Source: Candidatus Methanoperedens sp. (lineage in GTDB: Archaea > Halobacteriota > Methanosarcinia > Methanosarcinales > Methanoperedenaceae). Taken from it: a stretch of DNA of 64,000 nucleotides. Made by a program: the position numbers and the translations under genes. How positions within the stretch are numbered: the stretch's first letter is position 1; every line of letters begins with the position of its first letter. Below, piece after piece: positions 1 to 64,000 of the stretch. Location of the stretch: NCBI GenBank assembly GCA_012026795.1, contig VEPM01000020.1:1-64000 (forward strand), given 5' to 3'. Under the pieces are notes generated by a model that worked only from the letters and a program-made list of their open reading frames with translations, was not told the origin of the DNA and searched no databases.

Positions 1-377
1 GTTAGTTTCTCCATTGTGTTCTTATCCTAACAGATTGTTTGATTTAGACTGTCAAATTTCTCCATATTGTCCTGAGGGCTTTATACCCCAGCATTACTAC
101 CGACGCATACCCCAGTAGGATTACCCCAAACGGAAGGGGCAGCACGAGGCAATTTATGATGTAACTTCTTGTCACAAAGGATTTACAGGATCTACAGGAT
201 GGAAACTAATCCTGTCCATCCTGTAAATCCTGTCCCGAATTAATGTTCAGATATGCTCTGAGAGCTTGTCTGAATATTTTTTATTAACTGGAAGCTATGA
301 ATTGTTCTGTTTTAATATTTAGGAAAGCATTAAATATTAACGATGTGTTTTAAAACATCATAGAAGGAGATTTTTGA
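1..377. other. Gene-free left edge with one long inverted repeat
   Basis: No convincing gene is seen in this stretch. Positions 70-140 contain three loosely similar short stretches built on ATACCCC or TTACCCC. Positions 179-230 hold a long imperfect inverted repeat listed separately. A good Shine-Dalgarno (GGAG at 366-369) lies just before the TTG start of the next gene at 378. Confidence 0.6.
179..230. repeat. Long imperfect inverted repeat (REP-like)
   Basis: Arms 179-200 and 209-230 are reverse complements at 20 of 22 positions, with an 8-nt loop. The arms are themselves built from the repeating unit ACAGGAT. Repeats of the type 'CAGGATTTACAGGAT' are common interspersed palindromes in many prokaryotic genomes, so this is probably one copy of a dispersed element rather than a local regulatory site. 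No gene ends immediately before it in the window. Confidence 0.7.
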
Positions 378-1373
378 TTGGAAGAAAAAAGTGGAAAATC
401 CCATAGTTTTGAAGAAATTACTCTGGCAATAACAATACTAACTGGATTGTCATTTTTTTTATTTAAAATAGCTGATTATTTTAACAATAATATTGTTAGA
501 TATAGTCCAGACCTGCAACTAATGATTGGTTTTTTAGTGATAGGATTATTAATTGAGATGACGATAATATCTTCATTTTTAATATTAAAAGGACATGCAA
601 TATCTTTAGGAAAGAAAGAAGAATGTTCAATATATGGAACTAACTGGACGAAATGGCTGTTTAAATTATTTTTTAAAGGCTTAATCGGATTATCTGCCTT
701 TTCATTTGCATTAGTACTTGTGATAGTTTTAAACAATGTATATAAAAATATCACTATACCTATTATAAATTATAATATTAGTACCATTATAACGTCTATT
801 ATAATTATTTTTATTCTATACCGACTATCAATTTCAATTGGTCTCAAAGGAAAAATTTGGAGTTCGATAAAGAAATTTTTTTATCTTTTTAAAGAATCAA
901 AACATAAGGTACTCCTCTCAATAGTCTTTGTACTGTATACGATAGCTCCCATATATGTGTTAATGGGCTCTTATTCGATAGATGTTTTTCCACAATCAAA
1001 CGTAAATGATGATATTCTAACATTTACAGTAAAAGAAACTGGACTACCTTATAACAATATTTATATATACCTATATAAACTCAATTCCAGTAGTGACTTT
1101 TTTTGGTTGGTCGATAATGTTACAATAAATAACACTAAAGAAGCTTTATCGAACAGGACATTCATGCTCGGAAAAAATTATGATGGTGTATGGTACTTAA
1201 ACATTAATACATCAAAATTACAACATGGAAATTACCTGTTACATGCCGAAATAACAGATGATTTATTCAAAAGATTCTTAGGAGTAGGGATTTCTAAAAA
1301 ACAAGATGATAAACTGTTCTATATTCCACCAAATGGCGTAAATAACTCTGTTAACTCTACACGAGCATCATAA
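378..1373 (+). CDS. Orphan polytopic membrane protein with extracytoplasmic tail
   Basis: I do not recognise this 331-residue protein. It shows about five hydrophobic helices (roughly residues 13-35, 47-70, 93-121, 129-153 and 177-201). A polar C-terminal domain of about 130 residues follows, with several N-x-S/T sites, as expected for a tail exposed outside the membrane. The TTG start at 378 is supported by GGAG eight bases upstream. The gene is strikingly AT-rich, with long runs of ATA, TTA and AAT codons, unlike the genes that follow, which suggests recent acquisition. It stands alone: the next gene is on the opposite strand. Function unknown. Confidence 0.75.
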   Translation: MEEKSGKSHSFEEITLAITILTGLSFFLFKIADYFNNNIVRYSPDLQLMIGFLVIGLLIEMTIISSFLILKGHAISLGKKEECSIYGTNWTKWLFKLFFKGLIGLSAFSFALVLVIVLNNVYKNITIPIINYNISTIITSIIIIFILYRLSISIGLKGKIWSSIKKFFYLFKESKHKVLLSIVFVLYTIAPIYVLMGSYSIDVFPQSNVNDDILTFTVKETGLPYNNIYIYLYKLNSSSDFFWLVDNVTINNTKEALSNRTFMLGKNYDGVWYLNINTSKLQHGNYLLHAEITDDLFKRFLGVGISKKQDDKLFYIPPNGVNNSVNSTRAS

Positions 1374-1455
1374 TGTTTCCGGTTCATTATAATAGGTCTC
1401 TATTTACTATACATCAAATTTTCAGACAAGCTTTGAGACAAGAAAAATAATACTT

Positions 1456-1478
1456 GCCTGACCTATCCGGTTACAGGC
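1456..1478. terminator. Weak hairpin between convergent genes
   Basis: GCCTG at 1456-1460 can pair with CAGGC at 1474-1478. T-rich sequence follows on the plus strand. It sits between the convergent ends of the membrane protein gene and the reductase gene and could end transcription of the former. The stem is only 5 bp. Confidence 0.3.
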
Positions 1479-1537
1479 CGACTTTTCCATCAAGACTTCC
1501 TTTTTGCTATTTAGCTATCCTCTATTTTATATTACTT

Positions 1538-2275
1538 TTATATTACCAATCCGCCATCCACAGAAAGCACCGCTCCGTTTACAAAATTCGCATCATCCGA
1601 AGCAAGGTATAAATATGCATTCGCAATATCTTTTGGTTCACCAAGCCTTTTTAACGGTGTTTTCTCTTTCATCATGTCAAGGATCTTTTCAGGCACAGCC
1701 GATGTCATGGGAGTTGCAATAAATCCGGGGGCAACTGCATTTACCCGTATCCCTTTTTTTCCAAGTTCCTTTGCCAGGGTCTTTGTCATGCCAATCAAAC
1801 CTGCTTTGGTTGCAGCATAATTGACCTGGCCGACATTGCCGTTTAATCCTACTATTGAGGATGTATTGATGATTACACCGGATCCCTGGTTCATCATGAC
1901 TTCAACAACAGCCTGGATACAGTTGAATACTCCTTTAAGATTGATGTCAATAACCTTATCCCATTGTTGCTCTGTCATTTTTGATACGAAAGCATCCTGG
2001 ACAATTCCTGCATTATTTATTAAAATGTCTATCCTGCCGTATTTTTCGAGAGTGGCTTTAGCCATCTGTTGTGTTTGTTCCCTGTCGGATACATCAAGTT
2101 TAACAAAAAACCCCTCTCCATTTTCCCTGATCCGGGCAGCAGTTTCTTCGCCACCTTTTTCATTGACATCGGCAACTACTACTTTTGCGCCTTCCTTTGC
2201 GAACAGGAGCGCGGTCTCTTTACCAATGCCGCTCCCTGCTCCTGTGATAATTACAACTTTATTTTCAAGTTTCAT
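1538..2275 (-). CDS. fabG: Short-chain dehydrogenase, 3-oxoacyl-ACP / acetoacetyl-CoA reductase type
   Basis: A 245-residue classical SDR, the normal length of FabG/PhaB. Visible motifs are the Rossmann glycine motif TGAGSGIG (residues 11-18), NNAG (87-90) and the catalytic set Ser140, Tyr153 and Lys157 (YAATK). It should reduce a 3-oxoacyl thioester with NAD(P)H. Archaea lack bacterial-type fatty acid synthesis, so an acetoacetyl-CoA reductase role in polyhydroxyalkanoate synthesis is a reasonable inference, especially if the organism is Methanoperedens-like, but no phaA/phaC is in the window. The ATG at 2275 has AGAGGTG upstream. It is divergent from the small membrane protein genes at 2428. 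Confidence 0.85.
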   Translation of the reverse strand: MKLENKVVIITGAGSGIGKETALLFAKEGAKVVVADVNEKGGEETAARIRENGEGFFVKLDVSDREQTQQMAKATLEKYGRIDILINNAGIVQDAFVSKMTEQQWDKVIDINLKGVFNCIQAVVEVMMNQGSGVIINTSSIVGLNGNVGQVNYAATKAGLIGMTKTLAKELGKKGIRVNAVAPGFIATPMTSAVPEKILDMMKEKTPLKRLGEPKDIANAYLYLASDDANFVNGAVLSVDGGLVI

Positions 2276-2427
2276 TTGTATTCACCTCTGAATCGCGGTT
2301 CTTTCTACTATATCCTGCTGTTATTGTGGGAAATATATATATAGCCAGGGCATCCGTTACATAATCATAAAATTAAGCAAAAAGATTATATACAGTGAGT
2401 ACAAATATATCATTGGAGGTTAGTTGT

Positions 2428-2580
2428 ATGGACTTATTAACGACAATAGTTGTAATTTTGTTGCTGCTGTGGCTGTTGGGATTTGGGTTCGGTTTTCTTG
2501 GTAGCTTAATCCATATATTGCTGGTGGCTGCTATTATTGTAATACTGATAAGAATCATCCAGGGACGCAATCCGGTATAA
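2428..2580 (+). CDS. Small hydrophobic protein, lmo0937-like family
   Basis: A 50-residue protein, almost all hydrophobic, with two helices around a central glycine-phenylalanine turn and a charged tail ending RIIQGRNPV. This pattern (WLLGFG then HILLV.A then IRIIQG) is that of the lmo0937/DUF5670 family of tiny membrane proteins. The ATG at 2428 is chosen over an upstream ATG because GGAGG (2415-2419) lies eight bases before it. First gene of a likely operon with the DUF883-like genes that follow. Confidence 0.8.
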   Translation: MDLLTTIVVILLLLWLLGFGFGFLGSLIHILLVAAIIVILIRIIQGRNPV

Positions 2581-2601
2581 TATTCGTTGGGAGGTTAATT
2601 T

Positions 2602-2838
2602 ATGCAAGAAGAACAACAAGGACAAGAAGAAATAAAAGATATAAAACATCAGCTCGCTGAGCTGACTGCCAAATATGAAGACAAATATAATGAACTATCT
2701 GAATCAATAGGGAAAAAGGTCATGGAGAAAAAAGAATCTGCTGAAGCAAAAGTTAATGAAAATCCTCTTGCTTATATGGCAGGGGCATTCGTGGGCGGGG
2801 CTCTCGTAGGTTATCTGCTCGGCAGGGGAAAAGACTAG
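2602..2838 (+). CDS. DUF883/YqjD-like membrane-anchored coiled-coil protein (copy 1)
   Basis: A 78-residue protein. A charged helical region (residues 1-50) likely to form a coiled coil is followed by NPLAYMAGAFVGGALVGYLLGRGK, a glycine-zipper single transmembrane segment. This is the layout of the YqjD/ElaB/DUF883 family, whose bacterial members are tail-anchored inner-membrane proteins that bind ribosomes in stationary phase. Its stop TAG shares one base with the next gene's GTG start. A paralogue lies at 3140. The bacterial role may not carry over to this archaeon. Confidence 0.75.
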   Translation: MQEEQQGQEEIKDIKHQLAELTAKYEDKYNELSESIGKKVMEKKESAEAKVNENPLAYMAGAFVGGALVGYLLGRGKD

Positions 2839-3122
2839 TGCAGCAAAGCATAACGGATTTTCTTTCCGGCCTTTCAAACTCGATAAGCCAGGGACTTATC
2901 GATCATGGTGGAATCGGCAATTCCATAGAAGAAGGCATAAAGAAATCCAAAAAAAAGTTATTTTTTACCGGGGTTGCGATCTCACTTGCAGCCACGGGGT
3001 TTTTCCTGACCTTCTGGGGGATTGCATCTGCAATTGATGCAATGTTCACTATGCGGGGCCTTGGTTTTGTATTAACAGGTCTAATCGGGATACTTGCCGG
3101 GGCGCTTGTATATAAGAAATAG
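2838..3122 (+). CDS. Small two-helix membrane protein, YqjE/holin-III-like
   Basis: A 94-residue protein with a polar N-terminus (about 1-40) and two hydrophobic helices (about 42-65 and 70-91). It starts at GTG 2838, overlapping the preceding TAG by one base, so translational coupling is likely. The arrangement of a DUF883-like gene followed by a small two-helix protein mirrors the bacterial yqjD-yqjE pair. The family assignment is inference from layout and hydropathy; no catalytic motif exists. Confidence 0.65.
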   Translation: MQQSITDFLSGLSNSISQGLIDHGGIGNSIEEGIKKSKKKLFFTGVAISLAATGFFLTFWGIASAIDAMFTMRGLGFVLTGLIGILAGALVYKK

Positions 3123-3139
3123 AAAGAGAAGGTAATTTT

Positions 3140-3373
3140 ATGAAAGAATTAGAACTAAAAGAGATGAAGCGTGCAATCCGCGAACTGACCGCCAGATTTG
3201 ATGAACTGTCCAGATCAGTCGGAAAAATAATCAGGAAGCAACAAGAATTTACTGAAATGAAAGTTAATAAAAATCCCCTTGCTTATATGGCAGGAGCATT
3301 CGTGGGCGGGCTTATCGTGGGTCACCTGCTGGGCAGGGGAAAAGGTTCGTGCAGCAGACCGGATTTTTCATAA
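3140..3373 (+). CDS. DUF883/YqjD-like membrane-anchored coiled-coil protein (copy 2)
   Basis: A 77-residue paralogue of the gene at 2602. It has the same N-terminal charged helix with LTA(K/R)..(E/D)..ELS.S.GK, then VNxNPLAYMAGAFVGG and a LLGRGKG end. The C-terminus differs, ending in a short Cys- and Ser-containing tail. The start ATG 3140 follows GAGAAGG. It closes the small-protein cluster; the flavoprotein gene follows after nine bases. Confidence 0.75.
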   Translation: MKELELKEMKRAIRELTARFDELSRSVGKIIRKQQEFTEMKVNKNPLAYMAGAFVGGLIVGHLLGRGKGSCSRPDFS

Positions 3374-3382
3374 CACCCACGT

Positions 3383-4774
3383 ATGGAAAGATATGATCTG
3401 ATCATCCTGGGCAGCGGCACTGCTGCTTTTGGGGCAGCGATAAAGGCTGTGGAGCTTGGAGCAAAGGTAGCGATGATCGAGAAAGGCACGATCGGCGGTA
3501 CATGCGTCAATGTTGGTTGCATGCCAACCAAGCACCTTTTGCTCGTGGGAGAGCTCAATTACTACGGGAATCATGGTCATACAGGGCTGGATGTCAGTAC
3601 CACCATTGACTTTGCGGGAATAATAAATGAAAAAAGAGAGATCATTGAATGTTTGAGGAATAACAGGTATATCAATGTTATCGACTCACTGGATATAACC
3701 CTGGTAAGAGGGAGGGCTGCTTTTGTTTCAAATAACGAAATAAAAGTGAACGGAAAGATTTTTCAGGCGGAAAAGTTCATCATAGCCACAGGCTCTTCAC
3801 CGAACATTATTCCTGTAGAAGGAATTGAAAAGGTTGATTATCTCACCAATGTCGAAGCTATGGAGTTATCTGAACGTCCGGAATCAATGGTTATACTGGG
3901 CGGAAGGTCTGTTGGTCTGGAATTTGCCCAGATGTTTGCGCATTTCGGGACTAAAGTAACAGTATTGCAGAGAAATCCAAGGATAATACCCCGGGAAGAA
4001 GGTATAATCTCGGACTATCTCAAAGATTATCTTGAAGAAGAGGGAATAAATATACAAACAAATACAAGTTTAAAAAGCGTCAGGCAAGAGAAGGGCAGCA
4101 TCGTGGTTACTGCTCTTTCTGGAAAAGATAACAGGGAATTCAAAGCTGAAAAACTCCTGGTAGCAACAGGAAGGATACCCAATACTAAAAGCCTGGGTCT
4201 GGAAAAAGCAGGTGTCGCCGTTGGGAAGAATGGCGCAGTAATCGTGGATGATGAGATGAAGACTTCTGCAATCAACATCTGGGCAGCAGGTGATGTCACA
4301 GGCGAACCCATGCTTGTGACTGCGGCTGGCAGGGGAGGCTCAATTGCTGCCCAGAATGCTATCGCAGGTAAAGGAAGAATGATAGACTTAAAATCTATGC
4401 CTCATGCTATATTCACCAATCCCCAGGTAGCAAGCGTTGGCCTGACAGAAAAGGGGGCGCAGGAGAAAGGCATACAATGCAGTTGCAGCACAATTCCGAT
4501 GGAACTTGTACCTAAAGCGATCCTGGCAAAAGATACACGCGGACTTATAAAAATGGTTATCGATGAAAGAACAGAGCGCGTTCTTGGAGTCCATATACTG
4601 GCTTCGCTTGCAGCAGACATGATCCATGAAGGAGTGCTTGCTGTGAAATATGGGATGACTATTGATGATATTATGGATACTGTGCACGTTTTTCCAACAA
4701 TGACCGAAGCAGTAAGACTTGTTGCAAAATCTTTTAGAAAGGACATCAGCAAGATCAGCAGCTGCGCGCAGTAG
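3383..4774 (+). CDS. MerA/dihydrolipoamide dehydrogenase-like flavoprotein disulfide reductase
   Basis: A 463-residue class I pyridine nucleotide-disulfide oxidoreductase. It has an N-terminal FAD motif GSGTAAFG (residues 10-17), a redox-active pair Cys41/Cys46 in GGTCVNVGC, a central NAD(P)H-binding motif GGRSVGLEFAQ, the second FAD motif IWAAGDVTG and a dimerisation domain with HVFPTMTEAVRL. The sequence is closest in style to mercuric reductases, including Cys-Val-Asn-Val-Gly-Cys. There is no N-terminal NmerA domain. The tail ends SSCAQ with a single cysteine (Cys461) where true MerA has a vicinal Cys-Cys pair that hands Hg(II) to the active site. So Hg(II) reduction is doubtful, and another disulfide or metal substrate is possible. 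No merR or merP lies nearby. Confidence 0.8.
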   Translation: MERYDLIILGSGTAAFGAAIKAVELGAKVAMIEKGTIGGTCVNVGCMPTKHLLLVGELNYYGNHGHTGLDVSTTIDFAGIINEKREIIECLRNNRYINVIDSLDITLVRGRAAFVSNNEIKVNGKIFQAEKFIIATGSSPNIIPVEGIEKVDYLTNVEAMELSERPESMVILGGRSVGLEFAQMFAHFGTKVTVLQRNPRIIPREEGIISDYLKDYLEEEGINIQTNTSLKSVRQEKGSIVVTALSGKDNREFKAEKLLVATGRIPNTKSLGLEKAGVAVGKNGAVIVDDEMKTSAINIWAAGDVTGEPMLVTAAGRGGSIAAQNAIAGKGRMIDLKSMPHAIFTNPQVASVGLTEKGAQEKGIQCSCSTIPMELVPKAILAKDTRGLIKMVIDERTERVLGVHILASLAADMIHEGVLAVKYGMTIDDIMDTVHVFPTMTEAVRLVAKSFRKDISKISSCAQ

Positions 4775-4847
4775 CAGGCTGGGAATTGGTATCATCGAAA
4801 ATATATGGCCGCCATGTATAAATAAGACCATATTATTGATAATAACC

Positions 4848-4920
4848 TATCGAAAGTGAAAATCCAATTCATAATCGCGATATATTGAAAGTAGGAAACC
4901 TAATTTATAATCACGACATA
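4848..4920. repeat. Two imperfect direct repeats upstream of the kaiC-like operon
   Basis: Units 4848-4882 and 4883-4920 share the frame TAT(C/T)GAAAGT..AA.C.AATT.ATAATC.CGA.ATA. They lie head to tail, ending two bases before the first possible ATG at 4922. Such paired sites directly before a gene are typical of regulator binding. The function is inferred. Confidence 0.55.
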
Positions 4921-4957
4921 CATGGAAGCAGAAATTATTGTGAATGGGAGCCAGCCA

Positions 4958-6715
4958 ATGACTAAAGAAAAAATTAATGTAAAGCTCATGCAGAACCTGC
5001 CAAAATGCCAGACAGGGATCAGGGGACTTGATGAAATAACTGATGGGGGATTACCAAAAGGGCGTCCATCTCTGGTATGCGGCAGTGCAGGATGCGGTAA
5101 AACATTGTTAGCGATGGAATTTCTTGTTCGCGGCGCAGTTCAATATAACGAACCCGGCATCTTCATGTCATTTGAGGAATCCCCTGAAGAACTTGCTCAG
5201 AATGTTGCATCTTTAGGGTTTGACCTGAACGACCTTGCAGCAAGGAAAAAGATATATCTTGACCACGTTCGCATCGAGCGAAGTGAAATCGAAGAGACAG
5301 GTGAATACGATCTCGAAGGGCTGTTCATCCGCCTCAATTACGCTATCGATTCAATCGGTGCAAAGCGGGTAGTGCTTGATACCATAGAATCGCTCTATGG
5401 CGGATTATCCAATGAGGGCATACTTCGCGCCGAGCTTCGAAGGTTATTCCGCTGGCTGAAAGAAAAAGGTGTTACTGCAATTGTTACAGGAGAAAGGGGC
5501 GAAGGTACCCTGACGCGGCACGGGCTGGAAGAATACGTCTCGGATTGCGTTATCCTTCTTGATAACAGGGTGGAAGGACAGATTACCACCCGGCGTTTGC
5601 GTGTCGTCAAATACCGCGGCTCAGTGCATGGCACAAACGAGTATCCATTCCTGATAGATGAAAAGGGGATTTCAGTGCTGCCTATTACATCAATCGGATT
5701 GCAGCACGATGTATCCACTGAACGGATATCTTCAGGCATCCCCCGCCTTGATACTATGCTCGCAGGAAAGGGATACTACCGCGGAAGCAGTATTCTCATT
5801 TCAGGTACGGCCGGGACAGGTAAAACAAGTGCTGCTGTCAGCTTTGTTGATGCCGCATGTAAGCGCAGTGAACGATGTCTCTATTTTGCATTTGAGGAAG
5901 CTCCGAACCAGATTATCCGCAATATGCGCTCAATAGGCATTGACCTTGAACCCTGGATAAAGAAAGGTCTTCTGGAAATTTACGCGGTGCGCCCCACGAT
6001 TTACGGCCTGGAAATGCATCTTGTAAAGATGGCAAAGATGATTGATGAATTTAAGCCGGGAGTCGTTGTCATCGATCCGATTACAAATTTAATCGCTATA
6101 GGTAGTGAAAATGAGGTAAAATCAATGCTGGCGCGTCTTGTTGATTACCTGAAAGGGAAACAGGTCACGGCTCTCTTTACGAACCTGTCGCACGCCGGAG
6201 TTTCTCTTGAAATGGCAGAGTTCGGTATCTCATCCCTGATGGATACGTGGGTTTTGCTGCGGGATATTGAGATCGGGGGTGAACGTAACCGCGGATTATA
6301 TATACTGAAGTCACGCGGCATGGCCCACTCCAACCAGATACGTGAATTCCTGTTGACCGATAAAGGTATAGACCTGGTAGATGTATATCTTGGTCCCTCA
6401 GGCGTGCTGACAGGTTCTGCGAGGGCCGCGGTTGAGGCACAGGACAAGATATCAGATCTTATGCGCAAAGAAGAAATTGAACTCAAAAAGCGTGAACTTG
6501 AGCGCCAGCGTAAAGCGATAGAAGTGCAAATCGCAGTACTTCGTACAGAGTTTGAAGGTAAGGAAGAAGAAGAAAAAATGCTTATCAAGAAAGAAAAACT
6601 GCAAGAAGAGACCCGGATAGAAGACCGCAAAGAAATGGCGCATATTCGCAAGGCGGATATTAATAAGGACGCAATGAGCCAACCGAAAAAAGCAGGCAGA
6701 AGGAATATCAAATGA
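4958..6715 (+). CDS. Double-domain KaiC-like ATPase with C-terminal coiled coil
   Basis: About 585 residues with two RecA-like KaiC domains. The first has Walker A GSAGCGKT and the second GTAGTGKT. Each is followed by a FMSFEE or YFAFEE strand and by DTIES or VIDPITN Walker B regions. After residue about 490 comes a highly charged helix ([19 protein letters not shown]) predicted as coiled coil, which cyanobacterial KaiC lacks. The start at 4958 is preferred because GGGAG lies seven bases upstream; ATG 4922 is in frame and also possible. Two kaiB genes follow (the first overlaps by four bases), then a hybrid kinase and a receiver. This points to a Kai-type signalling relay rather than DNA recombination. 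Substrate and output are unknown. Confidence 0.88.
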
Positions 6716-7020
6716 ATGATACAACCGAAACAGAACCTGAATCATGGGAACTCAGACTGTACGTAGCCGGACAGACGCCTAAATCGATAACAGCATTTAA
6801 CAATCTTAAAAAATTATGTGAAGAGCATCTTGCTGGCAAATACAAAATCGAGATAATCGACCTGCTGAAAAACCCGCAACTTGCGCAGGGCGACCAGATC
6901 TTTGCCATCCCCACCCTTGTGCGAAAACTTCCCCAGCCTTTGAAGAAGATCATCGGGGACCTATCAAATACAGAGCGTGTCCTCGTAGGACTTGACCTGC
7001 GCCCGCTCAGAGAAAAGTGA
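6712..7020 (+). CDS. kaiB: KaiB-like thioredoxin-fold protein (copy 1)
   Basis: A 102-residue protein. [32 protein letters not shown] and [20 protein letters not shown] are the hallmark strands of KaiB. The conserved P at the end of 'IPTL' and the LxxGLDLRP tail are present. In cyanobacteria KaiB binds the KaiC ring after refolding. Here it starts inside the kaiC-like stop codon (ATGA overlap), so the two are very probably co-translated partners. A second kaiB follows. Confidence 0.88.
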
Positions 7021-7066
7021 AAATGGAACACATATACTTAAGAAGCTTACTGAATATCCAGGAATT

Positions 7067-7408
7067 ATGGACAATGAAGAGATAAAATATACACAAAAGG
7101 AATTTGAGGAATCAATTGAAAAATTGGGGGAGGAAAAATATATCCTGCGTTTATATATTACCGGCATTACTCCAAAATCCACAAGTGCTATCCTGAATGT
7201 AAAAAAAATATGCGAAGAAAATCTCAAAGGCCACTATGAACTTGAGGTAATCGATATATACCAGCAGCCTGTTCTTGCTAAAGATGAGCAGATAATCGCA
7301 GCGCCAACACTTATCAAGAAACTTCCTCTTCCTTTGAGGAGACTTATCGGTGATATGTCAGATAAAGAACGCATCCTTGTAGGGCTGGATTTGCGCCCCA
7401 AGAAATAA
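7067..7408 (+). CDS. kaiB: KaiB-like thioredoxin-fold protein (copy 2)
   Basis: A 113-residue paralogue of the preceding gene with a longer acidic N-terminus (MDNEEIKYTQKEFEES). The KaiB core is clear: [65 protein letters not shown] 7067 is chosen over an in-frame TTG that would overlap the first kaiB. Tandem kaiB paralogues next to one kaiC suggest either two conformational or binding variants, or one for the KaiC and one for the kinase downstream. Confidence 0.85.
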   Translation: MDNEEIKYTQKEFEESIEKLGEEKYILRLYITGITPKSTSAILNVKKICEENLKGHYELEVIDIYQQPVLAKDEQIIAAPTLIKKLPLPLRRLIGDMSDKERILVGLDLRPKK

Positions 7409-7412
7409 GAAT

Positions 7413-10028
7413 ATGAAGAAAAATAAAACGAAAGAAGAACTTTTACGCGAAAACCAGGAGCTTGGGGCACGGCTTGAGGAGGCTGAAGAGACCCTGCGTG
7501 CCATCCGCAGCGGTGAGGTCGATGCACTGATCGTATCAACAAAAGAAGGCGACAGGGTTTTCACACTAAAAGGCGCTGAGAAGCCCTACCGTATCCTTAT
7601 CGAGGAAATGAAGGAAGGTGCTGTTACACTGACAGAAGACGATACCATTCTTTATTGTAACATGGGTTTTGCAAAGATGTTCAAATCGTCTCTTGAAAAA
7701 ATGATCGGCACCGCAATTTCACAATTTGTTTTGCCTGCCAGCAGGCCGATATTCGATGAACTGCTGCGCCGGGGCAAAAAAGGGGGCAGCAAAGGAGAAG
7801 TCACATTCCTGGCAGGGGATGGGACTACTGTGCCGGCGCATATCTCTATCAATGCCATGCAACTGAACGGGGTATCGACTGTTTACCTTGTTGCTACAGA
7901 TATAACGGAACTCAAACGTGCTGAGGAGGCATTGCAAAAGGCACATGATGAATTGGAAATAAAAGTAGAGGAAAGAACCGCAGAGCTTGCAAACACTAAT
8001 GAAGAATTGAAGGCTGAAATGGCCGAGCGCGAACGGGCGGAAGAGGCATTGCAGAAAAGCGAGCAGCTCTGGGCTACCACCCTGGCCAGTATCGGCGATG
8101 CTGTCATTTCAACTGATATCGAAGGCCGGATCACCTTCATGAACGCTGTGGCGGAAGAAGTGACCGGCTGGACACTGGCTGATGCAGCGACAAAACCAGT
8201 GAAGGAGATTTTCAACATTATCAACGAGTACACCCGTGCTGAAGTTGAAGACCCTGTCACCAGGGTGCTTCATGATGGGAACATTATCGGTCTTGCCAAC
8301 CACACGATCCTTGTGAGAAAGGACGGGACTGAAATCCCGATCGATGACAGCGGCGCACCGATAAGATGCGGGGACGGCAGGATCATGGGAGTGGTACTGG
8401 TCTTTCGCGACATTACCTCGAGCAAGCAGTACGAGGAGGCGCTGCATAAAGCGCGCGATGAGTTAGAATTACGGGTACAGGAAAGGACAGCACAGCTAAA
8501 AGAAGCAAACAAAGCATTAGTAGAAAGTGAAGCAAGCTACCGGCGGCTTACTGAAAGCATTAACGACCTGTTCTATGCGATGGATAGGGATTTAAAATAT
8601 ACCTACTGGAATAAGGCATCTGAAGTTCTTACAGGGATTTCGGCAAAAGATGCTATTGGAAAATCCCTCTTTGAAATTTTCCCTGATATAAACAAGACAA
8701 AAATCGGGCAGTTCTATATTGAATCATTAAAAACACAGCAACCCGGACGTTTAGAGAGTGCGTTCAAGGTTAGGGATAAGAATCTTATCTTTGAAATTAA
8801 TGTTTATCCAGCTGAGACCGGTCTCTCTGTTATTGCCAAGGATATCACTGAGAAGAAAATGCTTGAAGCGCAGCTATTACGCGCGCAGCGGATGGAGAGC
8901 ATAGGCACTCTTGCAGGCGGCATAGCGCATGACCTTAACAATGTGCTGACGCCGATTATGCTATCGCTGCAACTGTTAAATGAAAAATCCAGAGATGGAC
9001 AGGATCGGAAATTGCTTACAATGCTTGAGCAGAACTGCCAGCGCGGAGCTAATTTAATAAAGCAGGTTCTATCTTTTGCAAGAGGAGTAGAAGGTGAGCG
9101 CAATCCTCTTGCTGCAAAACACGTTATCAATGAGATCGAGAAGGTTGCTAAAGAGACATTCCCAAGAAATATCGATATCCAGGTGAATATACAGAAAGAT
9201 CTCTTTACCATCTCAGGAGATGCCACACAATTGCACCAGGTTATAATGAATTTGTGCGTGAATGCCCGTGATGTTATGCCGGATGGCGGTATATTAAGCA
9301 TCACAGCTTTGAATTTTTTCATTGATGAGAATTATGTCCGGATTCATAAAGAGGCAAAAGTCGGTTCTTACGTTATCATTTCAGTTTCAGATACCGGAGC
9401 TGGTATCCCTTCCAGGATAATGGATAGGATTTTTGAACCGTTTTTCACAACAAAGGAATTCGGTAAAGGGACCGGACTTGGCCTGTCAACAGCACTTGCA
9501 ATTGTGAGGAGCCACAATGGATTTATAAATGTGTATAGTGAAGTTGGAAAAGGAACGACGTTTAAGGTATATCTGCCAGCGGTCAAAACCGAAGTTCAAG
9601 AAGTAGAAGAACAGAATAAATTATACATGGGGCATGGAGAGTTGATTCTCGTTGCTGAAGACGAAGGCTCAATCCGTGAAATTACTTCCTCGACATTGGA
9701 AATATATGGGTATAAAGTCATTACATCCAGGGATGGCGCGGAGGCTGTGGCAATGTATGCCCGGAACAAGGATAAAGTTAAAGTTGTTCTTATGGATATG
9801 ATGATGCCTGTTATGGATGGTTATGCAAGCATCCGGGCGATTCACAAAATTAACCATGATGTTAAAGTTATTGCAGTTAGCGGATTAGCAGAGAAGGATA
9901 AAATTGCAAAAATCGGAAGTTCTCATGCAAAAGCCTTTTTACCAAAACCCTACACTACTGAAAGATTGCTAAGAACAATACACGATGTCATAAACATGGA
10001 ACAGGATAGTAATGAAACCTTTAAATAA
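7413..10028 (+). CDS. Multi-PAS hybrid histidine kinase with C-terminal receiver
   Basis: An 871-residue cytoplasmic sensor with no transmembrane helices. The order is an N-terminal helix with AIRSGEVDALIV, then PAS 1 (about 60-170), a coiled-coil linker, PAS 2 (about 210-345) with DAVISTDIEGRITFMN, PAS 3 (about 370-490), HisKA, HATPase_c and REC. The phosphoacceptor is His506 in GGIAHDLNN. The ATPase has N-box NLCVNARDV and G-boxes DTGAGIP and GTGLGLST. The receiver Asp is Asp795 (LMDMMMP). It follows the second kaiB after four bases and precedes a stand-alone receiver, so it is a likely output or input kinase of the Kai-like system. The ligand of the PAS domains is unknown. Confidence 0.9.
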   Translation: MKKNKTKEELLRENQELGARLEEAEETLRAIRSGEVDALIVSTKEGDRVFTLKGAEKPYRILIEEMKEGAVTLTEDDTILYCNMGFAKMFKSSLEKMIGTAISQFVLPASRPIFDELLRRGKKGGSKGEVTFLAGDGTTVPAHISINAMQLNGVSTVYLVATDITELKRAEEALQKAHDELEIKVEERTAELANTNEELKAEMAERERAEEALQKSEQLWATTLASIGDAVISTDIEGRITFMNAVAEEVTGWTLADAATKPVKEIFNIINEYTRAEVEDPVTRVLHDGNIIGLANHTILVRKDGTEIPIDDSGAPIRCGDGRIMGVVLVFRDITSSKQYEEALHKARDELELRVQERTAQLKEANKALVESEASYRRLTESINDLFYAMDRDLKYTYWNKASEVLTGISAKDAIGKSLFEIFPDINKTKIGQFYIESLKTQQPGRLESAFKVRDKNLIFEINVYPAETGLSVIAKDITEKKMLEAQLLRAQRMESIGTLAGGIAHDLNNVLTPIMLSLQLLNEKSRDGQDRKLLTMLEQNCQRGANLIKQVLSFARGVEGERNPLAAKHVINEIEKVAKETFPRNIDIQVNIQKDLFTISGDATQLHQVIMNLCVNARDVMPDGGILSITALNFFIDENYVRIHKEAKVGSYVIISVSDTGAGIPSRIMDRIFEPFFTTKEFGKGTGLGLSTALAIVRSHNGFINVYSEVGKGTTFKVYLPAVKTEVQEVEEQNKLYMGHGELILVAEDEGSIREITSSTLEIYGYKVITSRDGAEAVAMYARNKDKVKVVLMDMMMPVMDGYASIRAIHKINHDVKVIAVSGLAEKDKIAKIGSSHAKAFLPKPYTTERLLRTIHDVINMEQDSNETFK

Positions 10029-10057
10029 TATAAAAGACAGACAAAACATGGGGGGGT

Positions 10058-10444
10058 ATGCAGATCAAAATACTGGTTGTAGATGATGAGAGATGTATAG
10101 TCAACGCATTAAAGATCTCTCTTGAATCTGATAATTACAAAGTTATTGAAGCGTATACTGGCGACGGGGCTATCAGGAAGGTGAAAGGCGAAGCTCCTGA
10201 CCTTATCTTATTAGACATTATGCTTCCTGACATGACGGGTTATGAGATATGTAATAAGTTCAGGAAAGATCCATCGACCAGGTCAATTCCGATCATTATG
10301 CTAACAGGAATGGGTGAGACAGGCAGGATTGCAGGCCTGGAATTGGGGGCGGACGATTATATCACAAAACCGTTTGACCTGAATGAACTTAAAGCAAAAA
10401 TCCGCGTTGTACTGGAGTCGATAGAGAAAAGTATGGATAAATGA
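10058..10444 (+). CDS. Stand-alone response regulator receiver
   Basis: A 128-residue CheY-like receiver without an output domain. It has the acidic pair DD at 9-10, phosphoacceptor Asp53 (LLDIMLPDM), Thr in MLTGMG and Lys in ITKPFD. A G-rich Shine-Dalgarno (10051-10056) directly precedes ATG 10058. It lies 29 bases after the hybrid kinase and is probably the phosphotransfer target of that kinase or of the convergent kinase at 10455. Confidence 0.88.
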   Translation: MQIKILVVDDERCIVNALKISLESDNYKVIEAYTGDGAIRKVKGEAPDLILLDIMLPDMTGYEICNKFRKDPSTRSIPIIMLTGMGETGRIAGLELGADDYITKPFDLNELKAKIRVVLESIEKSMDK

Positions 10445-10454
10445 ACGAGTCAGG

Positions 10455-11618
10455 CTATAACCTTTGCACTTTCTGACTATTTCCAGTAATCGGCAGCATA
10501 AAGATAAATTTACTCCCTTTACCATATATGCTCTCTACCCAGATTTTGCCCCCATGCAGTTCCACAAGGTTTTTTGTAATAGCAAGACCAAGACCCGTAC
10601 CTTCGTATTTTCTGGACATTCCTGAATCAAGCTGCTCAAACTCCTGGAAGAGTCTTGGCACATCTTCTTCCTTGATTCCTATACCGGTATCAGAGACTGA
10701 GATTTTGACCATGTCCCCCTCTCTTTTTACTGACACTGTAACAATTCCTCCCTTTTGCTTGCTGAATTTTATCGCGTTGCTGAGAAGATTGAAAAATATT
10801 TGCTTAAGAGCCCGCCTGTCGGCCTTTATGGTATTCATTTCAGGGTCAAATTCTTTATTCAGGACTATATTATGCTCTGTGGCATTTTCTTTGATGAGGT
10901 TGAGTATCTCATTTACTGTGTCGGGCACAGATATTTCTTCTATGGCCATTTCCAGCTTTCCTGCATCCATTTTAGCCATATCGAGAATATTATTGATAAG
11001 AGTAAGCAAGTGCTTGCTGCTTTTTAGAATATTATCCACAAATAACTTCTGTTTTTCATTCAATTTGCCCTGTGTCATCCCCTGCAAAATTAGTGAATAT
11101 CCGATGACAGATGTCAGGGGAGTCCTCAGTTCATGACTCATAATTGCCAGGAACTCCGATCTGGTTTTGTTTGCGAAGATGAGACGCTCATTCTCAGAAC
11201 GCAACTCTTCCAATTTTTTGCGGTCTGCAATGTCCTCGATCGCAAGGAGAATCATATCTGTACCCGCCTGATTGAGCTTGCAGGCGTTGAGTAACATCAC
11301 TTTTGGTCCTGTATCAGGAAACTCCATCTTAGCTTCAAAATCCCTGAACTGGCTATTCCTGGGAATAATATCTTCAAGTAATTCTCTAAGTCCGGGAATA
11401 TTCCATATGCCGTTCCCAAGTTCATATAATGGTCTGCCCTCAGAATCTCCGGTCGGGATTTTGAACGTCTTATAAAAAACAGTATTTGCCATCTTCACCC
11501 GCTGTTGTGAATCGAGAATAACAATGGGTTCTCGTACTGTATCTATGATACACGAGATATCCGTGATGGATATACCTTGCAGGTTACCAATTTTAGTTTT
11601 TTTTTCTTTTCTGGTCAT
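10455..11618 (-). CDS. PAS-domain sensor histidine kinase
   Basis: A 387-residue soluble kinase. It has a PAS domain (about 18-135, starting IIDTVREPIVILDSQ), HisKA with His162 in MSHELRTPLTSVIGY, and HATPase_c with NLLSNAIKFS, DTGIGIKEED, GTGLGLAI and a final F-box. No transmembrane segment is present, so it senses a cytoplasmic signal. The gene converges on the stand-alone receiver, leaving a ten-base gap. The short poly-Lys N-terminus (MTRKEKKTK) is unremarkable. Its partner could be the receiver at 10058 or the HTH-receiver at 12269. Confidence 0.88.
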   Translation of the reverse strand: MTRKEKKTKIGNLQGISITDISCIIDTVREPIVILDSQQRVKMANTVFYKTFKIPTGDSEGRPLYELGNGIWNIPGLRELLEDIIPRNSQFRDFEAKMEFPDTGPKVMLLNACKLNQAGTDMILLAIEDIADRKKLEELRSENERLIFANKTRSEFLAIMSHELRTPLTSVIGYSLILQGMTQGKLNEKQKLFVDNILKSSKHLLTLINNILDMAKMDAGKLEMAIEEISVPDTVNEILNLIKENATEHNIVLNKEFDPEMNTIKADRRALKQIFFNLLSNAIKFSKQKGGIVTVSVKREGDMVKISVSDTGIGIKEEDVPRLFQEFEQLDSGMSRKYEGTGLGLAITKNLVELHGGKIWVESIYGKGSKFIFMLPITGNSQKVQRL

Positions 11619-11770
11619 GTTTTAAAGAATTGTTATTACACTATATTGGTTTTCCAACTATATTATACCATAGTTTAAAAATAAACGATCGATTGGAAAG
11701 TTTTAAATAGCATCGGATTTATCAGTATATTGTTTGCAAAACAAGTAAACCCTGGGAGTGGGAATTCATC

Positions 11771-11809
11771 GTGCCTGCCTCCTGCTAAAATCTGGTGTGG
11801 AGGAGGCAC
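11771..11809 (+). ncRNA. Hairpin leader upstream of a micro-protein gene
   Basis: Arms 11771-11782 and 11799-11809 pair (GTGCCT..CCTCC with GGAGGAGGCAC, one bulged base), closing a 16-nt loop. A TTTTAAATA box near 11700 could start transcription at about 11730, which would put the hairpin in a leader of about 140 nt before the ATG at 11874. It may be a structured 5' UTR or a separate small RNA; the sequence alone cannot decide. Confidence 0.4.
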
Positions 11810-11873
11810 AATCCCTATAACAAATCTCCTGGCGCACTGTAGTAAGCAATTATCTATAAGGAGGGTGAAGTGA

Positions 11874-12047
11874 ATGAAATATTCCATAGGAGATATAGTG
11901 AAATTTAAGATCGGATCTGCTGAAACGCATAAAGGAGAAATCAAGTTCATAGAAGAAAATTCTAATGAAAGCACTTTGTATATAAACAGTTTTAGCGGGT
12001 GGGCATACAAAGTTCCTGAAAGAAAGGTCATGTCAAGATGCTGCTGA
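11874..12047 (+). CDS. 57-residue basic micro-protein
   Basis: A short gene starting at ATG 11874 after a strong GGAGGGTG (about 11860-11867). The product begins MKYSIGDIVKF and ends KVMSRCC. It is soluble, with an SH3-like pattern at the N-terminus (SIGDIVKFKIG, then KGEIKFIEE, then LYINSFSGWAYKVPERKV). Similar short beta-barrel folds bind RNA, DNA or metals, but I do not recognise a family. The double cysteine at the C-terminus is notable. A second small ORF follows after 19 bases. Confidence 0.6.
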   Translation: MKYSIGDIVKFKIGSAETHKGEIKFIEENSNESTLYINSFSGWAYKVPERKVMSRCC

Positions 12048-12066
12048 TCAAGCAAATACGAATGAC

Positions 12067-12249
12067 ATGAAAATATCTGATATAAATGATAGCCGAGATG
12101 ACAGCAATAATAATCTGGTGCTCGCGTTGAGGGAAGAAAGAGCTACACTTCTCAAAAACGGCCTCAGAGGTGATGAGATCGAATCATTGTACCTCAGTAT
12201 CAATAGAATCGTTGTGGTTAATGTAAACTGGCAGGACCTGAAACCATAA
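12067..12249 (+). CDS. 60-residue hypothetical protein
   Basis: A small acidic protein with an Asp/Asn-rich N-terminus (DINDSRDDSNNN), then a helix (LALREERATLLKNGLRGDEIESLYLSIN). It lies 19 bases after the micro-protein gene on the same strand and may be in the same transcript. The Shine-Dalgarno is weak. Unrecognised. Confidence 0.45.
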   Translation: MKISDINDSRDDSNNNLVLALREERATLLKNGLRGDEIESLYLSINRIVVVNVNWQDLKP

Positions 12250-12268
12250 TAACATCAAAACATAATGT

Positions 12269-12850
12269 TTAATCTATATCAGTAGTCCGTTTTAACCTCA
12301 TTTTTATTCTTGCTTCCAATTCCCTTGGGTCAAAGGGTTTTATCATATAATCATCTATGCCAAAATCTATTGCTTTAAGCTTATCATCTACATTGGCTTT
12401 GGCAGATAAAATTATTATTGGCAAATTTTTTGTAGAATCATGTTCTTTTAATTCTTTGCACACCATGTAGCCATCCATTTCAGGCATCATGATATCCAGG
12501 ACCAGGATATCAGGTGACCTTGCAAAGACCATCCCCAGGGCTTCTTTTCCATTTGTGGCTTCCAGGATCTCATATTGATCACCTATAGAATACCGGATAA
12601 TGTTAATAACATTTTTATCATCATCGGCAACGAGTATTTTGATTTTCTTTTCAACTGTTTCTTCTTCAGTTTTTAAAAACCAGATTTTTGTTGTGCCTAT
12701 CTCTTCGCCATCAACCAGGTTTTTTTCTTTCATACCATCCAGGTATTTCAGGGCAGTTGCCTTGCTCATATTTACCCTTTTGACTATCTCAGTAGTTGTC
12801 AATTTTCCGTTTTTCAGTGCGTTAAGTAATTCTTTTTCCCGCCAGTGCAT
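12269..12850 (-). CDS. Response regulator with N-terminal winged helix and C-terminal receiver
   Basis: 193 residues in an unusual order. A winged helix-turn-helix (about 1-60, LTTTEIVKRVNMSKATALKYLDGM) comes first, then a receiver (about 70-190) with DDD at 76-78, phosphoacceptor Asp119 (VLDIMMPEM), Ser/Ala in IILSAKA and Lys in MIKPFDP. Bacterial regulators usually have the receiver first. It is likely a DNA-binding response regulator, and could serve the orphan kinase at 10455. A TTTAAATAA box lies about 30 bases upstream of its start. Confidence 0.85.
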   Translation of the reverse strand: MHWREKELLNALKNGKLTTTEIVKRVNMSKATALKYLDGMKEKNLVDGEEIGTTKIWFLKTEEETVEKKIKILVADDDKNVINIIRYSIGDQYEILEATNGKEALGMVFARSPDILVLDIMMPEMDGYMVCKELKEHDSTKNLPIIILSAKANVDDKLKAIDFGIDDYMIKPFDPRELEARIKMRLKRTTDID

Positions 12851-12998
12851 ATTTTACCCTTCAGGTTTATTTTTGTTTAAATTTAAATAATCGTATATTG
12901 GCTTATGACTATTAATATTTGCGTGCAGAGACAAGAATGATCCCAGCAAGATTATGTGGCATAATTCAGGAAAAGTTAAAGAAAAAAATTAAATAAGA

Positions 12999-13023
12999 TG
13001 TTTGAAGTTGTGAACCTCAAACA
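12999..13023 (-). terminator. Terminator of the csbD-like gene
   Basis: The 25-bp interrupted palindrome TGTTTGA-GTT...AAC-TCAAACA ends 16 bases after the csbD stop on the minus strand. It is followed on that strand by an almost uninterrupted T stretch (plus-strand 12978-12990 is A-rich). This is the classic intrinsic-terminator shape. Confidence 0.65.
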
Positions 13024-13038
13024 CCTGCATACACCGTT

Positions 13039-13218
13039 TTAATCCTCAATGGCTTTTTTGACCTGACCGGCCTTTTCCTGAACTTTACCGACATTTTTTT
13101 CTACTTTGCCTTCGGCTTCCAGTTTGGGATTATCGGTGAGTTTCCCCGCAGTTTCCTTGATTCCGCCCTTTGCTCTGCGAACTTTACCTTTAATTTCTTC
13201 TTTTGTACCGCTGTTCAT
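13039..13218 (-). CDS. CsbD-like stress protein
   Basis: 59 residues, mostly Lys, Glu, Gly and Ala. MNSGTKEEIKGKVRRAKG then KETAGKLTDNPKLEAEGK then KVQEKAGQVKKA is the CsbD family pattern (GKxKxxxGKxTxNxxLxxEGxxxxxxG). These proteins are abundant in stressed or stationary bacteria; their role is unknown. The ATG at 13218 is preceded by AGGAGG at the right distance. It joins the other small stress-type proteins (2428-3373, 13271). Confidence 0.85.
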   Translation of the reverse strand: MNSGTKEEIKGKVRRAKGGIKETAGKLTDNPKLEAEGKVEKNVGKVQEKAGQVKKAIED

Positions 13219-13270
13219 AGTATTCCTCCTTTAATTTACGATTTGATTGCATTTTGTTGCAATTGTAATT

Positions 13271-13543
13271 TTACTTTCTCTCCAGCATATCTCCGATATA
13301 GGTGCCTATAATGAACAATACTGCAAGGATTATAACTTCGATAAATACAATCACTCCTGCTAAACTGCCAAGCAGCAGAATCGCTCTGCCACCTAATAAT
13401 CCAAGCACTACCATAATAGCGCCCAGAATTATTCCAATCACAACTCCTCTCTTTAATAATGCTGAGCGGTCTTCTTTGCCCGGCTTCATGTAGCCATAAA
13501 TAATTCCGATTATAATTATTAATATCTCCAGTGTATATGCCAT
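13271..13543 (-). CDS. Small three-helix membrane protein
   Basis: 90 residues with three hydrophobic segments (about 4-18, 34-58 and 60-84) and one charged cytoplasmic loop (KPGKEDRSALLKR). GGGGG precedes the ATG at 13543. It lies upstream of csbD on the same strand and is probably co-expressed. Unrecognised. A perfect 15-bp palindrome lies 60 bases upstream. Confidence 0.65.
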   Translation of the reverse strand: MAYTLEILIIIIGIIYGYMKPGKEDRSALLKRGVVIGIILGAIMVVLGLLGGRAILLLGSLAGVIVFIEVIILAVLFIIGTYIGDMLERK

Positions 13544-13603
13544 AATATCCCCCTGATTTTAAACACCATACGGATACTCTATGAGTCTTCCATTATTTTT
13601 TCC

Positions 13604-13618
13604 TGGAACATTGTTCCA
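13604..13618. promoter_or_regulatory. Perfect 15-bp palindrome, candidate operator
   Basis: TGGAACATTGTTCCA is perfectly symmetrical about position 13611. It lies about 60 bases upstream of the membrane protein gene at 13271-13543, where a promoter for the minus-strand stress genes would be expected. Confidence 0.45.
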
Positions 13619-13623
13619 ATAAA

Positions 13624-13683
13624 CATTTACATATATCCCACTCCTTACTTACTCATTTACATATATCCCACTCCTTACTTACT
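13624..13683. repeat. Perfect tandem duplication of 30 bp
   Basis: Positions 13624-13653 and 13654-13683 are identical. The unit contains CATATATCCCACTCCTTAC. It lies in the 340-bp gap between the minus-strand stress genes and the arsR-like gene. A slip-strand duplication is the simplest origin; iterated binding sites are possible. Confidence 0.8.
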
Positions 13684-13718
13684 AACATTTAATATCATTA
13701 CGTTTATACACATATACT

Positions 13719-13847
13719 TTGCGCATTGTACACCCTGGTAGACACGAGGTTAATTTTTTCGCAAGCGGAAAAGTTACTATAAGAGAGGTAAATGATATTG
13801 AAGAAGGAAAAAAGCTTGTCAACTCAATACTTGCTATGGTTGCATAA
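13719..13847 (+). pseudogene. Possible 3' remnant of an unidentified gene
   Basis: An open frame with no upstream Shine-Dalgarno encodes a protein-like stretch (MRIVHPGRHEVNFFASGKV, then REVNDIEEGKKLVNSIL) ending at TAA 13845-13847. The strand-turn-strand-helix pattern looks like the end of a small alpha/beta protein. The only possible start is TTG 13719, and a stop lies upstream near the 30-bp repeats. Probably the tail of a truncated gene; the family is not recognised. Confidence 0.3.
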
Positions 13848-13883
13848 AAGCAACTGCTTAAAGAACAATAAGTTGCAATTAAA

Positions 13884-14273
13884 ATGCAAAGAATCATGAA
13901 TAATAAACATAAATGCCTGTGCGCTTCAAAAACCGCAAAATTTTGCTGCCCGACTGACAAAAAACTTCGTAAAGTCTGGCTCATGGATCTGGAAAAAGAA
14001 CATGACCCGGTAAGGCAAACCTCAAAAGAAATTGTCAGGAAATTAAAGCTCCTCGCAAATTCCCACCGGATTGAGATCCTCCTGATGCTTGAGAAGCGAG
14101 AACATTGTATGGATGAGATGGCAAGAAAGTTGAAAACTCAAAAGTCTGCTGTTTCCTATCATATGGGGATGTTAGAGAAACACGGCTTGATCTGCAAAAT
14201 AAAACGCTCTCGGTTTGCATTTTATTCACTTTCTCAAGAAGGGATGAAAACGGTATCTCTATTCCGAAACTGA
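13884..14273 (+). CDS. arsR: ArsR-type winged-helix repressor with Cys-rich N-terminus
   Basis: 129 residues. The C-terminal part (about 45-125) is an ArsR winged helix: KLKLLANSHRIEILLMLEKREHCMDEMARKLKTQKSAVSYHMGMLEKHGLI. The N-terminal extension has four cysteines (CLC at 11-13 and CC at 21-22), and another Cys lies in helix 3 (EHCMDEM). These could bind As(III). ATG 13884, 13896 and 13983 are all possible starts; only the first two keep the Cys-rich part. It heads the arsenic operon. Its 3' end and the following spacer are partly duplicated at 14624. Confidence 0.8.
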   Translation: MQRIMNNKHKCLCASKTAKFCCPTDKKLRKVWLMDLEKEHDPVRQTSKEIVRKLKLLANSHRIEILLMLEKREHCMDEMARKLKTQKSAVSYHMGMLEKHGLICKIKRSRFAFYSLSQEGMKTVSLFRN

Positions 14274-14347
14274 TTGTTCAAATTTTTTTGAAATCCTTAT
14301 CAGGGTTTTATTAATAATATCTCCGTATAAAATACCACAATAGCACT
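14199..14347. repeat. Direct repeat, copy A (3' end of arsR plus spacer)
   Basis: About 149 bases that reappear at 14624-14773. The last 80 bases (from CGAAACTGATTGTTC) are almost identical, and the earlier arsR-coding part is more diverged. The two copies flank the small membrane gene at 14395-14616. Confidence 0.8.
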
Positions 14348-14394
14348 CCAGGTATCCTGGAGCTCTGCGATAAGATCAAGGAGAAAAGAAAAAT

Positions 14395-14616
14395 ATGGAG
14401 ATACAAAATATGATAATTTTATTAATTATTTCCAGTCTAATTATATTTGTGGATATTTATGGAAGTATATTAATCTTCCATTCCATGTGGTCACAAAATT
14501 CCAGCCCCTTCTTTGCACAACCGCAACATACTACAAAGCAGTTTTATATCATACTTCTTAATGTGGTTGCGATTCGTGCTCTGTTTCATGTAGCCTGGTT
14601 ATTTTGGGACTATTGA
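14395..14616 (+). CDS. Small membrane protein in the ars cluster
   Basis: 73 residues with two hydrophobic helices (about 5-27 and 48-70). AAGGAG precedes the ATG at 14395. It lies between two copies of a duplicated arsR 3' segment, so it was inserted together with, or created by, a local duplication. No known Ars protein looks like it. Confidence 0.6.
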   Translation: MEIQNMIILLIISSLIIFVDIYGSILIFHSMWSQNSSPFFAQPQHTTKQFYIILLNVVAIRALFHVAWLFWDY

Positions 14617-14623
14617 ACTTCCG

Positions 14624-14773
14624 ATAAAACGCTCACGTTTTGCATTTTTTATTCACTTTCTCCCTAATGAGAACAGACGCTTTCCCTATTTCGAAACTGA
14701 TTGTTCAAATTTTTTTGAAATCCTTATCATGGTTTTATTAATAATATCTCCGTATAAATACCACAATAGCATT
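14624..14773. repeat. Direct repeat, copy B (decayed arsR tail plus spacer)
   Basis: The second copy of 14199-14347. The arsR-coding part has lost its frame through small insertions, while the non-coding 80 bases stay nearly identical. The preserved part directly precedes acr3 and may contain its promoter, which would explain its conservation. Confidence 0.75.
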
Positions 14774-14818
14774 CAAGGCAGGTCATATAATGAGGAAATC
14801 AAGTAAAAAGAGCTGAAC

Positions 14819-15940
14819 ATGAACGAAATAACAGGTAAAGGTAACCTGGGCATAGTAAGTAAATTCCTGACTTTATGGATTCTTCTTGCCATGGCAGCTG
14901 GCATAATTATAGGCGCTGCATATCCGCAGGTGGCCAAAATATTGGATACCATCCGTATCGAACAGGTCTCCCTGCCAATTGCTATTGGCCTTATCTGGAT
15001 GATGTACCCGCCCCTTGCAGGTGTGAGATACGAAGAACTCTATAAAATGAAGCAGCAGGGAAAAGCCCTCACCGCTTCCATCATCCAGAACTGGATAATA
15101 GGACCTGTGCTGATGTTTGCTCTTGCCTGGATTTTTCTTCCTGACCTTCCTGAGTACAGGATAGGTTTGATCATAATCGGTCTTGCGCGATGCATCGCCA
15201 TGGTTCTTGTCTGGAACCATCTGGCTGGCGGAGATAATGAATTATGCGCTGTCCTTGTCGCTGTGAACTCAATATTCCAGGTAGCGCTTTATTCGTTTCT
15301 GGCATACCTATTTGTAACTGTATTGTCATCATGGATCGGCGGTGCAGGAGCAGGCGCTGTAGTAGATATTTCCATATGGGAAGTCGCCAGAGCGGTATTC
15401 ATCTACCTGGGGATTCCTTTTATCGCAGGCATAATAACCCGGTCTGTCCTTGTGAAAAAGAGAGGAAAGGACTGGTATGATAATGTATTTATGAAAACGC
15501 TTGGTCCCACTGCTTTGATTGGATTGCTCTTTACAATTATAGTTATGTTCTCTTTAAAGGGAGAGTACATCCTAAAACTTCCCATTGATGTTTTCAGGAT
15601 AGCAGTCCCGATGCTTATTTATTTCATCCTGATGTTTAGCATCTCTTTTTTCATGTCGTACAGGCTGGGCTTTTCCTATGACAGATCCACAACCCTGGCA
15701 TTCACATCAGCAAGCAACAATTTTGAACTTGCAATTGCAGTAGCTGTTGCGGTGTTCGGGATAGATTCAGGCGTAGCTTTTGCAGCCGTGGTGGGACCGC
15801 TGATTGAAGTGCCTGTTATGCTGGGACTGGTACATGTAGCAAGACGAGTAGGCTCGATATGGTTTGATCAGAATGGTTTTGTGATAAATAGAAAAATTAC
15901 TGCTGATGTTACAGGAAACTTGAATATAAAGGAGGAATAA
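14819..15940 (+). CDS. acr3: Arsenite efflux permease of the ACR3 family
   Basis: 373 residues with about ten transmembrane helices, the usual ACR3 length. The family signature [25 protein letters not shown] is present in full, including the essential Cys143 in the GDNELC motif. A second conserved segment is [23 protein letters not shown]. It expels As(III) from the cytoplasm, on its own or energised by ArsA. The downstream arsD and arsA genes support the ATP-driven mode. Confidence 0.93.
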
Positions 15941-15943
15941 AAT

Positions 15944-16231
15944 TTGTCATGGTTCAACGAGAAAACACCGGATGTTGCGAAAGCATTTTCTGAGTTGAGA
16001 AATTCTGTATTTAAAGAAGGTGCGCTTGATCTTCGCACAAAAGAACTCATATCTGTAACTGCTTCCGTGCTTATGAGATGTGAGCGCTGCACAGAAATAC
16101 ATGCAGACAGGGCGAAGAAACATGGTGCAACAGATGAAATGATAGCTGAAGCTGTGGCATGTGCAATGTTTGTGGCTGCAGGCTCCCAGTTATCGTGGAG
16201 CAATGTATATGAAAAAATCATGGGGGAATAA
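15944..16231 (+). CDS. Carboxymuconolactone decarboxylase/AhpD-like CxxC protein
   Basis: 95 residues. The AhpD-like motif is seen as LMRCERCTEIHADRAKKHGAT, with Cys46, Cys49 and His53. Such proteins are small helical peroxidases or thiol reductants; related members accompany arsenic genes. The TTG start at 15944 follows GGAGG. It sits between acr3 and arsD and may reduce peroxide or arsenic species, which is inference. Confidence 0.82.
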   Translation: MSWFNEKTPDVAKAFSELRNSVFKEGALDLRTKELISVTASVLMRCERCTEIHADRAKKHGATDEMIAEAVACAMFVAAGSQLSWSNVYEKIMGE

Positions 16232-16275
16232 GAAGTAAATAATTTCAAAATTTTTGAGGTGTTGATCTGACAAAA

Positions 16276-16599
16276 ATGAATTTGATCATATATGAAGGTG
16301 TGATGTGCTGCTCCACAGGCGTTTGCGGCCCGGAGCCAGATAAAGTACTGATAGATTTGAATCAGTCACTGAAAAAATTACAGGATGAATTCAAAGAGAT
16401 GAACGTAATAAGGGCAAGCATGACTTTTAACCTGAAGTTGTTTTTTGAAAACGAGATGATTTCCCGACTGATCAAGGAAAATGGACCTGGTATACTCCCC
16501 ATTACTACTATCAACGGCAAAATTGTTGCCAGACAGAAATACTTGACATATGCTGAACTGAAGAAAGAAGTCGAAAATTCCCAGAGCAGGATAGAATGA
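16276..16599 (+). CDS. arsD: Arsenite metallochaperone ArsD
   Basis: 107 residues. The diagnostic MCCSTGVCGPE with Cys11, Cys12 and Cys17 is intact, corresponding to the three As(III)-binding cysteines of the plasmid R773 protein. A thioredoxin-like fold follows (LPITTINGKIVARQKYLTYAEL). It hands As(III) to ArsA. The arsA start follows within two bases. Confidence 0.93.
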   Translation: MNLIIYEGVMCCSTGVCGPEPDKVLIDLNQSLKKLQDEFKEMNVIRASMTFNLKLFFENEMISRLIKENGPGILPITTINGKIVARQKYLTYAELKKEVENSQSRIE

Positions 16600-16600
16600 G

Positions 16601-18535
16601 TTGAAAATTCTGGAGAACATTCTATCCATGAAAAATAACGGTATCTATCAATTAATAGAGCCAGGAAAAAAAGGAGAGGCGAAATTCGTTTTTTTCAGCG
16701 GGAAAGGCGGAGTTGGGAAAAGCACGATGAGTTGCACTACTGCTGTGTGGCTTGCAAAAAAAGGTTATAAAACTTTGCTCGTTACCACAGACCCGGCTCC
16801 AAATCTCTCAGATATATTTACCCAGGAAATCGGGCATAAAATTACTTCCATTAATAATATTGAGAACCTGTTTGCAATCGAGATAAACCCCGATACAGCT
16901 TCCGAGGAATATAGAGAAAGAATTATTGCCCCGATGAGAGAAATTTTGGATGAAAATAATATACAGATAATAAACGAGCAACTGAACAGCCCCTGCGTTG
17001 AGGAAGTAGCAGCATTTGATAAATTCATAGAATTCATGGATGATCCCCAGTATGATGTTGTCATATTTGATACCGCACCGACCGGACATACGATCAGGCT
17101 TTTAGAACTTCCGGGGGGCTGGAGCACAACATTAGAAAAAAGCGCCTCAACCTGCATAGGGCCTGGCGCATCTTTACAGGGTGCAAAATCCAGATATGAA
17201 AAAGCGATATCATATCTTCAGAATGATGCCAAAACTTCCTTCATCTTTGTTCTGAAACCAGAGAGCTCCTCGCTTCTTGAAACACAGAGAAGTTCTGATG
17301 AATTATCTAAATTGGGAATTAAAATAAATTTCCTGATAATTAATGGAATACTTCCGGAAGAGGCGTGCACAGATGAATTTTTCAAAAAGAAGAAGGAGGA
17401 TGAGAAGAAAATAGTGAAAAAAATCAATGAAACATTTCCTGCCATGCAGAAGTTATTTTATCTGCTCAGGGATTCTGAAGTTTCCGGTCTGGAATTGTTA
17501 GAAGCTGCAGGAAAATTTTTATATGAAGCTAAAATAGAGGATACCAAAATAGAGTTATTGAATGGGAAAGTCCGGGAATTTCAGGTGATGACTGATCAAA
17601 AAGAACTATATTATCTGCTCACCCCTTTGAATGGGACCAGATATATATTTTTCACAGGCAAAGGCGGTGTTGGGAAAAGCACGATTGCCTGCGCAGCTTC
17701 CCTGCATCTGGCGGAAAAAGGTTTTAGAACTTTAATACTCACAACAGATCCCGCATCTCATTTGCAGAATATTTTCGGACAGACGGTTGAGCATGAACCG
17801 ACCAGGATTACAGGTGTGGATAATTTATATGCAGCAAGAATAGATCAGAAGAAAGCACTGGAAGAGTATAAAAAACGAATTCTGGACATAGTTAAGGATA
17901 ATGACGGGGAAACAAAGAAATCTGTGGAAGAAGACCTGAGCTCTCCCTGCGCGCAAGAAATGGCTGCATTTGAAAGATTTATAAATTACTTTGAATTAAA
18001 TGGATATGATATAATAATTTTTGACACAGCACCGACAGGGCATACCCTGCGATTATTAGAACTTCCTTCTGACTGGAAAGGATTTATCGACCTGGGGGAT
18101 TTAACAAAGAAAGCATCTGATGAAACTAAGAATAAGTATGCTAATGTCATAGAAACAATGAGAAACAAAGAAAAAAGCACGTTTATTTTTGTGATGTATC
18201 CTGAATATACACCCATAATAGAAGCATGGAGGGCTTCTGAAGAATTGAAAAAGCAGGTTAAAATAGAAACCACACTGGTAGCAGTTAATTACTTACTGTC
18301 GCAGGATTCTGGGAATAATAAGTTCTTCAGCAATAGGAGAAAACAGCAAGAAAAGTATTTATCTGAAATACAGCAAAGATTCAAAACCCCAATGATTATA
18401 GTTCCTCTTCTTGAATGTGAGCCTGAAGGTATCGATAAATTAAGGGAGCTTGGAAGAACTGTCTTTTGTGGTAAAAAAAATCGGTGTAAATTTACACCAA
18501 TTTCTTTATCGGATGGGATTCAGCCAGAACGCTAA
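16601..18535 (+). CDS. arsA: Arsenite-stimulated ATPase ArsA (two tandem domains)
   Basis: 644 residues with two homologous halves. Each half has a P-loop GKGGVGKST, the TTDPA segment, a SSPC(V/A)(E/Q)E(V/M)AAF cysteine motif, and the signal segment DTAPTGHT(I/L)RLLELP. The metal-site cysteines of both halves are thus visible, plus STCIG. It energises Acr3 with ATP. The start is TTG 16601, with ATG 16628 as an alternative. The 3' end is odd: the frame runs through the mtr terminator and 44 bases into the end of mtrH on the other strand, so the last 15-20 residues (from about CGKKNRC) are unlikely to be ancestral. Confidence 0.92.
   Translation: MKILENILSMKNNGIYQLIEPGKKGEAKFVFFSGKGGVGKSTMSCTTAVWLAKKGYKTLLVTTDPAPNLSDIFTQEIGHKITSINNIENLFAIEINPDTASEEYRERIIAPMREILDENNIQIINEQLNSPCVEEVAAFDKFIEFMDDPQYDVVIFDTAPTGHTIRLLELPGGWSTTLEKSASTCIGPGASLQGAKSRYEKAISYLQNDAKTSFIFVLKPESSSLLETQRSSDELSKLGIKINFLIINGILPEEACTDEFFKKKKEDEKKIVKKINETFPAMQKLFYLLRDSEVSGLELLEAAGKFLYEAKIEDTKIELLNGKVREFQVMTDQKELYYLLTPLNGTRYIFFTGKGGVGKSTIACAASLHLAEKGFRTLILTTDPASHLQNIFGQTVEHEPTRITGVDNLYAARIDQKKALEEYKKRILDIVKDNDGETKKSVEEDLSSPCAQEMAAFERFINYFELNGYDIIIFDTAPTGHTLRLLELPSDWKGFIDLGDLTKKASDETKNKYANVIETMRNKEKSTFIFVMYPEYTPIIEAWRASEELKKQVKIETTLVAVNYLLSQDSGNNKFFSNRRKQQEKYLSEIQQRFKTPMIIVPLLECEPEGIDKLRELGRTVFCGKKNRCKFTPISLSDGIQPER
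18483..18498 (-). terminator. mtr operon terminator overlapping the mtrH stop codon
   Basis: GGTGTAAATTTACACC is a perfect 16-bp palindrome. On the minus strand it is followed by GATTTTTTTTA. The mtrH stop codon (18492-18494) lies inside it, so transcription of mtr can end immediately after the last codon. The ArsA frame on the plus strand also runs through it. Confidence 0.75.
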
Positions 18536-19442
18536 GACCCAGGTCTTTTGCGGTTTCACCGAGCATGATATCTACCATTGCTACTGCGGGGAAAACCTTT
18601 TTTACGTTCTCGATTGGACCATACAGCAGGAAATTGGCTCCCATTATCTGTGCGACAAGGTTTGTGCCTATATCCACTGGCGGCCATGATTCGGTCTTTG
18701 CATCCGGATCTGTTTTCTTGTATTTCTTCATCCAGTCCCAGGCCGAAGCCATGTTGTGAAAACCTCCGCCTGCGGGTAAGCCTAATTTACCTTTTATGGC
18801 AAGTACCGACCTGATGGTAGCTCCGGAACCTGCACCGAGAGGTGTTGCTGCTACATCCACAAGGGGTCTTGTGATTCCTACTTCTTTTGCTACATCAAGC
18901 ATACCTTTTGTCTGTCCCGTTCCTCCCTTCTCAAGGATTTCCAGTTTACCTTCAACGCTGGGGTTTGTGGCATTGAATGCGAGGATGATCGCTGATGTCA
19001 GCTTGCTGTCTTTGAGAGCTTTGATCTCTTCAGCGCCGATACTGGCATTTATGGAATTGTGTATTGCACGTTTCTCAACACCGATCTCCTTTGCGTACTT
19101 TGCTGCAACAGCCCTGACATGTCCGTCAGATGAATCCACAAGGAATGGTACATCATCGCATATATTTACGAACCAGTCAATATATTTCTTGATAGCTTCG
19201 GGTGTTTCACCCACAAGCTGGTTGAAATACGGATTTCCTGTCGTGTCTCCCATTACTTCCTGTGTATTCCACAGTTTCTCGGCTGCAGCTTTATCAAATA
19301 CGCCATGGTCTTCATCAGTCACAATCTTATGTTTTAAATAAAACATCGTACTGACAAGTACTGTTGGGTATTCTCCAGGCTGTCCGCCCACTTTTGTTTT
19401 ACCGAACTCAAATACTTCTTGTTTCTTATCAAATCTGAACAT
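18492..19442 (-). CDS. mtrH: Tetrahydromethanopterin S-methyltransferase subunit H
   Basis: 316 residues, the usual MtrH length. It is a soluble TIM-barrel methyltransferase that carries the methyl group from N5-methyl-H4MPT to the corrinoid of MtrA (or the reverse in methane oxidation). Family features include FGKTKVGGQPGEYPTVLVSTMFY at the N-terminus, VPFLVDSSDGHVR, and GAGSGATIRSVLAIKGKLGLPAGGGFHN. Last gene of the operon. Its 3' end overlaps the 3' end of arsA by 44 bases on the opposite strand. Confidence 0.95.
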   Translation of the reverse strand: MFRFDKKQEVFEFGKTKVGGQPGEYPTVLVSTMFYLKHKIVTDEDHGVFDKAAAEKLWNTQEVMGDTTGNPYFNQLVGETPEAIKKYIDWFVNICDDVPFLVDSSDGHVRAVAAKYAKEIGVEKRAIHNSINASIGAEEIKALKDSKLTSAIILAFNATNPSVEGKLEILEKGGTGQTKGMLDVAKEVGITRPLVDVAATPLGAGSGATIRSVLAIKGKLGLPAGGGFHNMASAWDWMKKYKKTDPDAKTESWPPVDIGTNLVAQIMGANFLLYGPIENVKKVFPAVAMVDIMLGETAKDLGLSVLAESHPIKKLV

Positions 19443-19459
19443 CTTGGCACCTCACTTAC

Positions 19460-19729
19460 TTATTCTAATCCTAAAGCCTTCTTTACTGCATTTATCAATA
19501 ACGGGTTTGAAAGCGCCGGTGAAAGAAGCAGTAACAGATATACCACTACAATCATGAGCGATGCGCAAATCCCGTACAGTATTCCTATGTCTCTTCCTAT
19601 TTTTTTCCCATATCTCTGGTGTATCTCAGAATTTGTGAACTCGATCTTTTCATCTATTTCATCCAATTTCTGGAGGATATTCTTGTAGTCTTCCGGATCT
19701 ACGATAACTATTGGGATTTTTTCTGCCAT
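19460..19729 (-). CDS. mtrG: Tetrahydromethanopterin S-methyltransferase subunit G
   Basis: 89 residues: a soluble N-terminal helix pair (VDPEDYKNILQKLDEIDEKIEF...EIHQRYGKKIGRDIGILYG) and one C-terminal transmembrane helix (about 52-76). This is the standard MtrG layout. It sits between mtrF and mtrH as in Methanosarcina. Confidence 0.93.
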   Translation of the reverse strand: MAEKIPIVIVDPEDYKNILQKLDEIDEKIEFTNSEIHQRYGKKIGRDIGILYGICASLMIVVVYLLLLLSPALSNPLLINAVKKALGLE

Positions 19730-19733
19730 TTTT

Positions 19734-19958
19734 TCACCCCATCACTAAAGGAGGAACAAGCACTGCTATCATAACGATCACAAAACCGATCGAGATACCG
19801 ATCACGCCTGTTGCGCCAACACCGGATTCAAGTTTCTGGTTCCGTGCAATAAGCTGGCCCCTGTATCTGATATCCGCTACCAGCGATTCTATGGCAACCA
19901 TTGAAGGATTTAATACCATTGGTACGCCTTTTCCATATTCGTATTCTTTCTCTGCCAC
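19734..19958 (-). CDS. mtrF: Tetrahydromethanopterin S-methyltransferase subunit F
   Basis: About 74 residues with one C-terminal transmembrane helix. [15 protein letters not shown] and [22 protein letters not shown] are typical of MtrF, whose N-terminal part resembles MtrA. The GTG at 19958 (reading [11 protein letters not shown]) is preferred over GTG 19967. It has GGAGG at good spacing and avoids an overlap with mtrA. Confidence 0.9.
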
Positions 19959-19959
19959 T

Positions 19960-20685
19960 TTAAACACCTCCGCCGAATATCAGTATTCCAAGAATGGTCA
20001 ATCCAACAACAAGACCTATCATTATACCTTCGATCTTTCCTGCATAGATACCTGACATTAATTTATTCATATTTGCGATATCGATCGTCTGCTGTTGTAT
20101 GCCCTTTATCCTTGCCTGGACAGTTGCGATCTCGGCGGACATTGGTTTGACTCCGCCAAGCTCCTCTGCCTCTTTCTTCTCGCCGACCTGGATTATCATC
20201 GGTTCGCCTGCAAAGGCTCCCGGATCTTTTGCTGCGAGTTCTTTGATCCTGGCAATAATCGCATTTTCGTCCTCGGTGCCGATCATTTCAACTATCTGGA
20301 CCTGGGCCTGGAATCTCTTTATGGCATCATCAGGCAGGTTTTCAATGTAAGGGATAGCGCCTGTTGAACCTACGATCCTGTTGTCTTTGATCCCGTTCTT
20401 GTGAAGCATTATTATTGCTTCACCTGATATGTGACCTTTTACTTCGGCGCCTGTTACGAGAAGGAAACGTATGTTGGGGTTGGAAATAATGTTGGCAACA
20501 ATTTTCTCGATACCCAGGTTTTCAGTCTTGTGCGGCCCTGTAATACATGCACCGGCTGCTATCTGCGGCGCGCCCTTGAGATGTGAGCCGCATGTGGTTA
20601 CTGCTACGCAATTTTCCGGATTTCCCGCATCATATTCACCTTTGACAACAGGCCATCCTGCTGCCGGTTTCACTTTATTTGCCAT
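19960..20685 (-). CDS. mtrA: Tetrahydromethanopterin S-methyltransferase subunit A (corrinoid protein)
   Basis: 241 residues: a cytoplasmic corrinoid-binding domain (about 1-170) and one C-terminal transmembrane helix (about 218-240). The lower cobalt ligand should be His85 in [10 protein letters not shown], matching the known ligand histidine of MtrA. It carries the methyl group between MtrH and coenzyme M, coupled to Na+ transport. The stop of mtrB and the start ATG of mtrA are adjacent, so translation is coupled. Confidence 0.95.
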
Positions 20686-20997
20686 TTATATCCCTCCAAG
20701 CTTCATCACTATGAGCAATAAAAAGGACACGATAAATCCTATTATTGCACCATAGAATGCATTTGTTATTATTCCTGCATTATAAGAAGCACTTTCTCTT
20801 CCAGGGAACATGCTCAATAATTTTGCTTTCGGATCAAGCTGGTTCATCATATCAGTGACGATTAAATCCAGTTCGTCAAGTTGTGTTTTCACTGCATCGA
20901 GTGAATATTCCACAACATCATCCCTTTCTGCTGCGATCACACCTGTTGTAGGATCAAGGATCAGGTGCATTTCCGGGACAACTCTTATATGGCTCAT
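20686..20997 (-). CDS. mtrB: Tetrahydromethanopterin S-methyltransferase subunit B
   Basis: 103 residues with a soluble N-terminal part (MSHIRVVPEMHLILDPTTGVIAAERDDV) and a C-terminal transmembrane helix (about 80-102), as in other MtrB. It follows mtrC with only two bases between the genes. Confidence 0.94.
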   Translation of the reverse strand: MSHIRVVPEMHLILDPTTGVIAAERDDVVEYSLDAVKTQLDELDLIVTDMMNQLDPKAKLLSMFPGRESASYNAGIITNAFYGAIIGFIVSFLLLIVMKLGGI

Positions 20998-20999
20998 TT

Positions 21000-21827
21000 T
21001 TATGCCTCCGTCTTGGGGATCAATCCGGTTCCGACTACTGATGAAGCATCATGATAAACTTCATCCCAGAATTTCTTGTAAAACACTATCCAGAGGATTA
21101 TTCCAATGAACAGGGTCAGAATTCCTGATGTACCGAGTGTCATGATTGCAGCTATTCCGATTATTGCCATTGTTATGGCTCCTGTTGAGCCTGCAAGATA
21201 CAAAAGCCTCTTTTGCTTTTCATCAGGACCAAGACATGCATTGAAAGGATGCAGCATTGCAACAGCTCCGACCCAGAATACCGCAAGAATTACACCGTTA
21301 TCGAAAACCAGTGTAACAATATTTGCAAACTCAAAATTTCCTGCTACTGCCGCGGAAAAGCCAATAATGATTATCGTTCCGGAAGCAGCGATCTCAGTCA
21401 TGCAGCGGATCATCACAGGTATCTTCATCTTTATAACATGCTGTGCAAACCAGCCTATTATGAATCCGATAATAGATGCTGTTACCAGAGCCACTATCGG
21501 TCCGGCAAGGACAATAGTTTTTACAATTGCAAGGCCGAACATGGCAGCGATTATTCCCATTCCCATCGCAATTTGTCCGATTGACGGGACACCTGTTCCG
21601 AGGCCATATTTTGCAACGCGCCTTACTGCATCTGCACCCCACATGACAGCGCAAATGGCTCCAAGCGCCCCGAATGTGGGTGCTATTGTTCTGAGTAAGA
21701 TTGCGGGATTTCCACCGATTTTATCTCCGGCAAATGGAAGTAAATAGGTAAGGTATATTCCAAGAAGCCCTCCGATTATCCCGAAAAGCAGTAATTGATT
21801 GGGTGATCTTTCTTTGATGTCGCTCAT
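21000..21827 (-). CDS. mtrC: Tetrahydromethanopterin S-methyltransferase subunit C
   Basis: 275 residues, a polytopic membrane subunit of the Na+-translocating core. The frame is open further upstream, but the true start is ATG 21827 (MSDIKERSPNQLLLFG). It overlaps the mtrD stop as ATGA and has GGAGG upstream. The conserved stretch FNACLGPDEKQKRLLYLAGSTG is present. Confidence 0.94.
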   Translation of the reverse strand: MSDIKERSPNQLLLFGIIGGLLGIYLTYLLPFAGDKIGGNPAILLRTIAPTFGALGAICAVMWGADAVRRVAKYGLGTGVPSIGQIAMGMGIIAAMFGLAIVKTIVLAGPIVALVTASIIGFIIGWFAQHVIKMKIPVMIRCMTEIAASGTIIIIGFSAAVAGNFEFANIVTLVFDNGVILAVFWVGAVAMLHPFNACLGPDEKQKRLLYLAGSTGAITMAIIGIAAIMTLGTSGILTLFIGIILWIVFYKKFWDEVYHDASSVVGTGLIPKTEA

Positions 21828-22552
21828 ATTGACATTCCTCCAGCGATCAATACTGCAAGGAGTCCGCAAAGAATGCTCACGAAAAAGCTTGTTATAACGT
21901 CTTTCCCGACTACACGCCTGAACTTGGGATCGTGGACTCCTTCAATTGTTCCGCCCACACCGTATGATGGTATTACTGAATTAACATACATAACGCCCAT
22001 TGTAAATACGCCTGCAACTGCAAATGCGCTTGTCAATGCTATCAATGGTTTATATAAGTCCATCAGGACGAAATAAATCAGCCCTCCTCCTGCACCGCCA
22101 AGCGCAGCTCCCACAACACCGCTGACAAAGCAGATAGTGGGAAGACCCTGGCCCTGTGTTCCCTTGGAGATGTAGGTGTCCTGCCTGTCACCGGTGATCG
22201 GGTCTTTTTTGACCTGTGCTGAGGCAAATGGCACTGCCACGCCATAAGCATATATCAAACTGCCGGCAAACATTGTGCTTGCAAGCATTACCATGGAGCC
22301 CATTGCTCCTGCTGCCATAACAAGGGGAATATTGGCCAGTGGTTCATAAGCATACATGTAACTTGCTGTTATCAGTCCTACAAGACCTGAGCCTGCCGCA
22401 AGTTCCACAGTCCCTGTTCCGATGCCTGTTGCCTGTGCCATTGCCGCAGGTGCGCCGCCTACCGGAATGAAGTGAACTGCAAGACAGATAAGAGTCCCGC
22501 TCAGGCCGATCAATAAAATATTAGTTAATAATGCCGGATCAATCGCTACCAT
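21824..22552 (-). CDS. mtrD: Tetrahydromethanopterin S-methyltransferase subunit D
   Basis: 242 residues with about six membrane helices. The conserved cytoplasmic loop DRQDTYISKGTQGQGLPTICFVSG is visible. With MtrC and MtrE it forms the membrane core that pumps sodium. Its ATG shares one base with the mtrE stop (TAATG). Confidence 0.94.
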   Translation of the reverse strand: MVAIDPALLTNILLIGLSGTLICLAVHFIPVGGAPAAMAQATGIGTGTVELAAGSGLVGLITASYMYAYEPLANIPLVMAAGAMGSMVMLASTMFAGSLIYAYGVAVPFASAQVKKDPITGDRQDTYISKGTQGQGLPTICFVSGVVGAALGGAGGGLIYFVLMDLYKPLIALTSAFAVAGVFTMGVMYVNSVIPSYGVGGTIEGVHDPKFRRVVGKDVITSFFVSILCGLLAVLIAGGMSI

Positions 22553-23454
22553 TATGCTTTTGCCTCCTGTTCATTTTTTTCTTCCTTATATGGGCCATAA
22601 GCATGTCTTACGTTGAGTTCTACCAGCCTGTTCATCAATGTGAGAACTATAACAATGAATACTCCCACACCTATCGCTTTCCATGTATACCCGAAAATGG
22701 TTGTGGGCCAGCTTGAAAAGAAAACAGTAAGACCAAGAGCAATGCCTGTTGCAGGTCCTCCGAACTTGGCGCAGAACCAGACATTATCTATGCTGTTCCT
22801 CAGACCCGATTCGGCTTTCCTCACAATGCGTCCTGAAAGCGCGGTGTTAAGACCGCATCCGAATTCGCGGTTCTGGAATTCACGTTCTCCGCCATAATGC
22901 ACATCGCCCACTGATGAGCCGATAGCGCCCACGGAAATTCCCCATATTAATGCAAGGAATGGAATAGTGAACGGATATCCGAGTATTTCAAACTGGATGT
23001 ATGCAATAGCTACAAGGCAGAAATTCATAATGAAATTATGCCCGATGATCGAGGGGGTCGTATATCTCATGATATCCATATATAGCGGCTGCTTGAACCT
23101 CGTCTGGCTCGCAACTCTTCCTGCATATGAGGTTGTAGCGAAGATGCCCAATACGATCGCGCCGAAAAACGCTCCGATTACGATAGCAGTCAATGGATAG
23201 AATTGTTGGCTCAAAAGTACCGTTGTGGCAGTACCGCCGATCACTGCCGACATACCGTTGCTGATCGGTTCACCTGAAATCGCTTTGTTAAATATTCTGT
23301 GCAAAAATCCCATCTGGGGAGCTAATTGAACCTGGGAGTTCGGGTTGCTCTGCGAGCCTACATCGGATTCAAGATCCTCAAGGCATCCCGCTATAGTAGC
23401 AAGTGCTCCCATGAGTGCCAATATAGCCATACTCATGGTTAAGTCTAATACCAT
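22552..23454 (-). CDS. mtrE: Tetrahydromethanopterin S-methyltransferase subunit E
   Basis: 300 residues, polytopic, the first gene of the operon as in Methanosarcinales (order E D C B A F G H). The N-terminus has MAILALMGALATIAGCLEDLESDVGSQSNPNSQVQLAPQMG. The membrane core is implicated in Na+ translocation. AGGAGG lies about ten bases upstream of ATG 23454. A palindrome overlapping the TATA region precedes it. Confidence 0.95.
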   Translation of the reverse strand: MVLDLTMSMAILALMGALATIAGCLEDLESDVGSQSNPNSQVQLAPQMGFLHRIFNKAISGEPISNGMSAVIGGTATTVLLSQQFYPLTAIVIGAFFGAIVLGIFATTSYAGRVASQTRFKQPLYMDIMRYTTPSIIGHNFIMNFCLVAIAYIQFEILGYPFTIPFLALIWGISVGAIGSSVGDVHYGGEREFQNREFGCGLNTALSGRIVRKAESGLRNSIDNVWFCAKFGGPATGIALGLTVFFSSWPTTIFGYTWKAIGVGVFIVIVLTLMNRLVELNVRHAYGPYKEEKNEQEAKA

Positions 23455-23491
23455 TTTATTGTGTCCTCCTATATTGAATTCAAATCACCAT

Positions 23492-23517
23492 AAAAAACTA
23501 TTATAAATTAGTTTTTT
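23492..23517 (-). promoter_or_regulatory. mtr promoter with palindromic operator
   Basis: AAAAAACTA (23492-23500) and TAGTTTTTT (23509-23517) are exact inverted arms around TTATAAAT. On the minus strand the centre reads as an archaeal TATA element (TTTATAAT), about 45 bases before mtrE. A protein bound here would block TBP, so this is a candidate repressor site. A second TATA-like TTTATAATG lies about 30 bases further upstream. Confidence 0.5.
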
Positions 23518-23776
23518 ACGGAGTACCTTATTATACATTATAAATCTTTCCTTTTCGAATGATGATTTTTCCTGATCTGGAATAAAGGCGCAGTGCAATT
23601 TAGTCCAGGACTCAGAAAAATAGCATCAGGACTTTGAGTACAGCTTTTTAATGATTTGTGGACAAAAGTATTTATATAAAGTCTCTTATTCCGTTTCAGG
23701 AAAAGATTACATCTTTTCAGGATAAAATTATATATCGGATACAAAAACTTAAATACTGAAACTAATTTTACCGCTA

Positions 23777-23884
23777 ATTATGACAGAGGGCAAACTGGCA
23801 TATAGCGGGTGCATATCTCGATTCCACCCCACTATTTTATCCGAAGGAAAGGTGTGCAGCCACACCTCCTTCTCCTATTTATTT
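23777..23884 (+). ncRNA. Candidate small RNA or attenuator leader
   Basis: A TATA-like CTTAAATAC at about 23748 would start transcription near 23777. Two hairpins follow. GGGTG (23807-23811) pairs with CACCC (23825-23829). A strong stem pairs GAAGG-AGGTGTG (23843-23856) with CACACCT-CCTTC (23861-23872), with loop CAGC. T-rich sequence after 23873 makes it a terminator. It is either a free RNA of about 100 nt or an attenuator in the leader of the HTH regulator at 23941. Confidence 0.45.
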
Positions 23885-23940
23885 TGCATTTCCCGATTAA
23901 ATCTTTTTATTTTATCCGGACTCTCAAAAAGTGATAAACA

Positions 23941-24471
23941 ATGACCGCAGACGATTTAATAAAAGCAGCAATAGAATCAAATGACGCCTTTCTCAAAGAA
24001 TTCCAGAGAATAATAAAAGATGAACTGCATATGAATGCATCGGAATTCATTGAAAAGTCAGGCATCCCGGCAAGCACCATATACAAGCTATTATCAGGCC
24101 ACCGGGAATTGAATATCAATACCCTGAGGCAGATTATATCGATTTTGCGAAAAATGGAAGAGAAACCGGAAGAAAATGAAAAATCCGGTTTCATCGCTGT
24201 GATAGCAGCCCGCCCTGTCCTTGATCTTATCACTGAGAAGAAACTCAAGGTGGGAGATCAACTTCTTACCATAAGGGAATATTCTGCAACTTCAATGGAA
24301 GAAGCCATCGTAGCTGCAATAAAAGCTGAGAGAGACGGTGCAAAAGCAGTGGTCTGCGCACCAATAGTCAGTACTACTATTGAAAAAGTTCTGCGAATAC
24401 CTGTATCTATAATCATGCCCAGGGAAAGCCTTTTTGAGGCAATTGAGCTTGCTGCCAGGAAAATGGGATGA
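23941..24471 (+). CDS. HTH transcriptional regulator divergent from mtr
   Basis: 176 residues. A helix-turn-helix of XRE type lies at about 35-75 (ASEFIEKSGIPASTIYKLLSGHRELNINTLRQIISIL). It is followed by a ligand-type domain (about 80-176) with IREYSATSMEEAIVAAIKAERDGAKAVVCAPIVSTTIEKVL, somewhat like the PrpR N-terminal sensor fold. It converges on mmp8 and faces away from mtr, so it is a natural candidate regulator of either. The role is inferred from position. Confidence 0.75.
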   Translation: MTADDLIKAAIESNDAFLKEFQRIIKDELHMNASEFIEKSGIPASTIYKLLSGHRELNINTLRQIISILRKMEEKPEENEKSGFIAVIAARPVLDLITEKKLKVGDQLLTIREYSATSMEEAIVAAIKAERDGAKAVVCAPIVSTTIEKVLRIPVSIIMPRESLFEAIELAARKMG

Positions 24472-24592
24472 TCTGATTTCTTGTTTGTACTATTGCGAGG
24501 CATGTATACCTGACCCTCCAGCTACAGCAAAATGATTATAGTACTTTGTGAACACAATTAGACAATATAAGAATCAGTACATAGCGGGATAG

Positions 24593-24677
24593 AGAAGAGA
24601 GGTGCGCTCTTATTTGGTATTAGAACCTATCCGAAAAGTTAAATTCGGAAATATACTATTTATTGATTTTTCGGATA
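24593..24677. terminator. Structured region between convergent HTH and mmp8 genes
   Basis: Several hairpins are stacked here. AAGAG (24593-24597) pairs with CTCTT around 24607-24611. TCCGAA can pair with TTCGGA to form a short hairpin near 24630-24649. TATCCGAAAA (24628-24637) alternatively pairs with TTTTCGGATA (24668-24677). The last is flanked by A/T runs and could terminate both convergent genes. Confidence 0.5.
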
Positions 24678-24702
24678 AGCACTTAATCACTCTATCTGTT
24701 GT

Positions 24703-25581
24703 CTAAATTAGCGGTCTGGGCTGCTTATGCTCAGGCAGCACAGGTAATTCTGTTGTAGTTGCAAGAATTGGTGAATCAATTTCCTTTGCTCTCTCAATGA
24801 TCAGCTCTTTTCCCTTCTGTGTCAGTGCGAACATGGGAACAGAAGTGCCGGCCTGGAGGACAGGAAGTATAAGATGGCGCACCATATTTGAAGCGCAGCC
24901 CGTTATAATATCCATTTTCGCAATAAGCTCCTGCGCTTCCCTGAACTGGATACCTGTGAGGTGAGCCCCGATAAGGGTCAGGTCAATGTTTTTCTCTTCC
25001 TCTATCAAACGAAGTTTCAAAGCCTCTCCAGGAGAGACAACACTTACTGCAATATTCCTGTAACCCAGTTCGCATGCTTTTAGAAGACCGCCTGCCTGGT
25101 CTATCCTTGCATTCTGTTTATCAAGAACTATACCTCCCCGCGATTCGATCCCTGCAATAATTTGCGCTATCGGCTCGGTTTCAATAAGTCCTGACATCAA
25201 AGCACCCATGCCCTGTACCAGCGCAGGATTATCAGTGATCACAGTTCCCGCACCATCGCATACAGTGACAGTGGAATCGATAAGCCCGCGGGAAAGGGCG
25301 GTCATCATTATCTCACTTGCCCCGAAATTGACAAAAACCCCATAATCAAACCTTCTTTGCGGGGTGAACATCCCCAGTTCCCGGATTCTATATTCCATGT
25401 TCTTTATTGCTTCCCGGGATGTGAGCTTTGAAACATTTGAAAACTTACTGAAAACAGGACACCAGTCAGCAACAGGTTCACCTGCTTCCACAACTTTCCC
25501 ATCCTTTATTACAACCCTTGTTTTCCCGAACAATTCCATAATATGCGGCATTTCAATCACCTGCGGACCTGTAAAGTTCAT
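24703..25581 (-). CDS. Methanogenesis marker protein 8 (DUF2099)
   Basis: 292 residues matching the marker 8 family. The N-terminus has HIMELFGKTRVVIKDGKVVEAGEP followed by WCPVF, then FGASEIMMTALSRGLIDSTVTVCDGAGTVI, NARIDQAGGLLKACELGY and a GCASNMVR motif. The family is found in methanogens and relatives and its biochemical role is unknown. It is downstream of prf1 on the same strand and converges with the HTH regulator. Confidence 0.85.
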   Translation of the reverse strand: MNFTGPQVIEMPHIMELFGKTRVVIKDGKVVEAGEPVADWCPVFSKFSNVSKLTSREAIKNMEYRIRELGMFTPQRRFDYGVFVNFGASEIMMTALSRGLIDSTVTVCDGAGTVITDNPALVQGMGALMSGLIETEPIAQIIAGIESRGGIVLDKQNARIDQAGGLLKACELGYRNIAVSVVSPGEALKLRLIEEEKNIDLTLIGAHLTGIQFREAQELIAKMDIITGCASNMVRHLILPVLQAGTSVPMFALTQKGKELIIERAKEIDSPILATTTELPVLPEHKQPRPLI

Positions 25582-25679
25582 GCAATTCCGTGGCTTTTAT
25601 TCTTGAGTTCTTCATCAGAAAGCTTCAACCTATTTTCCGCACATCTTAATATAACCTCCTGCCAAAATAAGAAAAAGTA

Positions 25680-26927
25680 TTAGATGCCTGTCTTGAATCT
25701 CAATATCGCAGCTATCCCGCCAAATGCATTCAAAAGCTGGTTTCCTTCTTCGAAATCACTTGAAATAAAAGCGATGTTCGTCCCCATCTGGTCAGCAATA
25801 TCTGACAACTCCTCTACGATATCTACGGATTCTGCAACCCTCAGGCTTGACCCGCATTTTGTACAATTACCCGGCTGGTATTCATCATCACCGAGCTTTT
25901 TCGTGATGGTTTTCTTTTCCTCGAAACCGCAATTGCCGCATTTTATTGTAAGGCGCACTTTTCGCAGTTCATCCGAAAGCAAAAGCGTCTCAACAGAACC
26001 CATCTGGAGGTTCTTGCGCACATGTTCCTCGCCATATGAAGCAAGCCCATTCTCACTCACAAGTTCCTTAAGGAATCGTTCCATGTACTTTTTTTCCTGG
26101 ACGACTTCCACATTCTGCAAAGCATCGCCCAGCCTGTCGAAGAGTTCGGTAAGACCCGATTCATCAGTATTTGCCACGTCGAAAAGACCCAGTATTTTCT
26201 TCTGTATCTCATGATGCAGGTATGCCCCTGCCTCGAATTCTTCTTTAGTGGGCGATGGTCCGCCAATGAAAATTCCCTCGAAATCCTTCTGGTTGATCCC
26301 CAGATAGACCTCGCTTGCCGCATCCCCTATGCGTGTATAGAATTCATTGATCGCAATGAGCCGGAGCTGCTGGAACCTGTGGGAACTCTGGCCCCCTTTT
26401 CGCTGTTTGCCAGGGACATTAGAAGTAAGATGTGCCATCTCTTCAATATGTTTTCCTCTTAGAACTCCTATAGTAGCTTCACGCCTGTCAAGAACAAGGA
26501 GACCATAGGTTTTTTGCTCGTGCAGCATTTCCTCAAGCGGCGTAAGGAGGAAGGATGAATCACAATGGTATTTGTATGATACTATGGGTTCGGGCGGCTC
26601 GATTATGAAGGTCTGCATATCTGTTTTATTTGCGCCAATGTCCACGGCGCCGCAAAAAATGACAACCCCATTCTCAGGCGCTCTTGGTATGAGTTTAAGT
26701 CTTGAAAGCAGAGATTCAATGGCACCCTGCACATTCTGGCGTGTAACCCTGGATTTGATGTTCGACGCCTGGCCAAATTCTTCCCTGAGCTGGCTCGTTA
26801 TATCCGATACCTGCTTGTCATGCGGGATATATAGTGAGATGAGTTCTGTACCCCTTCCGCGTTTACCGCGAAGTGCTTCAAGTGTTCTTTTAAATTCGTA
26901 TTTTTTATGTGCGTCTGATTCGACCAT
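25680..26927 (-). CDS. prf1: Peptide chain release factor aRF1
   Basis: 415 residues, the usual aRF1 length. The stop-codon recognition motif NIKS is at 56-59 and the peptidyl-tRNA hydrolysis motif GGQ is in QRKGGQSSHRF (about residue 180). The C-terminal domain has a zinc ribbon with CGNCG and CTKCG. It reads all three stop codons. Confidence 0.95.
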   Translation of the reverse strand: MVESDAHKKYEFKRTLEALRGKRGRGTELISLYIPHDKQVSDITSQLREEFGQASNIKSRVTRQNVQGAIESLLSRLKLIPRAPENGVVIFCGAVDIGANKTDMQTFIIEPPEPIVSYKYHCDSSFLLTPLEEMLHEQKTYGLLVLDRREATIGVLRGKHIEEMAHLTSNVPGKQRKGGQSSHRFQQLRLIAINEFYTRIGDAASEVYLGINQKDFEGIFIGGPSPTKEEFEAGAYLHHEIQKKILGLFDVANTDESGLTELFDRLGDALQNVEVVQEKKYMERFLKELVSENGLASYGEEHVRKNLQMGSVETLLLSDELRKVRLTIKCGNCGFEEKKTITKKLGDDEYQPGNCTKCGSSLRVAESVDIVEELSDIADQMGTNIAFISSDFEEGNQLLNAFGGIAAILRFKTGI

Positions 26928-27074
26928 TTTGGATTAAGCTCCTTCCATCCGATTGGAAGATGTGTTTCTTCAATATCTGCTATAATAGATAAATGTTGAG
27001 TCTTTTATTCAATAAAACATAATACACATAATGAAAAAAAGTCACTTATTAAAAAATAAAAAAAAGTATTGTTC

Positions 27075-27428
27075 TTACTGATATACTTGTTTCTCGGCAA
27101 TATCACCGATCGCCGGTAATTTATATTTTTCTCCCTGGTATGCTTTATACATCAGGAATATAAAAACAATTAATCCCAGTATCCATACCAGAGGTATAAG
27201 TGCAAACAATATCCAGATAAAAGACGCTATTGCTGATAACATTGTGGCTACTACAACCAGAACGACAAAAGCAATTGCTGATTGCATAGCATGAAATCTT
27301 ACAAATTTATTGTCTTTCTCTAATGCCAGTATTAAGATCGCAGATAGGATTCCTCCGAGATAGCACAGTACTCCTACTATGTTTCCTTTCACTACACCAG
27401 TGTCTTCTACAACTGTTTTTTCCAACAT
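27075..27428 (-). CDS. DUF4870/Tic20-like small membrane protein
   Basis: 117 residues with three helices (about 15-37, 48-72 and 74-97). The motif LCYLGGILSAILILALEKDNKFVRFHAMQSA is typical of DUF4870 proteins. It follows the lipoprotein gene on the same strand after 27 bases. Role unknown. Confidence 0.82.
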   Translation of the reverse strand: MLEKTVVEDTGVVKGNIVGVLCYLGGILSAILILALEKDNKFVRFHAMQSAIAFVVLVVVATMLSAIASFIWILFALIPLVWILGLIVFIFLMYKAYQGEKYKLPAIGDIAEKQVYQ

Positions 27429-27455
27429 ACTATTTCCTCCTTAAATTTCCGTTCC

Positions 27456-27854
27456 TTACTTAGGTTGCGATATGTCAAGTTTGTTTATTATTTTTCCAGA
27501 TTTATCTTTAGTGACCATAACCATGTAACTGGAATCTTGACTGAAATACTGCTCCATAGACCCTTCGTCACCAACGTATTCTGACATGCAGACTTCCCTG
27601 CCTTCATAGTTGACAATTCCCTTTATTTCAAATGATCCTTGCTGCCCGGTAGCACCTGTCATCGTCATTTTTGTTCCTGTCTTACACCAGGCAGGCCCGG
27701 AACCTGAGCCCTGTGATACTTTTAAGTCTCCGCCCGGGGTACTGATGGTCTGCTCTTTTGTTGTACATCCTGCAAACGCTGTCAATAATATTATTGACAG
27801 AATGATGATGGCCTTTACGTTTTTACTTGTTTTAATGTTTTTATCTGTTGTCAT
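27456..27854 (-). CDS. Putative lipoprotein
   Basis: 132 residues from ATG 27854, which has AGAGGAAG upstream; an upstream in-frame ATG at 27896 is less likely. A hydrophobic signal (AIIILSIILLTAFAGC) ends in a lipobox AFAGC, so the cysteine is probably lipid-modified and the protein faces outside. The mature part is a small beta-rich domain (WCKTGTKMTMTG, FEIKGIVNYEGREVCMSEYVGDEG). No family recognised. Confidence 0.7.
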   Translation of the reverse strand: MTTDKNIKTSKNVKAIIILSIILLTAFAGCTTKEQTISTPGGDLKVSQGSGSGPAWCKTGTKMTMTGATGQQGSFEIKGIVNYEGREVCMSEYVGDEGSMEQYFSQDSSYMVMVTKDKSGKIINKLDISQPK

Positions 27855-28108
27855 ATTTTCTTCCTCTTCAGATATTTGGGAGACTTGGGCAATCAACGGT
27901 TATTGAATGAATTACTATATTAAATTGTCGTTAATATAACATAATAAATATGTATATAATACTTGTTATAATCATGAGATGTGAAAGTAAAAATTATGTT
28001 AGCAAATTCTTATGCTATTGTAACTTATTACAACGGGATAATGGCAAAGGAGTTTATACGGGAAATCAAGGGACTTAAGTATATAAATATATGACTTAGA
28101 GGTAAAAT

Positions 28109-28441
28109 ATGGATGGAAGATTACTATATGGGTTATACGAACTATTTTTATTATTAATCATAATAGTATTGCCTATAATCACTTCTTTTATTATTTTCTA
28201 TCGTATTTCAAAAAACAAAAGAGTTAGCGCCATCGGTTCAATAATTGGTATTATTGGGACTCTAGTAATCGGTTATGGAGCAGGGCTTTTTTTGGTAGTA
28301 ATTAGATTAACAGGAGCATCAGACTTTCCGCTTGCCCCAATAATGATGTCTATTTCAATGATTATCGGAACCGTACTTATCGGGCTCGGGGTCGTTAAAC
28401 TTTTCAATGGCAGTAAAATTCATATTGCATTAACGCATTAA
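28109..28441 (+). CDS. Small membrane protein
   Basis: 110 residues with three hydrophobic helices (about 10-33, 39-66 and 75-98). AGAGGT lies a few bases before ATG 28109. No family recognised. A second small gene follows after ten bases. Confidence 0.6.
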   Translation: MDGRLLYGLYELFLLLIIIVLPIITSFIIFYRISKNKRVSAIGSIIGIIGTLVIGYGAGLFLVVIRLTGASDFPLAPIMMSISMIIGTVLIGLGVVKLFNGSKIHIALTH

Positions 28442-28451
28442 TAATGATAGA

Positions 28452-28655
28452 ATGACCATATTAGACGGATACAAATCATTTTTCGATTCCGAAGATGACC
28501 CGAATCTTAAGGCTTCAAAGAAAAAGGATGGCATATTCTTTATTTTTCGCTCGATAGAGGCTTGGAAAGAAGAGAAATGCAAGGAAGAGGACATTCCGGT
28601 AAAAGAACTTGTTCTGAATGAATTTACAAAGAACAGGTTTATTGCACATCCCTGA
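28452..28655 (+). CDS. 67-residue hypothetical protein
   Basis: A soluble charged protein (MTILDGYKSFFDSEDDPN, then FFIFRSIEAWKEEKCKEEDIPVKELV). It follows the small membrane gene closely on the same strand. No Shine-Dalgarno of note. Unrecognised. Confidence 0.5.
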   Translation: MTILDGYKSFFDSEDDPNLKASKKKDGIFFIFRSIEAWKEEKCKEEDIPVKELVLNEFTKNRFIAHP

Positions 28656-28723
28656 TTTCTGGTTATTTTTACAGTTAAATATTTATACTGTTAAATCATT
28701 GCATCTTAATTAGTGAGAAACTA

Positions 28724-29491
28724 ATGGGCAAAGTAAAAACAGCTATCCCTGGCCTTGATGAATTAATCGAAGGTGGTTATGTCGAGTACGATGTTGTTCT
28801 TGTGACCGGGGGTCCCGGATCAGGGAAAACTACTTTCGGGGTACAATATCTTGTGGAGGGTGCAAGAAGTTTTAACGAACCCGGGGTACTTGTTTGTATG
28901 GAAGAAACCCCTTCAAGGATAATCCGGGATATGTGGAGATTTGGCTGGGAACTTGAGAAACTCATATCCCAGAAGAAGCTGAAAATAATTTATGCAAATC
29001 CTTTCACGTACACAAGATTCGTAAAAACACTGCAAGACACGCCAGGCAATGTTATTGCCGCAAGGAAAAACATCGGCGACCTATTTGAGCAAATCCAGAT
29101 CGAGGTTGAAGCGATCCAGGCAAAAAGAATATTCATCGATTCGATAACATCTCTTAAAATATCCCCGGACCAGTCAGAAGTGAGGCATATGATATCAGAG
29201 TTTATCAAGAATCTTGAATTTCTCGATTGCACTACGGTTTTATCAAGTGAAATGCAGGGAGAGCAATCATTCAATGTTGAAGAATATCTTTGCTCAGGCG
29301 TCATAAGACTTCATGTGTTCAGGGTGGAAGGAAACAGGGTAAAAGCAATCGAAATATTAAAGATGAGAGGCGTCAAGCATGATGAAACTCTGCACCCATA
29401 CGAGATCAGGGAAAAAGGCATTGTCGTTTATCCTGGTGAAACCGTAATGAACGATGAGATCAGCCTTTTTGATGCAGCTAGAAAAAAATGA
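28724..29491 (+). CDS. Single-domain KaiC-like ATPase
   Basis: 255 residues: one RecA/KaiC domain with Walker A GGPGSGKT (29-36), VCMEETP and Walker B region RIFIDSITSL, ending in the KaiC-type segment IEILKMRGVKHDETLHPYEI. Archaeal single-domain KaiC proteins are common and are thought to act in signalling; the partner is unknown. A TATA-like TATTTATACT lies about 45 bases upstream. argD follows after 16 bases. Confidence 0.85.
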   Translation: MGKVKTAIPGLDELIEGGYVEYDVVLVTGGPGSGKTTFGVQYLVEGARSFNEPGVLVCMEETPSRIIRDMWRFGWELEKLISQKKLKIIYANPFTYTRFVKTLQDTPGNVIAARKNIGDLFEQIQIEVEAIQAKRIFIDSITSLKISPDQSEVRHMISEFIKNLEFLDCTTVLSSEMQGEQSFNVEEYLCSGVIRLHVFRVEGNRVKAIEILKMRGVKHDETLHPYEIREKGIVVYPGETVMNDEISLFDAARKK

Positions 29492-29507
29492 CCTGGAGAA
29501 TAAACAG

Positions 29508-30665
29508 ATGCACCTTAACTATGATGAAATCGTGAGCAAATATGAAAAATACATATTCCAGACATATACCCGCCAGCCCATAGCCATAAAGAGTGCAAAG
29601 GGCGCGCTGGTCACGGATGTTGATGGAAAAGAATACATTGATTGTGTGGCAGGGATCGCCGTAAATAATGTAGGACACTGCCACCCTGAAGTTGTTTCTG
29701 CCATAAAACAACAGGCTGAAAGGTTAATTCATGTCTCCAACCTGTATTTTACAGAGAATCAGGCCATTCTTGCCGAAGAACTTACCGGCATTTCAGGGAT
29801 GGACCGTGTATTTTACTGCAATTCCGGCGCTGAAGCGGTAGAAGGCGCCCTGAAACTTGCCATGAAGTCCTCAGGCAAAAAAGAGTTCATAGCCACAGAA
29901 CATGCGTTTCACGGACGCACCCGCGGTGCCCTGAGCGTCACGCATAAGGAAAAATACAGGAAACCATTTGAACCTCTCGGCCCCGCAGTTTTTGTCCCTT
30001 ATAATAATGCCGATGCAATACGGTCTGCTATCAATGATAATACCGCAGGCGTAATACTTGAACCCATCCAGGGAGAAGGCGGAGTTATCATCCCGTCCGA
30101 AGGGTATCTTAAGGAAGTAAGGGAGATTTGCGATGAGAAGGGCGTTTTATTGATCCTTGATGAAGTACAGACGGGTTTTGGCAGGACTGGAAAATGGTTC
30201 GCAAAAGAGCATTCCGATATTACCCCGGATATAATGACAACTGCAAAAGCAATGGGAGGAGGATTCCCGATGGGTGCAATGCTTGCCCGCGAGGAGGTGG
30301 CTGCAAATTTTGTTCGCGGCGACCATGCTTCGACATTTGGCGGAGGAGCTTTAGCCTGTGCGGCAGCACTTGCAAATATCGATGTGATAAAAAAAGAAAA
30401 ACTTGTGAAAAACTCGGAAGTCCTGGGAAATTATCTTGTTTCGAAACTTCGCAGGCTTAATAAGGATTACGTTCTGGAAATACGGGGCAAAGGACTGATG
30501 GTTGGCATGGAACTTACTCAAAAGTGCGAGGACATTGTTGCAAAAGCACGCGAAAAAGGTGTTCTTCTTAATTGCACATCAGAATCAGTCCTGCGTTTTG
30601 TCCCCCCTCTTACTATCACAAAACAGCAGCTTGATACGGTGGTGTCGGTGCTGGATGAGATTTGA
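29508..30665 (+). CDS. argD: Acetylornithine/class III aminotransferase
   Basis: 385 residues from ATG 29508, chosen because GGAG lies about nine bases upstream; the frame is open further 5' and overlaps the KaiC gene. PLP-fold class III features include NSGAEAVEGALKLA, EPIQGEGGV, LDEVQTGFGRTG and the PLP lysine in TTAKAMGGGFPMGA. It converts N-acetylglutamate semialdehyde to N-acetylornithine in arginine synthesis; a related substrate such as in lysine synthesis cannot be excluded. hisC overlaps its end. Confidence 0.88.
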   Translation: MHLNYDEIVSKYEKYIFQTYTRQPIAIKSAKGALVTDVDGKEYIDCVAGIAVNNVGHCHPEVVSAIKQQAERLIHVSNLYFTENQAILAEELTGISGMDRVFYCNSGAEAVEGALKLAMKSSGKKEFIATEHAFHGRTRGALSVTHKEKYRKPFEPLGPAVFVPYNNADAIRSAINDNTAGVILEPIQGEGGVIIPSEGYLKEVREICDEKGVLLILDEVQTGFGRTGKWFAKEHSDITPDIMTTAKAMGGGFPMGAMLAREEVAANFVRGDHASTFGGGALACAAALANIDVIKKEKLVKNSEVLGNYLVSKLRRLNKDYVLEIRGKGLMVGMELTQKCEDIVAKAREKGVLLNCTSESVLRFVPPLTITKQQLDTVVSVLDEI

Positions 30666-31797
30666 AAAACTGGTCAGGCTGACTGTAAAGGATATCAAGG
30701 AGTACGTACCCGGAAAATCCATTGATGAGATAGCGAAAAAATACGGGCTTGATCCCGATACTATAATCAAACTGGGTTCAAATGAAAATCCTCTGGGGCC
30801 ATCACCTCTTGCTGTTGCAGCCATAAAAGAAAAAGCACAGGGAGTTCACCTGTATCCCCAGGCTGATGCGCTTGAATTGAAGAAAGCCATTGGAGATTAT
30901 ACAGGGTATCCGGCCAGTAACATTGTTGTATCGGGGAATGGTATGGATGGGATTTTTGATACGATGATGAGACTATTCATGTCACCAGGCGCCGAATCAA
31001 TAATACCCATACCAACTTTTTCCTATTATGAGATATCGACCCTTGCCAATGGTGGAAAACCTGTGTTCGTTGATAGGAACCCTGATTTTTCTATTTCCCC
31101 TGAAAAGGTCCTTGGTAAAATAAATGAGAATACATGTTTGATATTCCTCTGTTCTCCCAACAACCCATCCGGGAATTCCATACCTGAAAAGGATGTAAGG
31201 AAAATCCTTGATTCTACCGGTGCTATCGTGTTCATAGATGAAGCTTATGTTGAATTTGCCGGTAGTAGCATAACCGGGCTTGTCAGGGAATATGATAATC
31301 TTATTGTTGGCCGTACATTTTCAAAAGCGTTCGGGCTTGCAGGGATGCGCATGGGTTATGCAATTGTTCCGGAATGGATAGCAAGAGTTTATATGAAAGT
31401 AATGACACCGTTCTCAATGGATATTCTATCTGCTGCTGCGGGATCAGCCGCCCTTGGGGATAGGGAATATCTTAAAAAGAGCATCGAGACCGTGAAAAAC
31501 GGGCGCATGCAGCTTTCAGGCGCACTGTCACTTTGCAAATGCAAAGTATATCCAAGCGATGCTAATTTTATTCTGGTAGATGTATCTCCCCGCAGCGCAG
31601 AAGAAGTTTCCGAATCCCTGTTGAGAAAAGGGATAATAATCCGGGACTGCACATCTTTCAGGGGTGCGGGTAAGTCCCTGATACGGATATCTGTGGGTAC
31701 ACAGATGCAGAATGAAAGAGTCATTGAAGCATTTCGCGAAATATTATCTCGTGGGTTCAACGGGCAGAGAAGACCCCTTGCGAAAGCGAGGGGATGA
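30655..31797 (+). CDS. hisC: Histidinol-phosphate aminotransferase
   Basis: 380 residues from ATG 30655, which overlaps the argD stop; the frame is open upstream within argD. Class II aminotransferase motifs are SNENPLGPSP, SGNGMDGIFD, LCSPNNPSGN, FIDEAYVEFAG and the PLP lysine in VGRTFSKAFGLAGMRMGY. It makes histidinol phosphate. The last 15 residues (RGFNGQRRPLAKARG) are Arg/Gly/Lys-rich and go beyond the usual end at ..AFREIL. This tail is encoded by what looks like the left end of the TnpB element. Confidence 0.9.
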   Translation: MRFEKLVRLTVKDIKEYVPGKSIDEIAKKYGLDPDTIIKLGSNENPLGPSPLAVAAIKEKAQGVHLYPQADALELKKAIGDYTGYPASNIVVSGNGMDGIFDTMMRLFMSPGAESIIPIPTFSYYEISTLANGGKPVFVDRNPDFSISPEKVLGKINENTCLIFLCSPNNPSGNSIPEKDVRKILDSTGAIVFIDEAYVEFAGSSITGLVREYDNLIVGRTFSKAFGLAGMRMGYAIVPEWIARVYMKVMTPFSMDILSAAAGSAALGDREYLKKSIETVKNGRMQLSGALSLCKCKVYPSDANFILVDVSPRSAEEVSESLLRKGIIIRDCTSFRGAGKSLIRISVGTQMQNERVIEAFREILSRGFNGQRRPLAKARG

Positions 31798-33035
31798 ATC
31801 GTACCCTTTGCAAGTGTAATACCTATCCCGAAAAAAGTATTGTTCAGATAGCATGAAAAAATCATATCAATTCAGAATATATCCAACAAAAAATCAGGAA
31901 GTTAAACTGAATAGAACACTTTCTACATGCAGACACCTTTACAATAGTTCTCTTGAAGAACGAAGAAGAGAAGCTGAACTTAATGAATTGAAAAGAATAT
32001 TTGGTGTAACTTCATGGGCAAAACCAGAATGGGTTAATTACTATGATCAGGCTAATAATCTGTCGGAGTCAAAAACAGATTACCAGAAAGAAGTATTCTC
32101 TCAGGTTCTACAGAATGTCCTGAAAAGAGTTGATAGAAGTTTTAAGAATTACTTCAATGGTTTTGGCTATCCTCGGTTTCAGGGAAGAAACAGATATAAT
32201 AGTTTCACATATCCCCAATCAGGTTTTGGATTTAAAGATGGAAAACTTAATCTCTCGAAAATAGGAAATATCAAGATAATTCAACATAGAGATATTGAGG
32301 GTAAAATCAAGACCTGTACCATCAAGAAAGATATTGATCAATGGTATGTTACTTTTTCATGTGACATTGACATTCCCATTATACCTGTTAAGATCAAAAC
32401 CAGAACAGGAATAGATGTTGGTCTTAAATCATTGATTACTCTAAGCAATGGTGAATCAATAGAACCGCCAAAGTTCTTAAGAAAATCTGAAAAAAGACTT
32501 GCAAGGGAACAGATACATCTTTCCAAGAAAAAGCTCAGATCAAAGAACAGGAACAAACAGAGAATCGTTGTAGCTAAAGTACATCGAAGAATCAGAAATC
32601 AAAGAAAAGATTTCAATCAGAAATTAAGTATAAATCTTGTCAATCAATATGATCATATTGTATTTGAGGATTTACAGATCAAGAACATGGTGAAGAATCA
32701 TCATCTTGCTAAATCAATCTCAGATGCAGGTTGGTCACAATTGATCAGTTTAACAGAATCCAAAGCAGAATATGCTGGGAAAGTAGTTGAACGGGTTAAT
32801 CCATATGGTACTTCTCAAACATGTATATGTGGATATAAAGTACCAAAAAAACTTTCAATGAGGACCCATAGATGTCCTAATTGTGGTTTAGCTGCTGATA
32901 GAGATCATGTATCAGCAAATATAATAGAAAGTAGAAGTAGTACCGTAGGAACTACGGGATTTAAAGCCTGTTTGAGCAGTCTCAATGGAGAAGCAATGAA
33001 ACAGGAAGCCCCTTCCGAGAGGAGGGGTAGTTCAC
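31770..33035 (+). mobile_element. IS200/IS605-type element with tnpB only
   Basis: A left-end hairpin (CCCCTTGC-GAAA-GCGAGGGG, 31774-31793) and a right-end hairpin (CCCCTTCC-GAGA-GGAGGGG, 33009-33027) share the same shape. The right end closes with TAGTTCAC at 33028-33035, as in many tnpB elements. No tnpA is present. The left tip lies somewhere just before 31774 and cannot be fixed from one copy. Downstream bases from 33036 are the start of the adenylate kinase gene. Confidence 0.8.
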
Positions 33036-33040
33036 GATAA
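31853..33040 (+). CDS. tnpB: RNA-guided nuclease TnpB (IS605 OrfB family)
   Basis: 395 residues. RuvC residues are intact: Asp188 (TGIDVGLKS), Glu272 (VFEDLQIKNM) and Asp351 (ADRDHVSANI). The zinc finger has Cys324, Cys326, Cys341 and Cys344. So the nuclease looks functional. The N-terminal helical domain starts YQFRIYPTKNQE. Its stop TAA (33038-33040) is provided by the target gene outside the element end at 33035. An omega RNA should overlap the 3' end and use the bases after 33035 as guide. The gene is AT-richer than its neighbours. Confidence 0.92.
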   Translation: MKKSYQFRIYPTKNQEVKLNRTLSTCRHLYNSSLEERRREAELNELKRIFGVTSWAKPEWVNYYDQANNLSESKTDYQKEVFSQVLQNVLKRVDRSFKNYFNGFGYPRFQGRNRYNSFTYPQSGFGFKDGKLNLSKIGNIKIIQHRDIEGKIKTCTIKKDIDQWYVTFSCDIDIPIIPVKIKTRTGIDVGLKSLITLSNGESIEPPKFLRKSEKRLAREQIHLSKKKLRSKNRNKQRIVVAKVHRRIRNQRKDFNQKLSINLVNQYDHIVFEDLQIKNMVKNHHLAKSISDAGWSQLISLTESKAEYAGKVVERVNPYGTSQTCICGYKVPKKLSMRTHRCPNCGLAADRDHVSANIIESRSSTVGTTGFKACLSSLNGEAMKQEAPSERRGSSR

Positions 33041-33055
33041 TCGCTCTTACAGGTA
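32880..33055 (+). ncRNA. Predicted omega RNA (guide RNA of TnpB)
   Basis: In this family the guide RNA covers the 3' end of tnpB and the right end, and the guide itself is the flanking DNA. Here the scaffold would end at TTCAC 33035 and the guide would begin GATAATCGCTCTTACAGG, i.e. the 5' end of the adenylate kinase gene. The right-end hairpin and a second pairing option (GGAAG with CTTCC) fit a compact scaffold. The 5' end is a guess. Confidence 0.5.
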
Positions 33056-33600
33056 CACCGGGCACAGGAAAAACAACTGTCTGCGAAGTAATCAGGGAAC
33101 ATTCACAGTACAGGAAGCAATTCAGCATAATAGATGTTAATAAACTTGTTCTTGATGAAAAACTATACTCAGGAAAAGACGAAGCGCGGGATACTTATGA
33201 AGCTGATATGGATAAGCTGGAGGAACGGGTGAAACAGGAAATTGAAAAGAAGCAGGGCATGGATGTCATAATGGAAGGGCATCTTTCACATTATTTGCCA
33301 GCAGATGCTGTTATCGTGCTCCGGGCGCATCCTGTAGCCCTGCGAAAGCGCCTGGGAAAAAGGAAGAATTATTCATCCCGGAAAGTAAAGGAGAATGCTG
33401 ACGCTGAGGCGCTGGATGTAATACTTGTGGAAGCGGCGCAAAGAAATCAGAATGTTTTTGAGATCGATACTACGAATATGAACCTGCTGGCAGTTGTAAG
33501 ATCAGTTATCTCAATAATTGAGGGCATTAAACTGGGGAAAATACCTGAAGAATTCAGTCCCGGAAAGATAAATTGGATCGAACAGGTGGAGATGGGTTGA
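33037..33600 (+). pseudogene. Archaeal adenylate kinase (COG1936 type) cut off from its start codon
   Basis: The frame from ATA 33037 encodes 187 residues that begin IIALTGTPGTGKTTVCEVI, the P-loop expected at residues 2-20 of this family, and go on through HLSHYLPADAVIVLR and LRKRLGKRKN. An in-frame TAG (33028-33030) in the element blocks extension upstream, and there is no ATG, GTG or TTG before 33208, which would lose the P-loop. So the TnpB insertion removed the start. A strong GGAGGGG (33021-33027) lies nine bases before the ATA, so weak initiation at ATA or at ACG 33034 is conceivable. Confidence 0.8.
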
Positions 33601-33645
33601 ATCTCAGTCCTGAACTTCGAACAACCATTTCCATAAAAAATCTAT

Positions 33646-33671
33646 CGGTCACTTTTAGCAAAAAATGACCG
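33646..33671. terminator. Bidirectional terminator hairpin
   Basis: CGGTCA (33646-33651) pairs with TGACCG (33666-33671) around an A/T-rich loop between the convergent adenylate kinase and nitroreductase genes. Confidence 0.5.
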
Positions 33672-33683
33672 TTGGAGTTTAAA

Positions 33684-34202
33684 TCACCATGTTTCCCGGT
33701 GAACAATCTTTTCCATCGCTATCCTTGGAGGCATAACTGGCTGCTCATCCGGATATCCAGCTGATATTATCGCAACAGGTAATGTTTTATCCGGTATTCC
33801 GAGAAGCTCGCTGACCGCATTTTCATCAAAAGCGCCGATCCAGCACGTGCCAAGGCCCATAGAGTAAGCCGTAAGAAGCATGTTCTCAATGCCCGCAGTA
33901 GCATCCTGTATCGCATAAAGTTCTCCCCTTGACCTGTATATCCGGGATGAGCGCTCAATATTTGCAATAACAACGATAACAACAGGCGCCTGCTCAATGA
34001 AAGACTGGCCAAGAGCCGCTTTTGTTAATTTTTGTTTTGTTATTTTGCTGGTAACTATTATGAAATCCCGTGCCTGCAGATTTCCCGCAGATGGCGCCAT
34101 CTGCGCGGCTTTGAGCAATTCCTCGATTATCTCTTCTCCAACAGCAAGGTCTTTGAATTTCCTGACCGACCTTCTCCCTTTGATAACTTCCATAAACTCC
34201 AT
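33684..34202 (-). CDS. Nitroreductase-family FMN oxidoreductase
   Basis: 172 residues, a compact nitroreductase. RRSVRKFKD near the N-terminus contacts FMN phosphate, followed by MAPSAGNLQARDFIIVTS, AIQDATAGIENMLLTAYSMGLGTCWIGAFDE and AIISAGYPDEQP. All are standard. GAGGAA lies before ATG 34202. Natural substrate unknown. Confidence 0.88.
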   Translation of the reverse strand: MEFMEVIKGRRSVRKFKDLAVGEEIIEELLKAAQMAPSAGNLQARDFIIVTSKITKQKLTKAALGQSFIEQAPVVIVVIANIERSSRIYRSRGELYAIQDATAGIENMLLTAYSMGLGTCWIGAFDENAVSELLGIPDKTLPVAIISAGYPDEQPVMPPRIAMEKIVHRETW

Positions 34203-34270
34203 GATATTTCCTCAGGATTAGAATGAACATGTACACAAATTATTTATCTTTTACTACTGTGTCTCCTGCA

Positions 34271-35041
34271 ATGGGAATTAAAGAAAACTCCATAAAGCAA
34301 TTCGGGAAACAGGCGAAAGCTTACTCAAAAGGCAATATTTTCGTGGATGGTTTCCATCTTTCAAAAATAGTTGAAATTACAGGAATAAAAGAGAATCAAA
34401 GTGTTCTGGATGTAGCCACAGGCTCAGGATTTCTCGCACTTGAATTTGCAAAAAAAACAAAAAATGTCACAGGTTGTGATATTACGCGCAATATGCTGCT
34501 TCATGCAAGGGAAAAGCAGAAAGATCCAGGACCCAATGTTGATTTCCTGCTTTGCGATGTAGAATCATTGCCTTTTCCGGATGGTACATTCGATATCGTT
34601 TCATGCAGGTTCGCTTTCCATCATTTTCCTGATCCGGGAAAAGCTTTACTTGAAATGAGGCGTGTCTGCCGAAAGAGCATAGTGCTTGTGGATGGCGTCT
34701 CACCGGAAGACCCTGAAAAAAGCAAATTCCATAATGAAATTGAAAAGATGCGCGATCCGTCACATGTTCGAATTAATTCATTGAGTGAAATAAAAAAGAT
34801 GTTCGAAGAAACAGGTACAGTTATCAAAGATATATCACACTGGGAAATCCCCCAGGATTTCGATGAATGGATAAGACGCGCGGGAACAGATGAAGAAACA
34901 ATTAAAAAAATCAGGCGTCTGATGACTGGAAGCCTTGCCAATGACAGTACTGGCCTTCACGTAAAAATTGAACAAGGAGAACTGGGATTTACATATGATA
35001 CTATCATTTTGATAGCAGATGCTATTTCTTTTTCTTCATAG
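34271..35041 (+). CDS. SAM-dependent methyltransferase, UbiE/MenG-like
   Basis: About 256 residues from ATG 34271 (MGIKENSIKQFGKQ); ATG 34223 is also in frame. The later start leaves room for a promoter from the divergent nitroreductase gene. The SAM motif I is VLDVATGSGFLALEFA, followed by LLCDVESLPFPDGTFDIVSCRFAFHHFPDP, typical of the UbiE/COQ5 group. A quinone-ring methylation role is possible in a menaquinone-using archaeon, but the family is broad. The 3' end overlaps the TPR gene by 20 bases. Confidence 0.82.
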   Translation: MGIKENSIKQFGKQAKAYSKGNIFVDGFHLSKIVEITGIKENQSVLDVATGSGFLALEFAKKTKNVTGCDITRNMLLHAREKQKDPGPNVDFLLCDVESLPFPDGTFDIVSCRFAFHHFPDPGKALLEMRRVCRKSIVLVDGVSPEDPEKSKFHNEIEKMRDPSHVRINSLSEIKKMFEETGTVIKDISHWEIPQDFDEWIRRAGTDEETIKKIRRLMTGSLANDSTGLHVKIEQGELGFTYDTIILIADAISFSS

Positions 35042-36338
35042 ATTTTTTTAGTGACTGAAGACAAAGTTCCAGCCCTTTTATTGCATTATTGCTTTGCGGA
35101 TTTAATTCATAAGCCAGTTGAAAAGCCTTAAAAGAATCCTTTGGGTTTCCTTTTTTATAAAGAATATTGCCTTTATTAATTAAAAAGACATGATCATCTG
35201 GAGTTATCTCAAGCGCTTTTTCATAACAGGTCAGGGCTTCATCGATTTTTCCAAGCCTTGCAAGTGCAAGTCCTTTGTTATTCCATGCAATGCTATTTTG
35301 CGCATCTGTTCTGATTGATATATCAAAGTAATCAATGGCCTGGATATATTTTCGTTTTGAGAAATATGAATTTCCCTTAACAAGGTAATCCTTTGATTCA
35401 GCAGAGATTTCATGATCTGTGATTTCTCTTTTTACTGGAACCACAGGTTCGGATACCTCTGCGCATTTAGTTTGATTTTCATTTTCAAGTTTTTCAATAA
35501 TAGGTTCATATAAGGGTTTAATTGGATTTTGAACCTTTATTGAGATTATATTTTCTAATTCATTCGATTTTTCATCTTTATTTTCAATAATATACTCGGA
35601 TAAAGTTTTAAACTCCCCCCCAACAACTGAGGCTTCAGTTTGTCCGTGCTCAATATCCGTATAAACCTGCATTTCTTCAAGCAGTTTTTCTTCACCGGGT
35701 ATGGATGAAGCTATCTTTTGTAAATCCGTTTGTTCACCATCCTTTCCCATTTTTGTGATGGCCAGCCCCTTATTACTCCATATTTTCTCAACTTTCGGGT
35801 TAATTTCAAGAGCTTTATCGTAAGATTCTAAAGCTTCGGGTAAACGATTGAGTTTAACGAGAGTTAATCCCCTGTTATTCCATACAGTCTCATCCCTGGA
35901 ATTTGCCTTTATTGATCTATCATAAGCCTGAAGTGCTCCTTCAAAGTCCCCGCTTTCAAATAATATATCCCCTTTGAGGCACCATGCTCCGGCATCCAGA
36001 GGCTTCTTTTCAAGTATCTTATCATAACATTCTATAGCTTCTTTTGTCAGCCCGAGATGGGCAAGTGCGATACCTTTATTGTATATCACTTCTTCGTCAT
36101 CCGGTTTAAGGTCAATTGCCTTATTATAACACGTTACAGCTTCTTCATATCTGGCAATACGTGCCATTGCAAGAGCCTTATTATTCCATACATCAGCCAT
36201 TCCCGGATTTATTTCAAGTGCTTTATCATAGCACTGGATGGCTTCTTGATACATTCCGCTTTCGACAAGAGTATTGCCTTTATTGACCCAGACAAAAGCA
36301 TCTGTGTATGCTTTATCCTCAGATATTTCTAGTACCAT
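35022..36338 (-). CDS. TPR-repeat protein
   Basis: 438 residues. Five to six TPR units fill about 9-205 (AFVWVNKGNTLVESGMYQEA, then repeated ALEINP/AIDLKP ends). A Glu/Lys/Asn-rich linker follows (about 205-320), then three more TPRs (about 320-425) and a poly-Lys tail. It is a soluble scaffold with no enzyme motif. Partner unknown. Confidence 0.88.
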   Translation of the reverse strand: MVLEISEDKAYTDAFVWVNKGNTLVESGMYQEAIQCYDKALEINPGMADVWNNKALAMARIARYEEAVTCYNKAIDLKPDDEEVIYNKGIALAHLGLTKEAIECYDKILEKKPLDAGAWCLKGDILFESGDFEGALQAYDRSIKANSRDETVWNNRGLTLVKLNRLPEALESYDKALEINPKVEKIWSNKGLAITKMGKDGEQTDLQKIASSIPGEEKLLEEMQVYTDIEHGQTEASVVGGEFKTLSEYIIENKDEKSNELENIISIKVQNPIKPLYEPIIEKLENENQTKCAEVSEPVVPVKREITDHEISAESKDYLVKGNSYFSKRKYIQAIDYFDISIRTDAQNSIAWNNKGLALARLGKIDEALTCYEKALEITPDDHVFLINKGNILYKKGNPKDSFKAFQLAYELNPQSNNAIKGLELCLQSLKKSMKKKK

Positions 36339-36465
36339 ATATCAGTCTCTTATATATATTGAGTTAATTAATATTGCTTATCCTATTTAATGTTTGTTTA
36401 CCTGGAGCAAAAATTTATCCGTAAAAGAGAGCTATTAACACTGAATCTAAAAGGCTGGGCACTAA

Positions 36466-37374
36466 ATGGAAATATTCTCAATTATACTGGTTGTTGTAGG
36501 TCTCATTATATTTGAGACCATCAGCAGCATCGACAATGCTGTAATTAACGCTGAAGTTCTTTCAACGATGTCGCAAAGAGCCAGGAAATGGTTCTTATTT
36601 TATGGATTGTTTTTTGCGGTTTTTGTTGTGAGGGGAATGCTTCCCTGGTTAATCGTATGGGCAACAAGCCCGTCACTCGGACCTGTCGGTGCGCTTACTG
36701 CAACCTTTAGTAATGATCCTGTGATCGCAAAGGTAATCGAGGAATCATCACCTTTCCTGCTTGTAGGGGGAGGCATTTTTCTCATTTTCCTGTTCTTTCA
36801 CTGGCTTTTCATTGAAGCTAAGAACTACGGCCTTCGCGGCGAGAGGTTTTTCCATAAACATGGTGTATGGTTCTTTGCTATAGTATCCATAATTCTCACA
36901 GTTGTAGTATGGTTCGCATTAAAGAAGAACCCGTTCATGGCCATGGGAGCCGTAGTTGGATCAACCGCGTTTTTCATTACTCATGGATTTAAACAGAATG
37001 CAGAGCTGCATGAAAAAGAACTCATTAGCGGAAGCAGCATGAGCGATTGGAGTAAGATACTGTACCTTGAGGTTATAGACGCAACATTCTCAATTGATGG
37101 GGTTGTGGGAGCATTTGCTTTCACATTGTCGGTTCCGCTTATCCTTATCGGGAACGGGATCGGGGCTTTTGTAGTCCGTGAGTTAACTGTCAGCAACATT
37201 GACAGGGTCAAAAGATATATTTACCTGAAAAACGGTGCAATGTACTCGATATTTTTCCTCGGGATCATAATGGTGCTTGACAGCTTCGGAGTTCACATAC
37301 AAGAATGGGTTTCGCCAGTGATCACGATAAGTGTGATAGGTTATTTCTTCTATAAATCCAGACAGTGCTTATAA
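36466..37374 (+). CDS. DUF475/TerC-like integral membrane protein
   Basis: 302 residues with about eight helices. IIFETISSIDNAVINAEVL near the N-terminus and YLEVIDATFSIDGVVGAFAF in the second half form the paired acidic motifs (SxDNA and SxDG) of the TerC/DUF475 group. These motifs are thought to bind metal, and the group is linked to metal export or metallation. Monocistronic; larC follows after 26 bases. Confidence 0.85.
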   Translation: MEIFSIILVVVGLIIFETISSIDNAVINAEVLSTMSQRARKWFLFYGLFFAVFVVRGMLPWLIVWATSPSLGPVGALTATFSNDPVIAKVIEESSPFLLVGGGIFLIFLFFHWLFIEAKNYGLRGERFFHKHGVWFFAIVSIILTVVVWFALKKNPFMAMGAVVGSTAFFITHGFKQNAELHEKELISGSSMSDWSKILYLEVIDATFSIDGVVGAFAFTLSVPLILIGNGIGAFVVRELTVSNIDRVKRYIYLKNGAMYSIFFLGIIMVLDSFGVHIQEWVSPVITISVIGYFFYKSRQCL

Positions 37375-37400
37375 ATCACAATGAGAATATAAGTTAAAAG

Positions 37401-38603
37401 ATGAAAACTATCATTTTTGATCCTTTCTGCGGCGCATCGGGCGACATGACAATAGCTGCTCTTATCGATCTTGGGGCAGATTCAGAAAAAATCAAAACAG
37501 CAATGGAGCTTGCAGCCAATGTTGAGGTCAAAATATCCAGATCGGACAAGAAAGGGATCTCTGCCTGTTCAGTCGAGGTTTCAACTAAAAAAGAAGGAAG
37601 CTCTACATTATCGGAAATCATTGCCAGGATAAAAGCCCTGGATATTCCTTCTATTGTTATCGCGGATGCAATTTCAATCTTTAATATTCTTGGAAAAGCT
37701 GAAGCAAAGATACATGGAACAACTCTTGAAAAACTGCATTTTCATGAACTGGGGCAGGAAGATGCGATTGCGGATATTATAGGGGCATGTACTGCATTCC
37801 ATAACCTGGGATTAAAAGATTATCGGATTTACTGCACACCTGTATCAGTTGGAATGGGATTTATTGAGTTCTCTCATGGGAAATTTCCCGTACCTGCGCC
37901 CGCCGCACTTGAGATTTTAAAAGAATATTCCCTGCCCTGGCAGACGGGGCCTGTAGACGGGGAATTGCTTACACCCACGGGAGCAGCCCTTCTTGCCCAT
38001 TTTGTAAATGAGAAGGGAATAATCCCGGTGATAAAAGCGCACAAAATAAGCTATGGTGCAGGAAGCAAAGACCGTAATGTCCCAAACGTGCTGCGAATTA
38101 TCGAAGGCGAGATAGATGACGCGCTTATTACGGATATGATCGAGATGCTTGAAACAAATGTGGATGATGTCACAGGCCAGGTGCTGGGGCATTTGATAGA
38201 AGAATTATTGACAGCAGGGGCAAGAGATGTCTCTATTATTCCCGCAACCATGAAAAAAGGGCGAAGCGGCCATATTATCCAGGTGATCTCAAAACCTGAG
38301 GATTCACCCGCCCTTGCAAGGAAGATCATCGAGGAAACAGGTTCTCTTGGCGTAAGGATAATACCAATAAAACACAGGTTGATCGCGCAAAGAGAAATGG
38401 ATAAAGTTTCAGTTATTCTAAATGACAAAGAGTATGAAATCGCAGTGAAAATTGCCAGGGATTTGAGGGGTGTTTTGCTGAATATATCCGCAGAATTCGA
38501 GGATTGCAAGAGGGTTTCAAAGGAATCAGGTATTCCTGTAAGGGATGTTATCCGGCTCACTGAGGAAGAGGCAAGGAAGAAGTTTTCCTCAGCGCCCGTT
38601 TAA
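37401..38603 (+). CDS. larC: LarC-like nickel insertion protein (DUF111)
   Basis: 400 residues, the normal size for LarC. The N-terminus FDPFCGASGDMTIAALIDLGA, LHFHELGQEDAIADIIGA, ELLTPTGAALL and the C-terminal LETNVDDVTGQVLG and EETGSLGVRI are family signatures. LarC inserts nickel into the pincer cofactor of lactate racemase; larB and larE are not in the window, so the archaeal role is uncertain. The 3' end overlaps the lipoate ligase gene by 47 bases. Confidence 0.9.
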   Translation: MKTIIFDPFCGASGDMTIAALIDLGADSEKIKTAMELAANVEVKISRSDKKGISACSVEVSTKKEGSSTLSEIIARIKALDIPSIVIADAISIFNILGKAEAKIHGTTLEKLHFHELGQEDAIADIIGACTAFHNLGLKDYRIYCTPVSVGMGFIEFSHGKFPVPAPAALEILKEYSLPWQTGPVDGELLTPTGAALLAHFVNEKGIIPVIKAHKISYGAGSKDRNVPNVLRIIEGEIDDALITDMIEMLETNVDDVTGQVLGHLIEELLTAGARDVSIIPATMKKGRSGHIIQVISKPEDSPALARKIIEETGSLGVRIIPIKHRLIAQREMDKVSVILNDKEYEIAVKIARDLRGVLLNISAEFEDCKRVSKESGIPVRDVIRLTEEEARKKFSSAPV

Positions 38604-39357
38604 TATCCATCCTGTATGTCCAGTTTTGGCTTTTATACTTCCCCAATAATTGATTTGCTGTATTGATCTCGTTTTCTGTTAGTATTCCCTGATATGTCCC
38701 TATGCCAAGCGCTGTTTCAAAACCTTCTCTCAAAGATTTTTTCACAATATCAATATCCGTTATTCCCATATCTTTCAGGGTTATCATCCCTTCACGCGCA
38801 GCGGCTACAGGGTAAAGGTTTTTGGTGGGATTCTTAAGTACCCTGTCCATAAGCCTGAAATCAAAATCCATAAGGAGACTTCCATTGACCAGCACTGCTC
38901 CGTCAAGACGTCCCTGTGCATTTCCTGAAATCTTTCGGCCTTTTGAATAAACAGCATTTCGTGAAGGTTCAATTTCACCTCTAATGCCAAGTGTAATCAA
39001 AGCGTTCACTACCCCTCCAAGTACTTTTTCATAAGCAGCCTGGATATCAGGAGGTATGATGTCGCCCTCTTTACCAATACAAGAGAAAAGTATCTGATTC
39101 TCATCGCAAAATCCGCATCCCCCTCCCAGGATTCTTCTTACTATCCCGATATTGTTTTCTATGCAATAAGCGGTATTTATTTCGTCTTCCACACATTGGT
39201 GATAACCAAGATATATTACCGGTGATCTCACGCGCCAGAAAAAGATAGTGTCCGGAGAAAGGCCAGAACCAACATGTTTTGCAATAGATTCAAACAGCGC
39301 TGCACTTTTAAAACCATCAATTTTATCAAGATCAATAAAACGCCATCTGTCTTTCAA
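38557..39357 (-). CDS. Lipoate/biotin-protein ligase family enzyme
   Basis: 266 residues. The LplA/LipB fold is marked by RRILGGGCGFCDENQILFS (RRxxGGG) and the catalytic lysine segment GRKISGNAQGRLDGAVLVNGSLL. It should activate lipoate or octanoate and attach it to a lipoyl domain such as GcvH. Its start overlaps the upstream methyltransferase stop by four bases; its end overlaps larC on the other strand. Confidence 0.85.
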   Translation of the reverse strand: MKDRWRFIDLDKIDGFKSAALFESIAKHVGSGLSPDTIFFWRVRSPVIYLGYHQCVEDEINTAYCIENNIGIVRRILGGGCGFCDENQILFSCIGKEGDIIPPDIQAAYEKVLGGVVNALITLGIRGEIEPSRNAVYSKGRKISGNAQGRLDGAVLVNGSLLMDFDFRLMDRVLKNPTKNLYPVAAAREGMITLKDMGITDIDIVKKSLREGFETALGIGTYQGILTENEINTANQLLGKYKSQNWTYRMDIKRALRKTSSLPLPQ

Positions 39358-40154
39358 TTTTTCCTTCCTGAAATTATGAAAAACCCGTTATTACTTCTTA
39401 ACCATTTCAACTGTGTCAAAAAAGACCTGAAATAGCCGATATCAGTATGAGGATATGACCCTATATATGAGATATTGTTCTTATCGAACCATCGGATCAC
39501 TTCAATGACCGAATGATAACTTTCATAAGGATTAGCATACTTATCAGCCGCATAAGCCTGTTCATGGATATTTTTAAATTTTCGCCCATATATTGACCTT
39601 TCAACAAACGACATCCTCCGGTCAATATCTTCTCCTGCGTTCAGTTTTATCCACATCCTTTTTGCCCTGTGAAGAAAACGCCCATACCTGTTATATAAAC
39701 CGATCGTTATTGTTCCTCCGGGTTTACAGAGATCTGCAAGCACCCGGAATCGCCCGTAAGGATCGTTTGTATGATGCAGCACCCCCATGCAGAAAATATG
39801 ATCAAACCTGTTCAGGGTCTTAAAATCCATGATATCACATCTGTTGAAATCTATCTTTAGATTGAAATCCTGTGCAAGTTTTTTTCCCTTTGCAAGTGAG
39901 GAACAACTCAGGTCTATTGAGGTTACTTTTGCCCCGCAATATGCAAAGTAACAGGACTTTTCCCCTGTTCCGCAGCCGGCATCAAGAATTTCTTTTCCTG
40001 ATAATGAAGATGGATCCAATCCTGCCGAGAAGAGTATTTTTGACATCACGTTGGCATGGAGTTTTTTTACAAGGTCGTTTTCATTGCGAATTGGAAGAGA
40101 GGGGTAGGGGTATTTCTCATACAATGAATTTACAGAGCATGCGATCTTGTCCAT
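39354..40154 (-). CDS. Class I SAM-dependent methyltransferase
   Basis: 266 residues. Motif I ILDAGCGTGEKSCYFA, then VTSIDLS, FNRCDIMDF and FCMGVLHHTNDPYGRF. The C-terminal half (about 150-260) is longer than in minimal methyltransferases and has aromatic and basic residues (YNRYGRFLHRAKRMWIKL). The N-terminus SLYEKYPYPSLP is shared with a group of archaeal and bacterial methyltransferases of unknown substrate. It is translationally coupled to the lipoate ligase. Confidence 0.82.
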   Translation of the reverse strand: MDKIACSVNSLYEKYPYPSLPIRNENDLVKKLHANVMSKILFSAGLDPSSLSGKEILDAGCGTGEKSCYFAYCGAKVTSIDLSCSSLAKGKKLAQDFNLKIDFNRCDIMDFKTLNRFDHIFCMGVLHHTNDPYGRFRVLADLCKPGGTITIGLYNRYGRFLHRAKRMWIKLNAGEDIDRRMSFVERSIYGRKFKNIHEQAYAADKYANPYESYHSVIEVIRWFDKNNISYIGSYPHTDIGYFRSFLTQLKWLRSNNGFFIISGRKN

Positions 40155-40225
40155 TAACCCAATGTTAGAATAAGAGGATTTATAGTTTGGCTCAATGGTT
40201 CAATAAAACACAACAAAAAAAAGAA

Positions 40226-40248
40226 AAGGGATTAGATTATAATCCCTT
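40226..40248 (-). terminator. Terminator of the S-layer gene
   Basis: AAGGGATTA (40226-40234) pairs with TAATCCCTT (40240-40248). On the minus strand the stem is followed by a T run (plus-strand A-rich 40205-40225), 13 bases after the stop codon. It is a strong intrinsic terminator. Confidence 0.7.
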
Positions 40249-40260
40249 CGGATTTTAAAT

Positions 40261-42330
40261 TTACTTTCTCTGTCTCAGTACGAGGTATGCTACTGCGAGC
40301 AAGCCTGCGACTGCGAATACTAACTCAAAGCCTGGCTCTGTTGGAGTTGTTGCGGCTGGTTTGGGAGTCTCTGCTACTCCTGTTTCAGCTGGTTTGGGTG
40401 TTGTCGGAACTACTGTGAGGGTTGCTGTCGCACCAGGTGTGGCTCTAACAGTTCCTCTTGGAGTTGTTACTGCCGTTCCTGTTGTAACTGTTGTTCCATT
40501 ACCGACCACGTAGTCAATCTTGGGGTAGAATCTCAAGGTGGAGCTGTTGTCAGCTATCTTGAATTTAAGTTCGCCCATGAGGGTTGTTTCCGAGTTGCTG
40601 CTCAAACTGACTGAGTTCTTGTTGGTCATGTTGATGGTACCGGTTGTGCCGCGTACTTCAAACACGCCATATTGATCTGCGGATTTGATCTCTTTGGCAG
40701 TGCTTTCATCTATGAGCCATGCATATTTGAACTGTACCATATCAGAAGTTGCGCCTGAGAAGATATTATCAACATATACTGTGAACAGGAGCGCATCTGA
40801 TTCGCCAAGGATTGTCTTTGTCTTATAGTAAACTGCTGGTTGTTTTCCGCTTGTTCCTGGTGCCTGAGCAATACCTTCATCAATTACGGCTCCATCTTTC
40901 TTTAATGTGAACCATGCCTGTCTCGGTGTTGTTCTTGCATCTATTGCATTGATGTTAATTTCATAACCTGCGCCAAGAGACCATGTTTCACCTGTTGTGA
41001 GTGTTCTCTTCTCTTCCTTGTCCATTTCTAACGCAAGTTTGGCGATCTTTGCAACATTAGTTGGGTTAACAGCTACCCATTTCTCAGCCTGCCAGCCAAC
41101 AACGCTGTAATTTGTTGCTCTGACACCTGAAGTATTTGTTACATATAGACCTTCCTTCTCATATACTTTGAAGTCAACAGGTACTATTCCTGTTCTGTAT
41201 CGAATTGTATCTTCTGGATTTGACCTGCCGGGTGCGGCCAAGAAATCTAACCGTTCTGTTGTCAGGTTATTTTTGAGGTCATAGTAGAAACCTGCAAATT
41301 TCTGGGAGTTCCATGAAGCAGCGGCTGTTCCATCGCCTTCATTCCATACAGCTCCTCTTACTTCATATGTTCCAGGGGCAGTATATTCCACAAATGGGTA
41401 GAATCTAAGGAAGCTTGAATTGTCAGCAACTCTAAATTTCAAATTTCCCATGAGGGTTGTGTCTGAGTTGCTGCTCAAGCTGACTGAGTTCTTGTTAGTC
41501 ATGTTGATGGTACCGGTTGTGCCGCGTACTTCAAACACGCCATATTGATCTGCAGATTTGATCTCTTTGGCAGTGCTTTCATCTATGAGCCATGCATATT
41601 TGAACTGTACCATATCAGAAGTTGCGCCTGAGAAGATATTATCAACATATACTGTGAACAGGAGCGCATCTGATTCGCCAAGGATTGTCTTTGTCTTATA
41701 GTAAACTGCTGGTTGTTTTCCGCTTGTTCCTGGTGCCTGAGCAATACCTTCATCAATTACGGCTCCATCTTTCTTTAATGTGAACCATGCCTGTCTCGGT
41801 GTTGTTCTTGCATCTATTGCATTGATGTTAATTTCATAACCTGCGCCAAGAGACCATGTTTCACCTGTTGTGAGTGTTCTCTTCTCTTCCTTGTCCATTT
41901 CTAACGCAAGTTTGGCGATCTTTGCAACATTAGTTGGGTTAACAGCTACCCATTTCTCAGCCTGCCAGCCAACAACGCTGTAATTTGTTGCTCTGACACC
42001 TGAAGTATTTGTTACATATAGACCTTCCTTCTCATATACTTTGAAGTCAACAGGTACTATTCCTGTTCTGTATCGAATTGTATCTTCTGGATTTGACCTG
42101 TCGGGTGCGGCCAGGAAATCTAACCGTTCTGTTGTCAGGTTATTTTTGAGGTCATAGTAGAAACCTGCAAATTTCTGGGAATTCCATGAAGCATCTGTAA
42201 GGTTATCACCCTGATTCCATACAGACCCACGTACTTCAACTTTTGTTGCCTGTACTGCTGCACTTACAGGAAATGCTACTACTAATAGCATAAACACTGC
42301 TAATACAACAGCTAATATTTTTTTCGTCAT
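40261..42330 (-). CDS. S-layer protein with two S-layer domains and PGF-CTERM anchor
   Basis: 689 residues. There is a signal peptide (about 1-25, ILAVVLAVFMLLVVAFPVSA), then two nearly identical S-layer domains of the Methanosarcina type (about 30-320 and 321-605). A Thr/Pro-rich stalk (about 605-660) and a final PGFELVFAVAGLLAVAYLVLRQRK follow: the PGF-CTERM signal that archaeosortase A processes for lipid attachment. Each domain has FAGFYYDLKNNLTTERLDFL and WSLGAGYEININAIDA. This is probably the main cell-envelope lattice protein. The two domain-coding repeats are about 99% identical in DNA over some 750 bp. Confidence 0.93.
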   Translation of the reverse strand: MTKKILAVVLAVFMLLVVAFPVSAAVQATKVEVRGSVWNQGDNLTDASWNSQKFAGFYYDLKNNLTTERLDFLAAPDRSNPEDTIRYRTGIVPVDFKVYEKEGLYVTNTSGVRATNYSVVGWQAEKWVAVNPTNVAKIAKLALEMDKEEKRTLTTGETWSLGAGYEININAIDARTTPRQAWFTLKKDGAVIDEGIAQAPGTSGKQPAVYYKTKTILGESDALLFTVYVDNIFSGATSDMVQFKYAWLIDESTAKEIKSADQYGVFEVRGTTGTINMTNKNSVSLSSNSDTTLMGNLKFRVADNSSFLRFYPFVEYTAPGTYEVRGAVWNEGDGTAAASWNSQKFAGFYYDLKNNLTTERLDFLAAPGRSNPEDTIRYRTGIVPVDFKVYEKEGLYVTNTSGVRATNYSVVGWQAEKWVAVNPTNVAKIAKLALEMDKEEKRTLTTGETWSLGAGYEININAIDARTTPRQAWFTLKKDGAVIDEGIAQAPGTSGKQPAVYYKTKTILGESDALLFTVYVDNIFSGATSDMVQFKYAWLIDESTAKEIKSADQYGVFEVRGTTGTINMTNKNSVSLSSNSETTLMGELKFKIADNSSTLRFYPKIDYVVGNGTTVTTGTAVTTPRGTVRATPGATATLTVVPTTPKPAETGVAETPKPAATTPTEPGFELVFAVAGLLAVAYLVLRQRK
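40576..42196. repeat. Near-identical 0.75-kb internal repeat in the S-layer gene
   Basis: Positions 40576-41323 and 41449-42196 match base for base apart from a handful of substitutions, with a spacing of 873 bp (291 codons). The intervening and outer parts of the two domains are more diverged. This pattern suggests recent gene conversion or duplication within the gene. Confidence 0.88.
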
Positions 42331-42717
42331 TATTTCTTTACCTCCATATCATATATGGTTTAATTATTTTGTTCTCCTTCGAGATATGCCGATTTAACGG
42401 CAAGGAGTGATTGTTATCAAAGGCTGAATTTTCATTCAGCCGCCATCGCTAAACCGCCAATATCAGGACAGCCTGTTTAATGGCTATCATAAAAGGCGAT
42501 TTCATCACCCTCTATTTAATCCCATCATGGATTACATCCGATTATAGTCAGTACCCTTTTAAATCTTTTGTGGTCAAAACATGCATGCATGGGCGCAATT
42601 GACGATTAAGACTTCACTTATTGTCGATTTAATTCCTTAAGAGAGATCATATATTCCTGGATTTGCAATATGAAAAAAATCCTGTTTCCCGCTATCCCTT
42701 TTGTCATACTGACGAAA
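42331..42717 (-). promoter_or_regulatory. Upstream region of the S-layer gene (387 bp)
   Basis: No gene is seen. On the minus strand a TTTAAAAG box near 42560 could drive transcription from about 42530, giving a leader of about 200 nt before the S-layer ATG. Short CATGCATGCATG (42579-42591 region) lies just upstream. GGAGG precedes the ATG. The leader has short inverted repeats (e.g. around 42420-42440) but no strong riboswitch match. Confidence 0.45.
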
Positions 42718-43887
42718 TTATTTCTTCTTAAGCGTTCTTATTTTATTAATCAGGATTGAACCTGTTACAATGCCCGCGAAGATAACAACCAATAGATAAT
42801 TGTTTAAATTGGCCTGATCTTCCGGTTGAGTAATTGTGGTTTCAGGACGATTATTCATTTCCCCGGTTGATTTATTTCCTTTTATTGCAAAAAATGAAAA
42901 ACCAATAGTACTGGATTCATACAGGATATTAATATTACTATTACTATACGTTCCGATCTTTCTTGTAGGTAAAGATTGCCATCCATCATCATATCGCATC
43001 ATTTCAATAGAGTCGGGATTGATATTATTGGCTTCCATCCATTCAACAGGCACCCTGAATACTACTTCGGCATGTTTTATGTTATCTGGTGTAGCATATC
43101 CAAAATACCCTGCCCAGATATTGACATTCTTATAGACCAATCCGGAAGCGCTGGATTTTACAAGGGTAGAAGTGTTTTTTAATACTTCTACGGAAGTAGT
43201 TATTTCAGCTGGATTTGAATTACCTGTAATATTTATGAAAACTATTGGATTTGTTTGTTCCTTAAACCTGTAAGAAGTTGTGACATTCTTGTAAATATAA
43301 AGATCATATTTTTCTATGAGCTCAATGTTTGTATAGTTTTCACCCGAATTACCTCCTGCTCCGGAGACAGAACCGCCTGTTTCTTTTTCCTGCTTGACAG
43401 GTGTCGAAACAGGAGCCGGATAAACTTGATTTCCATCCGGGTCAACGACCCGGACATTTTCAAGATTGATCTGTGGACCATTTGTAGAATTAAGGGCAGT
43501 AAAATTGATAATAACAAAGGTCCCGGGAATTTGAACGTTTTTTTGTCCTATAATAGATACATAGATATTTACTGCCCTGCCAAGCGAATTATCTATTACA
43601 CCGCCATTAAAAATTGTAGTCGCCCCATACTGTTTGAAGAGACTTCCTTCCGTGATGCTGTTTATCTTAAGTACGGATTTATCATACGATATATCAATCT
43701 GGGCACCTGCAATCGCTACACCCTGAGGATCAACTTTTACTCCAATATCAAAGGTCTGGCCAGCAGAAATATTGGACGGAAGCCTGTCAGGGTAAACAGC
43801 CGCAGCAATAGCAGTTGGAATAGCAGTTGATCCTGCAATAATGGCCATTAAGAAAAATAAAAAAATTTCATGGAAAACCAGTCTCAT
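42718..43887 (-). CDS. Surface protein with cohesin and PGF-pre-PGF domains
   Basis: 389 residues. There is a signal peptide (about 1-29), then a cohesin domain (about 33-160, GQTFDIGVKVDPQGVAIAGAQIDISYD...INSITEGSLFKQ), a Gly/Ser linker (about 170-185), and a PGF-pre-PGF domain (about 186-340, YDLYIYKNVTTSYRFKEQ, FINITGNSNPAEITTSVEVLKNTS, GLVYKNVNIWAGYFGYATP). A single C-terminal helix ends in KKK. The true PGF tail is missing; the helix KIRTLKKK may be a simple membrane anchor. Its ATG overlaps the preceding gene's stop (ATGA), so both are co-translated. Confidence 0.88.
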   Translation of the reverse strand: MRLVFHEIFLFFLMAIIAGSTAIPTAIAAAVYPDRLPSNISAGQTFDIGVKVDPQGVAIAGAQIDISYDKSVLKINSITEGSLFKQYGATTIFNGGVIDNSLGRAVNIYVSIIGQKNVQIPGTFVIINFTALNSTNGPQINLENVRVVDPDGNQVYPAPVSTPVKQEKETGGSVSGAGGNSGENYTNIELIEKYDLYIYKNVTTSYRFKEQTNPIVFINITGNSNPAEITTSVEVLKNTSTLVKSSASGLVYKNVNIWAGYFGYATPDNIKHAEVVFRVPVEWMEANNINPDSIEMMRYDDGWQSLPTRKIGTYSNSNINILYESSTIGFSFFAIKGNKSTGEMNNRPETTITQPEDQANLNNYLLVVIFAGIVTGSILINKIRTLKKK

Positions 43888-45770
43888 GTATTTTCTCCAA
43901 AGTGCTGGGCAGTAATTGTAATATCTGAAATATCAACAATCCCATCCATGTTAACATCATAATCCGGATATGGTGGATTGACCTTTTCAGTGAAATGCTG
44001 TCCGATTATTGTCAGGTCCCCAATATCAACTACTCCATTTTTATTAACATCATATCTTGGATATACATTATTTATGTAAACGGTTGTTATCCCCGTAACA
44101 GATACTGTCCCATCGCTCACTGATATTTCAATAGTATGGTTGCCTGAACTGGCATAGTTAGTTCTCCAGGAATAACTTGCTGTTGTACTCACCAGTTTAT
44201 CATCCAGTTTAATTATGTAGCCAAGTGTGTCATTATCAGGATCGTTTGCTATAATGCTGATCGGAATAGTCTGTGTTTCGTTAAATGCTGAGCCATTGTA
44301 CGGGAAAGAAGTAAATGTAGGCGGCCTATTGGCGTTATTGACCGTTATCATTATATTTTCAAAATCCGTCACACCGCCATCAGATACTTCAAAATGAATA
44401 TCCGTATAATTACCCGATTGTGTGAAACCTGGTGTCCATAAAAAGGTCCTGTTTGCGGGGACAAACACAGCGCCAGATGGAAGATTTGTTGCGGAATATA
44501 TAAGCGAATCTCCATTAGCGTCAGTTGCTGATAAAGTGAAAATAAGAGCCTGGCCTTCATCGATGGTTCTATTTCCAATTGTATCGAGTACTGGCGGACT
44601 GTTTATTAATACGCTCCCATTGGTCAGATTGAAAGCCACCGGATATCCGGCCTGGTCACTTATTATTATGTCTGAAATATTAACAACTGATGTTCCTGAT
44701 GAACCAATTGCCATAAAGTCAATAGTAATGAACGTCCCTACAGTTGTAACATTATAAGGACCGAGGATGGACACATAAATATTGTTTACTCTTCCTGACG
44801 TATTATCTATTACACCGCCATTAAAGATCGTGTTTGCTCCGTTCTGTTTGAAGAGAGTTCCCTCCGTGACGCTATTCACCTTAAGGATCGATCCGTTATA
44901 TGTAAGAGAAAGCTGTGCGCCTGAGATCGGATTACCCATTGGATCAATTGATATGTTAAGGCGCAAAGTCTGCCCCGGATTTACGATCTTGCTTGAAGGC
45001 GTTACGATAATATTTGAACGCTTATTCACAGTTATTGTGATATTCTCAAAATCCCTCAATGTTCCATCTGAAACTTCAAAATGTACATTCTGATAAATGC
45101 CGGATTGTGTGAAATCAGGCATCCAGCTAAAAGTCTTTGTGGCCGGGTTAAAAGTCGCCCCGGCTGGCAGGTTTGAAGCTGAGTATGTAAGAATATCCGA
45201 CTCGTTATCAGTTGCAGATAAAGTGAAAGTAAGTGCCTGGCCTTCAACAATTTTCTTATCACCTATCCCCAGAAGTACTGGCGGGTTGTTAATGGTTATA
45301 CTTCCGTTATATATTACTTGGGGAACAGGCTGGGCATCAGAATTGCTGATCTTAACATTTGAAAGATTTATTCCGGATGCACCTGACGAACCGATGGCTG
45401 TAGCATTAACAATGATGAATGTGCCAGGATTTGATACATTTGTCCTGCCAATTACTACACCAAAGACATTTATCACAGTACCCGTTGAATTATTTATAAT
45501 GCCATTTGAAAAGAAAGTGTTTGCTCCATTCTGTTTGAATAAGTTCCCTTCAGTAATATTATTTATTCTGATCTTTGTCTGGTCAAACTCGATATTTAAC
45601 TGCGCACCTGCAATTGCTGCTCCCTGCGGATCTATTGTTATATTCAAATTAAAAGTTCCTCCCTGGTTCGCGAGGTAATTTGCAGGAAATACTTTTACAT
45701 CTGCAGCCATTGCCTGTCCATTTATTATTATCATTACGAATAATATCAGTCCGAATTTTATGTGTGTCAT
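43884..45770 (-). CDS. Secreted cohesin-dockerin protein
   Basis: 628 residues. There is a signal peptide (about 1-22), cohesin 1 (about 25-160), an Ig-like domain (about 165-250), cohesin 2 (about 255-385), a second Ig-like domain (about 390-475), a third beta domain (about 480-565), and a C-terminal dockerin (about 568-628). The dockerin has two calcium-binding segments, DVNKNGVVDIGDLTIIGQHF and DVNMDGIVDISDITITAQHF. The protein thus carries both halves of the cohesin-dockerin interaction and has no membrane anchor. It probably docks on the cohesin of the neighbouring protein at 42718. Confidence 0.88.
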   Translation of the reverse strand: MTHIKFGLILFVMIIINGQAMAADVKVFPANYLANQGGTFNLNITIDPQGAAIAGAQLNIEFDQTKIRINNITEGNLFKQNGANTFFSNGIINNSTGTVINVFGVVIGRTNVSNPGTFIIVNATAIGSSGASGINLSNVKISNSDAQPVPQVIYNGSITINNPPVLLGIGDKKIVEGQALTFTLSATDNESDILTYSASNLPAGATFNPATKTFSWMPDFTQSGIYQNVHFEVSDGTLRDFENITITVNKRSNIIVTPSSKIVNPGQTLRLNISIDPMGNPISGAQLSLTYNGSILKVNSVTEGTLFKQNGANTIFNGGVIDNTSGRVNNIYVSILGPYNVTTVGTFITIDFMAIGSSGTSVVNISDIIISDQAGYPVAFNLTNGSVLINSPPVLDTIGNRTIDEGQALIFTLSATDANGDSLIYSATNLPSGAVFVPANRTFLWTPGFTQSGNYTDIHFEVSDGGVTDFENIMITVNNANRPPTFTSFPYNGSAFNETQTIPISIIANDPDNDTLGYIIKLDDKLVSTTASYSWRTNYASSGNHTIEISVSDGTVSVTGITTVYINNVYPRYDVNKNGVVDIGDLTIIGQHFTEKVNPPYPDYDVNMDGIVDISDITITAQHFGENT

Positions 45771-46101
45771 AATGATCGTGAGTAATGAACATGGGTATGA
45801 AGAATATGGCCATTAAAATCTCATGAAAAAATCAACCACAATCCCTCACAATGGCTTCAATAAGACATATTTAAAGAATAATGGGTCTCTTAAGACCAAT
45901 ATATGGAATTCATGCTTTTTTAATTCCAATATTTCAGTAATACAGGCTTCTTTAAATTATATAATACATATTATTTATTTACTGGTGTAATTATTCCATG
46001 AAAAACCGAATATGGCGGCTTACAGTATTTTCCTAACATTTTATTATCAAGTGATTATTTAATAATGTCAATATATAGATCATATTGAGGTGTTATGAAA
46101 T
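45771..46101. other. 331-bp divergent gap
   Basis: No gene is visible. A GGTCT...AGACC hairpin lies near 45885-45900, and GGAATT...AATTCC near 45905-45930. A/T-rich TATA-like stretches at 45955-45985 may be promoters for the divergent surface and cytochrome-module operons. Confidence 0.45.
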
Positions 46102-46269
46102 ATGCGAAATAAAACCAAATATATGATAGCTGCAATAGCTGCGGCAGCTTTTATGACAGCAGCTTATTATCTCCCGGCAGAAACATTCCTTGCTGCCTTT
46201 GCAGGAGGATTGTTCCTTATACCGGCATCTATCTTTGTGTATATGATGCAATCAGTGGCAAGAGCCTGA
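46102..46269 (+). CDS. 55-residue two-helix membrane protein (paralogue of 51286)
   Basis: A small hydrophobic protein, MRNKTKYMIAAIAAAAFMTA with YYLPAETFLAAFAGGLFLIP. The YxLP(A/S)E(T/S)F.AF..G segment recurs in the gene at 51286, so the two are paralogues. GAGGTG lies about nine bases before ATG 46102. Both sit directly before a member of the RHH/V4R-like family, suggesting a functional pair. Confidence 0.65.
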   Translation: MRNKTKYMIAAIAAAAFMTAAYYLPAETFLAAFAGGLFLIPASIFVYMMQSVARA

Positions 46270-46369
46270 TTCCATTAAAGATCCAGGCATAATAATGAAG
46301 CGGGAGGAAGAGGCACAAGGTCCTGTGTGAAACTTCATGCGGGATCTATTTTACATTTTAAGAGGGACC

Positions 46370-47806
46370 ATGAACATTTCAAGACACATATCCATTGACG
46401 AGGAATATCTGAAAAAAATGGAAGCATATATAAAGAGACACAATGGGAACATGGGGGCTGCGTTAAGGGATATGATTTACCAGGCCGGAAAATACAATCA
46501 GGCTTTCAACTCATCGGCGGTAGATACTTCTTTGTTTAACTGGATGTTACAGGAGATAGATGACATATTGGTTCCCGGGGACGTTCTTGATAACCTGATC
46601 AACCCGATATTGATAAATTCGATGGAAAGACTTGAAGAAAACATAAACCGGAGGTTCACAGGACTTGAATGGGGAATAAACCTTCGTTTGAAATGCGATA
46701 ATGACAATTTTCCAACAAAGGTACTTTTGACAATAAGAGGCACACCCCGGAAAATAAAATTTATTGCCGGATTAATGTCACAGTTCCTCGTGAAAAATTC
46801 ACTCACCCGCTCACCGCTGGCAGTACAGTCAGTCGTTAATTTTAATGAGTGTATAAAAATTGAATTATCCCGGTCAGATAAAACAGAAGCAGAAGATAGT
46901 TTAATCACTTTTTTCGGAGGGTTAAACGGAATTTTGGGAACAGTAAAGGGCCATCCTGATTTCTGGAACCCGATTATCAAATGTCATAACCTCAGCAATT
47001 ACAATATGGTCACAATCCACAGGAATTCTTTTGAAGATATACTTGCTAATGATATACCGGCAGGGGAAGTGACGATAGAATTTCTTGCAAAAAGACCAAT
47101 TCGGGAAATACCTCTTAAAGATCTGCTCTGGCTCTTAAAGGAAGTTTATGAGAATTCAAGGATTGTTGACAGAGTGGAAATCGAAGATGATAAACTGGTC
47201 ATTTTCCATAATTACAGGGCAAAACAAGCAGTAGATAAATTAAAAAAGATCGTTTTAACACTGCTGGAATCAAACGGCCACATGTACGACGGAAAATCAA
47301 CAGAAAATATGATCGTATTGACACATAGGCCTGATGTCGGTTTAAAGATCAATGAATTAATTGATAATTTGAAAACAAGCAGCAATAGAGTTGACCGGGA
47401 ATTATTGATGTTCATTACTTTCTTAAACGGCCTTAAGGACATTCCCGATATTCCTTTATCTCTTTCTGTTCTGGGAAGAAGACTTGGTAAATCCATAATG
47501 CAACAATATGAATTGGAAAATAACATCAAGGAATGGAACCTGGAAAAATTCAAAAATGCTTTTGAAACTATTGACTCAAAGCTTCACAGGGAAAGCGAAT
47601 GGAAAACGGATGGGAAAAACCTGTATTATACTGTCAGGAAATGCAGCATTGCCCGGAATGATCCCGGTAAATGCATTTGCCACACTACAAGGGAGACATT
47701 TAAAGGCGCAATGGACTATGCCTTCAGTAATAAAGCAGAATTGGATGTTCAAAAATTATTATCTCATGGTGATAATTTTTGCGAGGTGGTATTACGAATT
47801 CAATAA
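46370..47806 (+). CDS. RHH/V4R-like family protein, paralogue 1
   Basis: 478 residues from ATG 46370 (MNISRHISIDEEYLKKM); an upstream in-frame ATG 46337 is not conserved in the paralogues. Residues 1-45 look like a ribbon-helix-helix (RHISIDEEYLKKMEAYIKRHNGNMGAALRDMIYQAG). The middle has two related alpha/beta segments (about 95-200 and 255-340, VEIEDDKLVIFHNYRAKQAVDKLKKIV). The end (about 420-478) has RKCSIA, CICHTTRETFKGAMDYAF and HGDNFCEVVLR, which resembles the V4R sensor domain. The family is unknown to me. A 7-heme cytochrome gene follows after 29 bases. Confidence 0.7.
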   Translation: MNISRHISIDEEYLKKMEAYIKRHNGNMGAALRDMIYQAGKYNQAFNSSAVDTSLFNWMLQEIDDILVPGDVLDNLINPILINSMERLEENINRRFTGLEWGINLRLKCDNDNFPTKVLLTIRGTPRKIKFIAGLMSQFLVKNSLTRSPLAVQSVVNFNECIKIELSRSDKTEAEDSLITFFGGLNGILGTVKGHPDFWNPIIKCHNLSNYNMVTIHRNSFEDILANDIPAGEVTIEFLAKRPIREIPLKDLLWLLKEVYENSRIVDRVEIEDDKLVIFHNYRAKQAVDKLKKIVLTLLESNGHMYDGKSTENMIVLTHRPDVGLKINELIDNLKTSSNRVDRELLMFITFLNGLKDIPDIPLSLSVLGRRLGKSIMQQYELENNIKEWNLEKFKNAFETIDSKLHRESEWKTDGKNLYYTVRKCSIARNDPGKCICHTTRETFKGAMDYAFSNKAELDVQKLLSHGDNFCEVVLRIQ

Positions 47807-47835
47807 AACCAGATTTCAACATAATAAAAAATCGG

Positions 47836-48696
47836 ATGAGCAGGATAATAGTCCTGGCATTGATCGGTATTTTCTTTTTGACCGGGGCATCTGCACAGGA
47901 TGAGAATACGGATATTTCCTGTTATCATTGCCATCCGGCACAGGTGAATGAATTCCGGGCAAGCATACATTTCAATAAAAATACTTGTGCGGACTGTCAT
48001 GGCGGAGACATAAATATCAGTGGAAGTGTTGTTTCCATTAATGTGATGCATACGAACTTTACTGGAACGCCTTCACCTGTAAATGTCACGAACTTCTGTT
48101 CAAAATGTCATGGGAATGAAACCAGGGTATATGAAGACAGCATTCACTGGAAAAGACTGAAGGAAGGAAGAACATCAGCGTCGTGTACCGATTGTCACGG
48201 CATCCATAATATCCTTTCATCGAAAAACCCCAATTCTTCGACATACTCGGCAAATGTACCGGAGACATGTGCAACATGCCATGAAAACCAGACCAGAATG
48301 CAAGCTTTATATTATGGTATCAGGACAGACAGGTTTGACACTTACAAAAAATCTTTCCATTATAAGTCTTATGCAGGCGGCGGGAGGTTACTTGCAAGCT
48401 GTTCGGATTGTCATGAAAACCACGATACAAGGCAGGCAAGTGATCCGGAATCAGCAATAAATCCCGCGAATTTGCCGTCTACCTGCGGAAAAAACGGGTG
48501 TCATCCGGGTGCAAATAATGTATTTATTTATGGGGGTAAAGTCCATGAAGAGCAGTCTGTTTACCTGCTTTCCCTTGATGCAAAAAGGCTTGTAACGTAT
48601 TTCTATATACTTATGATCCTTTTTGAACTTACCTTTACAATAGGGCTTATTTTCCTCGGGATTACATCAAATTTTGAAATAAGAAGGAGGCATTGA
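47836..48696 (+). CDS. Seven-heme membrane-anchored cytochrome c
   Basis: 286 residues from ATG 47836. A signal peptide (about 1-21) is followed by six CxxCH sites (CYHCH, CADCH, CSKCH, CTDCH, CATCH, CSDCH) and one CX4CH (CGKNGCH), then a C-terminal transmembrane helix (about 247-273) and a basic end (RRRH). The spacing resembles NapC/NrfH-like or c554-type multiheme proteins but with an anchor at the C-terminus. A cytochrome b gene follows at once, so it is likely a membrane quinol-linked electron-transfer pair. Confidence 0.88.
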   Translation: MSRIIVLALIGIFFLTGASAQDENTDISCYHCHPAQVNEFRASIHFNKNTCADCHGGDINISGSVVSINVMHTNFTGTPSPVNVTNFCSKCHGNETRVYEDSIHWKRLKEGRTSASCTDCHGIHNILSSKNPNSSTYSANVPETCATCHENQTRMQALYYGIRTDRFDTYKKSFHYKSYAGGGRLLASCSDCHENHDTRQASDPESAINPANLPSTCGKNGCHPGANNVFIYGGKVHEEQSVYLLSLDAKRLVTYFYILMILFELTFTIGLIFLGITSNFEIRRRH

Positions 48697-48698
48697 TC

Positions 48699-49523
48699 AT
48701 GGTAGAATTAAAATTCAAGAGGTTTACCCTGAACCAGCGCATACAGCATATAATATTTTTTACCTCATTTATCCTGCTTGCGTATACGGGTTTTCCTCTC
48801 AAGTTCCCCGAAGAATGGTGGTCAAGGTGGATGATAGAATCAGTAGGAGGATTCGATAACAGGACATTTATCCATCATTTTTCCGGCCTTGCAATGATAG
48901 GAGTGAGTATATATCATGTTGTTTACCATATACTTGAGAAACCCCGCTATGAAATACTGTTCAATCTTAAAGATCTCGAGGACTTCAAGCAGCAGGTACG
49001 GTATTTCCTGAGATATTCTGATGAGCATCCGAAATTCGGGAGATATACCTGGAAACAGAAATTCGAATATTTCGGGGCAGGATTCGGAGCAGTCATAATG
49101 GGTTTTACGGGATTATTGATGTGGCAGCCTTTTGAGGCCATGAAATATTTCCCGATAGGATTTGTGCAGATAGCGAACCTGTTTCATACATGGGAAGCTG
49201 TCCTTGCTTCCATTGCAATCTTTATAGGGCACTTCTATGATGAGCAGTTCGGGAAATTCCCAAATCTTGCATGGCTGACAGGGAATATTCCGGAAGAAGA
49301 AATGCGGCATGAGCATCCCCTGGAATATGAAGAAGCCATGAAAAGCCAGAAAATTGCAAATACGGAAAATAGGGAGCATAAGGAACACAAAAATATATTG
49401 ATCGTGGGATTTGCGAAACTTGTGTTCACGATAATCTTCCTTACAATTTGCATCTGGATGGTGTGGATATCGTATAACGTTCTTATGGAAGCTGTTAAGA
49501 CGTATGTCCTGAACGTGGTATAG
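48699..49523 (+). CDS. Cytochrome b subunit (FdhI/DUF4405-like)
   Basis: 274 residues from ATG 48699, eight bases after GGAGG; TTG 48693 is less likely. There are four or five helices. Histidines likely to ligate heme b are in LNQRIQHIIFF, TFIHHFSGLAM, SIYHVVYH and NLFHTWEAVLASIAIFIGHFYDEQF. It should carry electrons across the membrane between quinone and the multiheme cytochrome. C-terminal soluble segment (about 195-235) is charged. Confidence 0.87.
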   Translation: MVELKFKRFTLNQRIQHIIFFTSFILLAYTGFPLKFPEEWWSRWMIESVGGFDNRTFIHHFSGLAMIGVSIYHVVYHILEKPRYEILFNLKDLEDFKQQVRYFLRYSDEHPKFGRYTWKQKFEYFGAGFGAVIMGFTGLLMWQPFEAMKYFPIGFVQIANLFHTWEAVLASIAIFIGHFYDEQFGKFPNLAWLTGNIPEEEMRHEHPLEYEEAMKSQKIANTENREHKEHKNILIVGFAKLVFTIIFLTICIWMVWISYNVLMEAVKTYVLNVV

Positions 49524-49668
49524 CATGAAAGGTTTTCAAAAACGATTTTTTCTTTTTTATTGTCATTTTATGTCATAAAAAATCTTTAATGGACACAAAA
49601 CCCGGATATCTTCGCAAATACTTTTTTAGGATTGTCATTTTATATGTTTAATAAAGGAGTGAGGAAAA

Positions 49669-51111
49669 ATGAATATTACACGGCATATCTCACTTGAAGA
49701 TGAATATATTGAGAAATTAAAACCCTATGCTGATAAGCATAACGGGAATTTCGGCGCAGCATTAAGGGATATGATCTGCCAGGCCGGGAAGTATGATACC
49801 AGGATCAATTCATCGGCAATAGACCATTCCTTATTTAACTGGATACTCGGGGAAATAGATGAAAAACTCCTTCCTTCTGAGATACTCAATGAATTCATAA
49901 ATCCGGTAATGATGAATTCAATGGACAACCTGGAAAATTATCTTAACCGGAAATTCGGGGAACTTAAGTGGGGAATTTGCATCACATTAAGATCTGACAA
50001 TGATATTTTCCCGGGTGAAGTATTGATGGAGATAAAAGGCGATAATCAGAAGATAAAGTTCATTACCAGCTTAATTGCCCAGTATATTGTCAAAAACTCA
50101 CTTAAAATCATACCTCTTGAAGTCATGTCGGTCATTAATACTAATGAAGGTATAAAAGTAGAATTATCAGGTTCAAACTATAAAGATGCACTCCTTAGCC
50201 TTGAGACTTTTTTTGGAAAGACAGACGAGCTTATCAGGACTATAAAGACGCGCCCGGAATTCTGGAAATCCCTGTTCAACAGGCATCTTGTAAGTAATTA
50301 TAATATGGTCACTGTCCACAGGAATTATTTTGAGGATCTGCTTGAGGGTAAAATACCCGCATGGGAGATCACAATAGAAAATATAGCAAAAAAACCCATA
50401 CGGGAAATCCCTCTTACGGAAATGCTTCATTTAATAAAAGAGGTCTTTGAAACATCAAGGATAGTTAACAGGGTGGAAATCGATAAGGATACACTTGTTT
50501 TATTCCACAGCTACAGGGACAGGGCAGCTATTGAAAAACTAAGAAAAAGCGCTCATGCGCTCCTTGAGGCAAATGGCCATATGTACGATGCCAGGGCAAC
50601 AGCCAACATCATAATACTGACCCACAGGTCTGACGTCGGGATAAAAATAAATGAGATCGTTAAGACTTTGAAAAACAGCAATACCAGGCTTGACCAGGAG
50701 CTTCTGGTATTTCTTGGATTCTTAAAAGGATTAAAGGACATTCCTGATATTCCCATATCTCTGACATCCCTGGGTCGAAGGACAGGCAAATCCTTAATGC
50801 AGGGGTATGAACAGGAAAAACTTATCAAGACATGGACACTGGATAACTTCCAGAAGGCATTACAGAATATAGATGCAAGACTCCACAGGGAAAGCGAATG
50901 GAAACTAGAAGGAACGGACCTGCTCTATACAATCAGGAAATGTAATATTGCAGGAAATGGAAATGAATTTGATAATTACGTCTGTCATACTATGAGGGAG
51001 ACATTTAAGGGGGCTTTAAGTTACGCTTTTGGAAACAAAGCCCAGATGCATGCGAAACATTTACTGACACACGGAGATAATTACTGCGAGGTGATTATAA
51101 GGGTGCATTGA
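49669..51111 (+). CDS. RHH/V4R-like family protein, paralogue 2
   Basis: 480 residues. N-terminal RHISLEDEYIEKLKPYADKHNGNFGAALRDMICQAG, middle EIPLTEMLHLIKEVFETSRIVNRVEIDKDTLVLFHSYRD, and end RKCNIA, YVCHTMRETFKGALSYAFGNKA, HGDNYCEVIIRV. The GGAG before ATG 49669 is good. It follows the cytochrome b gene after 145 bases that hold two copies of TTGTCATTTTAT. It lacks an adjacent cytochrome gene of its own. Confidence 0.7.
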   Translation: MNITRHISLEDEYIEKLKPYADKHNGNFGAALRDMICQAGKYDTRINSSAIDHSLFNWILGEIDEKLLPSEILNEFINPVMMNSMDNLENYLNRKFGELKWGICITLRSDNDIFPGEVLMEIKGDNQKIKFITSLIAQYIVKNSLKIIPLEVMSVINTNEGIKVELSGSNYKDALLSLETFFGKTDELIRTIKTRPEFWKSLFNRHLVSNYNMVTVHRNYFEDLLEGKIPAWEITIENIAKKPIREIPLTEMLHLIKEVFETSRIVNRVEIDKDTLVLFHSYRDRAAIEKLRKSAHALLEANGHMYDARATANIIILTHRSDVGIKINEIVKTLKNSNTRLDQELLVFLGFLKGLKDIPDIPISLTSLGRRTGKSLMQGYEQEKLIKTWTLDNFQKALQNIDARLHRESEWKLEGTDLLYTIRKCNIAGNGNEFDNYVCHTMRETFKGALSYAFGNKAQMHAKHLLTHGDNYCEVIIRVH

Positions 51112-51129
51112 CCTTATTTTTAAAAATAA

Positions 51130-51240
51130 TCCTGTCATTTGCCATATCTTGTATTTATATGGCCATTCAATGCCATATCATGCCTCTTTTATGCCATATT
51201 ATGTCTATCCATGTCTTTCCATGCTATCTTCCTGTCAAAT
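51130..51240. repeat. Degenerate GCCAT-rich repeats
   Basis: Between paralogue 2 and the small membrane gene, short units such as GCCATAT, GGCCATTCA, ATGCCATAT, TCCATGTCT recur about seven times in 110 bp with variable spacing. The open frame across it (from 51139) is low-quality and I treat it as non-coding. It may be an array of regulator sites. Confidence 0.5.
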
Positions 51241-51285
51241 ATTCTTTTAACATTGGCATTAGATAATCATGATTGGGTGAAGCAT

Positions 51286-51567
51286 ATGTATAATTGGAAA
51301 AGGTATATTGCAGCCGGAATTGTCATAGGGACTGTCTATTTCCTGCCATCTGAAAGTTTTATAGCTTTCCTGACAGGATGGGTAATCCTCTTACCAATCG
51401 CAGCGGCTGTTTTCCTGGCAGTTGGACTGCGGGAATACATGAAAGACAGGAAGAACACGATCACGGTCTCAGTAAGAGCAAATGAGACCATGAACGCGCT
51501 TGCACGAAGAGAAGCAGAATTGAAACGGGAAAAAGAACTTCTCTATGAGCAATTTGGAAAAGTGTGA
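51286..51567 (+). CDS. Small membrane protein with C-terminal coiled coil (paralogue of 46102)
   Basis: 93 residues from ATG 51286. Two helices (about 5-22 and 25-50) with YFLPSESFIAFLTG match the gene at 46102. A cytoplasmic coiled coil follows (LARREAELKREKELLYEQ). It precedes paralogue 3 by 31 bases, repeating the small-membrane-protein/RHH-V4R pairing seen upstream. Confidence 0.65.
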   Translation: MYNWKRYIAAGIVIGTVYFLPSESFIAFLTGWVILLPIAAAVFLAVGLREYMKDRKNTITVSVRANETMNALARREAELKREKELLYEQFGKV

Positions 51568-51598
51568 ATGAAGCTCGGACCGGGAAAGCGGGGTAATT

Positions 51599-53041
51599 AT
51601 GATCGTTACAAGACATATCTCTCTTGATAATGATTGCATAGAGAAAATGGAACCTTATGTTGAAAAACATAAAGGGAATTTTAGCGCTGCAATAAGAGAG
51701 ATCATAGACCGGGCCGGGAAAAACAGTGAACTTGAGAATATTTCCACAATTGACAATACGCTGTTCAAATGGATGCTCAATGAAATCGATGGTTTGCTTG
51801 TCCCGGACAATGTAATGGATGATCTGATAAGTCCCATGCTTATAAATTCAATGGGAAAACTTGAAGACCATCTCAAGCACAAGTTCACAGAACTGGAATG
51901 GGATGTTGACCTTTCCCTGAAATACGATAGTGATGCATCTGCATCAGACGTATTGATAGAAGTCAAAGGTTCGCCCCAGAAAATAAAATTCGTTGCAAGG
52001 ATGCTTGCCCAGTATCTTGTGAAAAACTCACCTGAGCATGCTCCGCTTGAGATAGCTTCGGTTTTTAATCTTGATGGAGGTATAAGAGTTGAACTATCAA
52101 AATCAAACAAGAAGGAAGGATATGACAGCCTTATAACCTCTTTTGGAGGTTTGAATGAAGTTATCCAGGCCATCAAAAGCCGCCCGGATTTTTGGAAATC
52201 AATAATCACCGGACATCTCCTGAGCAATTACAATATGGTAACTGTTCACAGGAACTACTTTGAGGATCTCCTTTCAGGCAAAGTTCCGATGGGTGAGATA
52301 ACGATAGAAACTCTTGCCAAGAAACCAATCCAGGAAATTCCTCTTTGCGAAATGCTGTCCCTGGTTAAGGAAGTATATGAAACATCAAGAGTTGTGGACC
52401 GGGTGGAGGTTGACCGGGAGAACCTCATATTGTTCCATAATTACAGGAACAAAGAGGTAATAGACAAACTGAAAACAAGCATAGTCTCACTTCTGGAAGC
52501 GAATGGCCACCTGTATGATGCAAAGTCAACTGCAAATATGGTTGTGCTGACACACAGGCCGGATGTGGGAATCAGGATCAACGAGATAGTAAGCAACCTC
52601 AAGATCAGTAACAGCAGGGTTGACCAGGACCTGATAATGTTCATGGCTTTCTTAAAAGGGCTAAAGAACATTCCTGATATACCTGTATCTCTGACAGCCC
52701 TGGGGAGAAGGATAGGGGTATCCCTGATGCAGGAGTACGAAAAAGAGAACAATATAAAAGGCTGGGAATTCCAGAATTTCCGGAAAGCCCTTGAAATAAT
52801 TGATTCTAAACTCCACAGGGAAAGCGAATGGAAACCGGATGGGAAAAATCTGCTCTATACAATCAAGAAATGCAATATTGTGACTGAAGGTAATTCAATC
52901 GATAAATATATCTGCCATACCATAAGGGAAACTTTCAAGGGGGCAGTGAACCACGCTTTTGGAAACAGGGCAGAACTTGATATCAGGAAATTACTGTCGC
53001 ATGGAGACAATTGTTGTGAGGTGTTAATACGAGTACCATGA
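51599..53041 (+). CDS. RHH/V4R-like family protein, paralogue 3
   Basis: 480 residues. N-terminal RHISLDNDCIEKMEPYVEKHKGNFSAAIREIIDRAG, middle EIPLCEMLSLVKEVYETSRVVDRVEVDRENLILFHNYRN, HRPDVGIRINEI, and end KKCNIV, YICHTIRETFKGAVNHAFGNRA, HGDNCCEVLIRV. All three copies conserve the Cys of KC(N/S)I, the CHT...ETFKGA and the GDxxCEV motifs. It directly precedes the cytochrome/Fe-S/NrfD operon. Role inferred: a cytoplasmic sensor-regulator. Confidence 0.7.
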   Translation: MIVTRHISLDNDCIEKMEPYVEKHKGNFSAAIREIIDRAGKNSELENISTIDNTLFKWMLNEIDGLLVPDNVMDDLISPMLINSMGKLEDHLKHKFTELEWDVDLSLKYDSDASASDVLIEVKGSPQKIKFVARMLAQYLVKNSPEHAPLEIASVFNLDGGIRVELSKSNKKEGYDSLITSFGGLNEVIQAIKSRPDFWKSIITGHLLSNYNMVTVHRNYFEDLLSGKVPMGEITIETLAKKPIQEIPLCEMLSLVKEVYETSRVVDRVEVDRENLILFHNYRNKEVIDKLKTSIVSLLEANGHLYDAKSTANMVVLTHRPDVGIRINEIVSNLKISNSRVDQDLIMFMAFLKGLKNIPDIPVSLTALGRRIGVSLMQEYEKENNIKGWEFQNFRKALEIIDSKLHRESEWKPDGKNLLYTIKKCNIVTEGNSIDKYICHTIRETFKGAVNHAFGNRAELDIRKLLSHGDNCCEVLIRVP

Positions 53042-53121
53042 AAATAAAATCAGGAATTTTGGATAAAATCGGGATCGCAGAAGAAACAATACAAAAAATT
53101 AAACTATATAATAGGTGTTAA
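53038..53121 (+). CDS. Possible 27-residue leader peptide
   Basis: A tiny frame starts at ATG 53038 overlapping the stop of paralogue 3 (ATGA) and ends one base before the ATG of the cytochrome gene region. It would be a basic helix (MKIKSGILDKIGIAEETIQK). ATGA coupling is typical of this genome, but a frame this short can arise by chance. Confidence 0.3.
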   Translation: MKIKSGILDKIGIAEETIQKIKLYNRC

Positions 53122-53122
53122 A

Positions 53123-53929
53123 ATGAATACATTACTTGAATTCATAACGTTTGTCAAAGGGGTTGAATACCTGATTGTAATAGCGTTTTGCTTCGGGTTT
53201 ATCGCCCTGTGGGTACTTGTAAACTCCAGGGATAGGATGAAAAGGCCAACAATAGTATCTTTCGTTATTCCCCTTGCACTGGTCTTTGGGGCCGGAGCAA
53301 TCGTACTTACATCTTCAGATAATTCTGATGTTGCATCAGCCCCGGATATTTCAAACGTATCAGTGGCAATACAACCCGGTAATATCAAAGAGACCAGGCT
53401 TGCTTCAAATAGCGGGTGGCCAACAGTAAATAAATCCGAGTATCTTTCAATCAGATACGGGCCAGCGACTGAGTTTCATAAGATAATGAGTGAAAAGGTC
53501 AGTTGCACTACATGCCATCATAACAGCGGGGATGAGATCCATGCATGTAAGGATTGCCATGATAGCCCGACCAATCCGCATAATTCAACAAAACCGGGCC
53601 TGAAGGCTGCTTACCACGAGCGGTGCATATCCTGTCATCCTGAAGATTTCAATGGACCTGACAGCTGCACTAAATGCCACACAGGGGAGCTAAAAGCATC
53701 AGCCGTAGTTTCAGCTCCAATCCGTCCGCACCAGCTTACATGGGATACATGTAACAGGTGCCATCCGAAAGGGATACCAAATGGCGGCGTGGAGTCAAAG
53801 ATCGTTTATCATGACAGCTGTCTTAAGTGCCATTCAACAGGAGTCGCAGGTGCGGCGTTAGTACCTGATGACCATGCAGGAAGAGCTGGCAATACGTGCC
53901 AAGGCTGTCATAAACCAGCCGGAGGATAA
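53123..53929 (+). CDS. Seven-heme cytochrome c with N-terminal membrane anchor
   Basis: 268 residues. Two N-terminal helices (about 14-33 and 43-62) anchor a domain with seven CxxCH sites: CTTCH, CKDCH, CISCH, CTKCH, CNRCH, CLKCH, CQGCH. The pattern with paired sites and separate histidines (EFHKIM, IRPHQLT, IVYHDS) resembles class III cytochromes of Hmc-type complexes. AGGTG precedes ATG 53123. The Fe-S subunit follows after three bases, so it is the first gene of a three-gene operon. Confidence 0.9.
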   Translation: MNTLLEFITFVKGVEYLIVIAFCFGFIALWVLVNSRDRMKRPTIVSFVIPLALVFGAGAIVLTSSDNSDVASAPDISNVSVAIQPGNIKETRLASNSGWPTVNKSEYLSIRYGPATEFHKIMSEKVSCTTCHHNSGDEIHACKDCHDSPTNPHNSTKPGLKAAYHERCISCHPEDFNGPDSCTKCHTGELKASAVVSAPIRPHQLTWDTCNRCHPKGIPNGGVESKIVYHDSCLKCHSTGVAGAALVPDDHAGRAGNTCQGCHKPAGG

Positions 53930-53932
53930 ATT

Positions 53933-54871
53933 ATGATAAACAGGAGAAACCTGCTTAAAATAGGTGGAACGGTTGTTGCAGCAAGTATCCTTGGCAGCGA
54001 AACCGTTCTTGGCTCACAGGATTTCGAAGGAAATCCCGACCGCCTGGGTATGCTTACCGATACAACAAGGTGCATCGGATGCCGCCGCTGTGAAGCTGCA
54101 TGTAACAAGGCTAATAATCTTCCAGATGCGAAAACATCATTTGAAGATACTTCTGTTTTCGAAGAAAAGAGGAAACCTTACGTCGCAGATGTGCAGTCAT
54201 ATACAGTTGTCAACAGGTTCGAGGGTGAGGACGGAAAACCGGTATATCGCAAGATCCAGTGCATGCATTGCGATGAGCCGGCATGTGTTACAGCCTGCCC
54301 GGTAGCTGCACTGACAAAATCAAAAGAAGGACCCGTGGTATGGAATGAAAAGGTGTGTATCGGATGCCGTTATTGTATCACAGCATGTCCGTTCTATGTC
54401 CCGGCCTTTGAATATTCAAGCGCTTTTGAACCGAAAATCCAGAAATGTTTCTTGTGCAACCAGAGGATAAAAGACGGTCTCATTCCTGCCTGCGCTGAAG
54501 CATGCCCTGTTGAAGCCATACAGTTCGGAAAAAGGAAAGACCTGATGAAAATGGCAAAGCAGAGAATATGGGGGGAGCCTGATAAATATATCGACCACGT
54601 GTATGGTGAAACCGAAGCCGGAGGAACTGGCTGGTTGTATATTTCAAAACTGCCATTTGAGAAAATGGGGTTCCCCGAAAATATCGGGACAACATCATTT
54701 CCGAAACTGACAAAGGATTTCCTGGGTATGGTAAATCTAACGCTTGTCACATGGCCTGCACTGCTTGGAGGTTTTTATATGGCGACACATAAGAAACCGC
54801 ATGAAGAACATGGGCAGGAGAATAAGAAGGAGAATGAGAAAAAACCTGAGGAGGATATAAAACATGAATGA
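53933..54871 (+). CDS. Fe-S subunit with four [4Fe-4S] clusters (HybA/HmcB/NrfC-like)
   Basis: 312 residues. A twin-arginine-type N-terminus (NRRNLLKIGGTVVAAS) suggests export on the outer side. Cysteine clusters are CIGCRRCEAAC, CMHCDEPACVTAC, CIGCRYCITAC and CFLCNQRIKDGLIPACAEAC, enough for four [4Fe-4S] clusters. A C-terminal transmembrane helix (about 262-282) and a charged tail follow. It passes electrons between the cytochrome and the NrfD-type subunit. It overlaps the next gene by eight bases. Confidence 0.92.
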   Translation: MINRRNLLKIGGTVVAASILGSETVLGSQDFEGNPDRLGMLTDTTRCIGCRRCEAACNKANNLPDAKTSFEDTSVFEEKRKPYVADVQSYTVVNRFEGEDGKPVYRKIQCMHCDEPACVTACPVAALTKSKEGPVVWNEKVCIGCRYCITACPFYVPAFEYSSAFEPKIQKCFLCNQRIKDGLIPACAEACPVEAIQFGKRKDLMKMAKQRIWGEPDKYIDHVYGETEAGGTGWLYISKLPFEKMGFPENIGTTSFPKLTKDFLGMVNLTLVTWPALLGGFYMATHKKPHEEHGQENKKENEKKPEEDIKHE

Positions 54872-56132
54872 ATTTGGAAACGAAACTGTGGAAAGACATG
54901 TGTATCCCGAAAATGAACTGACAGGTGCGGAAATAATTTCTAACTGGTTCAGGGAGAAGATATTTTTGGGACTATCGTTCAAAGAATATATGAAGACGCT
55001 CATCACCCCTCTTAATATTGGTGCGGGTCTCATTGTCTTTGCGGGCCTATTCCTGATAGCAATGCGGTTTATTTACGGACTTGACCAGGTAACGGAAGCT
55101 TCGAATGAACAGCCCTGGGGACTATTCCTGACATGGGGATTATTCAGCGGAGTTCCATTCTCAGCATCAGGATTTGTAATCGGGACAGGAGTTTATATTT
55201 TCGGGGTCAAGAGATATCAGCCGATTGTCAAGAATGCGATCCTGCTGGGTTTCCTGGGATACCTGTTTGCAGTAATATTCCTTATGATAGACCTTGGCCG
55301 CCCGTGGAGAATATATTATCCTATGGCCATATCATTCGGGACTGCATCAGTAATGTTCCTTGTGGCCTGGCATGTAGCCCTGTATCTCTCGGTGCAGTTC
55401 TTTGAATTCAGCCCATCGATCCTGGCCTGGCTAAACCAGGGATACCTGCGAAAGATAGCTGTGAGCATGACACTGGGTCTTACAATATTTGGAGTAATGC
55501 TCTCTACACTGCACCAGTCGGCTCTTTCAGCCATGTTCCTCCTTGCGCCCGGTAAGGTGCATCCGCTATGGTATACATCATACCTGCCATGGCTTGCCCT
55601 CATTTCAGCAATAGGAGCTGCGATGGCCCTGATGATCGTGGTCAGTAAACTCACAACGATATACTTCAGGAACAGGGCATCGCCGGAATACCTTGGAAGC
55701 ATTGATGATGTTACGATCGGTCTTGGGAAAGCCTCTTCGCTTGTCATGTTTACATACCTGGGAATGAGATTGATAAGCATTACACATGAAGGCGCATGGA
55801 AGTACCTCGATACGCCAACTGGTCACTGGTTTATGGTTGAGATATTTATCCTTGCGCTGGTCCCATTCCTGTATTATTACGGGGTAATGAAGAAGAACGT
55901 AAGACTTATCCAGGTAACAGGTGTTGTGACGATGATCGGAATAATCCTTAACAGGTTCAACCTGACATTGCTGACATTCAACTATCAACTTCCTAAAGGA
56001 GAACTCTTCTACTGGAAGGAAGTGCTGGTAGTAATATCAGTTATCATAATACAGATACTGGTTTACAGATGGATCGTCAACAGGATGCCTGTCCTTCGGG
56101 ATCATCCCGATTATCCGAATGACGGGCATTAA
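54864..56132 (+). CDS. NrfD/HybB-type membrane subunit
   Basis: 422 residues with about nine to ten helices. The conserved LDLGRPWR (here IDLGRPWRIYYP) and the LSTLHQSALSAMFLLAPGKVHPLWYT segment are hallmarks of the HybB/NrfD group, which reacts with menaquinone and may move protons. With the Fe-S and cytochrome c subunits it forms a quinone:cytochrome oxidoreductase like Hmc or Nrf. No catalytic molybdopterin subunit is encoded here. Confidence 0.92.
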   Translation: MNEFGNETVERHVYPENELTGAEIISNWFREKIFLGLSFKEYMKTLITPLNIGAGLIVFAGLFLIAMRFIYGLDQVTEASNEQPWGLFLTWGLFSGVPFSASGFVIGTGVYIFGVKRYQPIVKNAILLGFLGYLFAVIFLMIDLGRPWRIYYPMAISFGTASVMFLVAWHVALYLSVQFFEFSPSILAWLNQGYLRKIAVSMTLGLTIFGVMLSTLHQSALSAMFLLAPGKVHPLWYTSYLPWLALISAIGAAMALMIVVSKLTTIYFRNRASPEYLGSIDDVTIGLGKASSLVMFTYLGMRLISITHEGAWKYLDTPTGHWFMVEIFILALVPFLYYYGVMKKNVRLIQVTGVVTMIGIILNRFNLTLLTFNYQLPKGELFYWKEVLVVISVIIIQILVYRWIVNRMPVLRDHPDYPNDGH

Positions 56133-56213
56133 TTCAAGATGAAGCTGGGAAGGATAGGAGCCGGATAGGGTTGTTTGCTTGCATGCAGCCTTGTCCGGAA
56201 TTATTTTTTTAAT

Positions 56214-57533
56214 TTATTTGGTTTGTTGTGCAGAAGGAGCTTTTCGGGAAGGCATGACAAGTACCTTGTCTATCCGGTTTTTATCCATATCCACTACCTC
56301 AAAGCGTAATCCGTTCCATTCAAAATGGTTGCCTACAACAGGGATACGCCCCATATGCATCAGCACAAAGCCGCCCAATGTCTGATAGATGCCCTCTCCT
56401 GGCAGCTCTTTAATGCTGAATATCTTTTTGAAATCATCCACGAGCAACATTCCATCCAGAAGCCATGAGCCATCCTCGCGCTGCACAGCCAGTGGCTGCT
56501 CCAGTTCCTCTACTGATGGTATATCCCCGACGATCTGTTCCAGTATATCTTTTAGTGTTACCAATCCCTGGACACTGCCGTATTCATCGACCACGAGCGA
56601 GATATGTATGCCGGATTTCTTGAATAGTTCCAGAACTTTCAAAGCGTGCGTACTTTCGGGCACAAACAACGGGCGGCGCATGGATGCCCTCAGATCAGGA
56701 GTCTTGCCTGCCATGTTAAGATCCAGCATGTCCTTAATTTGCACTATGCCAAGAATATTATCAAGACTACCCTGACCTACCGGAAAGCGGGAATGACCGC
56801 TATCGGCTATTTTATGTCGTATTTCCTGGGACGAATCTTCGATATCAAGCCAGACTATCTCGGTACGTGGCGTCATCAATGCACCTGCACGCAGGTCACC
56901 CAGGCGAAATACCTGCTCTACCATATCCCTTTCTGCTTTTTCAAACGTTCCGGCTTTCATACCCTGCTCGATCAGGATATTAATCTCTTCCTCTGTTACA
57001 GGCGGTTCGGTAACCGGTCGTATGCCCAATATTCTGAGTACCGTATCTGTCGAAATGCTCAACAGATGAACCGCAGGCGCGGTTATCCTGGATAACATGC
57101 GCATAGGGACGGCCATAATACATGCTATCCGTTCCGGGTTATGTAATGCCATCCTTTTGGGCACAAGTTCACCAATAACCAAAGTAAGATATGTAATTCC
57201 AAGAACTACAGTACCCAGAGCAATGGCTTTGCTGTAGGGCGCAAATAAGGGTATAAAGACCAGGCGCGCAGACAGTTCCTCTGCTATGGTTGCTCCGCCT
57301 AATACGCCAGCCAGTATGCCTATAAGTGTGATGCCAATTTGGACCGTGGATAGCAAACGATTGGGTGAATCTGCAAGATCCAGCGCAACCTGTGCCTTTG
57401 CATTGCCTTCATTGACCCATTGCTGAAGCCGTGCCTTGCGTGCCGAAATAATGGCAATCTCGGACATGGAAAAAACACCATTGGCAATGGTAAGTAAAAT
57501 GATGAGTATAATTTGAAACGTGATGTCTGGCAT
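56214..57533 (-). CDS. CorC/TlyC-type transporter with DUF21 and CBS domains
   Basis: 439 residues. DUF21 membrane domain (about 1-195, NGVFSMSEIAIISARKARLQ), CBS pair (about 210-335, ALMTPRTEIVWLD, VVDEYGSVQGLVTLKDILEQIVGDI) and a CorC/HlyC domain (about 345-430). Relatives export or regulate Mg2+ or Co2+. The 'haemolysin' name for the family is historical. Monocistronic. Confidence 0.9.
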   Translation of the reverse strand: MPDITFQIILIILLTIANGVFSMSEIAIISARKARLQQWVNEGNAKAQVALDLADSPNRLLSTVQIGITLIGILAGVLGGATIAEELSARLVFIPLFAPYSKAIALGTVVLGITYLTLVIGELVPKRMALHNPERIACIMAVPMRMLSRITAPAVHLLSISTDTVLRILGIRPVTEPPVTEEEINILIEQGMKAGTFEKAERDMVEQVFRLGDLRAGALMTPRTEIVWLDIEDSSQEIRHKIADSGHSRFPVGQGSLDNILGIVQIKDMLDLNMAGKTPDLRASMRRPLFVPESTHALKVLELFKKSGIHISLVVDEYGSVQGLVTLKDILEQIVGDIPSVEELEQPLAVQREDGSWLLDGMLLVDDFKKIFSIKELPGEGIYQTLGGFVLMHMGRIPVVGNHFEWNGLRFEVVDMDKNRIDKVLVMPSRKAPSAQQTK

Positions 57534-57920
57534 TGTTGTCTCTTATTAGCCTGATATTAAGATTAAGGTTAATGTCCACTAACCTGTGGGAATATAGATA
57601 TAGGTATAGATATAGAATTCTCACCATACCTTTTTTCTATAGCTTCCAAACTTTCCATAGGAACCATATTTCAATTCTCAGACACAAAAATATGAATTAA
57701 AATGATAAGTCTAAGATAAGCGGGAAGGGGAGTGGGTGGTATCGTTGAAAAAATGAACCCGCTTATCTTGTTCGTTTTTACGCGAACACTTCTATCATCA
57801 ATTGCTCGGAATAAATAGTTTTCGCTTGGTAAATGATACTCAGTATTTGGATGACATAATTATTCATGAAATTACTAAAACAAGGCAAGCTATATTATAA
57901 TATCCGTTAATTGTGCCACT
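57534..57920. other. 387-bp divergent gap between corC-like gene and lysA
   Basis: No gene is seen. It holds a short run of ATATAG-like repeats (57592-57616), a strong hairpin (57713-57769, separate entry) and a TATA-like region (TATATTATAA near 57890) just before lysA. Confidence 0.55.
57713..57769 (+). ncRNA. Candidate small RNA with perfect 12-bp stem
   Basis: AAGATAAGCGGG (57713-57724) and CCCGCTTATCTT (57758-57769) pair perfectly around a 33-nt purine-rich loop. A T-rich tract (GTTCGTTTTTA) follows on the plus strand. It lies between two divergent genes, so it is not an obvious terminator for either. It may be a small RNA, a leader element of lysA, or a DNA palindrome. Confidence 0.4.
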
Positions 57921-59204
57921 ATGTTCACAATAAAAGATCATCTTGAAATCAGGAATCATCATCTTATTATTGGCGGCGCTGATACCACCGTCCTTGCAGA
58001 ACAGTTTGGAACTCCCCTGTACGTTACTAATGAATCCAGGGTCATCAGTAATTTCTCAGAATACAGGAAGGCTTTCCCTGATGCTGAAATAAATTATGCG
58101 GCCAAAGCCAATGGAAGCTTTGCCATCCTCAGGATGCTTGCGCGGGAAGGGGCTGGCGCTGATGTTTTCAGTTTCGGCGAGCTTTATATGGCGCTTCTTG
58201 CCGGAATCGGGCGTGAGAAAATCCTCTTTAATGGCAATTCAAAGACTGATTTTGAACTGCAAAAAGCAGTGGAAATGGGTATAAAAGTCTCTGTGGATTC
58301 TCTTGATGAACTTCGCACATTATCAAAAATAGCTGATTCCCTGGGTAAAACAGTAGAGATCGCATTCCGTGTCAATCCCGATGTCTCTGCAAAGACCCAT
58401 CCTAAAATATCAACCGGCCTTCGGACTTCAAAATTCGGGATTCCTTCAGAGGAAGTTGTGGGTGCATATAAAGAGGCGAATAAACTTCCAGGGATCGTAC
58501 CGGCTGGCATTCACTGCCATATCGGGTCCCAGATACTGGATACAACGCCTTTCACCGAAGCTACCCATAAAATGATGGATCTTGTTGAAAAAATAACGGG
58601 GCTTGGAATAAATCTTGAATTCGTGGACATGGGTTCGGGTCTTGGTATACCTTATAAAAAGGATGAAGGACAGGCCCCAACACCTCTTGACCATGCAAAT
58701 GCGATCCTTCCGGTATTTGAAGAAAGGACAAAAGCTATTGGAATATCACCCCGGCTTGTGCTTGAGCCCGGACGTTTTATTGTTGCAGATACGACCATCC
58801 TCCTTGCACGCGTCAATACAGTAAAGAAAGCGGCAAAGAATTTTGTTGGTGTAGATGCAGGTTTTAATCTTCTTGTCCGCCCCACCATGTATGACTCATA
58901 TCATCATATTGTTGTTGCAAATAAAGCAAATTCCAGACCTGAGGACATTTACACGATCGTCGGGCCAATATGCGAGACCGGGGATATTTTCGCAAAGGAT
59001 AGAACCCTGCCGCATATTGAAAAAGGCGACCTGGTCGCTCTGCTGGATGCCGGAGCATACGGCTTTAGCATGAGCAGCCAGTATAACGGAAGACCCCGGT
59101 GTGCTGAAGTACTGGTAAAAGACGGAGAGGCGGAAGTCATAAGGAACCGGGAGGACTTTGTGGACCTGCTTAACGGGCAGAAGCTTCCGGCAAGGTTGAT
59201 GTGA
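57921..59204 (+). CDS. lysA: Diaminopimelate decarboxylase
   Basis: 427 residues, the usual length. Motifs are the PLP lysine in NYAAKANGS, HCHIGSQIL, EPGRFIVADTTILLARV, and GPICETGDIFAKDR. It turns meso-diaminopimelate into lysine. A TATA-like box lies about 30 bases upstream. Confidence 0.94.
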   Translation: MFTIKDHLEIRNHHLIIGGADTTVLAEQFGTPLYVTNESRVISNFSEYRKAFPDAEINYAAKANGSFAILRMLAREGAGADVFSFGELYMALLAGIGREKILFNGNSKTDFELQKAVEMGIKVSVDSLDELRTLSKIADSLGKTVEIAFRVNPDVSAKTHPKISTGLRTSKFGIPSEEVVGAYKEANKLPGIVPAGIHCHIGSQILDTTPFTEATHKMMDLVEKITGLGINLEFVDMGSGLGIPYKKDEGQAPTPLDHANAILPVFEERTKAIGISPRLVLEPGRFIVADTTILLARVNTVKKAAKNFVGVDAGFNLLVRPTMYDSYHHIVVANKANSRPEDIYTIVGPICETGDIFAKDRTLPHIEKGDLVALLDAGAYGFSMSSQYNGRPRCAEVLVKDGEAEVIRNREDFVDLLNGQKLPARLM

Positions 59205-59237
59205 AGTGTTACAATAGACTTTGATTCTTTATGAAAT

Positions 59238-60266
59238 ATGATCGACCCTGTTGATAATTTTGAAATTCCCGATGAATGGATAAAACGTGCAAGCATACCA
59301 CCTGACGAATTAAATTCCCGCATATCGAGCGGACGTTATGTTCTTCTTTCGGACGGCTCGCTTTTGCGGCGCGGGTTTACAACAGGGACAACCGCTGCTG
59401 CTGCTGCAAAAGCTGCGGTCTTATCCCTTAAAGGGGATATTTCAGAGGTTTCTGTTGTATCTGTTCCCACGCCTGTCGGGATACGTGCTTTCCTTTCGGT
59501 TGATGCAAAGAATGGGAAGGCTTCTGTTGTTAAGGATTCAGGAGATCATGAAAGCGATGCAACCAGGGGAATAGAGATCCAGGCCAGGGCAAAAGAAAAT
59601 GAGACAATAATAATCAAAGCAGGATATGGCATAGGTTCAAAAAATGGCAAACCAGCGATCAATCCTTCTCCGATGCGGCAGATAGAGGAAGCTATAAAAG
59701 AGGCACTTCTTGAGACAAAGTTAAAAGGAGCGTTAGTTACAATTTCAATCCCGCAGGGTAAGGAAGTTGCAAAAAAAACGCTTAATGAAAAGATCGGGAT
59801 AACTGGAGGGCTTTCCATTCTGGGAACAACTGGCTTTGTAGAGCCGTGGAATGAACATCTGGGAGAAATGAAGGAAGAACTTATCGCAAAAGCCGACAGG
59901 GTCGTTCTTACAACAGGAAGAACTGGTGTGCGCTTTTCCAGCATGCTTTTCCCGGGATACACAGTAATACTTATCGGGAGCGATATCCCAGGAGGTCTTG
60001 CTGCCGCAAAAGGTGAGGTAATTATCTGCGGTCTTCCAGGACTTATATTGAAATGGGCAAATCCTGATATCTTAAAAAATAGCGGTTATCTTACCATCCA
60101 GGAAATGATCGATGCTAATCCGGAAAATCCTGTTATTGACCTGACGCTGGATGAGGCGGTCAGGATATCGGGAAGAAGAATTGTGCTATTGGACAGGAAC
60201 GGGACAATTCTTCGTGATACCCGCGAACGAAATATCAATCCTATCAATCCGGATGGAACTTTATGA
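59238..60266 (+). CDS. cbiD: Cobalt-precorrin-5B C1-methyltransferase
   Basis: 342 residues. RRGFTTGTTAAAAAKAAV is the CbiD signature; GYGIGSKNGKPAINPSPMRQI, IPQGKEVAKKTLNEKIGI, GGLSILGTTG and GLPGLILKWA follow. It methylates C1 in the anaerobic corrin route. Its stop overlaps the cbiE start (ATGA). Confidence 0.94.
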   Translation: MIDPVDNFEIPDEWIKRASIPPDELNSRISSGRYVLLSDGSLLRRGFTTGTTAAAAAKAAVLSLKGDISEVSVVSVPTPVGIRAFLSVDAKNGKASVVKDSGDHESDATRGIEIQARAKENETIIIKAGYGIGSKNGKPAINPSPMRQIEEAIKEALLETKLKGALVTISIPQGKEVAKKTLNEKIGITGGLSILGTTGFVEPWNEHLGEMKEELIAKADRVVLTTGRTGVRFSSMLFPGYTVILIGSDIPGGLAAAKGEVIICGLPGLILKWANPDILKNSGYLTIQEMIDANPENPVIDLTLDEAVRISGRRIVLLDRNGTILRDTRERNINPINPDGTL

Positions 60267-60844
60267 AAATTATTGGTGTGGGCGCGGGCCCTGGTCTACT
60301 TACAAACGAAGCGATAAAGGCAATAGAAAATGCCAGCATAATATTCGGATCAAAACGGGCTATTGAACTGGCAAAAGAACATATAAAATGCAAAGCGAAT
60401 ATACTTACGGATTATACTTTGCAACAACTCCCCGGAAATGCGGTCGTCCTCTCCACAGGAGACCCGATGCTTTCAGGTCTTGGGAAGTATGCAAAATTGG
60501 AAGATCAAATTATCCCGGGGATCTCATCAATGCAGATCGCATGCGCAAGGCTGTGCCTTGGAATTGACAATATTGCTGTCATTACTGCCCACTCAAGGGA
60601 TATTGGGATTGTTAAAGAACGGATATTGGCGGATTTAAGAAATGGAAAAAATATTTTTCTGCTTCCTGACTCCTCTTTTGGTGTAAAAGAAATTGCAGTT
60701 TTCCTTAAAAATGAGGGTTTTTCAAAGAAGATCTCTGTCTGTGAGAAGCTTGGTTATCACGATGAGCGCATAGTGACCGGAACTACTGATAAGCCTCCAG
60801 CCTCTGGATCTGATATGTATTGTGTAATTATAACCAATTTTTAA
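60263..60844 (+). CDS. cbiE: Cobalt-precorrin-7 C5-methyltransferase
   Basis: 193 residues, the CbiE (single-domain) form. GVGAGPGLLTNEAIKAIENA and LSTGDPMLSGLG, GISSMQIACARL are typical tetrapyrrole methylase motifs. The CbiT partner is not adjacent. It overlaps cbiD by four bases and the end of the KaiC-like gene by four bases on the opposite strand. Confidence 0.92.
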   Translation: MKIIGVGAGPGLLTNEAIKAIENASIIFGSKRAIELAKEHIKCKANILTDYTLQQLPGNAVVLSTGDPMLSGLGKYAKLEDQIIPGISSMQIACARLCLGIDNIAVITAHSRDIGIVKERILADLRNGKNIFLLPDSSFGVKEIAVFLKNEGFSKKISVCEKLGYHDERIVTGTTDKPPASGSDMYCVIITNF

Positions 60845-62286
60845 TTTAATTTGCGTGCGCTTCCACAAAGCACGCTTTCATAACCTTTCATGGCGCTCAT
60901 TACCTTGATCCCCTTATCTGTGAGTTCATATTCCCGTATCTCGGTGTCATGTTCAATACCTCGCGATTTGAGTATGCTTAAAACCCCGTGTATCTTTCCA
61001 TCGACCTCAACATGACGAAGCAGTATGATGTTATCTACGGCACACGACAAAGCTTCATGCGTCAGCTTCACAGCGCCGAACAGCTCAGATATCTCACTTG
61101 TTACGGCTGTTGTGACACCCATTGTTGAAAACATGTCAAGAAGGATCGTGATATAGTTCTTGCGTTCTATGCTATCCGGTAGCGACGTCTCAAGATTTTC
61201 TATGCCATCAAATAAGATGCGTTTAATATTGTTTTCTTTTATCTTCTTTTTCAGTATCAAAGCTTCTTCATCGGGCCTGAAGAAAACAGGAGATAAATAT
61301 ATGATCTCAAGCATTTTCTTATCAAGATACGGCTGCAAATCCAGGCCAAACGCCCTTGAATTCCTGACAAGTTTTGATGGACGTTCTTCCATAGACATTA
61401 TCAACCCATTTTCATCCCGGATGAGCCCGTCGCAAATGAAATGAATACCAAATGTGGTTTTCCCGGTGCCTGTTGTGCCTGAAATGAGTAAAACATCATC
61501 ATCAGGAATACCGCCTTTTAGCATATTATCAAGACCTGATATGCCAGTACTGACTTTGATACTGGATACAGGTTTATCTTCAGTTTCCGGTAATAACCTG
61601 GGGAAAACAATTATGCCTATATTTCTTATATCCATCGAATGTTTCCCTGATATGTATTTTTGCCCCCTCATTTTGATGAGGCGAAGATTCCTTTCCACCC
61701 GCATTCCGAAAATGTCCTCAGACAGGTATATTACTCCGTCAGCAAGGTATCCCACTACGCTTTTCCTGAGATCTTCAAGGGTGAATTCACCTGTAATAAT
61801 TACAAGGGTATTCCAGCTTTTCATTGAAGTGAACAGGTCAAAATAAAATCCCCTTCTCTCATCGTCAGAAACCGGCCTGTTTTCAAATGACTTCAGAAGG
61901 TCTCCCAGCGCGGTCAGGGGATCTATGACGATCCTTGCTGGTTTGATAATGGAAATTTTTTTGTTAATAAAATCCAGGACTTCATCATGCCCTTTTTTCA
62001 GCAAGGATTCACTGATACTGACTATATTCATTTTGTTTGTTTCATAGAGTTCCTGGTCAAAGAAAGAAAATCGCGACATATAATTGTTTATCATTGCAGG
62101 GGGTTCGGAGACCGTGGAAATGAAAAGACATATATCGCCTGCTTTTGCTGCATTGAACAGGGATTGGGCTGCGAATGTTGTTTTTCCACTGCCTGCCGCA
62201 CCTGCTACAAGCACAATTGAAGGCTTGTTGAAGCCTCCCTCAAGTATTTCATCAAGATTTGGTATATGAGAAGGAACGATTATCAT
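60841..62286 (-). CDS. Double-domain KaiC-like ATPase (second in window)
   Basis: About 481 residues from ATG 62286; GTG 62295 is an alternative. Walker A motifs GAAGSGKT and GTTGTGKT are both intact, with RIVIDPLTAL and RILFDGIENL Walker B segments. No coiled-coil tail and no KaiB nearby. The second domain ends with the KaiC-type SILKSRGIEHDTEIREYELTDKGIKV. Role unknown. Confidence 0.85.
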   Translation of the reverse strand: MIIVPSHIPNLDEILEGGFNKPSIVLVAGAAGSGKTTFAAQSLFNAAKAGDICLFISTVSEPPAMINNYMSRFSFFDQELYETNKMNIVSISESLLKKGHDEVLDFINKKISIIKPARIVIDPLTALGDLLKSFENRPVSDDERRGFYFDLFTSMKSWNTLVIITGEFTLEDLRKSVVGYLADGVIYLSEDIFGMRVERNLRLIKMRGQKYISGKHSMDIRNIGIIVFPRLLPETEDKPVSSIKVSTGISGLDNMLKGGIPDDDVLLISGTTGTGKTTFGIHFICDGLIRDENGLIMSMEERPSKLVRNSRAFGLDLQPYLDKKMLEIIYLSPVFFRPDEEALILKKKIKENNIKRILFDGIENLETSLPDSIERKNYITILLDMFSTMGVTTAVTSEISELFGAVKLTHEALSCAVDNIILLRHVEVDGKIHGVLSILKSRGIEHDTEIREYELTDKGIKVMSAMKGYESVLCGSARKLN

Positions 62287-62347
62287 TCTGACCACCAGCT
62301 ACTTAATAAATATTGGGTCAAATTCTATATAAGGATTGGGTAGAAAT

Positions 62348-63349
62348 TCAATATACTTCTGTGGACATATTGATAGCTACCTCTGCAATATCTCCGCTAT
62401 AGCTCGCTATTCTCCCAAAGCTGTCAAGCATCGTTTTTTCTAAAATAGCAGATTGAATATCTTCTATCTCGAACAATCTTTTTGAAATATCGGAATGGGA
62501 TTTCTCAACCTTCTTCAGTTCATGAAAAACTATTTCAGCCATTTCACCATTTCTTGTAAATAATGCCTGAACAGATTTTTCGAAAGTTGCAACTATATCC
62601 TCTGTGATATCTATAAATTCGTCCAGTTGCGTTTCTTTCTGGATCTCAAATAACCGGATGTAACTTTTTGCGATATTTTCAATATGGTCAGCAATTCTTT
62701 CAAGAACCTTTACTACAATCCTGTATCCAAGGCAATCCCTTTGAGATTCTATCCCGAGTTTTTCAGCTATCTGCTGGTATTCTACGGCGCTCTTAAGCTG
62801 CCTGACAACCAAAAAATAGAGCCTGTCAATTTCTTTCTCTCTTGCTATTATATCTTTTGCCAGTCCCACATCCATGTTTTTTAAAGCCTTGCCAAGATCA
62901 AGAAGCATCGACCTGTCTATGGAGAACATTCGCTGGAGTATCTGCATGGTATTCATACGTTTATAATCCAGCATTATCTCAAGAGTCATTGCTTCGTTAG
63001 TATCCTCGACTATCTCGACGCCTATCAAATAGTCCATAATGTTCCGTATGATCTCCCTGTATGCAAGGTGATCTTTCCGGTCCACTTTTATTTTAATAGT
63101 ATCATAACCCACCAGGTAAAAAGCAATTAATATACGCTCAAGAGCTTCGCTTGATTTTATTTGTGAGATTTTAATTTCCTTCGTCAGTGACTCTTTTTCA
63201 ATTACACTGGTCCCTATCAGCAAAGAACTGCCATGTTCCGTGACCATCAGGGAGTCTCCTGGCTTCAGGTTAGTCTTCTTAACCCATTTCTTGGGCAGTG
63301 AAATTACATAGGTAGAGCCGCCGCTTACGTAAACTTTCCGTGCTTCCAT
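62348..63349 (-). CDS. AbrB-PhoU domain regulator
   Basis: 333 residues. An N-terminal AbrB/SpoVT-type DNA-binding hairpin (MEARKVYVSGGSTYVISLPKKWVKKTNLKPGDSL) is followed by PhoU-type helical bundles (about 110-330), with ERIADHIENIAKSYI and GRIASYSGDIAEVAI. This is the common archaeal phosphate-uptake regulator PhoU layout. No pst genes lie in the window. Confidence 0.88.
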   Translation of the reverse strand: MEARKVYVSGGSTYVISLPKKWVKKTNLKPGDSLMVTEHGSSLLIGTSVIEKESLTKEIKISQIKSSEALERILIAFYLVGYDTIKIKVDRKDHLAYREIIRNIMDYLIGVEIVEDTNEAMTLEIMLDYKRMNTMQILQRMFSIDRSMLLDLGKALKNMDVGLAKDIIAREKEIDRLYFLVVRQLKSAVEYQQIAEKLGIESQRDCLGYRIVVKVLERIADHIENIAKSYIRLFEIQKETQLDEFIDITEDIVATFEKSVQALFTRNGEMAEIVFHELKKVEKSHSDISKRLFEIEDIQSAILEKTMLDSFGRIASYSGDIAEVAINMSTEVY

Positions 63350-63457
63350 ATTATCATTACTCTACTGATAGTTTATAACATATATAGATTATTGGAATAA
63401 AATATATATCATTTTTGAGACTGCTATCTTAAAACACACAGTTCATAAGAAGAATTT

Positions 63458-64000
63458 TTATGGATATACCCATCGAGTAAAACCCTGCATCCCATTGCTA
63501 TCTGTCACAGTAAGGGTGACATTGAATGGCCTGGTGAAATTATTCGTCCTATATTTCTTTCCGCTGCCTGGAGCGAAATTGTCACCCTGCCAGGAATAGT
63601 CAATAATCGTTCCTTCGCTGTCAATGGAATCTGAACCTTCCAGGGTGAGGACTTCCCGGGATATATTTGCGATAATCTCAGACTCGACATTCACTTTTAT
63701 GATGGGAACAGGAGGAAGAAAAACACGCTCAAAGTTGTTTGCCAGGCTGGTAAATAGAATTACTCTGATAGGATCTTTTCTGGAAATATTAAAAGGGGAT
63801 GTAAATGAAATGTTAAGAGAGGAAGTAGAGTTTGAGGAAGAGTTGGAAATAAGGTTTAAGATAATCTGCCTGCTTGCGCCCCCTGGTACAGCGAATTGAC
63901 CCGGGAAATTATATTCTCTCACACCATCTGTATAGTTTTTTGCATTTCTATCATTAATGTTGATACCAACAATCCTGGCTTCTTCTGTATTCATGTTTAC
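63458..64000 (-). CDS. Surface protein with PKD-like domain (5' end outside window)
   Basis: At least 178 residues; the frame stays open to the window edge, so the start is probably beyond 64000. The sequence is Asn/Ser-rich with many N-x-S/T sites. The C-terminal 85 residues (IIANISREVLTLEGSDSIDSEGTIIDYSWQGDN...FNVTLTVTDSNGMQGFTRW) look like a PKD domain. No anchor is seen at the C-terminus. Likely exported. Confidence 0.7.
   Translation of the reverse strand, partial: VNMNTEEARIVGININDRNAKNYTDGVREYNFPGQFAVPGGASRQIILNLISNSSSNSTSSLNISFTSPFNISRKDPIRVILFTSLANNFERVFLPPVPIIKVNVESEIIANISREVLTLEGSDSIDSEGTIIDYSWQGDNFAPGSGKKYRTNNFTRPFNVTLTVTDSNGMQGFTRWVYP

Follow-up and report, generated by a model that had tools for sequence, protein, structure and literature searches.

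Anaerobic methanotrophic archaea retain much of the methane from anoxic sediments, and they switch among nitrate, metals, electrodes and partner bacteria. The cytochromes of ANME archaea have been catalogued, yet proposals for a regulator are absent from the available portions of PMC10874420 and PMC7327174. In a Candidatus Methanoperedens genome of 3.59 Mb, whose nearest named relatives are BLZ2, LFW-24 and METP1, three large paralogous proteins are encoded among multiheme cytochrome genes, and this raises the question of whether they control electron export. We analysed a stretch of 64,000 nucleotides, hereafter the window, in which the following genes lie on one strand between positions 46102 and 56132.

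46102 to 46269, + strand: small membrane protein, 55 aa, first gene of operon 1
46370 to 47806, + strand: paralogue 1, predicted RHH-alpha/beta-alpha/beta-V4R protein, 478 aa; clade 1, before the 7-heme cytochrome c/cytochrome b pair
47836 to 48696, + strand: 7-heme cytochrome c, likely start 47836 (ORF as listed from 47779)
48693 to 49523, + strand: b-type cytochrome, FdhI/Ni_hydr_CYTB-like
49669 to 51111, + strand: paralogue 2, 480 aa, with its own promoter and no cytochrome behind it
51286 to 51567, + strand: paralogue of the small membrane protein, 93 aa, first gene of operon 3
51599 to 53041, + strand: paralogue 3, 480 aa, before the HmcA-like cytochrome
53123 to 53929, + strand: HmcA-like 7-heme cytochrome
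53933 to 54871, + strand: HmcB-like 4Fe-4S protein (NF045715, E 4.5e-114; 380.7 bits, below the cut-off of 420)
54864 to 56132, + strand: HmcC/NrfD-like membrane subunit (NF045714, E 2.3e-115; 385.9 bits, below the cut-off of 550)

The original prediction had described three paralogues of 478-480 residues with shared C-terminal motifs, and the ORFs, their lengths and the motifs KC(N/S)I, CHT.RETFKGA and HGDxxCEV were confirmed. Pairwise identity among the three is 57-59% from end to end. The small membrane ORFs at 46102 and 51286, claimed to be paralogous, are indeed homologous (E 2e-7; 35% over 37 aa). They stand directly ahead of copies 1 and 3, the same two copies that are followed, also as claimed, by 7-heme cytochrome operons. 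The 7-heme cytochrome behind copy 1 has six CX2CH heme motifs and one CX4CH motif. The true start of its ORF, listed from 47779, is probably 47836, which gives the signal peptide MSRIIVLALIGIFF; with this start, an overlap of copy 1 with cytochrome c is therefore not required.

None of the Pfam and NCBIfam models matched the three full-length paralogues, and no Pfam RHH match was obtained in the window paralogues themselves. When N-termini of relatives were isolated, 7 of 20 matched Pfam RHH_1 (best E 4.6e-4). For the domain profiles a wider alignment of 28 relatives was used, and the family profile aligned weakly with the RHH segment of NikR (E 0.05-0.1); the C-terminal ACT nickel domain of NikR, however, is absent from the paralogues, which gave no ACT match and end in a V4R-type domain. 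Isolated C-termini matched Pfam V4R in 10 of 17 cases (best 5.4e-4) and MetOD1 in 3 of 17, and copy 2 scored 13.2 bits against Pfam V4R, below the gathering cut-off of 31. The C-terminal profile also matched TRAPPC3, a solved eukaryotic cousin of V4R (6aq3, E 1.4e-4).

An AlphaFold2 model built from 44 sequences (pLDDT 74.5, pTM 0.39) placed helices at residues 11-23 and 28-41, after the conserved N-terminal segment; the strand was unformed in the monomer, and residues 1-6 had pLDDT below 50. The middle was modelled as two alpha/beta modules (85-182 and 249-335), and the C-terminus as a helical part plus four strands. In Foldseek searches with this model TRAPPC3 was the best match (E 1.2e-4, prob 1.00), followed by H-NOX and the MopR sensor, all of one superfold, so that a V4R/TRAPPC3-like fold is predicted for the C-terminus. 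The middle modules, modelled alone, found no convincing match among PDB folds (best E 4.5e-3, mostly whole-length mismatches). An origin of the two modules by internal duplication was not supported by profile comparison (probability 0.2%), despite the similar look of their modelled secondary structures. Remote profiles and modelling together support an architecture with an N-terminal RHH segment, then two alpha/beta modules that belong to no known family and, at the C-terminus, a V4R/TRAPPC3-type domain. The RHH and V4R resemblance proposed originally was thereby recovered, for both domains by profile and for V4R also by fold.

Three cysteines mark the C-terminal domain. All 44 Methanoperedens rows have C425, C439 and C473, and in the wider alignment each of them occurs in 26-27 of 28 rows; the spacing from C439 to C473 is 34 residues in all members that have all three, bar one (36). 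MsvR (PMC3729527) resembles the paralogues in its one-component archaeal regulator logic and its C-terminal V4R domain, and C206 and C240 of MaMsvR are likewise 34 residues apart (PMC3729527). The middle cysteine of MsvR, C232, has no counterpart in any aligned family row, while C425 is an addition of the paralogues; MsvR, moreover, has a helix-turn-helix and no alpha/beta middle, in contrast to their RHH-like N-terminus. Because the middle cysteine is missing and the DNA-binding domain differs, the paralogues cannot be counted as MsvR proteins. From the alignments, their cysteine site appears akin to the MsvR triad yet rearranged, with C425 as a new near-invariant member.

Other V4R-type proteins differ further. 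The MetOD1 output domain of methanogens (PF18546) belongs to the V4R/H-NOX superfamily as the paralogues do, but occurs alone or behind receiver or PAS domains, and a fusion with RHH-alpha/beta is not described in that report (PMC5847659). The phenol-sensing V4R domains of MopR, XylR and DmpR share the fold (5kbh, Foldseek E 5e-3), whereas their AAA+ and Fis-type HTH domains have no equivalent in the paralogues, in which no AAA+ match was found and V4R is the last domain. Zinc in MopR is held by three cysteines and one glutamate; of these ligand positions, only the outer two cysteines are kept in the paralogues.

We examined how closely the family is tied to the cytochrome modules. Among 31 Methanoperedens genomes searched, HmcC orthologues were found in 25, and each of the 26 was preceded by a family gene in the same orientation, at a distance of about 1.5-2 kb; one of these family genes is interrupted by stops. 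Close cytochrome-b orthologues were flanked by a family gene in 21 of 22 cases, the exception being G029:C229. By contrast, a second cytochrome-b/6-heme clade (43-50% identity) had no family gene alongside in the two genomes inspected. The link is therefore strong but module-specific: it is near-absolute for two particular modules and does not extend to cytochromes in general, and the scattering of homologues without cytochromes that would have spoken against the original prediction did not appear. In family f2 an Rnf operon bearing an 8-heme cytochrome (Rnf being called from gene order and sequence starts) has a relative beside it in tail-to-tail orientation.

Leu et al. 2020 (PMC7327174) have classed modules of this kind as menaquinone:cytochrome c oxidoreductases. 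Ouboter et al. 2024 (PMC10874420) list Metp_01713-01722 as NrfD-like, 4x[4Fe-4S], 7-heme, three unknown, cytochrome b, 7-heme and two unknown proteins, an order and content equal, at the level described there, to 46102-56132 read from the opposite end. According to the same study, this cluster is among two strongly up-regulated on an electrode versus nitrate; the induction covers only some of its genes, and some are expressed under electrode and nitrate conditions alike. By gene order alone, the three paralogues would be Metp_01716, 01718 and 01721, and the small membrane proteins 01717 and 01722. These five genes are termed 'unknown proteins' there, and the main text, as far as available, names no regulator.

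Inspection of the sequences upstream of all three transcription units revealed a common core, TCAAAT-N4-TTTTAA-N2-TTGkCATTAgATA, and short TGNCA-type boxes upstream of the core in two of them.

46043 to 46084, + strand: promoter core of operon 1 (E 1.1e-4; matrix rank 3 of 127,940 positions)
49561 to 49575, + strand: two TGNCA boxes 10 bp apart, upstream of paralogue 2
49610 to 49651, + strand: promoter core of paralogue 2 (E 1.1e-7; matrix rank 2 of 127,940 positions)
51159 to 51215, + strand: six ATGNC boxes at 51159, 51170, 51180, 51191, 51201 and 51211 (steps of 10-11 bp) in the copy-3 promoter
51232 to 51272, + strand: promoter core of operon 3 (E 1.0e-10; matrix rank 1 of 127,940 positions)

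The matrix was trained solely on copy-3 promoters of other species, as a guard against circularity, and in its scan of the window the promoters of copies 3, 2 and 1 took ranks 1, 2 and 3, copy 1 being the weakest (9.4 versus 7.7 for the next site). A genome-wide search with a sequence-only covariance model, in which at most 150 candidates were scored per genome, gave sites with E<1e-3 among the scored candidates only at the three window promoters, at their variants on a 99.2% identical contig (C5), and at C1:164292. The last site (E 7.9e-7), which was outside the training set, lies directly upstream of a lone small membrane gene. In other Methanoperedens genomes, the extra strong core sites inspected were also upstream of small membrane or family genes. 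The core was not found outside Methanoperedenaceae, including in the ANME-2-like relatives, and 31 genomes of family f5, taken to be Methanosarcinaceae, yielded at best a partial match of E 4e-4. The core is thus nearly unique in the genome and common to all three transcription units. A C2-type paralogue in the same genome lacks it, so not every family member is autoregulated.

Boxes of the TGNCA type recur in these promoters. In 51 promoters 198 were observed, about 50 of them belonging to the selected core, versus 41 in dinucleotide shuffles; the z-scores overstate independence because the promoters are related, but the repetition is nonetheless present within each promoter. Spacings between boxes were enriched at 10/11, 20/21, 30/31 and 40/41 bp, and chains of at least four phased boxes at named loci occurred only upstream of family genes or their small membrane partner. 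A literal triple TGNCA with exact 5-bp gaps had no match in the genome searched, because the steps between boxes alternate between 10 and 11 bp. In Arc and MetJ, RHH dimers lying side by side use short palindromic sites that all face the same side of the helix. By analogy, the 10-11 bp phasing is what cooperative RHH binding would lead one to expect.

The history of the family was traced in 393 genomes of the phylum. Full-length fused members occur, one to several per genome, in Methanoperedenaceae and in families f2, f3 and f4 of the same order; on the strength of gene content, these three families are treated as ANME-2a/b/c-like and GoM-Arc1-like. In family f5 all forms lack V4R and are about 350-380 aa long; one of them is encoded next to mtrH of the mtr operon, and others form a tandem array of three. 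The forms in family f10 measure about 240 aa, and no relatives were found in the viral collection. The survey indicates that the fused form is found only in ANME-2-like families and that methanogens have shorter forms without V4R. In a tree of 86 full-length members a supported branch parts copy-3 genes from copy-1 genes, and the Methanoperedens-wide clades follow position, clade 3 before the HmcABC/NrfD module and clade 1 before the 7-heme cytochrome and cytochrome b. The triplication originally described therefore stands as three paralogues, but not as a recent local event, since each position forms its own clade across Methanoperedens. The copy-1 and copy-3 arrangements appear ancient, predating the sampled species, and the family seems to be vertically inherited in fixed positions.

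Because the paralogues look like DNA switches, end in a sensor-type domain and share a promoter signal with genes of electron export, they are candidate controllers of that process. The regulatory role proposed at the outset gains strength, at the level of DNA sequence, from the shared promoter element and the phased boxes, both of which had gone unnoticed. We consider it likely that the three proteins are autoregulating one-component regulators of two menaquinone:cytochrome c oxidoreductase operons. The N-terminal RHH segment would dimerise and bind the short TGNCA palindromes, several dimers sitting side by side where boxes recur every 10-11 bp; in every unit, one box falls between the TATA-like element and the start. 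Control by each protein would extend to its own operon, and hence to the cytochromes transcribed behind it, the presumed co-transcribed units being small membrane gene-copy 1-cytochrome c-cytochrome b, copy 2 alone, and small membrane gene-copy 3-HmcA-HmcB-HmcC. The position of that box, behind the TATA-like element but ahead of the gene start, makes repression the more probable sign of regulation. The V4R-type domain, with its three near-invariant cysteines newly arranged, would be the sensor, and redox sensing is plausible; that its signal is the thiol state, a metal held by the domain, or a small hydrophobic molecule such as the quinone is a suggestion we make tentatively. Through such a switch, the cell would pick the menaquinone:cytochrome c oxidoreductase suited to the available electron acceptor. 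Several observations weigh against this reading: the missing RHH match in the window paralogues, their V4R score below the cut-off, the low pTM of the model, the C2-type paralogue and the ANME-2-like relatives in which the core is absent, and the induction of no more than part of the cluster at the electrode.

The same gene order could also suit proteins that do not regulate. The paralogues might be cytoplasmic assembly or ligand-handling factors of both oxidoreductases, dimerising through the RHH-like part while another regulator reads the promoter. Their co-location and probable co-transcription with the complexes are in keeping with this, V4R/TRAPP-fold domains are also known to carry ligands or to act as scaffolds, the RHH segment is matched only weakly by profile, and the small membrane gene retains the promoter even without an adjoining family gene. 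Phased short palindromes, however, suit RHH operators, and the promoter element tracks the family and its small membrane partner, not cytochromes generally. We regard assembly factors as unlikely.

Heme sensing, which the original prediction had entertained, fared worse. H-NOX structures are among the top Foldseek matches and genes for heme proteins adjoin, so a heme or gas input like that of the fold-sharing H-NOX proteins comes to mind; yet the YxSxR heme motif is absent from all aligned C-termini (0/44, 0/28 and 0/17), and conservation falls on cysteines, two of which occupy the positions seen in MsvR, all of which makes such an input very improbable. Still harder to credit is a toxin-antitoxin-like pair, which operons 1 and 3, with a small hydrophobic protein before an RHH-like protein, might bring to mind: the latter is a 480-aa protein with a sensor-like C-terminus, vertically inherited in a fixed position, and small membrane genes also occur alone under the same promoter.

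The preferred reading, autoregulating one-component regulators, can be extended to the whole family. It is possible, though we would not call it probable, that a regulator family specific to ANME-2-like archaea, in which a V4R sensor was fused to an older RHH-alpha/beta protein of Methanosarcinales, senses redox or quinone state through its rearranged cysteine triad and selects the menaquinone:cytochrome c oxidoreductase operon through helically phased TGNCA operators. We found no literature that combines ANME-2 with V4R, and no report of the paralogues binding these boxes. If this reading is true, it would to our knowledge be the first known control circuit for extracellular electron transfer in methane-oxidising archaea. 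What is gained is a set of named candidate regulators and a defined promoter element, directly testable in vitro without culturing the organism. As the fusion tracks ANME-2-like lineages and the methanogen form is sensorless, it may also be a marker of how electron export became regulated during the reversal of methanogenesis.

An 8.5-kb contig of the window's own genome (G000:C5:1-8532, locus L043) was found to be a 99.2% copy of window positions 42857-51250, representing either an assembly strain variant or a recent duplication. This contig inflates the genome's full-length paralogue count, which rises from four to six. Elsewhere in the same genome, the promoter core of the family transcription units is present at G000:C1:164292-164324 (L188:6293-6325), ahead of a lone small membrane gene that adjoins no family gene. 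One Methanoperedens nitroreducens assembly carries two reading frames in place of a single copy-3 gene (L028:1895-3368).

The window also encodes an S-layer-like protein (40261-42330) that contains a tandem pair of almost identical repeats, each about 280 residues long. Two neighbouring cohesin-like exported proteins are encoded divergently to the cluster (42718-45770). The cohesin-like pair is kept at the same place in BLZ2 and LFW-24.

Full-length relatives were also found in other neighbourhoods. Within Methanoperedens, loci L094, L095, and L096 form a divergent clade, in which two of the three members have lost cysteines, and genes resembling sensor kinases and receivers follow it. At five loci of family f2 (L078, L080, L086, L087, and L088), the relative lies tail-to-tail with an Rnf-like operon, whose products include cytochrome b and an 8-heme cytochrome. 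In family f3 (L081, L084, and L085), the relative has genes for an Mrp-type antiporter and universal-stress proteins nearby.

In an f2 genome, an mtr operon lies downstream of a full-length relative (L089:1262-11072). Short relatives without V4R were located in Methanosarcinaceae-like genomes as follows.

Short V4R-less relatives in Methanosarcinaceae-like genomes
L125:8069-11797
L127:8027-11861
L126:8589-9716
L128:8388-9527
L129:7893-8969

A tandem triple occurs among these loci. One short relative adjoins the mtr operon on its mtrH side, and is possibly a regulator of mtr.
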